40,444 bases of DNA, taken from Candidatus Bathyarchaeum sp. (GTDB lineage: Archaea > Thermoproteota > Bathyarchaeia > Bathyarchaeales > Bathyarchaeaceae). A program made the position numbers and the translations under genes. The notes under the pieces are model-generated. The model was not told the DNA's origin. It saw only the letters and a program-made list of their open reading frames with translations, and searched no databases. This document shows positions 1 to 40,444 of the stretch, piece after piece. Location of the stretch: NCBI GenBank assembly GCA_026014565.1, contig JAOZIB010000019.1, positions 1,782-42,225 of the forward strand, written 5' to 3'. Position 1 is the stretch's first letter, and the number at the start of each line of letters is the position of its first letter.

Positions 1-1136
1 TCGTGATTTCCAAATCCAAGATTCAAGCCTTCAGTTTCTTTATCTGTTAAAATCTTGTTTTCATAAAGGTCCATGGCAAACGCGACTGCACCGCCAACAG
101 AAACAGCATCCAAACCATACTTGTTGCATAAACTGATAGCTTCGATGATTGCATCTATGCGGTCAACCCCACACAACGGACCCAATGCCCATATGCTTTC
201 ATACTTCAGGTTAGCATTGCTTCCTGCATATTTTCCGTCTGGAACTGTAGCCAAAAAATCAAAACGTAAACCACACGTTGAACAACCCGCAACCTTTTTC
301 ACATAGGCTTTCAACGCGTCTCCTGTTACCTTTTTTATGTTCTCAAAAGTGCCCAAAGAAAAGTTGCGAGTAGGCAACGCCCCCAAACGATTCATTGCAA
401 CTAGATTGTCTGAAACTCCCAAGTGCCGGTAGTTGCGGGCTTGGGGCTCTTTCATGCGTTCAAAAAGGTTTCTGACAAACTCAGTGAACACCTTGTATTT
501 TGCAACATTAACATCCTTGGTTCCCCGAACAGCAACCGCTTTTACGTTTTTGGAACCCAAAACTGCTCCTAATCCCCCCCGTCCAGCAACTCGCTGGTCA
601 TCATTAATCAAACACGCAAATTGAACAAGTTTTTCGGCAGCTTCCCCAACTGCACAAACCCGAACATAACAATCTCCTTGTTCGTTTTTGATTGTTTCTG
701 CCGTTTCTTGTGGTGATTTGCCTGTTAACTGGGAAGCCTCAACTAACTGAATAGAATCATCATCAATCCACAAGTAAACAAGCTTATCTGACTTGCCTGT
801 AAGAACCACGGCGTCGTATCCTGCAAGTTTGAGTTCAGCGCCAAAAAATCCATGAGTTTTTGCCGCACAAACAGTTTCAGTTAACGGAGACTTGGAAACC
901 ACAGCATAACCGTTTCCCCCTAACGGAGAAATAGTGCCAGTAAGCGCACCCGTAACAAAAACTACTGGATTTTCAGCATCAAAAGCATCCACGCCCTGTT
1001 TGGAGTTGTCCAACCATAGTTTTGCTCCAAGGCCAACTCCGCCAAGGTAATCTTTCAATATTTGTTCATCTAACGGTTTAGCTTCAGCTTTTCCAGTTCC
1101 CAAATCCACAAAAAGAGCCTGTTTCACAAAACTCAA
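1..1136 (-). CDS. Aldehyde:ferredoxin oxidoreductase family protein (partial; C-terminus beyond window)
   Basis: The N-terminal ~378 codons read off the left edge. The family oxidises aldehydes with a tungstopterin cofactor and a [4Fe-4S] cluster, passing electrons to ferredoxin in the cytoplasm. Visible family signatures are GGVGLGAKLW near residue 30, GGNGYAVVSKSPLT near 75-90 and GRGGLGAVLGSKNVKAVAV near 180. TTG at 1136 is chosen as start because GGAGG lies about 8 nt upstream; GTG 1127 is the alternative. The expected C-x2-C-x3-C cluster motif reads C285-S-T-C288-G-L-R-F292, so the third Cys is Phe. A TATA-like TTATACTTAT lies upstream near 1185, giving it its own promoter after the M24 gene. 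The subfamily (AOR, FOR, GOR, WOR) cannot be assigned. Confidence 0.9.
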   Translation of the reverse strand, partial: MSFVKQALFVDLGTGKAEAKPLDEQILKDYLGGVGLGAKLWLDNSKQGVDAFDAENPVVFVTGALTGTISPLGGNGYAVVSKSPLTETVCAAKTHGFFGAELKLAGYDAVVLTGKSDKLVYLWIDDDSIQLVEASQLTGKSPQETAETIKNEQGDCYVRVCAVGEAAEKLVQFACLINDDQRVAGRGGLGAVLGSKNVKAVAVRGTKDVNVAKYKVFTEFVRNLFERMKEPQARNYRHLGVSDNLVAMNRLGALPTRNFSLGTFENIKKVTGDALKAYVKKVAGCSTCGLRFDFLATVPDGKYAGSNANLKYESIWALGPLCGVDRIDAIIEAISLCNKYGLDAVSVGGAVAFAMDLYENKILTDKETEGLNLGFGNH

Positions 1137-1225
1137 TCTTAACCCTCCGCCGATAACCTTGAAAAAAAAGGCAACCCAACTAGATAAGTATAATCTTCCT
1201 TTTTTTAACTCAACAAATTGACACT

Positions 1226-2416
1226 TTAGATTTCCAGTTGAGTTTTCATGTGTGTCAAATTGTTATAACCTGACTTTGTTACTTCTATAATGTCTTCTAA
1301 ACGCAGTCCACCAACTTTTGGGTTATAGACTCCCGGTTCAATAGTCACCACAATGTGCTCTTTTAGCGGAGAATCTGAAAATTCGTTAATTCTCGGGCTT
1401 TCATGAATCTGTAATCCCACCCCATGACCCAACCCATGAGTCATGCCAACAATAACCTTTTGTCCATTCCTTGTAGTATGATAACCGTTTTTCTCCAAAA
1501 CTTCACAACAAACATCGTAAACTTGAGTTCCAACCGCTCCCGCATGAACTGCATCCAAAGAAGCATTCTTCGCCTCTAAAACTGCCTCAAACATCTTTTT
1601 AACTTCAGTTGAAGCTTTTCCTTTCACTACGGTTCGTGTCATGTCGGTCCAGTAACGCTTCTGAATGCTACGGGGAAAAATGTCCAAAATTATCGGCTGA
1701 TCTGCTTTGAGTTTGTCGTCTGCTTCACCTGAATAATGGGGGTCAGCCCCTTTTGGACCGCATGCTATTATGATGTCTTCTTCGGGCAAACAACCGTTTT
1801 CTAAAAGTTTGTGACCAAAAAACGCTTTCATCTTACCTACAGTTAACGGTTCATCATCATGCAACAATGTTTTGTTGGCACCAATCTCGGAGTTGGCAAT
1901 CAAATCTATTGCTTCAGAAGTAACCTTCTCATTAATCTGTTGCATCTTTTTGATCGCCTCGACTTCATGGGGGTCTTTGGTTTCCCGGGCTTTCTCAACA
2001 ACCCCAAGCATCGGAGAAACTGTTAATCCTTCTTTTCTTAGAAAATCAGCAACCAATAACGGAAAATTTGAAGGCACACAAATCTTGGAACCTACGCCTA
2101 ACTCTTTTTTTGCAACTGTTGCAATGAACTTAACCCCACCCAATTGTGGGTTTTTTGCTGATTTCATAACTTGTTGATAATTGTAATCAAAGTATGACTT
2201 CACATTTTTGACGGTTGACTGTTTTTGAGCCCGTGAATATTCCATTTGACTAACTGCTATGGTTGGTTCTTGATCGATTTTTTTCAAATAAATAAAAGCA
2301 TCCGGAGCAAAAAACTGGGTAAGGTAGTACATATTGGCGTCTTTGGAGCTGTCTGAATACAAAAACAAGGAATCTAAATTGTTTTGTGCTAAAATGTTGT
2401 CGAGTTCTATCTTCAC
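1226..2416 (-). CDS. M24 family Xaa-Pro dipeptidase/aminopeptidase
   Basis: Predicted cytosolic metallopeptidase that releases the N-terminal residue before proline, of the M24B pita-bread fold. The metal ligands are visible: Asp in LDIFPR and in WTDMTRT, His in the signature GMTHGLGHGVGLQIHESP, Glu in TIEPGVY and Glu in LRLEDII. The N-terminal ~130 residues fit the creatinase N-domain. The open frame extends to ATG 2473, only 8 nt from the tRNA gene, but those 19 codons do not look like family sequence. I prefer GTG 2416 (VKIELDNIL), which has GGAAG about 10 nt upstream and gives ~396 residues. It lies between the CAU tRNA and the AOR-family gene on the same strand. Exact dipeptide specificity is not readable. 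Confidence 0.88.
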   Translation of the reverse strand: MKIELDNILAQNNLDSLFLYSDSSKDANMYYLTQFFAPDAFIYLKKIDQEPTIAVSQMEYSRAQKQSTVKNVKSYFDYNYQQVMKSAKNPQLGGVKFIATVAKKELGVGSKICVPSNFPLLVADFLRKEGLTVSPMLGVVEKARETKDPHEVEAIKKMQQINEKVTSEAIDLIANSEIGANKTLLHDDEPLTVGKMKAFFGHKLLENGCLPEEDIIIACGPKGADPHYSGEADDKLKADQPIILDIFPRSIQKRYWTDMTRTVVKGKASTEVKKMFEAVLEAKNASLDAVHAGAVGTQVYDVCCEVLEKNGYHTTRNGQKVIVGMTHGLGHGVGLQIHESPRINEFSDSPLKEHIVVTIEPGVYNPKVGGLRLEDIIEVTKSGYNNLTHMKTQLEI

Positions 2417-2480
2417 GGTGAGGTCTTCCTTACAGAAGTTGTGTGTGATGGTGAGTAAATCTTTTTTCCACAAAACTGTG

Positions 2481-2558
2481 TGGTGGGCCCGGCCGGATTT
2501 GAACCAGCGACCACCAGGTTATGAGCCTGGCGCTCTAACCGAACTGAGCTACGGGCCC
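2481..2558 (-). tRNA. tRNA with anticodon CAU (elongator Met or Ile2)
   Basis: A complete cloverleaf: acceptor GGGCCCG/CGGGCCC, anticodon stem CCAGG/CCTGG with loop CTCATAA, T-stem GCTGG/CCGGC with loop TTCAAAT, discriminator A at 2484 and encoded CCA at 2481-2483. No intron. It lacks the initiator hallmarks (AGC-type acceptor, G-C run under the anticodon), so it is elongator Met or the Ile2 tRNA that reads AUA after agmatidine modification. Sequence alone does not settle which. Confidence 0.93.
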
Positions 2559-2718
2559 TCCGATTTTTTTATTCATTACTCGATTGTCAAGTTAAGATTT
2601 AAGGATTTTCTGCATTCAGTCGCGATACTAAACAAACTTGATGTCATTTATTCTCTTTGGTTAGAAAAAGGGAAGGGCTTTTATTTGGCGTAAATCTCCT
2701 GTAGGGTAGGCGTTAGTG

Positions 2719-3123
2719 ATGGATTACAAAGAATTACTTGAACGTGCTCAATCGCAGCTTCCAGCAGATGTTAGTGAACACAAACGGTTTGAAGTTCCAC
2801 AGCCACGAAGCTTCATCAATGGTATGCGAACAATTCTAGCTAATTTCAAAGAAATCTGTGACGCCCTTAACCGTGACCCTCGTCATGTGCTCAAGTTCTT
2901 TTCCAAAGAAATGGCCACTGCTGCAACCATGCAACGAAACCGAGCAATCTTTCAAGGAAAATTCTATCCAGATACTTTTGAGCGCCTCACTCAAAGATAC
3001 ATTAAAGAGTTTGTAGTCTGCCCTGTATGCACCCGCCCAGACACAAAAATCGTCAAGGACAAGCGGTTCCTGTTTTTGGTCTGTGAAGCGTGCGGAGCCA
3101 GATCTTCAATATCAACCTTGTAG
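2719..3123 (+). CDS. eif2b: Translation initiation factor aIF2 subunit beta
   Basis: The beta subunit of the aIF2 heterotrimer, which delivers initiator Met-tRNA to the small ribosomal subunit. The 134-residue length is typical for archaeal aIF2-beta. A helical N-terminus is followed by the central domain (FINGMRTILANFKEICDALN) and a C-terminal zinc ribbon with two C-x2-C pairs (CPVC and CEAC, near residues 99 and 121). ATG 2719 is preferred over the adjacent in-frame GTG 2716 because GGGTAGG sits 8-9 nt upstream. A TATA-like CTTTTATTTGG at about 2676 supports a promoter. It heads a plus-strand run with DUF424, RIO1 and Dim2-like genes, all tied to ribosomes or translation. Confidence 0.96.
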   Translation: MDYKELLERAQSQLPADVSEHKRFEVPQPRSFINGMRTILANFKEICDALNRDPRHVLKFFSKEMATAATMQRNRAIFQGKFYPDTFERLTQRYIKEFVVCPVCTRPDTKIVKDKRFLFLVCEACGARSSISTL

Positions 3124-3134
3124 GGTTCTTTACC

Positions 3135-3431
3135 TTGGAAGTTTATGCGAAGTTAAGCAAATGTGGGGAGCATGTGCTTCTTGCAGCCTGTGATGAGGAA
3201 CTGTTAGGTCAGGTTCTAAAACAAGGAAAAATTGTTTTTAAAATCAAAGAAGAATTCTACAAAGGACCAAAAATCCCTCTTGATGATGCTGTCAGTTTGA
3301 TGGAAGAATCAACTGTAGTGAACCTAGTTGGTCCAAACATCGTAAAAAAAGCCATAGACAAAGGCCTAGTTCACCCCGAAGCAGTTCTAGACATCTGCGG
3401 AGTACCCCACGCACAAATCGTTAAAGTCTAG
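3135..3431 (+). CDS. DUF424 family protein
   Basis: A 98-residue protein of the archaeal DUF424 family, recognised from VYAKLSKCGEHVLLAACDEE, the NLVGPNIVKKAIDKGL segment and the C-terminal GVPHAQIVKV. No biochemical function is established for the family. The frame opens at 3090 inside aIF2-beta, but family alignment from memory starts near LEVYAK, so TTG 3135 is chosen, 12 nt after the aIF2-beta stop. The ribosome-binding site is poor, so translational coupling with aIF2-beta is likely. Its place between aIF2-beta and RIO1 suggests a translation-linked job, which is inference. Confidence 0.85.
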   Translation: MEVYAKLSKCGEHVLLAACDEELLGQVLKQGKIVFKIKEEFYKGPKIPLDDAVSLMEESTVVNLVGPNIVKKAIDKGLVHPEAVLDICGVPHAQIVKV

Positions 3432-3522
3432 TTATCATGCCGTTGCAGTCTTTTTGTGGTTTAATTTTGCAGAGAAACCTAATTAGGGGCTTTTTTGTCA
3501 CTGCTGTATAGGAAGGTCTGTT

Positions 3523-4320
3523 TTGAGTTTTAGAGACAAAGTGGATGAGAAGCTCAACCGTAAGCAACGAGCCTATGAAATTGGTTCTTTGATGAAAAAT
3601 AAGCGGAGCGAAGATTACCAAGTTATCGAAGAAGTTTTTGACAAATCTACGGTAATGACGATTTATGATTTTATGAACAAAGGAATAATTGACGAAATTC
3701 ATGGAGTAGTTAATGCTGGAAAAGAAGCTCGAATCTACTTGGGAAAAGACCTTCAAGGAAACGATTTAGCTGTCAAAATTTATCTTACTAGTTCGGCAGA
3801 GTTCAAAAAAGGCATGCTTCCTTATATTGAGGGGGATCAAAGATTTGCTCATGTTCGCAGGGACACGCGTTCGTTGATTTATACTTGGGCACAAAAAGAA
3901 TACAAGAACCTGCAACGTGCCCACGAAGCAAAAGTTAATGTTCCCGTTCCGATTGCGGTGCAAAAGAATGTTTTGATAATGTCCTTTATCGGCAAAAACG
4001 GTGAACGTGCGCCCCTGTTAAAAGAAAGTGAACTAGACGACCCCCAAAAAATTTTCAAACTTTTGTTGACTTATATGAAGCGTCTTTACACTAAAGCTGG
4101 TTTAGTGCATGCAGACCTAAGTGAATACAACATCATGATGTGGAAAAGAAAACCCGTGATTTTTGATGTTGCCCAATCAGTGTTGACCCGTCATCCCATG
4201 GCGGACAAGTTTTTGCGGCGGGATCTGCAAAACATTCATAGATACTTTAAAAGGTTAGATTCAAGCGTGCAATCATTGGAAGAAATGTATGAGAGGGTTA
4301 CAGGTGGAAGGAAGTACTAG
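3523..4320 (+). CDS. rio1: RIO1-type serine/threonine protein kinase
   Basis: An atypical protein kinase/ATPase of late small-subunit maturation. Residues ~60-90 carry the nucleotide-binding part (GVVNAGKEARIYLG, then AVKIYLTSSAEFK with the conserved Lys). The catalytic loop LVHADLSEYNIMMW (Asp near 197) and metal-binding VIFDVAQSV follow, so all key motifs are present. The 265-residue length is normal for archaeal Rio1. The TTG start at 3523 has GGAAGG 6-10 nt upstream. The 3' end overlaps the Dim2-like KH gene, whose GTG start lies inside it; this pairing is conserved in archaea and fits a joint role in rRNA processing. Confidence 0.96.
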   Translation: MSFRDKVDEKLNRKQRAYEIGSLMKNKRSEDYQVIEEVFDKSTVMTIYDFMNKGIIDEIHGVVNAGKEARIYLGKDLQGNDLAVKIYLTSSAEFKKGMLPYIEGDQRFAHVRRDTRSLIYTWAQKEYKNLQRAHEAKVNVPVPIAVQKNVLIMSFIGKNGERAPLLKESELDDPQKIFKLLLTYMKRLYTKAGLVHADLSEYNIMMWKRKPVIFDVAQSVLTRHPMADKFLRRDLQNIHRYFKRLDSSVQSLEEMYERVTGGRKY

Positions 4321-4882
4321 TTACGTAAAAATTCCAGGGAATCGGATTGGTGCCCTTGTTGGTCCAGATGGCAGAGTGAAAAATGTTATTGAACGAAAAC
4401 TTAAAGTAAACCTGGATGTGGACAGTGACAATGGAACAGTTCAGATTACTCTTCCGACTACAGTAGAAGACCCAACAGTTCTGTTTCGTGCTAAGGAAGT
4501 TGTTACAGCCATCGGACGAGGTTTTGCTCCTGAGCATGCTTTTCGTTTGCTTGATGATGAAGAAATCATGTTTGAAGTTATTGACCTACGAGACATTGTG
4601 GGGCGATCTCCGTCGGATTTGAAACGGCTAAAAGGCAGAATAATTGGAAAAGAAGGTAAAACCCGCAAAATAATTGAAGAATTAACTGAAGCAAACATTA
4701 CAATTTATGGTCACACTGTTGGCATTATTGGATATCCTGACCAGTTATCGATTGCGCGGGAGGCAGTGAAAATGTTAATTGGTGGAAGTCTTCATGGAAG
4801 CGTGTATCGTTTCTTGCACAAGAAACGTAGTGAACTCAAAAAACAGCGCCTGCAACTATGGGAACCAACATACAAAGAGTGA
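4304..4882 (+). CDS. KH-domain RNA-binding protein, Dim2/Pno1 (Krr1) homologue
   Basis: A ~192-residue protein with two KH domains. KH1 shows IPGNRIGALVGPDGRVKNVIE near residues 10-30 (core IGALVGPDG), and KH2 shows LKRLKGRIIGKEGKTRKIIE near 105-125 (core IIGKEGKTR). Archaeal Dim2 binds the 3' end of 16S rRNA with Rio1 during small-subunit maturation. GTG 4304 is chosen over ATG 4289 because GAGAGGG is 6-7 nt upstream and the protein then begins close to the KH core. It overlaps the end of rio1 by 17 nt, indicating coupled translation. A 224-nt gap follows before top6B with only a weak TATA-like TTTAAATTTTA near 4921. Confidence 0.93.
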   Translation: MEGSTSYVKIPGNRIGALVGPDGRVKNVIERKLKVNLDVDSDNGTVQITLPTTVEDPTVLFRAKEVVTAIGRGFAPEHAFRLLDDEEIMFEVIDLRDIVGRSPSDLKRLKGRIIGKEGKTRKIIEELTEANITIYGHTVGIIGYPDQLSIAREAVKMLIGGSLHGSVYRFLHKKRSELKKQRLQLWEPTYKE

Positions 4883-5106
4883 CTTGACAACGGTTTCAAA
4901 ATGGAGCAAAGTTGTGAATCTTTAAATTTTACAAAAACATTGAAATACCTATCATGCAAAACTAAGAATGACCCGGCCATGTTGCTATATATCATACAAT
5001 GCCGTTCTGAGGCAGTTCACGGTCAAAAAAACCTTGGGTACAATGCAAACACACTGGCAGCACAGCATTTGCAATATAGAATTTCAAGGGGCGGTGGAAA
5101 CCAGAT

Positions 5107-6864
5107 TTGGTAACCTTCCAAGAAATTAGCCCAGCAGACTTCTTTTACCGTAACCGAGACATTGCAGGATTCACAAATCCTTCTCGTGCAGTTTTCGTTT
5201 CCATTCGCGAGATTGTAGAAAACTCTTTGGACTCTGCTGACCAAATTAGTGTTCCCCCTGAGGTGTATGTTCGCCTAACTGAAGAAGAAGCACAGCCTGG
5301 AACAGAATCAGGAAGCGGCGTATATCGTTTGATGGTTATGGATAACGGGTCGGGAATTGCGCCTCGTCATATTCCGTCTGCTTTTGGTCAAGTTTTGTTT
5401 GGCTCAAACTACAAACTCAAACAGGCCCGAGGAACTTTTGGTTTGGGTGGAAAAATGTCAATTCTGTACGGGCAGATTACTACCCATAAACCGGTTATCA
5501 TCAAATCCAGCACGGGTGGCAACAAAGTTTACGAATTTAAGATGATGATAGACATTCAACGAAACCGTCCTGTAATAATGGACCGCAAAACCCGCAGAAA
5601 CAAAGAAAACTGGCGGGGAACTATCGTTGAGTATTCTCTTGAGGGTGACTATTATCGTGCTATGTCTAAGGTTTTGGAGTACCTCAAACAAACTGCCTTG
5701 TTAACTCCATACGCGGACATCAAATTTGTTGACCCTAAAGGCAGATTGTACATGTTTAACAAAGTCACAAACAAGATGCCTCCTCCACCCACCGAGACCT
5801 TGGCCCATCCTTATGGTGTGGACGTTGAAACCCTTCAGCGCCTTTTTCGAGTTACCACTTCCAAAAACTTGATAGAATTTATGCGTAAACACTTCCATCG
5901 CGTTGGAGCAGGGACTTCTCTTAGTTTTTTGGATTTTGCAGAATTTTTACGAACCCCTGACCCTAAACGGTTAAATTCTGAAACCCTTAGTCAACTTATA
6001 GAAACTAACAACAAATCAGCAAAGTTTCGAAAACTTTTTGGAACAATGGATGAAAAAAAACTTAAAGCCTTGGTGAAAAAAACAAAGACTCACAACATGG
6101 CTGATTTTTTGGTAACTGTATATCCGAAAATTGATCGAAGCAAAATTCTTCGTTTGCTTGCATCTTCTCGAATGGTGCGAAGTAAAAACCCAAAGAAACT
6201 CAAACCTCCAGAAATTGTCAAGCTTGTTCGGAAGATGAAAAAGTATCCTGATTTTCTTCCTCCCGATGCAAGTTGTTTGTCTCCTTTGGGTGAAGACTTG
6301 TTGAGGGCTGGAATTCTTAAGGAATTAAAACCAGATTTTATTGCAGTCAGTCAACGAAAACCCTCTACTTATTCGGGTCATCCTTTCATTGTGGAAACTG
6401 CGATTGCTTATGGTGGAAACATTCCGAAAAAGGACGATATTGTTGTTTATCGGTATGCTAACAAGATTCCGTTGTTGTATGACGAAGCCAGCGATGTTTC
6501 AGTTAAGGTAATAAGGTCCATGAACTGGAGACGATACAAAGTTGCATCTGGAATGCCTATCGCGATTTTGGTTCATTTATGCAGTACTAAGGTTCCCTAC
6601 AAGACTGTTGGTAAGGAATTTATCGCAGACCGACCCGAAGTAAAAATTGAAATTTTAAATGGTATCCGTGAAGTTGCTCGTCGTTTGCAGACCTTTTTGG
6701 CCAAACGTGAACACGTGGCTAAAGAGAAGAAACGTTTGTCTGTTTTCGCAAAGTATTTGCCTAAGATTGCAAGATTTTCTGCTGATTTGGCTCAAAAGAG
6801 TGAAACTCCGGATATTGAATTGTTGTTGAAGAGTGTGAGGAAATATGACGAAGAAGGAAACTGA
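5107..6864 (+). CDS. top6B: DNA topoisomerase VI subunit B
   Basis: The ATPase subunit of type IIB topoisomerase, an A2B2 enzyme that passes one DNA duplex through another. The GHKL ATPase motifs are clear: IREIVENSLDSAD (Asn/Asp of motif I), VMDNGSGI (motif II) and GTFGLGGKMS (lid), all in the first ~120 residues. An H2TH-like region and the transducer domain follow (YGGNIP, YANKIPLLYDEAS with the switch Lys). The length of 585 residues is slightly long. TTG 5107 is used with GGTGGA about 8 nt upstream. The last 20 nt overlap top6A, the usual archaeal B-A order. Confidence 0.97.
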   Translation: MVTFQEISPADFFYRNRDIAGFTNPSRAVFVSIREIVENSLDSADQISVPPEVYVRLTEEEAQPGTESGSGVYRLMVMDNGSGIAPRHIPSAFGQVLFGSNYKLKQARGTFGLGGKMSILYGQITTHKPVIIKSSTGGNKVYEFKMMIDIQRNRPVIMDRKTRRNKENWRGTIVEYSLEGDYYRAMSKVLEYLKQTALLTPYADIKFVDPKGRLYMFNKVTNKMPPPPTETLAHPYGVDVETLQRLFRVTTSKNLIEFMRKHFHRVGAGTSLSFLDFAEFLRTPDPKRLNSETLSQLIETNNKSAKFRKLFGTMDEKKLKALVKKTKTHNMADFLVTVYPKIDRSKILRLLASSRMVRSKNPKKLKPPEIVKLVRKMKKYPDFLPPDASCLSPLGEDLLRAGILKELKPDFIAVSQRKPSTYSGHPFIVETAIAYGGNIPKKDDIVVYRYANKIPLLYDEASDVSVKVIRSMNWRRYKVASGMPIAILVHLCSTKVPYKTVGKEFIADRPEVKIEILNGIREVARRLQTFLAKREHVAKEKKRLSVFAKYLPKIARFSADLAQKSETPDIELLLKSVRKYDEEGN

Positions 6865-7942
6865 AACTCAAGCAAAAAAGAAGAGTGAAAAAGTCCTCAA
6901 AGACCTAAGAGACTTTGGTGGCGAGCTTTACGCTCAGATGGAGAAAGGACAGTTTCCCTTAGTTGAGATGCCGAGTCGTTCCACTGAAAACATTTACTAC
7001 AATCCTGATGTGCGCCAGTATGTTTTAGGTGACAGAAACGTTAAACGCAATGCCCGAAACATTCGTCACATTAAACCTTTTACCCAGATGGTTTGGGCTG
7101 GTTTTTTCGCTAGCGAGTTAGTAAAAAACAGAAAAACTTCAACCCTCAGGGACGTGTATTATTCTGCCCAAGCTTATGAGATGACCTTCAAAGACCAGCC
7201 AGAATCTAACAATATACTTACTGACCTAGAAACAGCAACAGGATTTGCCCGAGAAGACTTTAATGTTTATCCTGAGGAACGCTCTGCCTTGTTTGGGGAT
7301 TTGACTATCGAATACACTGTTCCGGGGTATGAGGGCAAACAGTTGAACATGACTTCTCATCCTGACGGCGTAATGCTTGGGCCGTCTGTAGTTTCTTCAG
7401 AGTTTGCACAAAACAAATGTGATAAAGTAATCGCTATCGAGAAAGGTGGTCTGTTTACTAGATTTATTGAAGAGCGCGTTCACGAAAAATTCAATGCCCT
7501 TTTGGTCTTGTGTGCAGGTCAAGCCCCTCGTGCAACTCGCCATTATCTTAATCGTTTGAATCAAGAGCTAGACCTTCCAGTTTACATCTTCACTGATGGT
7601 GACCCTTGGGGAATGCACATAGCCATGGTTATTATTTCAGGGTCGGCAAATGCTGCTCATCTTAGAGGGTTAACTACTCCTGATGCGAAATGGGGTGGAG
7701 TCTACGCTACTGACATTGTGGATTATAAGTTGCCTACCGACCCGTTAACTGAAGTGGACATTAAACGCCTTCATGAGCTTGAAAAAGACCCACGGTATAC
7801 AGGCGAACTCTGGAAGCGAGAAATCAAAACTTTCCTAAAAATCAAAAAGAAAGCCGAGCAAGAAGCATTCAGTAGATACGGATTAACATACATAGTCGAC
7901 GAATATCTACCTGCAAAATTAGAGGAAATGTCTAAAGATTAA
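6845..7942 (+). CDS. top6A: DNA topoisomerase VI subunit A (Spo11-like)
   Basis: The DNA-cleaving subunit, homologous to eukaryotic Spo11. The 5Y-CAP domain carries TLRDVYYSAQ near residues 99-108 with the catalytic tyrosine that forms the 5'-phosphotyrosyl link. The Toprim domain has the acidic Glu in AIEKGGLFTRF and the metal-binding FTDGDPWGMH near residue 250. The 365-residue length is typical. ATG 6845 overlaps the top6B stop, so the two subunits are translationally coupled. No sign of truncation. Confidence 0.97.
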   Translation: MTKKETETQAKKKSEKVLKDLRDFGGELYAQMEKGQFPLVEMPSRSTENIYYNPDVRQYVLGDRNVKRNARNIRHIKPFTQMVWAGFFASELVKNRKTSTLRDVYYSAQAYEMTFKDQPESNNILTDLETATGFAREDFNVYPEERSALFGDLTIEYTVPGYEGKQLNMTSHPDGVMLGPSVVSSEFAQNKCDKVIAIEKGGLFTRFIEERVHEKFNALLVLCAGQAPRATRHYLNRLNQELDLPVYIFTDGDPWGMHIAMVIISGSANAAHLRGLTTPDAKWGGVYATDIVDYKLPTDPLTEVDIKRLHELEKDPRYTGELWKREIKTFLKIKKKAEQEAFSRYGLTYIVDEYLPAKLEEMSKD

Positions 7943-8304
7943 TTTGTTTTGGTTAGATGACTCAGAAAACGCTTCAGTTATTTTACTGACTTTTTTCAAC
8001 AAAATACCTTCTTGTTGTTTCTTTCCTTATTTGCAGTAAAAAATGAACTCGAAAAACCGATTTTTAATTGTTATTTCATCTAGTTTACTAACTTATTGTT
8101 TAATCATAAGTTTAATTAGTATTTGGATTTTAGTGTAATAAGTTTGCTTTTATTGATACTTTTTATTACACAATATTCAATTAGTACTATCTTCTTTTAT
8201 CTATTTTACAATGTGTAGGTGTGAAAAGACACTGAAAAAAATGTTAATATATGATGTCTTACTTCATCATACTTATATCTTGTAAAATACGTGTGGGTAA
8301 AACA
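7943..8304. promoter_or_regulatory. AT-rich intergenic region with an inverted repeat and promoter of the Lrp-like gene
   Basis: No gene is supported here. GTGTAATAA (8133-8141) and TTATTACAC (8163-8171) form a 9-bp inverted repeat with a 21-nt loop. A TATA-like CTTATATC at 8271-8278 predicts transcription start near 8300, just before ATG 8305. The repeat could be an operator or the top6A transcript end. Confidence 0.4.
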
Positions 8305-8811
8305 ATGAATGATAAACTATATCGTCTGCTATTGGAGTATCTGAAAGATTCTAGTAGAAGTGACAGGGAATTAGCAAAAATACTGGGAGTTTCACAGCCA
8401 ACCATATCCCGAATGAGGGCTAAACTGCTCAAAGATGGAGTGATTCATCATTTTTCTGCTTGTCCCGATTTTGCTAAAATGGGTTACGAAATTTTAGCCT
8501 TCTCTTTAGTCAAGTTCAATATGAGTGAAGTGTTAAAGGACTACGGTGCAGTTGTAAAAAAGGCAAGATGTTGGGTGGAAACATGTAGTGAGATTGTGTT
8601 TGATTCACGGGCTGAAGGCATGGGAGTTGATGTCGTATCTGTTTCTTTGCATAGAAGTTATGCAGAGTACAAAAAGTTTCTTACAAAAAGCAAGAAAGTC
8701 TGGGGAAATTTGTTAATTGAGGTTAATTTTGTTCTTGTTGATGTTAAAGGCGGAATCAATAAACCGTTTTCCTTCAAATATCTGGCAAGGCCAAAGAATG
8801 AGGTAAATTAA
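8305..8811 (+). CDS. Lrp/AsnC-type winged-helix transcriptional regulator
   Basis: A 168-residue DNA-binding protein. The N-terminal HTH is clear (SDRELAKILGVSQPTISRMR near residues 18-38, wing ending GVIHHF), as in archaeal Lrp/AsnC and one-component regulators. The C-terminal ~110 residues are a probable ligand or oligomerisation domain with weak resemblance to the RAM fold. ATG 8305 is preferred over 8251: a TATA element at 8271-8278 would start the transcript near 8300, and GTGGG precedes the ATG. The gene stands alone between long AT-rich spacers, so targets cannot be inferred; the 9-bp inverted repeat upstream could serve autoregulation. Confidence 0.8.
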   Translation: MNDKLYRLLLEYLKDSSRSDRELAKILGVSQPTISRMRAKLLKDGVIHHFSACPDFAKMGYEILAFSLVKFNMSEVLKDYGAVVKKARCWVETCSEIVFDSRAEGMGVDVVSVSLHRSYAEYKKFLTKSKKVWGNLLIEVNFVLVDVKGGINKPFSFKYLARPKNEVN

Positions 8812-9213
8812 CAAGTTTTTGTCTTATTTGTGAGGGTATATTGTTTATACATAATCAGTAAACACCCTTTTTTCCAACATATGTTGCCTAATGTCACAAG
8901 TCTAGAATTTTATTGAATGATATGTTATCTGAGTTTGATTTTTTCATGATCGCAAGAAAATTTGATACAATTACTTGATTGTTACTTATTTGTTGTATTT
9001 AGTGATGCTATTTTCGTTTGGATTTTAGCAATCTTTATAACTAACTTGTGTTCCTTTTGGGAGAGTGGTACCCCAATCGGAAACTAGCTTTATCTCCCCC
9101 TGATGGCTCAGTTTTATTTTAGGTTGGGGTACTGCTTTCTCTTTTGCCTCAAAACTGTAAACGTTTTTGTAGGAAAACCGAAATAATTGCCTTAATTTCA
9201 GGTGCTTTAATGT
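8812..9213. other. Intergenic region containing a long hairpin
   Basis: No protein gene is seen. The only strong structure is the hairpin at 9061-9141, listed separately. The rest is AT-rich without recognisable motifs. Confidence 0.4.
9061..9141 (+). ncRNA. Candidate structured RNA (long hairpin)
   Basis: GTACCCCAA (9068-9076) pairs with TTGGGGTAC (9124-9132). Beyond an internal loop, GAGA (9061-9064) pairs with TCTC (9138-9141). The 47-nt apical region contains CTGATGG. The structure sits 70 nt upstream of the small HEXXH peptidase gene, so it may be a leader element or an independent small RNA. C/D or H/ACA boxes are not convincing. The strand is assumed from the downstream gene. Confidence 0.35.
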
Positions 9214-9570
9214 ATGTTCGCTAGTGATTGTTTATTTCAAGCAAAAATTGTTTACCTAATTTTATCCAAAGACGCACAAGAAGCCCTGAAACTCCTAAGT
9301 AGCCATTACGATGTAGTGGAACCAAAACTTACTGTTGGTATGCCAAAAGGGTATTCAAAAAATCCTGCTTGTTATGTTGGAAACACCCGAACAATTCATG
9401 TTGCACGCAGGGAGGTTCTTTATAGCCCTCACATAATTCTTCACGAGTTTTATCATCATCTTAGGAGAGTAACAAATGCACAAGGAGGCATAGAAAAATA
9501 TGCTGACAGATTCGCACAAACGTATATTCAATCTTACAAACAAACAACAAAACAAAACATGACCAAATAA
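9214..9570 (+). CDS. Small HEXXH zinc metallopeptidase-like protein
   Basis: A 118-residue protein with a complete HEXXH motif (H77-E-F-Y-H81 in IILHEFYHHLRR) and a downstream IEKYADRFA helix. Glu94 there is a plausible third zinc ligand, a pattern like minimal ImmA/IrrE-type or gluzincin peptidases. The family is not recognised with certainty. ATG 9214 has AGGTG about 9 nt upstream; the nearby ATG 9210 is in another frame and stops after four codons. There is no signal peptide, so it is probably cytosolic. The JAMM peptidase starts 19 nt downstream, so two zinc peptidases are likely co-transcribed. Activity and substrate are unknown. Confidence 0.75.
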   Translation: MFASDCLFQAKIVYLILSKDAQEALKLLSSHYDVVEPKLTVGMPKGYSKNPACYVGNTRTIHVARREVLYSPHIILHEFYHHLRRVTNAQGGIEKYADRFAQTYIQSYKQTTKQNMTK

Positions 9571-9589
9571 AACTTAGTGGGGAACAACT

Positions 9590-9970
9590 TTGAGCAAAGA
9601 AATTTTCATCGAACAATCTGTTATTGGCAGCATTCTTAGTTATGCTCAAATGTTTCATCCCAAAGAATCAATTCTTCTTCTAAAAGGCAAAACAGACCGC
9701 AAAAAAATAGTAATCAATGACCTTCAAATTCCACCTCTTGCTACTCATGGTTACTCTTTCTCTGGTTTTCCGTTAAGCAGGCTTCCAATAGATTTTTCAG
9801 TTATTGGTGTGGCTCATTCTCATCCTTCGGGGGTGCTTCGTCCGTCAACCACTGATTTGAATCAATTTTATGGTAAAATAATGATGATAACTGGTTACCC
9901 GTATCAAACAAGAGAGCATATAGTGCTGCTTGACCGAAAAGGAAACCAATTAGATTACTCAGTACTTTGA
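9590..9970 (+). CDS. JAB1/MPN/Mov34 (JAMM) metallopeptidase
   Basis: A 126-residue single-domain JAMM protein. The zinc signature is complete: Glu26 (KESILLL), His76-Ser-His78-Pro in VAHSHPSG, then Ser86-x2-Asp89 (H-x-H-x7-S-x2-D). Archaeal relatives cleave isopeptide or C-terminal bonds of ubiquitin-like SAMP proteins or process them before conjugation. TTG 9590 is preceded by GTGGGGAA at a good distance. It follows the HEXXH peptidase by 19 nt. No ubiquitin-like, E1 or E2 gene is in the window, so the substrate is open. Confidence 0.9.
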   Translation: MSKEIFIEQSVIGSILSYAQMFHPKESILLLKGKTDRKKIVINDLQIPPLATHGYSFSGFPLSRLPIDFSVIGVAHSHPSGVLRPSTTDLNQFYGKIMMITGYPYQTREHIVLLDRKGNQLDYSVL

Positions 9971-10060
9971 AAGACTGTGAAAATTCAGTTTTTTGGCGTG
10001 ACTTACCATTATATTAAAATATATCTGAACATGTAAAACTGAATCTTGAGGGTCTATCAC

Positions 10061-10261
10061 ATGAGCGAAGACACACCCATCGGTTTAATGTTAATCACAA
10101 AAATTGTTGGTTTGGTACTTATAGTTCTTGGTGCAGCAATCGCATACTTCTCTAGTGACGCCCCACTAGGTGTTATCAGCAACTTCTCCGGCATATTTGT
10201 GGGACTAGGTGTTGTTGTTGCAGTGGTAGGGTTTGGTTTGCTGTTAATCCGAGGTCAGTAA
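10061..10261 (+). CDS. Small two-helix membrane protein
   Basis: A 66-residue protein with two predicted membrane helices (about residues 8-28 and 42-62) and a short polar tail ending RGQ. It has no family signature I recognise. ATG 10061 (MSEDTPIG) is chosen over TTG 10046 because GAGGGT lies 8 nt upstream of the ATG. It follows the JAMM gene by 90 nt on the same strand, and a TATA-like TATTAAAATATA at about 10011 suggests its own promoter. Confidence 0.6.
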   Translation: MSEDTPIGLMLITKIVGLVLIVLGAAIAYFSSDAPLGVISNFSGIFVGLGVVVAVVGFGLLLIRGQ

Positions 10262-10372
10262 ACAACATTTTTTTATTTTATTGTTCCCTGATGGGCATAT
10301 TAGGATGCTAATAGCAATGCAATGTTGAAAATTAGGTTTTTTCTAAAATTATTTAACCCAAAATAAGGGTAA

Positions 10373-10421
10373 CAATAATATATACGAAAACTTTAGAAAG
10401 GGGAAAAGCTACCTAGCTTTT
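10373..10421 (+). promoter_or_regulatory. Promoter and palindromic operator of the acyl-CoA synthetase gene
   Basis: TATA-like ATAATATATAC at about 10374-10385 predicts transcription start near 10404. Exactly there begins AAAAGCTA-CC-TAGCTTTT (10404-10421), a perfect 8-bp inverted repeat with a 2-nt spacer. A repressor bound here would cover the start site. Confidence 0.45.
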
Positions 10422-10449
10422 TGCAGCCAAAAGACAAAGGTTGTTAATA

Positions 10450-11148
10450 TTGTCAGAAAAAATTACAGAAATCTTTAATCAAGCCAAAAGTGAAGGCCGA
10501 AAATTTCTTCTTGAGTACGAAGCAAAAGCTGTTTGTCAAGAATATGGAATTCCCGTTACAAAAGTGAAATTGTCAAAAAACGCCGAAGAAGCCGCAGAAT
10601 TTTCTGCGCAGATTGGATACCCTGTGGTTCTAAAAATCGTTTCTCCTGACGTCATCCATAAATTTGATGTTGGGGGTGTAATTCTTGACATTAACTGTGA
10701 AGAAGAAGCAAAAAATGGCTTTAATCAAATCATAGAAAATGTAAAAAAACACAAACCAAATGCACAAATTGACGGCATTCTAATTCAAGAAATGGCACCC
10801 AGCTCCACTGAGGTTATTGTGGGTTGTATAAAGGACGCCCAGTTTGGACCAACATTGATGTTTGGTTTTGGTGGAACCTTCGTGGAAGTCATGAAAGACG
10901 TTTCCTTTAGAATTGCGCCAATTGATGAGGCAGATGCACAAGAAATGATGACTGAAGTAAAAGCTTACCCCATTCTTCAAGGTTGCCGCGGTCAACCTCC
11001 GGCAGACATTGAGACTTTAACAAAGATTTTATTAGGTGTCTCAAAACTTGTAATGGATTATCCTGAAATAAGAGAGCTTGACTTAAACCCTATTATGGTC
11101 TATGAAAAGAGCGCTAAAACTGTGGACGCGCGGATCATATTGGAATAA
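10450..11148 (+). CDS. acdB: ADP-forming acetyl/acyl-CoA synthetase, beta subunit (ATP-grasp)
   Basis: The beta subunit of the archaeal enzyme that turns acyl-CoA, ADP and phosphate into acid, ATP and CoA, giving substrate-level phosphorylation after aldehyde or ketoacid oxidation. The ~232 residues match the family's separate beta subunit. The ATP-grasp fold shows GRKFLLEYEAKAVCQEYGIP, YPVVLKIVSPDVIHKFDVGG and GPTLMFGFGGTFVEVMKDVS, ending with ELDLNPIMVYE. TTG 10450 is preferred over 10441 because AAAGG is then 9 nt upstream. The alpha (CoA-binding) subunit is not adjacent, which is unusual but known. It could cooperate with the AOR-family enzyme; that is inference. Confidence 0.9.
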   Translation: MSEKITEIFNQAKSEGRKFLLEYEAKAVCQEYGIPVTKVKLSKNAEEAAEFSAQIGYPVVLKIVSPDVIHKFDVGGVILDINCEEEAKNGFNQIIENVKKHKPNAQIDGILIQEMAPSSTEVIVGCIKDAQFGPTLMFGFGGTFVEVMKDVSFRIAPIDEADAQEMMTEVKAYPILQGCRGQPPADIETLTKILLGVSKLVMDYPEIRELDLNPIMVYEKSAKTVDARIILE

Positions 11149-11242
11149 AGCTATTATTTCAGAAGACACATCACACTTGCAGATTTAAAACAAACTGAAA
11201 CAAGCTCCCAAAAGCATCACAAAACAAAGCCGAACGAAGGAA

Positions 11243-12115
11243 GTGAAAAAAATAGCCAACGATACAAAAAGTAAAATCGACGACCTAAACCAAGAATTAA
11301 TTCCCCTCAAAGAAGAAAGAAACCAGTTGAATTTAGATTCCAAAAAGTGGGCAGAAAAAAGAAATAAACTCAATGAACAAATAAAGAACATGCGACAAGA
11401 TGCTGTAACCTTCAAGGAAAAAAGAGACTCCATCAACAAACAAGTTCAGGAACTAAAAAATCTGCGCAATGAAGTGTCTGCTAAAGGCAAAGAAAAACGT
11501 GGCAAAATTTCTGAATTACAAGAAAAAATCACTGACTTAAAGGAAGACACACCCAAAGGAAATCTACGCCAAGTTGCTAGAAGAATTCAAGAAATTGATT
11601 GGGAAATTCAAACAAATTCTTTGCCTCTTAAAGAAGAACAACAATTAATTAATCAAGTGCGAGTGCTTGAAACTCAGTTGGTTGCTCAAAAACGCATCAA
11701 GAAAGTTAAAGATCAATTATATGAATTGCGTAGTGAACAACGAAGTTTTGGAACGGAAGCCAAGACTTTTCATGAAAAACTTTCTGATTTAGCTGAACAA
11801 AGCCAAAAATATCACACACAGATGATTGCTATTCTTGAGAACGCAAAAGAGCTCCAAATTGAAGCAGATGAGGCTCATAAAAATTTTGTTGAAGCAAAAA
11901 AGCAAGCTCAGGAAAAACATGAAAAATGTGTTGAGTTGATTAAACAAATAAAAGAAATTCAAAAAGATTTGAAAGACTCAGCGGATCAAAAGAAAGCTGT
12001 ACGCCAAGATGAACTTAAACAAGAGCTTGAAGAACGCGCAGTAGAGAAACTGAAGAACGGCGAGAAGCTTTTGTGGGAAGAATTTCAGATTTTGGCTGAG
12101 AAAGGGTTGCTTTAG
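11243..12115 (+). CDS. Archaeal coiled-coil protein (COG1340-like)
   Basis: A 290-residue protein, almost wholly heptad-patterned coiled coil rich in Lys, Glu and Gln, with no membrane segment. It resembles the uncharacterised archaeal coiled-coil family COG1340, including the C-terminal globular end AVEKLKNGEKLLWEEFQILAEKGLL, whose hydrophobic pattern is typical there. GTG 11243 is the frame start; GAAGGA is only ~3 nt upstream, so the start is a little uncertain. No function is known. It stands between the acyl-CoA synthetase and DUF373 genes. Confidence 0.75.
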   Translation: MKKIANDTKSKIDDLNQELIPLKEERNQLNLDSKKWAEKRNKLNEQIKNMRQDAVTFKEKRDSINKQVQELKNLRNEVSAKGKEKRGKISELQEKITDLKEDTPKGNLRQVARRIQEIDWEIQTNSLPLKEEQQLINQVRVLETQLVAQKRIKKVKDQLYELRSEQRSFGTEAKTFHEKLSDLAEQSQKYHTQMIAILENAKELQIEADEAHKNFVEAKKQAQEKHEKCVELIKQIKEIQKDLKDSADQKKAVRQDELKQELEERAVEKLKNGEKLLWEEFQILAEKGLL

Positions 12116-12224
12116 TTTCTCTTAGATTCTGAAACAGGTATTCATGTGGATGTGAATACAAAGGACTAAAGACAAAATTAAAGTGTCCCTCCACGTAAAT
12201 TAGTAATACAACAGGAGAGCAACT

Positions 12225-13397
12225 ATGCCCACAGCAGCCAAGTCTGAGCGGATTCTAATTTTGTGTGTTGACCGAGACGATGACATCGGCATGAAAGCAA
12301 GCATAAACACGCCAGTTCTTGGACGAAAAGAGAACGTAAATGCTGCTGCAAGTTTAGCTCTTCGTGACCCTGAAGAAGCCGACGCCAACGCCATGTTTGA
12401 AGCAGTTAGAATTTTTGACAATCTTAAAAAAAGTGCCAAGGGGGACGAAGAATACCAAGTTGCAACCATAGCAGGATCTGATTTGGCCGGGGTTGAAGCA
12501 GACAGGCAACTTGTATTGGAACTTACTGAAGTTTTGGAATCATTTCATGCAACAGACGTTATCTTAGTCACTGACGGATACACAGATGAAATGGTGCTAC
12601 CCCTTATTGAGTCAAGAGTTCCCGTGACATCTGTTCGACGGGTGGTAATACAGCACAGCAAATCCATAGAAGAAACTGCAGCAATATTTTCTCGATATAT
12701 GAAACTCCTTGTTGAAAACCCACGATATTCCAGATTGGTTCTAGGTCTTCCGGGGGTTCTTTTCATTGTTCTTGCTGTATTATCTTTAATTCCCAAAGGA
12801 TTGGATTATGTGATACCCGCCCTAGCAATGGTCGTTGGTGGATTTCTTGTTTGGAGGGGTTTTGGGGTCAACAAAACAGTATATGGCTTCATTAAATGGA
12901 CAAAAGAATATTCTCCTCCACCCTTTACTGTGCAAATTGCTAGTTTTTCATTTCTCGCAGGCATATTGGTAATTGTTGTAGGCGGATATCTGGGAGGAAC
13001 CGCAGTAGCAACAGTAGCCGCAGAATTGGAAGCCGATCCTTTCACTATTGTTCCAAGGCTTGTTGGTGAATTCATTCGGGAGTCAACTTATCTAATAGCA
13101 GTTGGAATATGTGTTATACTTTCAGGCAGAACCGTACGATGGTTCCTTGAACATGACTTGCGACTGTGGCGCACTATTGTTATCATAATTGGTGTTGCTT
13201 GGTCATCAGTTATGTTTGTTGAAGCCTCAAACATTCTAATCGACCCTACTTACCAATACAATCCATTAGTGTACTCCATTGTTGGTGGTATCCCCGTAAT
13301 CGTTTCTGCGTTTTTAACAGCACTGCTTTTGCGCAGAAAATACAGCGATTATTTCAAAAAGACGGACCAAACCTTAGAGGATTTCGAAGAGGAATAA
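12225..13397 (+). CDS. DUF373 family membrane protein
   Basis: A 390-residue protein of the archaeal DUF373 family. The soluble N-terminal domain (about residues 1-165) has the hallmark LCVDRDDDIGMKA, then GRKENVNAAASLALRDPEEADANA and ATIAGSDLAGVEADRQL. About six hydrophobic helices follow, and a charged tail ends DFEEE. No function is established. ATG 12225 has an AGGAG ribosome-binding site about 7 nt upstream (CAGGAGAGCAACT). It is followed by the cis-prenyltransferase on the same strand after 137 nt with its own promoter, so the two are probably not one operon. Confidence 0.88.
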   Translation: MPTAAKSERILILCVDRDDDIGMKASINTPVLGRKENVNAAASLALRDPEEADANAMFEAVRIFDNLKKSAKGDEEYQVATIAGSDLAGVEADRQLVLELTEVLESFHATDVILVTDGYTDEMVLPLIESRVPVTSVRRVVIQHSKSIEETAAIFSRYMKLLVENPRYSRLVLGLPGVLFIVLAVLSLIPKGLDYVIPALAMVVGGFLVWRGFGVNKTVYGFIKWTKEYSPPPFTVQIASFSFLAGILVIVVGGYLGGTAVATVAAELEADPFTIVPRLVGEFIRESTYLIAVGICVILSGRTVRWFLEHDLRLWRTIVIIIGVAWSSVMFVEASNILIDPTYQYNPLVYSIVGGIPVIVSAFLTALLLRRKYSDYFKKTDQTLEDFEEE

Positions 13398-13439
13398 ATT
13401 TCTCATTTTTATTATTCTTGTTGAAAGACTTATTATCTA

Positions 13440-13461
13440 ACAGATCTGTCTATATATTTCG
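13440..13461 (+). promoter_or_regulatory. TATA promoter with adjacent palindrome upstream of uppS
   Basis: The perfect 10-bp palindrome ACAGATCTGT (13440-13449) directly abuts TATA-like TATATATTTC (13451-13460). Predicted transcription start is near 13480, about 55 nt before uppS. The palindrome covers the BRE position and could be an operator. Confidence 0.4.
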
Positions 13462-13534
13462 CTTTCATGTTCTCAAAGGTGGAGCCTTTAGGCAAGGATG
13501 ATGTCGATTTCATTTATTGTATGTGGGAAAAACT

Positions 13535-14317
13535 ATGATTGAACGTTTACTTTCTCTTTTAGGCATTTACAAGATTTACGAAAAATGGCTAGGTCTTCAA
13601 GTTAAAAAGGGAAAGAAACCTGAGCATGTTGCAATAATCCTAGATGGAAACCGTAGATGGGCATCCCAAAAATCCCTTATCCCTTGGATTGGTCATCGTC
13701 ATGGCGCCAACAAAATCAACGAATTGTTGGATTGGTGCATAGAATTAGATGTTAAGTCTATTACATTGTACGCGTTTTCTACTGAGAACTTTCGACGCCC
13801 ATCTGAAGAAGTGGACGAAATCATGAAACTAATTGAAGAAAATCTACGATTGATACCTAACGATGAGAAAATCCATGAAAACAAAATCAGGGTAAAGGCA
13901 ATCGGTCGCGTTGACCTTTTGCCCAAGCCTATCCAAGAAGTAATTGAAGTGGTTGAAGAATCAACAAAGAATTATCCTGAACGCCTTTTGAATATCGCGT
14001 TGGCTTATGGGGGACGGGCAGAAATCGTTGATGCTACCAAAAAAATTGCTGAAGAAGTAAAAAAGGGGGAACTAAACTCCCAGGACATTACGGAGAACCT
14101 TTTTGAAAATTATTTGTATACCGCTCATATGCCTAGGCAAGATGCTGATTTGATTATTCGAACCTCAGGAGAAGAGCGGCTAAGTGGTTTTCTTTCGTGG
14201 CAGTCAGCATACAGTGAACTATGTTTTGTTGATGTTAACTGGCCTGATTTTCGTCACATTGATCTTTTACGCGCAGTTAGAACCTACCAGAGACGAAAAC
14301 GCCGATTCGGCAAATAA
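13535..14317 (+). CDS. uppS: Cis-prenyltransferase (polyprenyl diphosphate synthase, UppS family)
   Basis: Adds isopentenyl units in cis to an allylic diphosphate to make the long polyprenyl lipid carrier used for glycosylation in archaea. Hallmarks: IILDGNRRWA with catalytic Asp37, GHRHGANKINELLDWC, LYAFSTENFRRP, RLLNIALAYGGR and LIIRTSGEERLSGFLSWQ near the end, with the diphosphate-binding Arg residues. The ~260-residue length is typical. ATG 13535 is preferred over TTG/ATG-like upstream codons at 13517 because GTGGG is 8 nt upstream. It is convergent with the YchF-like gene (8 nt apart). The lipid carrier would serve the GT39-type transferase later in the window. Confidence 0.95.
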   Translation: MIERLLSLLGIYKIYEKWLGLQVKKGKKPEHVAIILDGNRRWASQKSLIPWIGHRHGANKINELLDWCIELDVKSITLYAFSTENFRRPSEEVDEIMKLIEENLRLIPNDEKIHENKIRVKAIGRVDLLPKPIQEVIEVVEESTKNYPERLLNIALAYGGRAEIVDATKKIAEEVKKGELNSQDITENLFENYLYTAHMPRQDADLIIRTSGEERLSGFLSWQSAYSELCFVDVNWPDFRHIDLLRAVRTYQRRKRRFGK

Positions 14318-14324
14318 AAAATCT

Positions 14325-15551
14325 TTATCCTCGTTTTTTTGCGCTCACTATTGAAATGACATCTCGGTCTTTTAAGACATAATCTTCTCCGATTCGGTTT
14401 TTGCCTCGAATGTCGATTGCATGTATGAAGCTGTCTCCAAGTTCTGTGTGAATTACGTAAGCCAGTTGTCTGGCAGTTGTGCCGTATGGAACAAGGTAAA
14501 CGTCGGGGAGCACTCGGCCTTTGTGGTCGCTTAAGTGCTCAACGTCTTCTACTGGATAAACGGTAATCATCTGCAGTAGTTCAAGAAATGCTGTGTTTAT
14601 TGCTTTTTGTACTCCTGTGGAACCAAATTTGTATAGAATGTTTTCTTGGATTTTGTTTAAGGCATTTTTTTGGGCTGCATTAAGTTTGTCTGATTCGGTT
14701 ATGTTAAGTTTACAATCCCCTGGAGTGTAATTGATTAACCCTTTTTCTGCTGCTCTTCGGAGGGCAAGTTCTGCTTCTGCACTGCATGGGACGACGGTGT
14801 ATCCTGCTTTTTTCATTTTTTCAACGTTTTCTTCTGCGTGTGGGCAATCGATCTTATTAGCAATAATCAAAGTGGGTTTGGAAATACTTCTCAGGGTATC
14901 TAAGAATTTTATGAGATCTTCATCGCTCCACAAAACTGGTTTATCAATTCTGAGACTGGATTTTCTAAGACTTTCAACTATATGAAATCGGTTAATGCCT
15001 AATCCAGTTAATCTTGATTCAAGAAGAGAAATCAAATCTTCTTTTCCGGCTCCTGCGGTTCTTGCGATTTTTGCCCAGTCTTTTTTCAGAATTTGGTTCA
15101 TCCACAAGGTTATTTCATTTTCAAGAAATTTCACGTCCTCTAGCGGGTCGTGCTCACCTTTTTTGCAGATTCTGCCTTCACAATCTGTTGAACCAGAAGC
15201 ATCCACCACATGAAGTAGTGCATCTGCTCGTCTGAGTTCATCCAAAAACTGGTTTCCAAGGCCTCGTCCTTCCCAGGCTCCTGGGACAATGCCAGCAACG
15301 TCTATCATTTCGATGGGAACCAGCCGGATTCCATCAAGGCACAATGAATTTTTTGGGTCATCTTCCACATCAAATTCTTGATGAACACACGGAGTTCGTA
15401 GATATCCGATTCCACGATTAGCTTTGATTGTAGTGAAAGGATAATTAGCAATATCAACGGGAATCAAAGTTGCGGCAGAAAAAAAAGTTGACTTGCCTGT
15501 ATTTGGTTTGCCTACAATTCCCAATTTTTTAGAGTAAGATTGTGCACTCAT
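14325..15551 (-). CDS. YchF/Obg-like GTPase with TGS domain
   Basis: A 408-residue TRAFAC-class GTPase. G1 is GKPNTGKST (near residues 12-20), G3 [18 protein letters not shown], and G4 IIANKIDC. The NKxD form predicts GTP preference, unlike bacterial and eukaryotic YchF/Ola1, which use ATP. A C-terminal TGS domain spans about residues 325-405 ([19 protein letters not shown]). A Cys-containing insert ([12 protein letters not shown]) precedes the helical region. This archaeal YchF-like group is thought to act on ribosomes, which is inference here. ATG 15551 is in a good context. The 125-nt upstream gap separates it from trxB. Confidence 0.9.
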
Positions 15552-15676
15552 AAAGAACCCTTTTCACTGTTTACTTATTTGATTAGAACTGTTCAATCCA
15601 ACTATTGCAGGACACTGCTAAAAGCTTTCTTAGATTACTCGAATACCATTTTTGTTGTCTTTTGAAATGCTCTCTT

Positions 15677-16585
15677 TTAATGTTCCAATAGATATTTTTC
15701 TGCATCAATGCCCGCTTTGCATCCCGAACCCGCAGCGGCAATGGCTTGGCGATAACGGTAATCTGCTACGTCACCTGCAACAAAAACGCCTTCTATGTTT
15801 GTTTTTGTTTCGTCGTGGACTTTGATATAGCCTGTTTTATCCATTTCAATTTGACCTTTGAACATTTCAGTGTTAGGTGTATAACCAATTGCCAAAAATA
15901 CCGCATCACATGCAAGAGTTGATTTTTCTCCAGATTCAACGTTTTTGAGTTTAACACCTTCAACTCTTTTTTCCCCTAAAACTTCAGTTACTGTACTGTT
16001 CCAAACAAAGGAAATTTTCGGGTTTTCAAAAGCATGATCTTGTAGCCATTTGCTTGCCCGTAATTTATCTCTACGATGAATTACCTTAACATCATTTACG
16101 ACGTTGGCCAAAAACAGGGCTTCTTCCATGGCTGTGTCCCCGCCGCCTACGACTATAACGTTTTTGTTTCTGAAAAATGGCGCATCACAAGTGGCGCAAA
16201 CAGAAACCCCTTTGCCTCTCAGGCGGGTTTCACTTTCTAGTCCCAGCCATTTTGCTAGGGCTCCTGTTGCTATAATGACTGTTTTTGCTTCGTAGACTTT
16301 TGATGCGGTTATTTTGAATGGCTTAGATTGCAGGTCAACAGCAGTAGCTTGGTCAAATAGGATTTCTGCACCACATCGTTCGGCTTGTTTTCGTATAGTG
16401 GTCATTAGTTCTGGTCCAAGAATTCCGTTTTCAAATCCCGGAAAGTTTTCTACTTCCCGCGTAAGCATTAGTTGCCCTCCCCACATGGCACCTGCGATTA
16501 CTAGAGTTTTTAGTCCCGCTCTGCTGGTGTAAATGGCAGACGTTAAGCCTGCAGGTCCCGAACCAAGAATTATCACGTCGTACAT
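15677..16585 (-). CDS. trxB: Thioredoxin reductase (NADPH/FAD)
   Basis: A low-molecular-weight flavoprotein that reduces thioredoxin or glutaredoxin-like partners in the cytosol. The FAD site is GSGPAGLTSAIYTSRAG near residues 8-24, the redox centre is C130-A-T-C133, the NAD(P) site is VGGGDTAMEEALFL, and the second FAD motif is EGVFVAGDVADYRYRQ. The length of 302 residues is standard. ATG 16585 (MYDVIILG) has GAAGTGA at good spacing; GTG 16594 is the alternative. Monocistronic. Confidence 0.95.
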   Translation of the reverse strand: MYDVIILGSGPAGLTSAIYTSRAGLKTLVIAGAMWGGQLMLTREVENFPGFENGILGPELMTTIRKQAERCGAEILFDQATAVDLQSKPFKITASKVYEAKTVIIATGALAKWLGLESETRLRGKGVSVCATCDAPFFRNKNVIVVGGGDTAMEEALFLANVVNDVKVIHRRDKLRASKWLQDHAFENPKISFVWNSTVTEVLGEKRVEGVKLKNVESGEKSTLACDAVFLAIGYTPNTEMFKGQIEMDKTGYIKVHDETKTNIEGVFVAGDVADYRYRQAIAAAGSGCKAGIDAEKYLLEH

Positions 16586-16743
16586 TATTTTCACTTCAAA
16601 ATATTCAAAGGGCTGTGACCTTCATATATTTTCATGTACTAGCAGACTTTTTTCTTTAAAAAGGCTGTTTTCAACATTGTACCTCTATTAGTATACTAAT
16701 GTGAGTGTAGATGTACTTGTTTTTCGTTTTGGAAATTTTTTGA

Positions 16744-16863
16744 TGGTGCGGGGAACGGGATTCGAACCCGTGGAGGCCTGCGCCAGAGGATCTTAAGTCC
16801 TCCCCCTTTTCCTAGGGGATCTATGTTTGACCCACTATTTAGACCTGGCTCGGGTATCCCCGC
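16744..16863 (-). tRNA. tRNA-Leu(UAA) with a 31-nt D-loop insertion (probable intron)
   Basis: Acceptor GCGGGGA/TCCCCGC, anticodon stem GAGGA/TCCTC with loop CTTAAGA (anticodon UAA), long variable arm, T-stem ACGGG/CCCGT with loop TTCGAAT, discriminator A at 16747 and encoded CCA at 16744-16746. Between the D-loop sequence AGCCAGGTC and the closing AAAAGGGG lie about 31 extra nucleotides (16811-16841). Deleting them gives the standard archaeal tRNA-Leu D-arm, so they are best read as a non-canonical intron. Exons are 16842-16863 and 16747-16810. Confidence 0.88.
16811..16841 (-). other. Probable D-loop intron of tRNA-Leu(UAA)
   Basis: The insert folds as GGGTC/GATCC around loop AAACATA. CCTA at its 3' part can pair with exon CAGG (three pairs plus a C-A mismatch), with GG|A as a 3-nt bulge. 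The 5' bulge would be about 10 nt, so this is only a relaxed bulge-helix-bulge. Boundaries may shift by one nucleotide because of the AAAA run. Confidence 0.6.
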
Positions 16864-16897
16864 CATCCTCAGTATTCACATCACAGCTCCGACATAA

Positions 16898-17043
16898 ATG
16901 TTACTTGCCCCAACAACTACAAACGAACCAACAATGCCAGAATTTGTAGCAATAATTGGAATTTACGTGCCTTTGTTTGGCGTTATGGTTATAACAGTCA
17001 ACAGCCAACAAATGTTTTGGCGGGTAACCCATGGGCGGGTATA
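16898..17043 (+). CDS. Possible 48-residue membrane peptide (doubtful)
   Basis: ATG 16898 opens a 48-codon frame with one hydrophobic segment (FVAIIGIYVPLFGVMVITV). It ends at TAG 17041-17043, inside tRNA-Arg(CCU). There is no clear ribosome-binding site. It lies between the two divergent tRNA genes, and I recognise no family. The overlap with the tRNA 5' end argues that it is chance or decaying sequence. Confidence 0.2.
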
Positions 17044-17069
17044 GAAAACTATAATGGTTTTTTACCGAA
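17042..17069 (+). other. Intron 1 of tRNA-Arg(CCU), 28 nt, position 9/10
   Basis: Bulge-helix-bulge read: outer GGG/CCT, central CGGG/ACCG (three pairs plus a terminal G-A mismatch), bulges TA|T and AA|G, inner helix AGAAAA/TTTTTT. It can alternatively fold as hairpin TATAG-AAAA-CTATA with its upstream nucleotides. The position is non-canonical, between acceptor and D-stem. Confidence 0.75.
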
Positions 17070-17091
17070 GCCTAGCATGGATAGGGCACGA

Positions 17092-17112
17092 ACAGCAAAA
17101 CTGCTGGTGTAA
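17092..17112 (+). other. Intron 2 of tRNA-Arg(CCU), 21 nt, position 29/30
   Basis: A strict bulge-helix-bulge: outer AGG/CCT, central four pairs GCAC/GTGT (one G-U), 3-nt bulges GA|A and AA|G, inner helix CAGC/GCTG with loop AAAACT. Removal joins CGA to GC, making the 5' strand CGAGC of the anticodon stem. Confidence 0.85.
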
Positions 17113-17120
17113 GCCTCCTA

Positions 17121-17138
17121 CCAAGGGAATTGGGAGAG
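17121..17138 (+). other. Intron 3 of tRNA-Arg(CCU), 18 nt, canonical position 37/38
   Basis: A strict bulge-helix-bulge: outer helix is the anticodon stem CGAGC/GCTCG (complete only after intron 2 is removed), central CTCC/GGAG, bulges TA|C and AG|A, inner CAA/TTG with loop GGGAA. Removal yields loop CTCCTAA. Confidence 0.88.
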
Positions 17139-17177
17139 AGCTCGGGGTCACGGGTTCAAATCCCGTCCCGCCCGCCA

Positions 17178-17488
17178 TCAATTGACAGTTATGTTTTCTA
17201 AGAATCCGTTACAATCTTGTTAAATTGAAAGCAGTTTAACGCGTCTCCAGTCTCATCCACTTTTCTTTTGCTAAGGCTGAAATGGTCATTAGTTTTCTGA
17301 ACGAATACGGATTTATAGAACTAAGCAAAAACAACCAACAAATCAAATTTAAGCATTTGACCCTTTGATTTTTTTCTTAAATCCAGCAATTAGAATAATC
17401 ATTTTTGTTCCGAATCTTTCCCCGTTTTATCTTTTTCTGAATAGGTTAATTACTGATTTTTGTTTACAATACAGCGGGAGCAAAACAA
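17178..17488. other. Intergenic region with a possible wHTH gene remnant
   Basis: No intact gene. The frame ending at 17366-17368 encodes MVISFLNEYGFIELSKNN plus 10 more residues, which reads like the last helix and wing of a winged-helix domain; its upstream part is stopped by TAA near 17240. GGGAG at about 17475-17479 is the ribosome-binding site of the next gene. Confidence 0.3.
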
Positions 17489-18571
17489 ATGATATCTGAG
17501 GAGTTAAAGCTTTTCTGTAAACTGTTCGTCGTAGTCGTCGTTATTTTCACTGTTGCCTTTTACGCATTATCTTTGGTGTTAGGTCCAATCTTGTTTTATT
17601 TTACCCCTGACGGACTTGCCACCAGCATGGTATACACACCAAGTCTACCTGCATGGTTGCTTATCTTTCCCGTAACCATTCCGATTAGCTTTGAACTCGG
17701 AGCAGTTTTTGTTGGAGTCAGCTTCGTAATAACTTCAAGTTTTATTGTTGCTTGGAAACTAAACAGCTCTTTTCATCAAACAATCAAAAACAGCGTAATT
17801 CAGCCAACAAAAAACTTGTTCCAAAACAGCCTTTTCGGAATGGTCCTCGTAAACAGCATGACATTAATTGCCGTATTAATCCTTAACAGCCTCCAAGAAG
17901 CAACCGGAATCCCCACCGGAACAACCCCCACTGTAGGACAGCCCTTTTTGGATTTTTTGGATTTATCATATTCTGCAGTTATTGAAGAAATCGGTTTCCG
18001 GTTAATCCCAATCGGAGCTTTCTTGTTTATAGTATTGCTCATAACAAAAAAAGCAGATACCGTAATTTCTGTGAAACAAAAAATCAAGTTGTTTTTCTTC
18101 TCGTTTTTGTTTCCTGACAAGGCAAAACAATTAACAGGCAACAAAACAGTTTCAGAACACGGAATTCTAACAGGAATAAGCATATCCGAATGGGGAATGA
18201 TAGTATTCACCGCCGTAATTTTTGGTATGGCACACTACAACCCGGGAGTCAGCTGGGAAATAGGAAAAATCAGCTCTGCAACCTTAACTGGGTTCATATT
18301 GGCTTTAACTTACTTTGTTTATGGTGCCCATGCGCCCTTTCTTATGCACTGGTTTTTTAACACTTACCACGAAACTTACTTTTTGCTTGCAGACCTTTAC
18401 CCTGAAGCGTCCCCGTTGGCGAACACCGTAGTTATCCTTACTTTTGTTCTTGGACTTCTAGGCTGGATAACAGTAACTGTAATGGGTTTTACTAAACTAA
18501 CAAAAAGCTTTCAAAACACAAAAACCCAACAGCCAAACCTAACTTACGACGAACCTGCAAGTATTTCTTGA
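17489..18571 (+). CDS. CPBP (CAAX/Rce1-like) intramembrane protease
   Basis: A 360-residue multi-spanning membrane protein with the three CPBP motifs: EEIGFR (near residue 167), FGMAHYN (near 248) and HWFFNTYHE (near 287). These supply the glutamate and histidines of the Rce1-type glutamic protease site. Four N-terminal hydrophobic segments precede the core. Archaeal members process prenylated or other membrane substrates; the substrate here is unknown. ATG 17489 has GGGAG about 9 nt upstream. Its last 28 nt overlap the 3' end of hisS on the other strand. Confidence 0.9.
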   Translation: MISEELKLFCKLFVVVVVIFTVAFYALSLVLGPILFYFTPDGLATSMVYTPSLPAWLLIFPVTIPISFELGAVFVGVSFVITSSFIVAWKLNSSFHQTIKNSVIQPTKNLFQNSLFGMVLVNSMTLIAVLILNSLQEATGIPTGTTPTVGQPFLDFLDLSYSAVIEEIGFRLIPIGAFLFIVLLITKKADTVISVKQKIKLFFFSFLFPDKAKQLTGNKTVSEHGILTGISISEWGMIVFTAVIFGMAHYNPGVSWEIGKISSATLTGFILALTYFVYGAHAPFLMHWFFNTYHETYFLLADLYPEASPLANTVVILTFVLGLLGWITVTVMGFTKLTKSFQNTKTQQPNLTYDEPASIS

Positions 18572-19845
18572 ACTAAACTGTCGATTGAAACCGTTCGTTG
18601 CTCCTCTTTTGTCATGTCCTTTAGAACAACATTGTTTTCTTCTAGTTCCTTTGGACCAATAATGACTGCGTAACCTGCATTTCTTCGGTTCGCATCAGAC
18701 AACGCACTCCTAATACTGCGACCCATAACTGCAACTTCCACAAACACTCCATTATTACGAAGCGTAGCAGAAATCTCCAAAGCCTTTCCCATATAAATGG
18801 GTTTGACTGCGATAACTGCGGCAGTTTTTTGTTTTTGGTTTTCAGGGGCTGCTTTTTGTTTTGTTAATGCCAAAACAATTCTGTCGATCCCTTGGGCAAC
18901 ACCCACAGCGGGAATTGGTTCACCCCCGAACAGTTCAATAAGTTTGTCGTAGCGTCCACCGCCGCCGATGGCGATGTCTAGTCCAGGAACATAGGACTCA
19001 AAAATCATGCCTGTGTAGTATTCTAGTCCTCGGGCAAAACCTGCTTCCACTTGCAGTTCTAGTTGTTCTCCACTGTCCCGAACAAGTTCAACAATTTTTT
19101 GCAGGTTATCCACAGCCTCAGCTGCAGTGTTGTAATCTTGAACCTTTTGTTTAATTTCCAACAAAACATCCAAGGAGTCGTCACCTTTTATTTCAAGAAG
19201 ACTTTGCATAACTTCTAACCCTTTTTGTGAAACTCCCGATTGCTTGGCAACAGAAAGCGCTTCATCCCACTCTTTTTTGTCTAAGAGTTGCCTGACATTG
19301 TTTTGTTGTTGGTCGTCTAGTCCTTCTTGGGTTAATATTCCTCGTAGGATTCCTGTGTGACCAACCTTGAAGCGGTAATTTTTTAGTCCCAAGTTTTTCA
19401 GGACATTGTTTGTAAGTATCAAAATTTCTGCGTCTGCTTCGGGTCGGGTAGAACCAAACAGTTCATAGTTGGCTTGCCAGAACTCTCGAAATCGCCCATA
19501 TTGGGGTTCGTCGTAGCGGTACAGGCTTCCGGTGCTGAATAGTCGCATGGGTTTGGGTTCATTTTTGAGTTTGTTTACCACGAGTCGGGCAACAGAAGCA
19601 GTAAATTCTGGACGCATGGCGACTTTTCTGCCGCCGAGGTCTTCGAATTTATACATTCGGTCGCGGATTTCTTCACTGGTTTTGGCTGCTAAGAGTTCGT
19701 AGGATTCTAGAACGGGTGTGATTATTTCTTCGTAACCATAAAGTTTGGAAACATCCCTTGCAACCTGTTCCACATGGCGCATTTTGTGGGCGTCTTTGGG
19801 TAGAAGGTCTCTCATTCCGCGAACAGTTTTGAACACTTTTTTCAC
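18544..19845 (-). CDS. hisS: Histidyl-tRNA synthetase
   Basis: A class II synthetase charging tRNA-His; 433 residues, typical. Motif 1 region VRGMRDLLPKDAHKMRHVEQ, motif 2 FREFWQANYELFG, the histidine-specific LEYYTGMIFE (HisA), motif 3 IPAVGVAQGIDRIVLAL, and a C-terminal anticodon-binding domain (AVMGRSIRSALSDANRRNAGYAVIIG in part). ATG 19845 follows the splicing-endonuclease gene by 10 nt on the same strand, so endA-hisS is probably one transcript of tRNA-related functions. The 3' end runs 28 nt into the CPBP gene from the opposite strand. Confidence 0.97.
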   Translation of the reverse strand: MKKVFKTVRGMRDLLPKDAHKMRHVEQVARDVSKLYGYEEIITPVLESYELLAAKTSEEIRDRMYKFEDLGGRKVAMRPEFTASVARLVVNKLKNEPKPMRLFSTGSLYRYDEPQYGRFREFWQANYELFGSTRPEADAEILILTNNVLKNLGLKNYRFKVGHTGILRGILTQEGLDDQQQNNVRQLLDKKEWDEALSVAKQSGVSQKGLEVMQSLLEIKGDDSLDVLLEIKQKVQDYNTAAEAVDNLQKIVELVRDSGEQLELQVEAGFARGLEYYTGMIFESYVPGLDIAIGGGGRYDKLIELFGGEPIPAVGVAQGIDRIVLALTKQKAAPENQKQKTAAVIAVKPIYMGKALEISATLRNNGVFVEVAVMGRSIRSALSDANRRNAGYAVIIGPKELEENNVVLKDMTKEEQRTVSIDSLVQEILAGSS

Positions 19846-19855
19846 CCATTTTTTG

Positions 19856-20434
19856 TTACTTTAAATTAAGTTCAGACAAAGAATAGTAAACAATCTCGCC
19901 CCGCCGGTTGATTACTGCCAAAACCAAGTTTTTTTTCAGGTTCTGAGTGTACCGCTGGGTTCTTGCCAGTTTTTCTAAGGTAACTGGTTGACCTTCCTGT
20001 ATGCCAAAAATCAAATGCTTGGCCGTTCCTTTGCCGTAATCTCCCCGCTCATACAAACGAAAATCAATATCCTTGCCAAAACCTTCTCGGGCTACATACC
20101 CACGGCTTCGCAGGTCCCGGTAAATTAAGTATCGAACCCATGCATCTTTGTCAACGGCTTGAAACCGTTTCAGTAAATCTTCAAAGGCAATTTTTTGGGT
20201 GGATTGGGGGTCTTTGATTTCTATGATTTCTTTGCTTAGAAGATAAAGGGCTTCACAGCTTGATAGTTCCAGTTTGTTGTTTTCGATTTTGCCGTAACCT
20301 TTTGCTGAAAGCTCCTCCTTGTCAATGGAAGAAACAGTAACAACAGTATCCGATAGCACAGCACCAACTGGAACCAAAGGCTCCTTGCTTTTTTCAGCGT
20401 CAAGCTCCTGCTTACCCAACATCAAAACCTTCAA
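19856..20434 (-). CDS. endA: tRNA-splicing endonuclease homologue (EndA family)
   Basis: Archaeal enzymes of this family cut bulge-helix-bulge motifs in tRNA and rRNA precursors. The 192-residue length matches single-repeat subunits. The C-terminal domain (about 100-192) is recognisable: YLIYRDLRSRGYVAREGF, DIDFRLYERGDYGKG with the candidate catalytic Tyr, TAKHLIFGI, and NLKKNLVLAVINRRGEIVYY with the candidate Lys. The His normally found as G-H-S/A-x-Y/F-L appears as Thr in GTAKHLIF; a His stands three residues later. It may therefore be the structural subunit of an (alpha-beta)2 enzyme, or use the displaced His. Co-directional with hisS, 10 nt apart. Confidence 0.85.
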   Translation of the reverse strand: MKVLMLGKQELDAEKSKEPLVPVGAVLSDTVVTVSSIDKEELSAKGYGKIENNKLELSSCEALYLLSKEIIEIKDPQSTQKIAFEDLLKRFQAVDKDAWVRYLIYRDLRSRGYVAREGFGKDIDFRLYERGDYGKGTAKHLIFGIQEGQPVTLEKLARTQRYTQNLKKNLVLAVINRRGEIVYYSLSELNLK

Positions 20435-20508
20435 CAGTTACTAATCAGCCTAATCATAAACTCTTAAGATTTTAATCTTTAGTTAGCAAACGATTTGAAC
20501 ATTTTTCA

Positions 20509-20700
20509 TTAAATGTACATGGCTACTACCATAAGAACAAAACCCAGTACAATCAAAGCAAAACTTTCCTGCCCTTTAATTGACCACCCTTTCTTTGGGG
20601 TGTTGTTTGTGGGTTTTGCGATTTTGTTTTTGCCCAGAAGGCTCCACATAATTCCTGCACTAACCATTAGAATGCTTAATTGGAACAAATAATCGTTCAT
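20509..20700 (-). CDS. Small two-helix membrane protein, leaderless
   Basis: A 63-residue protein with hydrophobic segments at about residues 4-22 and 44-62, separated by a basic loop (KNKIAKPTNNTPKKG). No family recognised. ATG 20700 is preferred over GTG 20712: on this strand TTTATAA lies about 23-30 nt upstream of the ATG, which puts the predicted transcription start at the ATG itself, a leaderless mRNA, and no ribosome-binding site is present. Diverges from the leu operon promoters. Confidence 0.6.
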   Translation of the reverse strand: MNDYLFQLSILMVSAGIMWSLLGKNKIAKPTNNTPKKGWSIKGQESFALIVLGFVLMVVAMYI

Positions 20701-20755
20701 ACGCCAGTTCACGTTTTGAAGTGTTATAAATCATTCGAGATTTTTCGTTGAAGCC

Positions 20756-20880
20756 TAAATATTTTTAAGATACATTGTAGTTTGGCTTGTTAGAGGTTGT
20801 TAAATTGAGGGATCGTTTCCTCCATCGCTAATTTAGTTTCGTTTGTTAGCTTTTGTTTTGTTAGTTTAACCTCTTGTAGA
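20756..20880 (+). ncRNA. Candidate structured leader or small RNA upstream of leuC
   Basis: A TATA-like AAATATTTTTAAG at about 20756-20768 predicts a transcript starting near 20790. From there AGAGGTT (20792-20798) can pair with AACCTCT (20868-20874), enclosing GAGG/CCTC (20807-20810/20819-20822) and GCTAA/TTAGC (20827-20831/20846-20850), a three-way-junction layout. An 8-codon frame TTG...TAA (20805-20831) with AGAGG upstream lies inside it. A second TATA nearer leuC leaves open whether this is leader or separate RNA. Confidence 0.35.
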
Positions 20881-20929
20881 AACATTTTTGGCGCATCAAT
20901 GGACAACTTCTGTTCACGGTCCTTTGTGG

Positions 20930-20962
20930 ATAAATTTATTAGTAAAACAACGTTTGATGGTG
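20930..20962 (+). promoter_or_regulatory. Proximal promoter and ribosome-binding site of leuC
   Basis: TATA-like ATAAATTTATT (20930-20940) predicts transcription start near 20961. GGTGA (20955-20959 region) precedes ATG 20970 by about 8 nt and decides the start. Confidence 0.45.
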
Positions 20963-20969
20963 AATTATC

Positions 20970-22220
20970 ATGAACATTATCGAAAAAATCTTAGCACGAG
21001 CCTCAAACAAAACTGAGGTAGTTCCAGGAGAAATAGTGGAAGCTAACATAGACGTGGCAATGACCCACGACCTGACTGGACCATTAGCTGTAAAATCATT
21101 CAAAGAAATTGGAGCAAAAAAAGTCTGGGACGCAGACAAAATAGTAGTCATACTAGACCACCTAGTCCCCGCAAGCTCCGTAATTTCCGCTGGACTGCAC
21201 AAAACCATGCGAGATTTTGTTAACGAACAAGGAATCAAAAACTTCTACGACGTCGGACGAGGCGGCGTATGCCACCAAGTCATGCCCGAAAAAGGACACG
21301 TCCGACCCGGCGACGTAATCGTTGGCTCAGACTCCCATACCTGCACCTATGGAGCCTTCGGAGCTTTTGCAACTGGTATTGGTTCAACTGAGATGGCTGC
21401 AGTTTTCGCAACAGGGAAACTGTGGTTTAGAGTCCCCGAAGTAATCAAAGTAGATGTAACTGGAAAATTCCAGAATCTAGTTTCAGCAAAAGACCTAACC
21501 CTAAAAGTAGTCGGCGAAATCGGAGCCGATGGAGCAATCTACAAAGGATTAGAATTTACCGGCCAAACCATACGAGACCTGACCATCGACGGCAGAATGG
21601 TTCTGTCCAACATGGCAGTTGAAATGGGAGCCAAAGCAGGATTAATCGAACCCGACAAAAAAACCATGGATTACGTTAACGCCCGAACTGATATGCCCTT
21701 TACTCCACAGAAAAGTGACGCCGACGCAACCTACGAAAAAATAGTAGACATCGACGTTAACAACTTGGAGCCACAGGTAGCAGTTCCCCACTCTGTAGAC
21801 AATGTTAAACCTGTCTCGGAAGTTGAAGGCACCGAACTAAACCAGGGCTTTATTGGTTCTTGCACTAACGGCAGAATCGAAGACTTACGAGAAGCTGCAA
21901 AAATCTTGAAAGGCAAACAAATCGCCAAAACCATCCGGTTAATTGTGATTCCTGCCTCTCAAGAAATCTATCTGAATGCAGTAAAAGAAGGCCTAGTCAA
22001 CATCTTCATGGAAGCCGGCGCCACCGTAGCAAACCCCAACTGTGGACCTTGCTTGGGTGGACATATGGGCATCATGACTGATGGTGAAGCTTGCATCAGC
22101 ACTTCAAACCGAAACTTCATCGGAAGAATGGGAAGCACCAAATCTTACGTGTATTTGGCTTCTCCTGCAACTGTTGCAGCTTCTGCAATTACCGGAAAAA
22201 TAACAGACCCAAGAAAATAG
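20970..22220 (+). CDS. leuC: 3-isopropylmalate dehydratase, large subunit
   Basis: With LeuD isomerises 2- to 3-isopropylmalate in leucine synthesis. The 416-residue length fits the archaeal/HACN-type large subunit. [4Fe-4S] ligands are Cys in GFIGSCTNGRIEDL (near 297) and the pair in NPNCGPCLGG (near 357 and 360). Substrate-loop motifs are VGSDSHTCTYGAFGAFATG and LVPASSVISAG. Family members also act on homoaconitate, but the operon with a full-length LeuA indicates leucine. First gene of leuC-leuD-leuB-leuA; 13 nt separate it from the leuD start. Confidence 0.95.
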   Translation: MNIIEKILARASNKTEVVPGEIVEANIDVAMTHDLTGPLAVKSFKEIGAKKVWDADKIVVILDHLVPASSVISAGLHKTMRDFVNEQGIKNFYDVGRGGVCHQVMPEKGHVRPGDVIVGSDSHTCTYGAFGAFATGIGSTEMAAVFATGKLWFRVPEVIKVDVTGKFQNLVSAKDLTLKVVGEIGADGAIYKGLEFTGQTIRDLTIDGRMVLSNMAVEMGAKAGLIEPDKKTMDYVNARTDMPFTPQKSDADATYEKIVDIDVNNLEPQVAVPHSVDNVKPVSEVEGTELNQGFIGSCTNGRIEDLREAAKILKGKQIAKTIRLIVIPASQEIYLNAVKEGLVNIFMEAGATVANPNCGPCLGGHMGIMTDGEACISTSNRNFIGRMGSTKSYVYLASPATVAASAITGKITDPRK

Positions 22221-22233
22221 AAAGGTGAAAAAA

Positions 22234-22728
22234 ATGGCAATAAAAGGAAAAGTAATCAAATTCGGAGACAACATCGACACAGACGTAATTCTGCCCGGAC
22301 CTTACCTAGTTCATACTGACCCATACGAACTAGCAAAACACGCAATGGAAGGACTGGACAAAGAGTTCCCACAAAAAGCCTCAGAAGGTGTAATCGTAGT
22401 GGGCGCCAAAAACTTTGGATGCGGCTCAAGTCGCGAGCAAGCTCCCATTGCTTTAAAGTATTCAGGCGTGAAATGTGTGTTGGCAGAATCTTTTGCCCGA
22501 ATCTTTTACAGAAACGCCATAACCATAGGGTTACCTGTGCTAGTGTGCAAAGACGTTTCAACCAAAGTAAATGACGGGGACCAGTTAACAGTTAATCTGC
22601 AAACCGGCAAAGTTGAAAACCTAACCAACGGCGCCGTACTGCAAGCCACCAAACTGCCCGAATTCATTATGGGCATCTTGAACGATGGCGGATTAATCCA
22701 ACACCTGAAAAGGAGCATAAACCAATGA
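22234..22728 (+). CDS. leuD: 3-isopropylmalate dehydratase, small subunit
   Basis: The swivel-domain partner of LeuC. A 164-residue protein with the family core KFGDNIDTDVILPG, NFGCGSSREQAPIAL and FARIFYRNAITIGLP. ATG 22234 is chosen over GTG 22225 because AAAGGTGA then sits about 7 nt upstream. The stop codon overlaps the leuB start (ATGA at 22725-22728), so LeuD and LeuB are translationally coupled. Confidence 0.95.
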   Translation: MAIKGKVIKFGDNIDTDVILPGPYLVHTDPYELAKHAMEGLDKEFPQKASEGVIVVGAKNFGCGSSREQAPIALKYSGVKCVLAESFARIFYRNAITIGLPVLVCKDVSTKVNDGDQLTVNLQTGKVENLTNGAVLQATKLPEFIMGILNDGGLIQHLKRSINQ

Positions 22729-23753
22729 GCAAATACGACATTACTTTAATGCCCGGAGACGGAATAGGACCCGAACTAACAGAGGCAACCCTGAAAGTCT
22801 TGGATGCTGTTCAGAAAAAATTTGACATCAAACTAAACATGATACCCGTAGAAGCAGGAGACAAATGCCTCGAAAAAAACGGCGTAGCCCTGCCCCAAGA
22901 AACAATTGACAGCTTCACAAAAACTCATGTATGCCTGAAAGGCCCTGTAGGTGAAACCGCAGCAGACGTAATCGTAAAACTAAGAATCATGTTTGAGCTA
23001 TATGCCAACCTGCGCCCAATCAAAACCTATCCTTCAGTTCCTGACGTGCAACCCGGAATCGACATGATCTTTGTTCGCGAAAACACCGAAGACGTCTACC
23101 GCGGAATCGAATTCCAAATCGACGACAACGCAGTGTGTATGCGAGTAATAACCAAGAAAGGCTCGGAAAAAATCGCCAAAAAAGCCTTTGAAATTGCAAG
23201 ACTACGGGAAAGAAAAGAAGTCGTTGGAATTCATAAAGCAAACGTTATGCGGGTAACTTGTGGCTTGTTCAAGAAAACATGTGCAGAAGTCGCAAAACAA
23301 TATCCAGACATCAAATACAGCGACCAATACGTAGATGCCGCAGCCATGCGCCTGATCCGACAACCCCAGAGCTTTGATGTTATCTTAATCACGAACATGT
23401 TTGGGGACATCTTGTCCGACGAAGCCGCCCAATTAATCGGAGGATTAGGAATGGCACCTGGAGCAAACGTCGGAGACGACTATGGACTGTTTGAACCTAT
23501 CCACGGCTCAGCTCCTGACATCGTCGGAAAAGGCATAGCAAACCCATGTTCGATGGTTTTGTCAGCAAAAATGATGCTAGACTGGCTGGGCGAGCGCAAC
23601 AACGACAAAGAGTGCTTTGCAGCAGCTCAAGCTATCGAAGATGCCGTAACCGCGACTCTACGTAAAGGCGTAACTGTTCCTGACTTAGGCGGTAGTGCCT
23701 CAACAATGGGCATGGCAGAAGCTATTGCTCAAGAAATCATAAACAAAAAATAA
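22725..23753 (+). CDS. leuB: 3-isopropylmalate dehydrogenase
   Basis: NAD-dependent oxidative decarboxylation of 3-isopropylmalate to 2-oxoisocaproate. The 342 residues carry MPGDGIGPELTE, VRENTEDVYRGIE, the catalytic Lys in HKANVMRVTCGLF, the metal-binding Asp cluster DVILITNMFGDILSDEAAQ and the nucleotide site PIHGSAPDIVGKG. The fold is shared with isocitrate and homoisocitrate dehydrogenases, so substrate is assigned from the leu operon. It overlaps leuD by four bases and ends 18 nt before leuA. Confidence 0.93.
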   Translation: MSKYDITLMPGDGIGPELTEATLKVLDAVQKKFDIKLNMIPVEAGDKCLEKNGVALPQETIDSFTKTHVCLKGPVGETAADVIVKLRIMFELYANLRPIKTYPSVPDVQPGIDMIFVRENTEDVYRGIEFQIDDNAVCMRVITKKGSEKIAKKAFEIARLRERKEVVGIHKANVMRVTCGLFKKTCAEVAKQYPDIKYSDQYVDAAAMRLIRQPQSFDVILITNMFGDILSDEAAQLIGGLGMAPGANVGDDYGLFEPIHGSAPDIVGKGIANPCSMVLSAKMMLDWLGERNNDKECFAAAQAIEDAVTATLRKGVTVPDLGGSASTMGMAEAIAQEIINKK

Positions 23754-23771
23754 AAATTGGACGGGGGAACC

Positions 23772-25289
23772 TTGAAAACAAAAAACGGAGATTACATACG
23801 AATCTTTGATACCACCCTGCGAGATGGCGAGCAAACGCCAGGAGTTTCTTTAACTACTGAAGAAAAACTGGAAATTGCTCTTCAACTTGACAAACTAGGC
23901 GTGGACACCATCGAAGCTGGAACTCCAATCAGCTCTGAAGGTGAACGGCGAGCAACTAAAGAAATCGCAAAAGCAGGATTAACTGCAGAAGTTTGTGGTT
24001 TGGCTCGTAGCAAACGCAAAGACATCGACATAGCAATAGACTGTGGAGTTGATGCGGTTCATACTTTTATTTCGACTTCTGCGGTTCAAATGAAGTATGC
24101 CGTAAACATGACTCCAGAACAAGTTTTGGCTAGTTCCATTGACTCTATAGAGTACATCAAGAGTCATGGCTTAGTCTGTGAGTATTCTCCCATGGATGCT
24201 TCAAGAACCGACATCGAGTTTCTGAAAAAAGTTTGCAAAGCCGCAGAAGAAGCAGGAGCCGACAGAATCAACATCCCTGACACTGTAGGTATAATGATTC
24301 CTACTACAATGCGGCAACTAATTCAACAAGTAACAAGCACAGTAAAAATCCCAATCAGCGTCCACTGCCACAACGACTTTGGAATGGCAGTTGCAAACTC
24401 CTTAGCAGGAGTTGAAGGCAGAGCCTCCCAAGTTCACGTAGCCGTTAATGGATTAGGAGAACGAGCAGGAAACGCAGCCCTAGAAGAAATCGTTGTTGCC
24501 CTGAACCTGATTTACAACAAGAAAACCGGAATCAACCCCCAACAGTTGTACGAAACTTCACGACTAGTTTCTCGGTTGTCTGGAATGCAAATCCAAGCCA
24601 ACAAGGCCATAGTCGGAGAAAACGCATTCTCCCACGAGTCAGGCATCCACACCCGAGGGGTAACTGTTGCTCCTTCGACATTTGAGCCAATTCAGCCCGA
24701 ATTTGTTGGACGAAAACGAAAACTAGTTGCAGGAAAACTAGCTGGAACCAGTGGAATACGAGCAGAACTAGAAGAATCAGGCTTAACCCCAACAAAGGAA
24801 CAATTAAATGAGGTCGTAAAAGCAGTCAAAGACCTCGGCGACAAAGGCAAAAAACTCACTGACGCAGACGTATTAGCTATTGCGCGCTCAGTTATGGGCA
24901 AAGTCGTTAAAGAAAAACGAATTGTCGACTTGGCTGGGTTTTCAGTGGTAACTGGAATGAACGTTATCCCAACCGCTTCAGTTAGTTTGGTTTTGGACGG
25001 CAAAGAATACGTAGCTTCAGAAACTGGTTTTGGTCCAGTTGATGCAGTAATTAAGGCAGTTCAAAAACTCACCTCCCCCTTAGCCAATGTTCACCTCAAA
25101 GAATACAGAATAGAAGCAACCACTGGCGGTTCAGATGCTATCGGTGAAGTGTTAATCAAAGTTGAAGACAAAGATGGCAACGTAGTTTCTTCCCGTGCAA
25201 GTAACGAAGACATAGTAATGGCAAGTGTTGAAGCAATGATAGAAGGCATCAACAAGAGCCTTCTCAAAAGCCGAAACCACAAACAATAA
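23772..25289 (+). CDS. leuA: 2-isopropylmalate synthase
   Basis: Commits 2-oxoisovalerate to leucine by condensation with acetyl-CoA. The N-terminal TIM barrel shows FDTTLRDGEQTPG, the metal-binding HCHNDFGMAVANS and NGLGERAGNAALEE. The C-terminal LeuA allosteric domain (about residues 380-500, VTGMNVIPTASVSLVLDGKE then TETGFGPVDAVIKA-type sequence) implies leucine feedback control and argues against citramalate-only function, though CimA enzymes also carry it. About 505 residues. TTG 23772 (LKTKNGDY) follows GGGGGAA closely; TTG 23757 is the alternative. Last gene of the operon. Confidence 0.92.
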   Translation: MKTKNGDYIRIFDTTLRDGEQTPGVSLTTEEKLEIALQLDKLGVDTIEAGTPISSEGERRATKEIAKAGLTAEVCGLARSKRKDIDIAIDCGVDAVHTFISTSAVQMKYAVNMTPEQVLASSIDSIEYIKSHGLVCEYSPMDASRTDIEFLKKVCKAAEEAGADRINIPDTVGIMIPTTMRQLIQQVTSTVKIPISVHCHNDFGMAVANSLAGVEGRASQVHVAVNGLGERAGNAALEEIVVALNLIYNKKTGINPQQLYETSRLVSRLSGMQIQANKAIVGENAFSHESGIHTRGVTVAPSTFEPIQPEFVGRKRKLVAGKLAGTSGIRAELEESGLTPTKEQLNEVVKAVKDLGDKGKKLTDADVLAIARSVMGKVVKEKRIVDLAGFSVVTGMNVIPTASVSLVLDGKEYVASETGFGPVDAVIKAVQKLTSPLANVHLKEYRIEATTGGSDAIGEVLIKVEDKDGNVVSSRASNEDIVMASVEAMIEGINKSLLKSRNHKQ

Positions 25290-25308
25290 CCCAAACTCTT
25301 ACGGTTAG

Positions 25309-25419
25309 CAGAATATTCTGATTTTTCTGTGAGTTAGGTTGTCGCCTTAAGGCTTTTAAAATACTTGTAAACATAATGGTGCTATTACTGAAAATATTCA
25401 AAAGATGAATATTATTCAT
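25309..25419 (+). promoter_or_regulatory. Intergenic palindromes before the surface acyltransferase gene
   Basis: Three perfect palindromes in 110 nt: CAGAATATTCTG (25309-25320), GCCTTAAGGC (about 25343-25352) and ATGAATATTATTCAT (25405-25419). A TATA-like CTTTTAAAATAC (25352-25363) predicts transcription start near 25382, so the last palindrome would be in the leader. They may be leuA termination and acyltransferase control sites. Confidence 0.35.
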
Positions 25420-25471
25420 AAGAGAAAAGTAGCTGAACTGTTTTGGCTCTGGCTCTGAGAGGTAGTTAAGT

Positions 25472-26590
25472 TTGGAAGAGCAACAAAATCAAGTTAAAGA
25501 ACGCAAATTTAATGTTGACTTTATCCGAACAGTAGCTATCATATTGGTTCTTTTTTTACATACTTCTGGTCGGTGGTTAATAACCAGCTACGAGCTAAAT
25601 CAATTCACATTATCCGAATTTTTAGGCTGGACCATTGTCGACATTTACCAAAGTATCGGCGTAATCGGCACACCCTTATTTGTATTGGTTAGTGGTGCCC
25701 TTTTACTTAAACCTGGAAAAACTGAAAGCCTCAGCATTTTTTTTAAAAAACGATGGAACAGAATCGGGGGGCCCTTCTTTTTTTGGAGTGCAATCTATTT
25801 TGTTTGGGTCTTTGCAGTCTTAAACAAGCCTTTCAGCATCGAAGCTGTGGTTCAAGGTTTACTGAATGGTCCTTACACTCAGTTTTGGTACATCTACGTC
25901 CTGGTTGGACTTTACCTTTGGACCCCAATCTTACGTATATTCCTCAATCACGCCGACCGTAATCACATCAAATATTTTATAATTCTATGGTTTATTGGCG
26001 CTTCTCTTATACCCCTTTTTGATTTGTTAACAATTTTCCAAATCCACAGGCACGTTTTCACAGTAACTGGGTTTGTGGGATATTTTGTTTTAGGGTCATA
26101 TCTCACAACAGTGAAAATCCGCGTTTCAACTGTCTTTAAACTACTGCTTGCTGGAATCGCCTTAACCGCCATTGGTACATATTTGATGGCTGCTACTGGA
26201 GGGGGACAAGAAATGTATTTTTTCCAAGAATACCTCAGTCCAACTGTGATTTTATCCGTGTCAATGGTGTTTTTGTTGTTGCTTCAAGTCAAGTCTCCTT
26301 CAGTTCATAACCAAAACGGATCTTCTAACCTCAACAAACTTGTTACCCTAATTGGACAGAATACGTTAGCACTCTATCTTATTCATGTGCTGATTCTCGA
26401 ATCATTTCAAAATGGCTATTTCTTTTTTGCAATTAACCGTGATACCTTAAATCCAATTGTTGAGGTTCCAGTATTGACAGTGCTTGTTTTGTTTGTTTCT
26501 TTGGCAATAATTCTTTTACTCAAAAAAATACCATACTTAAACAAACTAATTGGATGCACCCTAGACTCCAAGGACAAAAACAAAAAATGA
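25472..26590 (+). CDS. Membrane acyltransferase, acyltransferase-3 family (OafA/NodX-like)
   Basis: A 372-residue integral membrane protein with about ten hydrophobic segments. The N-terminal FIRTVAIILVLFLHTSGRW carries the family's conserved Arg and His; GTPLFVLVSGALLL, FFFWSAIYFVW and QFWYIYVLVGLYLWTPILR are further family marks. Such proteins O-acetylate surface polysaccharides from acetyl-CoA. TTG 25472 has GAGAGGTAG upstream. Its stop overlaps the ATG of an exported SGNH esterase (ATGA at 26587-26590), a pairing like the fused OafA acyltransferase-SGNH enzymes. Confidence 0.87.
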   Translation: MEEQQNQVKERKFNVDFIRTVAIILVLFLHTSGRWLITSYELNQFTLSEFLGWTIVDIYQSIGVIGTPLFVLVSGALLLKPGKTESLSIFFKKRWNRIGGPFFFWSAIYFVWVFAVLNKPFSIEAVVQGLLNGPYTQFWYIYVLVGLYLWTPILRIFLNHADRNHIKYFIILWFIGASLIPLFDLLTIFQIHRHVFTVTGFVGYFVLGSYLTTVKIRVSTVFKLLLAGIALTAIGTYLMAATGGGQEMYFFQEYLSPTVILSVSMVFLLLLQVKSPSVHNQNGSSNLNKLVTLIGQNTLALYLIHVLILESFQNGYFFFAINRDTLNPIVEVPVLTVLVLFVSLAIILLLKKIPYLNKLIGCTLDSKDKNKK

Positions 26591-27258
26591 ACAAACAAAA
26601 ATTGCAGTTACTTGCTGTTGGAACAATCATTCTAATTGCTTCTTTTTTAGTGGCAGAACTTTTCATTTTGAATGCAGGAAACAAACAAGCAACACCAGAG
26701 GCAATAAAAGTGGCATGCGTCGGCGATAGTTTAACTCAAAATACTGTGTACCCTTTGATGCTTTGGATTGAGCTTGGCTTTGAAGCTTATAATGTTCAAA
26801 ACTTTGGGGTTGGTTCAACGACGGTTTCTCTTGAGTCTGAAACGCCGTATATGGTTACTCCTACTTTTCAGGAGGCCTTGGATTTCCAGCCTGATATTGT
26901 AATTCTTATGATGGGCACCAATGATGCCCAGCCCAGCCTTTTCCAGTTTAACACAACTTTTGTTCCTGATTACTTGGAATTAGTAAATGCGTTTCAGTCC
27001 CTTTCATCTGATCCAGAAATATGGATCGTTTTGCCTCCCCCAATTTTTGGGGATAAAGGAGGAACCATAAGCCCTGAGTACTATGCACAAACCATTATTC
27101 CTCTAATCAAAGAAGTTGCAACCCAGACTGATCTGCCAACAGTTGATGTTTACTCTGCCTTGTTAGACGCTTCAGAACATTTTCCTGACGGATTGCATCC
27201 CAACAGTGAAGGTGGAAAACTAATCGCTGACGTGATATACGAGAGCATTCCTTGGTAG
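26587..27258 (+). CDS. Membrane-anchored SGNH/GDSL hydrolase
   Basis: A 223-residue protein with an N-terminal signal anchor (about residues 7-28) and an extracellular SGNH domain. Block I is VACVGDSLTQN with nucleophile Ser48, block III MMGTNDAQ with the oxyanion Asn, and block V DGLHPNSEGG with the catalytic Asp and His. It likely transfers or removes ester groups on surface glycans. The start is set at ATG 26587, overlapping the acyltransferase stop; the open frame reaches back to 26554 inside that gene but lacks a start site there. GTTTTGTT-ATGA-AACAAAAC (27269-27288) after the stop is a terminator-like hairpin. Confidence 0.9.
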   Translation: MNKQKLQLLAVGTIILIASFLVAELFILNAGNKQATPEAIKVACVGDSLTQNTVYPLMLWIELGFEAYNVQNFGVGSTTVSLESETPYMVTPTFQEALDFQPDIVILMMGTNDAQPSLFQFNTTFVPDYLELVNAFQSLSSDPEIWIVLPPPIFGDKGGTISPEYYAQTIIPLIKEVATQTDLPTVDVYSALLDASEHFPDGLHPNSEGGKLIADVIYESIPW

Positions 27259-27347
27259 TTATCCAAATGTTTTGTTATGAAACAAAACCAAATTGTTGCT
27301 TAAACAAACGAAAAATCTAAGTCCACATGCTAAAATAATACGAACCT

Positions 27348-27854
27348 ATGCCGTTTACGCCGTTTCATTTGGGTCCTAGTTTGTTTTTTGGTTTGCTATT
27401 TCTTAGTTTTCTTGATTTTCCAACTTTTCTTATTGCTAACGTGATTGTTGACATTGAACCCTTTCTGATTTTGGTTTTTCAGTTGCCATATCCGTTGCAT
27501 GGATTTTTTCATTCATTACTTGGTGGAACTTTAGTTGCGGTGCCGCTTGCCCTTGTAATGCACAAGATACGAAACAAACTAACTCCGTTACTCTCATTTT
27601 TCAAGATAAAACAACAAATTTCTTTCAAAAAAATCCTAGTTGCAGCATTATCGGGTGTTTACTTGCACATAGTGTTAGATTCACGAAGTTACCTTGACAT
27701 TCAACCGTTTTTTCCGTCATCATATAATCCGTTTCTAAGTACTGGCTTCTTAGCTGGATTAGATTCATACATTTTTTGTATATGGAGTTTTTTTGGTGCA
27801 ATAATCTTGTATGGTGCTAAATTGCTATTAATCTGGAAAAACAATCTAAAATAG
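27348..27854 (+). CDS. Membrane-bound metal-dependent hydrolase-like protein (YdjM/DUF457 type)
   Basis: A 168-residue membrane protein with about four helices. The N-terminal MPFTPFHLGPSLFFGLLF, then IVDIEPF, HGFFHSLLGG and HIVLDS supply the scattered His and Asp residues typical of YdjM-like (DUF457) proteins, which are presumed membrane metal-dependent hydrolases. True activity is unproven for the family. ATG 27348 has no clear ribosome-binding site. It is convergent with the 93-residue membrane gene (9 nt apart). Confidence 0.75.
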   Translation: MPFTPFHLGPSLFFGLLFLSFLDFPTFLIANVIVDIEPFLILVFQLPYPLHGFFHSLLGGTLVAVPLALVMHKIRNKLTPLLSFFKIKQQISFKKILVAALSGVYLHIVLDSRSYLDIQPFFPSSYNPFLSTGFLAGLDSYIFCIWSFFGAIILYGAKLLLIWKNNLK

Positions 27855-27863
27855 AGTCTTTGT

Positions 27864-28145
27864 TCAGTCCACAAAAATCAACTTTTTGAGTGAGCGGTTT
27901 TGTTTCCAAACATAGATGATAATCAGAGCAATCACAGCAAAGAATGCAGCTGTTAACAGATAATCTGGAATATATTGAGATGCAAAAAGTTTTGTCTTAA
28001 CTAAATATGAATAATCTTCAGCCTGTGAAGAATTAATGTAAAATCTTATCGCATTGACTATTATGACAATCAGAAAACCTATCCCTGCAATGTTAAGCAC
28101 AAACAAAAAACTCAGTGACACTGTTTGGAACGATTTTGAGTCCAT
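27864..28145 (-). CDS. Two-helix membrane protein, function unknown
   Basis: A 93-residue protein with hydrophobic segments at about residues 9-32 and 59-80 flanking a polar extracellular or cytosolic loop (INSSQAEDYSYLVKTKLF), and a basic C-terminus (KQNRSLKKLIFVD). No family recognised. It begins 43 nt after the GT39-type gene on the same strand, so it is probably co-transcribed and may act with it in the membrane. Confidence 0.6.
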   Translation of the reverse strand: MDSKSFQTVSLSFLFVLNIAGIGFLIVIIVNAIRFYINSSQAEDYSYLVKTKLFASQYIPDYLLTAAFFAVIALIIIYVWKQNRSLKKLIFVD

Positions 28146-28188
28146 TTAATCAACTCATGTTGTTGTCTGTTAATCTTTTCTTTTATGT

Positions 28189-29784
28189 TTATGTTGAAAA
28201 CCTTATTAGAAATAGTCTGTGGGGCGAGGTTCCAAAGGTTTTTTCCAGTTCAAAATTTTCTAGGGCAACAGTTTTTTCTAATATGTCGTGGGCAGTCCAT
28301 TTTGAATGGAAATATGTGGTATTTGCGTTTTCATACAAGAACACATATTTTGTGCTCGTGTTTTTGCACTGCTCAATTAACTGGGTTTGGTTGAAGACGG
28401 GTTCGTAACTGTCAACTGCGTAGTCTGGGTAATACTCCATGCCTCTTTGTGATGATCCACCTGTTTTCAGGTAAAAGTAGACAGCGTCTGGGCTGAAAAA
28501 ATTCACTGCATACAAAACTATTGATATTTGGTTTGGGTCGGAATTTTCAACTGCATACTGGGCTGCCTCTTTAACGGGGATGTGAATGTTGTCTTTTTCT
28601 ATCCAGTAATTTGCGTTTTGTACGCTGTAACCTACTGCACTGAGCAACAACACCGCAAAAACAACTGCGACAAGTTTGTTTAGAAGGGGTTTGGATACTT
28701 TGATTTGAGTTCCTTGAACTTTTTGCTGTATTCTGTCAAATGTTAACAAAATCAAATCTGAGGCAGCAATGGCTATTATTGGAAACAGTGGAATGATATA
28801 TCTCCAGTTTCTGTTGGAAACAAAAAACGTGTACACCACGTAAACAACAACAAACCAGATTAACGAAAACTTGTCTTCAGGTTTTCTTCGCCATATCCAA
28901 TATCCTAAACCTAGAACCCCTAAGACAAAGATGGGCAACGAAATCGGGTGAAGGTCCATGTAGGGGTACGTCATTTCCACCATGTAAAATAACGGAAGTG
29001 GAAACCGTTCACCGTATTCCAGTCTTTCGACACTGCCTTCTTTTAGGGTGTACATCCATTGTTCCACCCTTTCTGAAGTGAAATTATTGTACGCAACAAA
29101 TAACCACGGCAAAATGACAACAGCTGCAATCAAAGCAACAAACAAAATTTTACGCATGTTGTATTTGACCTGTTTTTTTCGCAAAAAAAGAACACTAACA
29201 AGCATGACTGCCCCTGCGATTCCTACTTGGTATTTGGTCAAAAAACCTAAACCCAGTACTATTCCGCTTAGCATCAGATGTTTTTGGTTGTTGGTTTGGG
29301 TCCATAAAAAAAACAACAATAATGAAATGGAAAAAAAGAAAAGCAAAGCCGTTTCAAGTAACGCCAATCGGGAAACAAGAATGAAACCTGGCATGGATGC
29401 CAATAAAACACTTGAGATTAACGCGTTTTTTGGTCCGTAAAGCCTGTATGCGTATTCGAAAACAGCCCACACGGAAAGTATTCCAAACCCAAGGGAAACA
29501 AGTCTTACTGAAAACAGGCTTGAACCGATGATTGCGTATGTTACTGCTGTTATTACGTCAAATAATGGTGGATAATATGAGAACTGGATGTATTCTTGGA
29601 ATTCTCCTCGACGTAACAGTAGCCCGCTGACAAAGTGTTGGGTTTCGTCCCATTGGACTAGGGCGTAATCTATGTTCAAGGCTAAAATGGTGAAGTAAAC
29701 AACCAAAAACAACACAAGAATTAAACGCCATTTATTGAAATACTGGGCAAGGCTTGTGCGTGCAGAGCTCAGTCGGAGAATCAT
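28189..29784 (-). CDS. GT-C glycosyltransferase, family 39/ArnT-PMT-like
   Basis: A 531-residue membrane protein with 9-11 hydrophobic helices followed by an extracytosolic C-terminal domain (about 400-531). The first loop has DYALVQWDETQHFVSG, whose acidic residues fit the GT-C catalytic D/E motif. RLVSLGFGILSVWAVFEYAY and LGLGFLTKYQVGIAGAV are typical of GT39/PMT_2. These enzymes use polyprenyl-phosphate sugars to modify proteins or lipids, linking it to the cis-prenyltransferase in this window. ATG 29784 lies 85 nt downstream of the membrane HTH gene. Confidence 0.85.
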   Translation of the reverse strand: MILRLSSARTSLAQYFNKWRLILVLFLVVYFTILALNIDYALVQWDETQHFVSGLLLRRGEFQEYIQFSYYPPLFDVITAVTYAIIGSSLFSVRLVSLGFGILSVWAVFEYAYRLYGPKNALISSVLLASMPGFILVSRLALLETALLFFFSISLLLFFLWTQTNNQKHLMLSGIVLGLGFLTKYQVGIAGAVMLVSVLFLRKKQVKYNMRKILFVALIAAVVILPWLFVAYNNFTSERVEQWMYTLKEGSVERLEYGERFPLPLFYMVEMTYPYMDLHPISLPIFVLGVLGLGYWIWRRKPEDKFSLIWFVVVYVVYTFFVSNRNWRYIIPLFPIIAIAASDLILLTFDRIQQKVQGTQIKVSKPLLNKLVAVVFAVLLLSAVGYSVQNANYWIEKDNIHIPVKEAAQYAVENSDPNQISIVLYAVNFFSPDAVYFYLKTGGSSQRGMEYYPDYAVDSYEPVFNQTQLIEQCKNTSTKYVFLYENANTTYFHSKWTAHDILEKTVALENFELEKTFGTSPHRLFLIRFST

Positions 29785-29869
29785 TGAATCTGACCAATCC
29801 GGTTGTTGTTACCTTCAAATGCCTTGTATATTATATAAAAAAAGTGGCACAAACCGGATGTTAGATTCG

Positions 29870-30304
29870 TTACGTGTTGAGTTTTCTTCTTAGAATTATT
29901 CCCTCCACAAAAAACAAAAGCATGGCCACTGCAGTCATTGCTGTAAGAAACAGAAAACTTGTTTCAATGAATATCTCAGGAACAAAATAACTTAGGGCAA
30001 TAATTGCGAGTTCTGCACCGAATGCTCCCAAAAAAAAGAATGAGTAGAACATTAAGCGAGGAACAAGATTATGACCCACCCAAACGTGACCGCTGACTCC
30101 CGCTTTTTCTTTTAGTATGTAGTCACCGAACTCATTTTTTTCAAGCAAGCCCAGCAACTCAAGCTTTTGCAGGTGCCGGTGCGCCACGCTGGAGCTACTC
30201 AAATTTGCTCCTCGCATAACGTCCCTAGTTCCAACTGGCCTGTTTTCTTTAACTACGTATGCATAGACATTTAGTGTGTTGCCAGCAAGTTCCTTATTTG
30301 CCAT
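29870..30304 (-). CDS. Membrane-anchored winged-helix regulator, paralogue A
   Basis: A 144-residue protein with an N-terminal winged helix (TLNVYAYVVKENRPVGTRDV, then NLSSSSVAHRHLQKLELLG with the recognition helix, wing NEFGDYILKE) and two C-terminal membrane helices (about 73-95 and 105-130). It would bind DNA while held at the membrane. ATG 30304 has AGGTG 7 nt upstream and gives a 10-nt gap to the exported-protein gene before it; the frame opens at 30331 inside that gene. Clearly paralogous to the regulator at 31322 (same layout, near-identical recognition helix). Confidence 0.82.
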   Translation of the reverse strand: MANKELAGNTLNVYAYVVKENRPVGTRDVMRGANLSSSSVAHRHLQKLELLGLLEKNEFGDYILKEKAGVSGHVWVGHNLVPRLMFYSFFFLGAFGAELAIIALSYFVPEIFIETSFLFLTAMTAVAMLLFFVEGIILRRKLNT

Positions 30305-30314
30305 CACTGTGCAC

Positions 30315-31133
30315 CTAAGGTAGCGACTCATACGGAACTGGACGCAGCAAGTTTACTGTTGCAAGGTCTTCGTCAGGAATAAGGTCGTTGTACAGAAAGC
30401 CTTCTTCGCCGTATTTTTCTAGTTGTATTTGGTCGATAAGTTCGTTGTTTGTTAGAGTAACTATTGTTGAATCTCCAGAGAAAGTAACCAATCCAACTCT
30501 GTAGACGCTTATGGTTATTGTTTCTGCAGCTCGAAGCACCTCAACTTCACGGTATGTGTTACTACCACCTATTGAGCCTGTTCCCGATCCACCCAATGGA
30601 AATACCGACCACGTCTCTGAAGTCCAGTCATCTTTCACCAAGCCGCCTCCACCACCACTGTGCATTGTGTCAAAGTTGTCGGTGTTAAACCATGATGTTC
30701 TGTTGAACTGGAACTCCTCAAGCAAATTGTGAGGATCAAAATCACTGTTGCCGTTTGTTCCAACAACAAAATATAGTGTTGAAAGGTATTCTTTGTTTGT
30801 GTTTACTTCTATTTGGTAGTATTCAAGTTGAGCATCAACTAACTGTTGGGTTGTAGTTTCAGCGACTACTGTGATGTTGAGGGGCATCGTGTGTCTTTCG
30901 CTGACAGAGTTTGTTTCGTTCAAGCCCGCTGTAAAGTTCATCATCTCAGGGTGAAGGATTGGGCCATTGAGGGTTTCCCAATAAGCATAGGGAATGTCAA
31001 TATTGAACCATGGTTCGGGTCCGGTGCTGGGTTGGGCTGTTGCAGACATCAAGAACGCCAAAGGAAAGACTGCGCTAACGCCGATAAGCAAGGCTGCAAT
31101 ACTGCATACTATCAATTTTTTTTCGGTTTTCAT
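30315..31133 (-). CDS. Exported protein of unknown function
   Basis: A 272-residue protein with a clear signal peptide (KKLIVCSIAALLIGVSAVFP, cleavage near ATAQP) and an extracytosolic domain rich in Asn, Thr and Gly with several N-x-S/T sequons and a polyglycine stretch (HSGGGGGLVKDDW near 160). No family recognised and no second membrane helix. It is co-directional with the membrane winged-helix regulator that starts 10 nt downstream, so the pair probably forms a sensor or target unit. A TATA-like GATTATAATTC region (31167-31178, minus strand) and the palindrome at 31184-31201 lie upstream. Confidence 0.75.
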   Translation of the reverse strand: MKTEKKLIVCSIAALLIGVSAVFPLAFLMSATAQPSTGPEPWFNIDIPYAYWETLNGPILHPEMMNFTAGLNETNSVSERHTMPLNITVVAETTTQQLVDAQLEYYQIEVNTNKEYLSTLYFVVGTNGNSDFDPHNLLEEFQFNRTSWFNTDNFDTMHSGGGGGLVKDDWTSETWSVFPLGGSGTGSIGGSNTYREVEVLRAAETITISVYRVGLVTFSGDSTIVTLTNNELIDQIQLEKYGEEGFLYNDLIPDEDLATVNLLRPVPYESLP

Positions 31134-31166
31134 GTTTTATCACACATGACTTTGATGGAAGAATAC

Positions 31167-31211
31167 GATTATAATTCTCCCCGAAGAACAAAATTGTTCT
31201 TGTCAAGAACA
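31167..31211. promoter_or_regulatory. Divergent control region with AAGAAC palindrome
   Basis: AAGAACAAAATTGTTCTT (31184-31201) is a perfect 8-bp inverted repeat with a 2-nt spacer, followed by a third half-site AAGAACA (31205-31211). It lies directly upstream of the TATA-like element (31168-31178) of the minus-strand exported-protein gene, between the two divergent loci. It is a candidate binding site for the winged-helix paralogues. Confidence 0.5.
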
Positions 31212-31321
31212 TCATAAAATATTCTATTCTCCTTGAAAACGTGTCATTTGATTCAATGCTATTTTTGATTAAATTTTTATTAAAAGCTTAGGTAACTATA
31301 CATCAGAGCAGGGAAGTTGTT

Positions 31322-31783
31322 TTGTCAGGAACCGGGACCGGTGGACTGGAAGGGGTTACCCTTAATGTTTACTTGTATGTGGTCAAAAAGGGCTCTGTTG
31401 GTCCCCGGGAAGTCATGCGAGGTGTAAACCTTAGCAGCCCAAGTGTGGCTTATCGTCATCTGCAAAAACTGGAAAATATGGCTTTAGTAACAAAAAACGA
31501 CATGGGTAACTATGTTGCAACAAAAAAAGTAAACATTCATGGGTATGTATGGATTGGCAGAAAAATTGTCCCAAATCCCTTGATTTATGCTGTCATCTTT
31601 TCTGTTGTGTTAATCAGTGAACTTGTTGTTTTCACAATCCATGTTCCCTTTGAAACTGAACAATTCACAACTTTCTTTTTGATTATAACCATAATAACCG
31701 TAGCAGCCTTGTTGTTGTTTTTAATTGAAGCTTGGAGAATGCACCGAAAAGTCAGAATCCGCAGACTCACAACAGCCGTATGA
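31322..31783 (+). CDS. Membrane-anchored winged-helix regulator, paralogue B
   Basis: A 153-residue protein built like the gene at 29870-30304: winged helix (TLNVYLYVVKKGSVGPREVM, recognition helix NLSSPSVAYRHLQKLENMA, wing NDMGNYVATKK), a conserved HGYVWIGRKIVPNP linker matching GHVWVGHNLVPR in the paralogue, two membrane helices (about 86-106 and 115-137) and a basic tail. TTG 31322 has GGGAAG upstream. Predicted TATA near 31276-31285. It precedes a surface LamG-like protein, as paralogue A goes with an exported protein. Confidence 0.82.
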   Translation: MSGTGTGGLEGVTLNVYLYVVKKGSVGPREVMRGVNLSSPSVAYRHLQKLENMALVTKNDMGNYVATKKVNIHGYVWIGRKIVPNPLIYAVIFSVVLISELVVFTIHVPFETEQFTTFFLIITIITVAALLLFLIEAWRMHRKVRIRRLTTAV

Positions 31784-31792
31784 GTTAAGTTT

Positions 31793-31825
31793 GTTCCGCT
31801 ATGGGAACGACCCTGTTCCGCAGGG
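31793..31825 (+). terminator. Paired small hairpins after the winged-helix gene
   Basis: GTTCC/GGAAC (31793-31797/31804-31808) and CCCTG/CAGGG (31811-31815/31821-31825) form two tandem 5-bp stems with short loops. They lie 10 nt after the regulator stop and just before a TATA-like TAATATATGC (31831-31840). They may end the upstream transcript; no U-run follows. Confidence 0.3.
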
Positions 31826-31878
31826 AGAGCTAATATATGCTTTTTTCATTGATTTCAAATGATAGTGAGGTGTGTTTC

Positions 31879-32805
31879 ATGCACGGATTCAAACTTACAA
31901 AAACTGTTAATTCTATGTTAATTTCGGTTATCGTTTTCAGTTTATTCTTAGCTTCTGCACAGCTTCCGCTGGTGCATTGTGTTCAATCGTCCACTGTGGG
32001 ATTGTGGCATATGGATGAGATTTTGGCCAGCGGATATTCAACAATAACCCCTGATTCTACGGGTTATAACAATGGAACCGTAGGCGGTGACATTGCAATT
32101 GTTGAAGGCAAATTTGACAAGGCTTTCCAGTTTAAAACAAGCGGTTACGTTTATGTGCCGATTAGGTTTTTGGTGGGTTTTCCTCCGACTCCTGAACCCA
32201 TTTATGTACCTGTTTGTACAACTTTGGATGTTCAAGAAGAACTCAAAATTGAAGCTTGGATAAATGTTCAAAGCTTCACAAACGCGACATACAACAACAT
32301 TGTAGTAAAATGCACAAGAAATGGCTCACTAATAGAAGACGTCACCCGCGTTTTTGGACTTGCAGTTAAACCCAGCCCAGACAATGAGAATCTAGGTGTA
32401 CTCAGTGGATGTATAAACACTGATGCTTCTGGCTTTAATGAAATCCTAACCGTGGAGCCCGTGATTTCTTTGAACACTTGGATTAACGTCGCCTTTACCC
32501 GAACTTCAACGGGCATGCACCTTTACGTGAATGGAGAAGAACAAGCAGTCACTGTAATCGAGGGTGTGCGAAACCCTGTTGGCTCCATACTAAACGGAAC
32601 CGAAGCCTACCTTGGGCACGACTCTGAAATGACAATCGACGAAATCCGAATCAGTGACCTCGCCCCCGAGGTTGTTGCTTCCCAAATTGACATTGGAGAC
32701 AACCTGCTAATTGCAATAATTGTGGTTGTTGTGGTTTTTTCTACTGCGTGGGTTTTGCGTAAAGCTATCCAAATGTGGGTAATTTACTCTAAAAGCAAAA
32801 ACTAA
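31879..32805 (+). CDS. Surface-anchored LamG-like (concanavalin A-like lectin) protein
   Basis: A 308-residue exported protein. The signal peptide spans about residues 1-35 (FKLTKTVNSMLISVIVFSLF then ASAQLPLVHC). The domain has LamG/laminin-G-3 marks: STVGLWHMDE, DSTGYNNGTVGG, GKFDKAFQFKTSGYVYVP, IEAWINVQSF, NTWINVAFTRTSTGMHLYVN and TIDEIRISDLAPE. A C-terminal membrane helix (about 272-295) and basic tail anchor it. Binding partner unknown, probably glycans. ATG 31879 has GTGAGGTG 7 nt upstream, better than 31837. Confidence 0.85.
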   Translation: MHGFKLTKTVNSMLISVIVFSLFLASAQLPLVHCVQSSTVGLWHMDEILASGYSTITPDSTGYNNGTVGGDIAIVEGKFDKAFQFKTSGYVYVPIRFLVGFPPTPEPIYVPVCTTLDVQEELKIEAWINVQSFTNATYNNIVVKCTRNGSLIEDVTRVFGLAVKPSPDNENLGVLSGCINTDASGFNEILTVEPVISLNTWINVAFTRTSTGMHLYVNGEEQAVTVIEGVRNPVGSILNGTEAYLGHDSEMTIDEIRISDLAPEVVASQIDIGDNLLIAIIVVVVVFSTAWVLRKAIQMWVIYSKSKN

Positions 32806-32831
32806 CACAAGTTACAAGCGGGTGTTTGTGT

Positions 32832-34004
32832 TTGGGTGTTGCCTTCAAACTTGTTCAGTTGTTGCTACGGCAAAAACTCACTGGCAAAGGACTGAAAGGA
32901 AAAGCAGGTACACCTCAGATTGTGTCCTTTGCAGTCACTAAAGCGTGCAATCTTCGATGTTTACACTGTCATGCCGATGCTCGTGACGCTTTCCCCAAAG
33001 AATTAACCCTCAAAGAGGCAATTCGAGCAATTGATGAGTTGGCTTGTCTTGGAACTGAAGCTATAATGTTCACTGGTGGCGAGCCGTTACTGCGAAAAGA
33101 GTTTGTTTTGCAGCTCGCTAGCTACTGCACTGACATAGGAATCCTGCCTGCAATGCTTACAAACGGCGTTTTGATAAACCATAAAGTCGCGTATGAACTC
33201 AAAGAAGCAGGAATCTTAGCTGTAGGCATTCCTTTAGACTCCCCAGAAGCTGAGCTCCACGATAAACTTCGGGCAGTTCCCGGAACCTTTGACAACGCCT
33301 TGCGAGGCATCCGAGCTTGCAAGGACATGGACTTGGAAGTTGTTGTTACCACGATGGCACTAAAAAGCAACTTTTGCACAGTTCCGCAGATGGTTGATTT
33401 AATCCAGAGCCTAGATGTGAACCAAGTTGCCATCTACGATTTGGTGCCAAACGGCAGGGGAAAAGAAATGATGGAAGAAGTCATGCTTCCCAAACAACGC
33501 GAGCAAGTAATTCGTTACCTTCAGCAGGTCCAAGAAACAAAAGAAATGACGTTTTTGTTTTCAGGAGGGCTTCCTATGTATCCTGAAATTGTGGCAACCA
33601 TGCACAAAACAAGGGGCACCAGTGCGCCGAACTTGCTTTTGAAACAGTTTTGGATACATTCGCCAATCGGTTGCCCTGCAGGAATCAGCTATTTGAGTTT
33701 GCGTCCTAATGGGGATGTGTATCCTTGTCCTTTTTTACAAATTAAGGTCGGTAACATCCGAGAACAAAGCCTTTCTGACATATGGTATGGTTCAGAGGTT
33801 TTAAAGTCCCTCCGAAACAGAAGCCTCCTAACAGGCGAATGCGGAACATGTGAATACAAACAAACCTGCGGCGGATGCAGAGGCAGAGCATACGCCGTTA
33901 ATGGGGACTACCTATCCGAAGATCCTGTTTGTCTAAAAGAGTTGATGAAAAAAGAAAATGTCTACCCAAATAACGTGCAACGCTTTGGATGGTGTGTCGG
34001 GTAA
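32832..34004 (+). CDS. Radical SAM/SPASM enzyme (AhbD/NirJ-like)
   Basis: A 390-residue protein. The SAM-binding cluster is C-N-L-R-C-L-H-C near residues 38-45, followed by the GGEP motif ([12 protein letters not shown]). The C-terminal SPASM domain has [37 protein letters not shown] and EDPVC, ligands for auxiliary [4Fe-4S] clusters. The layout resembles haem-synthesis enzymes AhbC/AhbD and NirJ and also peptide-modifying enzymes; the reaction is not determined. TTG 32832 is preferred over TTG 32826, as GCGGGTG is then 7 nt upstream. The 3' 107 nt are antisense to the methyltransferase gene. Confidence 0.88.
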
Positions 34005-34746
34005 TTGGGTTATTGTTGCCTATTCGCGGTTTTTCAATTACCGCTACATAGTTTGATGTTTTTGAGTTAATTAACTGTTTAATGCACCAACCTGTTCCTT
34101 CAAGTACCTGAACCATTTCTTGTTTGGAAACCATCAAGTAATCAAACCAAGGACTAACACAATCTTGAAAAACTGTTCTGATACGAACTTGACCTCCCAT
34201 TCTGCCCTTTTTCTTGTTAAGTTCATGGTAAGCCAAATGATTCGGGTCGTCTGTTTTGTATGGGTCACGGGTATCCGCGATAATTACTGCGTTTTCTGAA
34301 GTTATTTCATAGAATGACTTTAACACTTTTTGTGCCTTACTTAAACTGCCCAAAAGCCCAAAGTTGTTTCCCATCATGATGATTGTATCAAAAGAATTCA
34401 ACTTAAAATCGAGGTTTTCAACTGGCATAACCTTTGCTTGTTTCAATCCTCGTAATTTGCATACTTTTATTGCAAGAGGTGAAACATCAATTCCAACTAC
34501 TTCAAAACCTTTTTCTTGCAAATACAAGGAATGCCGCCCTGCTCCACAACCGATATCCAAAACTTTGCCTTTTACAAAATCCATCGCTTTTTGTTCACTT
34601 GGCTGCCAGTTTTTGTAACTCGAAAAATATGTTAGTGGATTAAGCTGATTTTTCAGGCCATCATCTCTTTCTATTGTTTCAAAAATTTGGTTGCCGTTGT
34701 AATAATTCCACAGCATTTGCCCAAAAGCATCTTCATCATCTTCCAT
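33898..34746 (-). CDS. Class I SAM-dependent methyltransferase with antisense-overlapping tail
   Basis: A 282-residue protein. Motif [17 protein letters not shown] near residue 65, [36 protein letters not shown] (post-I/motif II area) and [15 protein letters not shown] place it among class I methyltransferases; substrate unknown. The ordinary domain would end near VAVIEKPR (about 242). The last ~35 residues are encoded antisense to the end of the radical SAM gene and look like read-through, not conserved sequence. ATG 34746 has GGGGTTG a few nt upstream. Confidence 0.82.
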
Positions 34747-34997
34747 TGGTCAACCCCTGCAAAAACCAAGATAGCAATTTTTTAACGTGAAATGAATAAA
34801 AAATTTGGGGTCAATTACACCGGAGTTTTTCTTTTTCTTGGTCTGCGTTTGAAGTGGCATCTTCCTAACCAGTTTCTGAGCTTTGATTGGCAGTATCCTT
34901 CCATGTTGTTTACGCAGTGCTTTTGGTTGCATTTTACTTTTGTTCGCATTTAATATCTCCAAAAGCTGGTCTTGCAGATTACAACAAACGGTCTGCT

Positions 34998-36017
34998 TTA
35001 ATCATTTCTTTTTTGTTTCAGACACGTTTCTGGCCTAAATATTCCCTCTTCTGTTATGACTGCGTCAACATACTCTAGGGGTGTAATGTCAAAGGCAGGA
35101 TTCATAACTTTGATGCCTTTAGGGGCGATTCTTTCGCATCCAATGTTTGTGACTTCTGTTGGGCTTCTTTCTTCGATAACTGCATCTTCAGAAGAACGAG
35201 ACTGGTCCATAGTAGACATGGGAGCAGCTACATAGAAGGGGATTCCGTGTTCGGCTGCCAAAACTGCAACGTTGTAGGTTCCAATTTTGTTCAAAACTGC
35301 GTCGCGAACAATGCGGTCTGCACCAACAACTACCTTGTTGACCATACCTTGGGACATTACATAACCCACCATTGTGTCGCTGATTAATGTCACTGGAATA
35401 TTGTCTCGCATCAACTCGTAACAGGTGAGTTTGGCTCCTTGCTGTCGTGGACGGGTTTCACATGAAATTACTTTGATGTCTTTTCCTTCTTCGATGGCAG
35501 CACGAATAACCCCAAGGGCAGTACCATAATCTACGGTCGCTAAACTACCCGCGTTACAGTGAGTCATAACCGTGTCCCCGTCTTCAATCAGAGTTGCGCC
35601 AAATTTTCCCATTTTACGGTTGGTTTCTACGTCTTCATCTGCCATGGTGTTTGCTTCTTTTACTACTGCTTCTGCTAACTGCTGTTTACTTCCTTGGGTT
35701 TCTTGGGCTTTTTTCATAACTCTGTCAATTGCCCAAAACAGATTCACCGCAGTTGGGCGCGTAGTGCGCAAAACAGCAGCAGCATCTTCCAATTCTTTCA
35801 TCAGTTGTTCTCGAGTTTTTGCAGTTGAATGAAAAGCAGTCAAAGCCAAACCATACGCAGCAGACACCCCAATAAGAGGCGCACCTCGCACTTGCATTTC
35901 TTTAATGGCGTAAGCCATGTCTTGATAATTTTTTAGTTTCACCCAAACTTCTTGGTTGGGGAGTTTTCTTTGATCAACTACAGTAACTATACCGTCTTCC
36001 CATTCAATCGTTCGCAC
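34998..36017 (-). CDS. mtnA: S-methyl-5-thioribose-1-phosphate isomerase (aIF2B-related)
   Basis: Converts methylthioribose 1-phosphate to methylthioribulose 1-phosphate in methionine salvage; related archaeal enzymes handle 5-deoxyribose or ribose 1,5-bisphosphate. The 339 residues show MQVRGAPLIGVSAAYG, VMTHCNAGSLATVDYG with the catalytic Cys, SCETRPRQQGAKLT and VVVGADRIVRDAVLNKIGT with the catalytic Asp, all as in MtnA. GTG 36017 is used. It follows the HTH-phosphoribosyltransferase gene by 67 nt on the same strand; both act on phosphoribosyl compounds. Confidence 0.9.
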   Translation of the reverse strand: MRTIEWEDGIVTVVDQRKLPNQEVWVKLKNYQDMAYAIKEMQVRGAPLIGVSAAYGLALTAFHSTAKTREQLMKELEDAAAVLRTTRPTAVNLFWAIDRVMKKAQETQGSKQQLAEAVVKEANTMADEDVETNRKMGKFGATLIEDGDTVMTHCNAGSLATVDYGTALGVIRAAIEEGKDIKVISCETRPRQQGAKLTCYELMRDNIPVTLISDTMVGYVMSQGMVNKVVVGADRIVRDAVLNKIGTYNVAVLAAEHGIPFYVAAPMSTMDQSRSSEDAVIEERSPTEVTNIGCERIAPKGIKVMNPAFDITPLEYVDAVITEEGIFRPETCLKQKRND

Positions 36018-36084
36018 AACTAAACACCTATTATGGTGGATTTAGTGTTCCGGTCAGATAATACGTTTTCTCAAAATCTGTAAA

Positions 36085-36816
36085 CTATTGTTTTTTGTTG
36101 AGTTTAATTACAACCTCAACTGGACTGCCTTTGGGAAGCTTCAAGTTTTGTTTCCAATCCTCACCAACAGCAATAAGAGAGTAAACTCCAGAAACTTCTG
36201 CTCGAGCTTTCTTAACAAAGTTTACTAGGGCCGCTTGGGTTTCCCCTGTTTTTATCATGTCATCTACGATTAGCACGCTGTCTCGTCGTTTTATGGCGTC
36301 TTTGGGCAAATACAGTGTCAATGTGTATCCTGAATCCCGCAAAACATAGGTTTCTTCAAGAAAAGCTGGAACACCCACTTCTTTGTTACGTTTAGCGATC
36401 AGTAAATCTACGCCTAACGAGTTTGCTACCATTGTTCCTAGGGGTACACCGTCAACTGCTGCAGTCAGAACCTTTGTAACTCGACCCCCTGCAAAGGTTG
36501 CAAGGGCATGCTGGGCTGCTTGTTGCAAGATGTTATGGTCGCCAATAATCCAGGTGTTGTTGAAGTATCCTGCTTGGTTGAATTTGATTCGTCTGCGCAG
36601 TTCTGCTTTTAGGCCCACCAGTTTGGTTAGAACTTCCCAAAGTTCTTTTGCGCGTTCAGCGTTGGGTAGAACGTGGCCTTTGGCGTATCGGCTTAGAACT
36701 GTTACAGGCAGATTTGTTTTAGCGGATAATTCTCGGTAGGTGTATTCTTTTTTTGCTGTCCGGAGGAGTTCTATGGTCATTAAACGGAGTTTAAGGTCTT
36801 CTGCGTGTGTGTTCAT
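36085..36816 (-). CDS. HTH-phosphoribosyltransferase regulator (GfcR/PyrE-like)
   Basis: A 243-residue fusion. Residues ~1-60 form a DNA-binding HTH (YRELSAKTNLPVTVLSRYAKG). Residues ~85-230 form a type I phosphoribosyltransferase domain with the PRPP loop SVLIVDDMIKTGETQAAL, VDGVPLGTMVANSLGVDLL and a flexible-loop region. The architecture matches archaeal orotate-PRTase-like regulators such as GfcR, in which the enzyme fold senses PRPP or nucleotides; I infer regulation, not catalysis. ATG 36816 sits 14 nt from AAAGGG. Two TGTACACC repeats flank its TATA box. Confidence 0.85.
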   Translation of the reverse strand: MNTHAEDLKLRLMTIELLRTAKKEYTYRELSAKTNLPVTVLSRYAKGHVLPNAERAKELWEVLTKLVGLKAELRRRIKFNQAGYFNNTWIIGDHNILQQAAQHALATFAGGRVTKVLTAAVDGVPLGTMVANSLGVDLLIAKRNKEVGVPAFLEETYVLRDSGYTLTLYLPKDAIKRRDSVLIVDDMIKTGETQAALVNFVKKARAEVSGVYSLIAVGEDWKQNLKLPKGSPVEVVIKLNKKQ

Positions 36817-36832
36817 TTTTATCCCTTTATTT

Positions 36833-36866
36833 TGTACACCAACAAATCAAATAACGCGTGTACACC
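36833..36866 (-). promoter_or_regulatory. TGTACACC direct repeats flanking the promoter of the HTH-PRTase gene
   Basis: TGTACACC occurs at 36833-36840 and again at 36859-36866, 26 bp apart, in the same orientation. Between them, on the minus strand, is TATA-like GTTATTTGATT. Repeats on both sides of a TATA box suggest an autoregulatory operator. Confidence 0.5.
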
Positions 36867-36938
36867 CTACCTATTTTAACGTGGATAGATTTATAATTTC
36901 CGTATGGACACGCAACGTATCATTTTGTGTAAAATGAG

Positions 36939-37031
36939 TGGCGGATCCGCCGGGATTTGAACCCGGGATCTTCGGCTTTCTTCTCGTTTGGTTAGAAGGC
37001 CGACGCCTTATCCATACTAGGCCACGGACCC
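36939..37031 (-). tRNA. tRNA-Arg(UCU) with a 15-nt intron
   Basis: Acceptor GGGTCCG/CGGATCC (one G-U), D-arm beginning GCCTAGTATGGATAAGGC, anticodon stem TCGGC/GCCGA with mature loop CTTCTAA (anticodon UCU, reading AGA), variable AGATC, T-stem CCGGG/CCCGG with loop TTCAAAT, discriminator G at 36942 and encoded CCA at 36939-36941. Exons are 36993-37031 and 36942-36977. It lies 68 nt upstream of the 3' end of leuS. Confidence 0.95.
36978..36992 (-). other. Intron of tRNA-Arg(UCU), 15 nt, position 37/38
   Basis: Outer helix is the anticodon stem; central helix CTTC/GAAG, bulges TA|A and AA|A. The remaining 8 nt (CCAAACGA) form a loop with no inner helix, so this is a minimal bulge-helix-loop substrate. 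Confidence 0.88.
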
Positions 37032-37099
37032 AAGTGAGCCTTCATAGTGTAATAATTGCCTAGATATAATCTTTCATTTTCTTTGCAAACAAGGCACAG

Positions 37100-39985
37100 T
37101 TACTCAATGTAAATCGCAGGACGATACGGTTTAGCAAACCTAGCTTTCTGTTGGGGATCATTGATGCTTAGTTCATCTTCAGTGTAGATGTGAAGTTTTA
37201 CGTTGAATTCTTTTTCAAAAAACGTCTTAGCGGTTTTCAGTACTTTTGCTTCCTCTAAAACGCCTGCTTGTATCTGTTTTTGTTTGATATCCTCAGGCAT
37301 TCTGTTAATCTCTTGGGAAAGTCCCTGCACAAACTTTGCAAGTTTTCCAGCAACGGGCTTTAGTTCAGGGCTTGTCATTAGTTCTTTCATTAATTCGCCG
37401 ATAACAATGTTTCCGGACGTTGATTTTTCAACTGCTGTAATGTAGGTTTTCCATTTCCATGGCGCAGCACAGTAGAAGTAAATCTGTTTTGGGGTCATCT
37501 TGGTTGCTTTGAGGATGTTCGCGGTGTCTTCTATTACATTTTTGACCAGATTTTCTGCTTCTTCGGCTTGGATGTCTACTTTGGTTTCGTCGTATTCTGG
37601 CCAATCTGCTACAGAAACAAAATCTTCGTGGCCCAGTTGACTGTAAAGTTCTTCACATATGTAAGGAGCAAAAGGAGCCAACAAACGAACCCAAGAATCT
37701 AACGCTTGTTTTAGAACCTCTGAGTCAAGGCTTTCTGTTCTTCGAACATACCATCGAAAATCATTCCACACTTCAAACAGTGCATGCTCAAGGGCTGTTC
37801 GAGTTTTAAGGCCTTCCATATTTTCTGTGATTGTCTTTATTTTTTGTTGCAATAAGCTAAGAAGCCATTTTTCCATATGACCAGATTGCGAGGTTTTGGA
37901 GTTTTTAATTATGTTTTCTGCTAATGTTTGGAAGCCTCTTAATTTGGTTTTAAAGTCTTTGACTGTGTCGGCTCGCCAGTCGGGGTCGTTCATTCCTTCT
38001 CCCCCTAAAAGCAACGCACAGCGGGTTGCATCTGCTCCAAACTTGTTCAGGGCATCTTTTAGGGTGATGAAGTTACCCTTAGATTTGGACATCTTTTTTC
38101 CTTCAATGCTCAGCATGCCATTTACGCCCACGGCTCGAGGCAAATGTTTAGGGAACAAGGCGGTATGCTGGAACAAAAAGAACGTCAAATGATTAGGCAA
38201 CAATTCTTTGGCTGAGATTCTCAAATCCAGTGGATACCAGTAAAGGAATTCTTTGCGCATCTCTTCCAGTTGTTCGGTTGGGATTTTTGTTTGCTCAGAA
38301 ACAGTTTCTGGGTTACCTTTTCCGTAGAAAATGTAGTCAAACACTTCTAGTGTTAACTGGTCCCCTTGGATGTTGTATTTTTTGAGATGCTTGTTTATGG
38401 TATAAAATGCCATGTAAACCGTAGAGTCCGTTAGGGTTTCTACTATCCATCCGGGGCTCCATGGCAGGGCGGTTCCTAAGCCGCTTTTTCGGGCGCAGGG
38501 CCATTCTTTGAGCCAATCAATAATGTTCAAAAACCATTGACGGGCAGAATCCGGATAAATCGTTGCTTGTTCTAAGGTGTTTTTGGTTTGCTGTTTCCAT
38601 TCGGGGTCAGAATATTTTACAAACCATTGTCCCTCAAGAAGCTTAACCACACAAGGAGTCATGCATCGACAGACCACCGGGTCCGGCAGGTCATACATGG
38701 AGTCTGTGATGCCTTTTTCTTTAAAGTCAGCAATTAGGATGTCTTTTATCTTGCTGACCGGTTTTCCTGCGTACTCTTCGCAGATCGGTTTGAGGGTTCC
38801 GCCGTGGAACTCTTTTTTGTATAACGTTTTGGTTGCTTCTTCTGCTTTGGTGTCGTTTTGGTCTTTTACTTGCATTTTTTCTACAAGTTCAACGGCAGGG
38901 AATTCTCCAAAACCTTCCACGTTAATTAACGAAATTGGTTTGATGTCTTTGACTGTTTGGGGGTCGATTCCAAATTCGTTGAGTAAGTCGGGCTTGTTTT
39001 GCAGGTCACGTAGTGCCAAATAGTCAAAGGGTGCATGAGCGGGTACGCTGTAGACTACTCCAGTTGCGTTGTCTGGGCTAACAAACCATCCTGGAAGAAT
39101 CAGCATTTTTCGTGTGCTTAAGGGGCTGGTGAATAGTTTGCCGATGATTTGTTTGCCTTTGAAGGTTTCCAAAATTGTAACTTTTTTGAGTTGTTCGGTA
39201 AGTTTGTTGGCGCATGTTTGGCTGATTATCCAGTTTTCGCCGTTTACTGTTGCTTTGACGTAGTCTGCGTCGGGGTTTATCCAGATGTTTGTGATTCCGT
39301 AGATGGTTTCTGGGCGAAATGTTGCCGCGGGTAGGATTGTTCCGTCTTGCATTTTGTATTTGATTAAGGTGTATTCTTCGGCTACGACGCCTTCTCCGGT
39401 TTGTCGGTCGTGGTCGCCAGTTGGGCTTTGGTCATGGGGGCACCAAACGACTGGGTATGTGCCTTTGATGATGTAGCCTTTTTCTCGTAATCGTTCACAT
39501 TGCCATTCGACAAATTTGCTAAAGGTTGGATACAATGAGGTTGTGTTAAATTCTCGTCTCCAGTCTACAGAAAATCCGATTCGTTTGACTGAGCCTCGGC
39601 TATCGTCTGTGTAATATTTTGCCATGAACACGGGGTCAACAAATTTTTTGAGGTTCTCTTCTGAGACTCCGTCCATTTCCCTGAAGGCTCGAATCAAGAT
39701 TTCGTCGCCGTTTTTTACGCGTTCGCTGGCTCCGGCGATGGTTTCTCCGGTCCAGTGCCATGCCCAAGGGAACAATACGTTGAAGCCTTTCATGCGTTTG
39801 TATCGGGCAATTGCGTCTACACGGGTGGCAGTAAAACCGTGGCCTACATGAAGGGGGCCATTCATGTACGAAAAAGGAAAAGTGATAAAATATTTCTCCC
39901 TATTCGGGTCTGGGTCGGCCTCGAATATTTTGGCGCCTTGCCATTTTTTTTGCCACTTTTGTTCCATTTGACTAAGAGATGTCAT
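37100..39985 (-). CDS. leuS: Leucyl-tRNA synthetase (archaeal type)
   Basis: Class I synthetase of 961 residues, the archaeal/eukaryotic length. HIGH motif PLHVGHGF at residues 46-49, editing CP1 domain inserted in the catalytic core (about 160-480, with YSVPAHAPFDYLALRD), KKMSKSKGN near 631-635, the anticodon-binding helical bundle and the archaeal C-terminal extension. Editing removes mischarged residues. ATG 39985 is the first start; a weak GG precedes it. About 410 nt upstream on the same strand is a class II tRNA, probably tRNA-Leu. Confidence 0.97.
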   Translation of the reverse strand: MTSLSQMEQKWQKKWQGAKIFEADPDPNREKYFITFPFSYMNGPLHVGHGFTATRVDAIARYKRMKGFNVLFPWAWHWTGETIAGASERVKNGDEILIRAFREMDGVSEENLKKFVDPVFMAKYYTDDSRGSVKRIGFSVDWRREFNTTSLYPTFSKFVEWQCERLREKGYIIKGTYPVVWCPHDQSPTGDHDRQTGEGVVAEEYTLIKYKMQDGTILPAATFRPETIYGITNIWINPDADYVKATVNGENWIISQTCANKLTEQLKKVTILETFKGKQIIGKLFTSPLSTRKMLILPGWFVSPDNATGVVYSVPAHAPFDYLALRDLQNKPDLLNEFGIDPQTVKDIKPISLINVEGFGEFPAVELVEKMQVKDQNDTKAEEATKTLYKKEFHGGTLKPICEEYAGKPVSKIKDILIADFKEKGITDSMYDLPDPVVCRCMTPCVVKLLEGQWFVKYSDPEWKQQTKNTLEQATIYPDSARQWFLNIIDWLKEWPCARKSGLGTALPWSPGWIVETLTDSTVYMAFYTINKHLKKYNIQGDQLTLEVFDYIFYGKGNPETVSEQTKIPTEQLEEMRKEFLYWYPLDLRISAKELLPNHLTFFLFQHTALFPKHLPRAVGVNGMLSIEGKKMSKSKGNFITLKDALNKFGADATRCALLLGGEGMNDPDWRADTVKDFKTKLRGFQTLAENIIKNSKTSQSGHMEKWLLSLLQQKIKTITENMEGLKTRTALEHALFEVWNDFRWYVRRTESLDSEVLKQALDSWVRLLAPFAPYICEELYSQLGHEDFVSVADWPEYDETKVDIQAEEAENLVKNVIEDTANILKATKMTPKQIYFYCAAPWKWKTYITAVEKSTSGNIVIGELMKELMTSPELKPVAGKLAKFVQGLSQEINRMPEDIKQKQIQAGVLEEAKVLKTAKTFFEKEFNVKLHIYTEDELSINDPQQKARFAKPYRPAIYIE

Positions 39986-40395
39986 TAAACCATTTGGAGT
40001 ACCCAGAAAGTTAAAAGTGTTTTCAGTATCCTAAACAAGAATTTACCCTGATTTTTTGTTGTCTGTGTGAGCCTTGAAAACCATTTGTGTGTCGTGCAGA
40101 AAATTTCAGAAAAAGTTTGATACAACAACTATTTCCGAAAGAGCACAGAAGTAGTCGTCGTCTTTTTGGTAAATTACTGGACGACTACTACTTTAACGAA
40201 GGCATTAAAACATGTTTGAAATATTTTTCGCGCTCTTTTAGAGCTTGATTTTTTGTTTTCCAGTTTTGTGCCTTGGCTTCAGAGGCTAAATAGCGTAAAT
40301 GGGTCTTTTTTGATGGTTTTTATTTCGCCTTTGTTTGGTTTTGGAAAAGTGTCAGTGATTATTTGATTTTTTCTAGGAACAATTTACTAAGAAAA
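39986..40395. other. Intergenic region upstream of leuS
   Basis: No protein gene. AGTAGTCGTC (40150-40159) and GACGACTACT (40180-40189) form a perfect 10-bp hairpin with a 20-nt loop. GCTCT-TTT-AGAGC (near 40232-40244) is a smaller hairpin followed by a T6 run on the plus strand. The rest is AT-rich. Confidence 0.45.
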
Positions 40396-40444
40396 TGGTG
40401 CGGGGAGAGGGATTCAAACCCTCGAACTCCTACGAGACAGCCGC
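40396..40444 (-). tRNA. Class II tRNA, 3' part (probably tRNA-Leu; anticodon outside window)
   Basis: Reading on the minus strand: the variable-arm region TCGTAGGAGTTC, T-stem GAGGG/CCCTC with loop TTTGAAT, acceptor 3' strand TCCCCGC, discriminator A at 40399 and encoded CCA at 40396-40398. The acceptor strand equals that of tRNA-Leu(UAA) at 16744, and discriminator A favours Leu over Ser. The 5' part with the anticodon lies beyond the edge. Confidence 0.82.

Follow-up and report, generated by a model that had tools for sequence, protein, structure and literature searches.

The tRNA-Arg(CCU) gene in the window (the whole stretch of 40,444 nucleotides from Candidatus Bathyarchaeum sp. that was analyzed) raises the question how a tRNA can be matured if the splicing motif of its first intron is built on the 5' strand of its own acceptor stem. 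The gene is located on the plus strand at 17033-17177 and comprises four exons, namely exon 1 (nt 1-9, GGGCGGGTA, 17033-17041), exon 2 (nt 10-29, 17070-17091), exon 3 (nt 30-37, 17113-17120) and exon 4 (nt 38-73, 17139-17174), with the anticodon at 17117-17119 and an encoded CCA at 17175-17177. The exons are separated by introns of 28 nt at position 9/10 (17042-17069), 21 nt at position 29/30 (17092-17112) and 18 nt at position 37/38 (17121-17138). Once the introns are removed, a mature tRNA of 75 nt forms a cloverleaf with the conserved tRNA nucleotides, in which the acceptor stem (7/7), the D stem (four pairs, one of them G-U), the anticodon stem (5/5) and the T stem (5/5) are paired. Introns 2 and 3 follow the strict bulge-helix-bulge (BHB) geometry with a 4-bp center and two 3-nt bulges, and intron 1 shows three of the four central pairs. 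Since the mismatch of intron 1 (G7.A) is present in 14 of the 15 orthologues having a 9/10 intron, it is regarded as a feature of this intron and not as decay. A split or permuted tRNA was ruled out, as the four exons lie in order inside 142 nt. Divergent to the gene, a tRNA-Leu(UAA) gene with an intron of about 30 nt in the D arm (near position 21/22) is found at 16747-16863 on the minus strand. This neighbor is also kept in genome G001, and in G011 tRNA-Leu(UAA) contains an extra 37/38 intron.

The layout had already been proposed in an initial annotation made from the letters alone. An independent BHB-aware search returned the same three introns with every coordinate as its top solution, including the product length and the pairing of all stems, the strict geometry of introns 2 and 3 and the single mismatch in intron 1. 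The score of this layout was 31.0 compared to 26.3 for the runner-up layout. When the middle of the gene was subjected to 200 dinucleotide shuffles with the acceptor and T arm kept fixed, a mean of 22.7 (SD 1.5) and a maximum of 27.4 were obtained, and none of the 200 reached 31.0. As had been anticipated, ordinary scanners miss the gene: ARAGORN did not call it, and the Rfam tRNA model gave 15.5 bits, which is under the cut-off of 29. The decoding sets of such genomes are therefore probably under-called. The presence of another tRNA-Arg(CCU) had been named as an argument against the reading. None was found in the tRNA inventory, consisting of Rfam matches and weak matches parsed by hand, of the host genome (1.81 Mb, 96% complete). 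In this genome, the window covers positions 1782-42225 of contig C19. The HisRS of the host shares 87% identity with its counterpart in Candidatus Bathyarchaeum tardum M17C, and the tRNA gene is also present in the nearest genomes, which places the host in Bathyarchaeum. Altogether, the reading as a three-intron tRNA-Arg(CCU) gene is supported at the level of sequence.

The pairings of the three motifs are mutually restrictive. In the motif of intron 1 (BHB1), nt 1-3 pair with nt 11-13 and nt 4-7 with the intron, in BHB2 nt 21-23 pair with nt 31-33 and nt 24-27 with the intron, and in BHB3 nt 27-31 pair with nt 39-43 and nt 32-35 with the intron. Since BHB1 takes up nt 1-7 and 11-13, it excludes the acceptor stem and the D stem, while BHB2, using nt 21-27 and 31-33, excludes the D stem as well as BHB3 with the central helix of intron 3. 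Because BHB2 and BHB3 exclude each other, introns 2 and 3 would be removed one after the other. The initial annotation had gone further, stating that the anticodon stem exists only after excision of intron 2 and that intron 2 is preferably spliced before intron 3. This holds true for the full stem of 5 bp, but the AA at the end of intron 2 allows BHB3 a 3-bp outer helix (AGC/GCU) already before excision, so that this order is favored and not forced in this genome. In G001 and G003, intron 2 ends in T and the full outer helix of BHB3 needs intron 2 to be gone first. A stronger constraint, absent from the initial annotation, lies between intron 1 on the one hand and acceptor stem and leader on the other. 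The derivation of a splicing order from equilibrium folding was dropped, because strict BHBs seldom came out as the most stable structure, whichever intron was considered. The folding comparisons were limited to leader, no leader and shuffled leader, and absolute probabilities were not used for the order.

Because BHB1 needs the 5' strand of the acceptor stem, the region upstream of the gene was inspected. At 17017-17026 of the plus strand, an element (TTGGCGGGTA) was found whose sequence is complementary to the 3' end of the same tRNA (nt 69-76, 17170-17177). It is proposed to act as a placeholder that pairs with the acceptor 3' strand during the splicing of intron 1. A conserved TATA-like element (GGTTATAACAGTCAAC, 16987-17002, plus strand) is located about 25 nt upstream of it, a position compatible with a transcript start at the element. 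The leader role presupposes that the predicted transcription start is not downstream of 17026, as the element would otherwise be outside the RNA.

All 15 CCU genes with a 9/10 intron showed a leader strand that resembles nt 1-7 and is able to pair with the own 3' end, while the five CCU copies without this intron showed no such strand. The placeholder hypothesis was formed on this set and then tested on tRNA-Arg(UCU). There, the 13 genes with a 9/10 intron (families f9 and f5; L235-L240, L242, L244-L246, L249, L251 and L257) all carry an antisense, GGGCCGCTGGG-like leader that is complementary to the 3' strands of the acceptor and T stems together, and nine genes without the intron carry no such leader. 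In G034, T60 is matched by an A in the leader, while most others comprise A60:U. The duplexes between leader and 3' end ranged from -11.6 to -30.9 kcal/mol in the 28 genes with a 9/10 intron and from -0.9 to -10.7 in 14 genes without it, and a further gene without it, that of G147, gave -4.6. Compared to shuffled leaders, 27 of the 28 duplexes reached p<0.05, the match of G001 being weak (p=0.116). The energies were fully separated in both the CCU and the UCU set (Mann-Whitney p=6e-4 and 5e-5, respectively, with the genes being related and the samples thus not independent). A pattern search for further genes yielded G146 and G154 (CCU, f7), G189 (tRNA-Arg(CCG), f13, another family of the class) as well as G040 and G046 (UCU). 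These five additional testable genes all have the element (p<=0.008), and G144, which is split between contigs, was left out. In total, the leader element is present in 33 of 33 testable 9/10 tRNA-Arg genes (CCU, UCU and CCG; at least five families; 32 with p<0.05), and 15 tRNA-Arg genes without the intron showed no comparable element. With regard to other archaeal classes, a narrow pattern run over 398 genomes of the phylum matched Bathyarchaeia only, together with two false matches in coding DNA.

The influence of the leader was also observable in folding calculations. Without leader, nt 1-7 were paired to the 3' end with a probability of 1.00 in 28 of 28 genes. With the native leader, nt 1-7 were bound at 0.11 or less in 25 of the 28, while shuffled leaders mostly left them bound. 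At the same time, helix 1 of BHB1 increased from 0.00 to 0.65-1.00 in 14 of the 15 CCU genes, with G018 staying at 0.08. The exact central helix of intron 1 was seldom the most probable form even with leader and was regained in some genes only. This can be explained by the energy model, which penalizes BHB bulges and ignores the splicing endonuclease (EndA), and by a shifted GGUA/UACC pairing that competes. Within this model, the freeing of nt 1-7 is thus backed more firmly than the final BHB1 motif.

Another explanation would be that the tRNA and its introns are as described, while the GC-rich upstream element is a promoter, an initiator or another DNA element that is complementary to the 3' end by coincidence. 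Splicing of intron 1 would then take place either during transcription, ahead of the synthesis of the 3' strand, or through capture on EndA. The distance of the element from the conserved TATA-like box is where transcription would start, and conserved initiation signals usually sit in the 5' leader. Nonetheless, we consider this explanation possible but unlikely, since CCU and UCU genes have different elements, each matching the 3' end of the respective tRNA, and the element is absent in genes of the same family without a 9/10 intron. Among 35 other tRNAs of the genome that were examined, none had a leader duplex as strong as tRNA-Arg(CCU). Furthermore, simply duplicating the 5' end of the tRNA cannot give the joint complementarity of the UCU element to the acceptor and T-stem 3' strands. 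Co-transcriptional formation was not supported by the energy model either, in which the intron 1 motif hardly forms in leaderless nascent prefixes. An alternative first exon was ruled out as a role of the leader, as several species have no U8 after the element and the UCU genes carry GGGCCGCTGGG and not GGGCCCGTG.

For the placeholder reading, the following course is proposed. The precursor would start near 17017, and its leader strand (TGGCGGGT), which is copy-like, would pair with the tRNA 3' end and occupy the acceptor 3' strand, leaving nt 1-7 free for the motif of intron 1. A heterotetrameric (alpha-beta)2 EndA would cut the three BHB motifs and RtcB would join the exons. After splicing, the real 5' strand would displace the leader, the acceptor stem would form and RNase P could cut, so that splicing would precede RNase P. 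We regard it as probable that the gene is a functional, single-copy three-intron tRNA-Arg(CCU) spliced in this way, with the leader as placeholder strand. With a slight preference only, we extend this to the proposal that 9/10 tRNA introns require, and in Bathyarchaeia always occur with, a cis antisense leader taking the place of the acceptor 5' strand for as long as intron 1 is present. Such a leader would constitute a strand-exchange switch making splicing a precondition of RNase P maturation, a kind of element that we did not find described, in a lineage that would also exceed the three-intron record with a four-intron tRNA-Trp. Since genes with and without the 9/10 intron sit at different loci within one genus, element and intron may be co-inherited and not repeatedly co-gained. 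For the same reason, a gain of intron and leader in place could not be shown.

The splicing machinery of the host is in line with this proposal. Two EndA genes are encoded, the alpha subunit on contig C43 and a beta-type subunit in this window (19856-20434, minus strand; Pfam tRNA_int_endo and tRNA_int_endo_N), in which the catalytic His is replaced, being Thr or Ala in all aligned rows. The alpha subunit aligns with the alpha chains of Aeropyrum and Sulfolobus, and Tyr, His, Lys and the loop Lys are kept. The latter, corresponding to K44 of A. pernix, is invariant in every aligned Bathyarchaeia sequence. RtcB is encoded in the host genome as well. In crenarchaea, the loop lysine confers broad specificity to the (alpha-beta)2 EndA (PMC6379350). 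Judged from its subunit genes, the host pair has the features of the (alpha-beta)2 type and is predicted to be of broad specificity. Compared to the A. pernix enzyme with its Crenarchaea-specific loop (PMC6379350), the composition of two subunits, the alpha Y/H/K with loop lysine and the beta without catalytic His are alike, while the pair described here is encoded in Bathyarchaeia and its assembly and activity are predicted.

A comparison of orthologues, which the initial annotation had put forward as a check, showed conserved exons and introns present or absent at the same sites. The three introns are common to all seven congeners as well as to G011 and G019, which belong to two further genera of the same family. 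Named records with three introns are JARVGH010000005.1:59146-59288 (B. tardum), CP070820.1:489313-489457 and LIHK01000017.1:22384-22521. G015 and G022 contain the 9/10 and 29/30 introns, G018 the 9/10 and 37/38 introns, G017 and G041 the 9/10 intron alone, G029 and G147 the 37/38 intron alone, and G013 (two copies), G027 and G032 no intron. Since the sets thus vary among more distant relatives (none, {9}, {37}, {9,37}, {9,29} and {9,29,37}), each intron is separable. Exons were identical at 71-75 of 75 positions, while the identity of the introns was 64-90%. In the helices of intron 2, 98% of the cells were paired and eight compensatory (double) changes were observed, compared to 23-51% pairing when the helices were slid; the covariation score exceeded all 500 shuffles. 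The covariation support for the stem of intron 1 was weaker. As side observations, L108 (tRNA-Arg(CCU) of G017, contig C86) has C33 where U33 is near-universal, and its intron 1 center is fully paired. L137 (G015, C1:42307-42361) is a 5' copy of tRNA-Arg(CCU) that kept the 29/30 intron, is without the 9/10 intron and ends after the anticodon arm; it may be what is left of an integration site, or else a copy that was partly spliced.

These data bear on two further explanations. A decaying pseudogene, with CCU decoding covered by a tRNA-Arg(UCU) that is present and could read some AGG codons, is highly improbable, because the three closest congeners share the mature sequence at 100% identity, with introns differing by 10-13%, the intron stem covaries and no other CCU gene was found. 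Equally improbable is a mis-drawn layout with a different splice register or a smaller number of introns. A shift by one nt is possible for each of introns 1 and 2 with the same product, as the last nucleotide is A both in the intron and in the exon before it, but the exons are fixed by orthologues carrying two introns, one or none, the terminal T of intron 2 in G001 and G003 excludes the slid register for 29/30, and the strict BHB geometry fits the assigned sites only.

The tRNA-Arg(CCU) gene is not the most interrupted one of the genome. In tRNA-Trp(CCA) (C25, about 36138-36358; L148/L175), four introns were found at 17/17a (29 nt), 28/29 (29 nt), 37/38 (60 nt) and 43/44 (29 nt). They are common to the congeners G001, G002 and G004-G007 and to several other genomes, and since other orthologues lack exactly one or two of them, their boundaries are fixed. 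The 37/38 intron comprises C/D-like motifs. A box C/D-containing pre-tRNA-Trp intron is known in archaea, from which the host gene differs by its three further introns. tRNA-Ser(GGA) (C17:12887-13032; L042) contains three introns (D loop, 29/30 and 37/38), which also occur in other families of the order. Across the whole genome, at least 22 introns were counted in 15 of about 41 tRNA genes, some minor intron positions being approximate. The maximum stated in reviews is three introns per archaeal tRNA (PMC8450103, PMC4033280). The initial annotation had considered three-intron tRNAs as known mainly from Thermoproteales and as notable in this kind of genome. This rarity is partly superseded, since they recur in Bathyarchaeia, as seen for tRNA-Ser(GGA), and tRNA-Trp even has four.

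With the three-intron tRNAs of Thermoproteales, such as tRNA-Glu(UUC) of Pyrobaculum calidifontis and tRNA-Pro(UGG) of P. islandicum (PMC4390854), the host gene shares its three BHB introns, which occupy canonical as well as non-canonical sites, and its occurrence in archaea with an (alpha-beta)2 EndA. It differs by being found in Bathyarchaeia, where the cultivated species of the genus is an anaerobic mesophile that grows at 10-45 C with an optimum at 37 C (PMC10477458), by the antisense leader element accompanying the 9/10 intron and by the four introns of the sister gene tRNA-Trp. Nanoarchaeum equitans and Caldivirga have split tRNAs (PMC4033280) in which complementary leaders outside the mature tRNA likewise shape the BHB substrate, whereas here all exons lie in order on one predicted transcript and the leader would pair with the 3' end of the same tRNA, outside the BHB, and not with another half. 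In the open-access literature, we found no mention of introns in the tRNAs of Bathyarchaeia, of archaeal tRNAs with four introns or of such leaders. The gene itself is a known kind of tRNA gene and as such solidly supported, and the leader-intron coupling and the four-intron tRNA-Trp set it apart as a variant that merits experiments.

Three- and four-intron tRNAs are accordingly not confined to hyperthermophilic Thermoproteales and occur in the abundant, mesophilic and now cultivable Bathyarchaeia. The series of zero, one, two and three introns at fixed sites provides natural material for testing the gain and ordering of tRNA introns. The placeholder leader, if true, would explain how an intron whose motif needs the acceptor strand is spliced although few helices of the precursor are as stable as the acceptor stem, and it predicts an enforced order of splicing and 5' maturation.

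Two minor observations were made for other tRNA genes. A CAU tRNA (L024, C10:43270-43373) contains an apparent intron in the variable region. In addition, repeated 3' ends of tRNA-Thr(GGT), tRNA-Cys and a tRNA-Val-like gene were found (L008, L044, L045 on C35, L046 at C27:101207 and L040 at C21:1094), which look as if left by elements integrated in tRNA genes.
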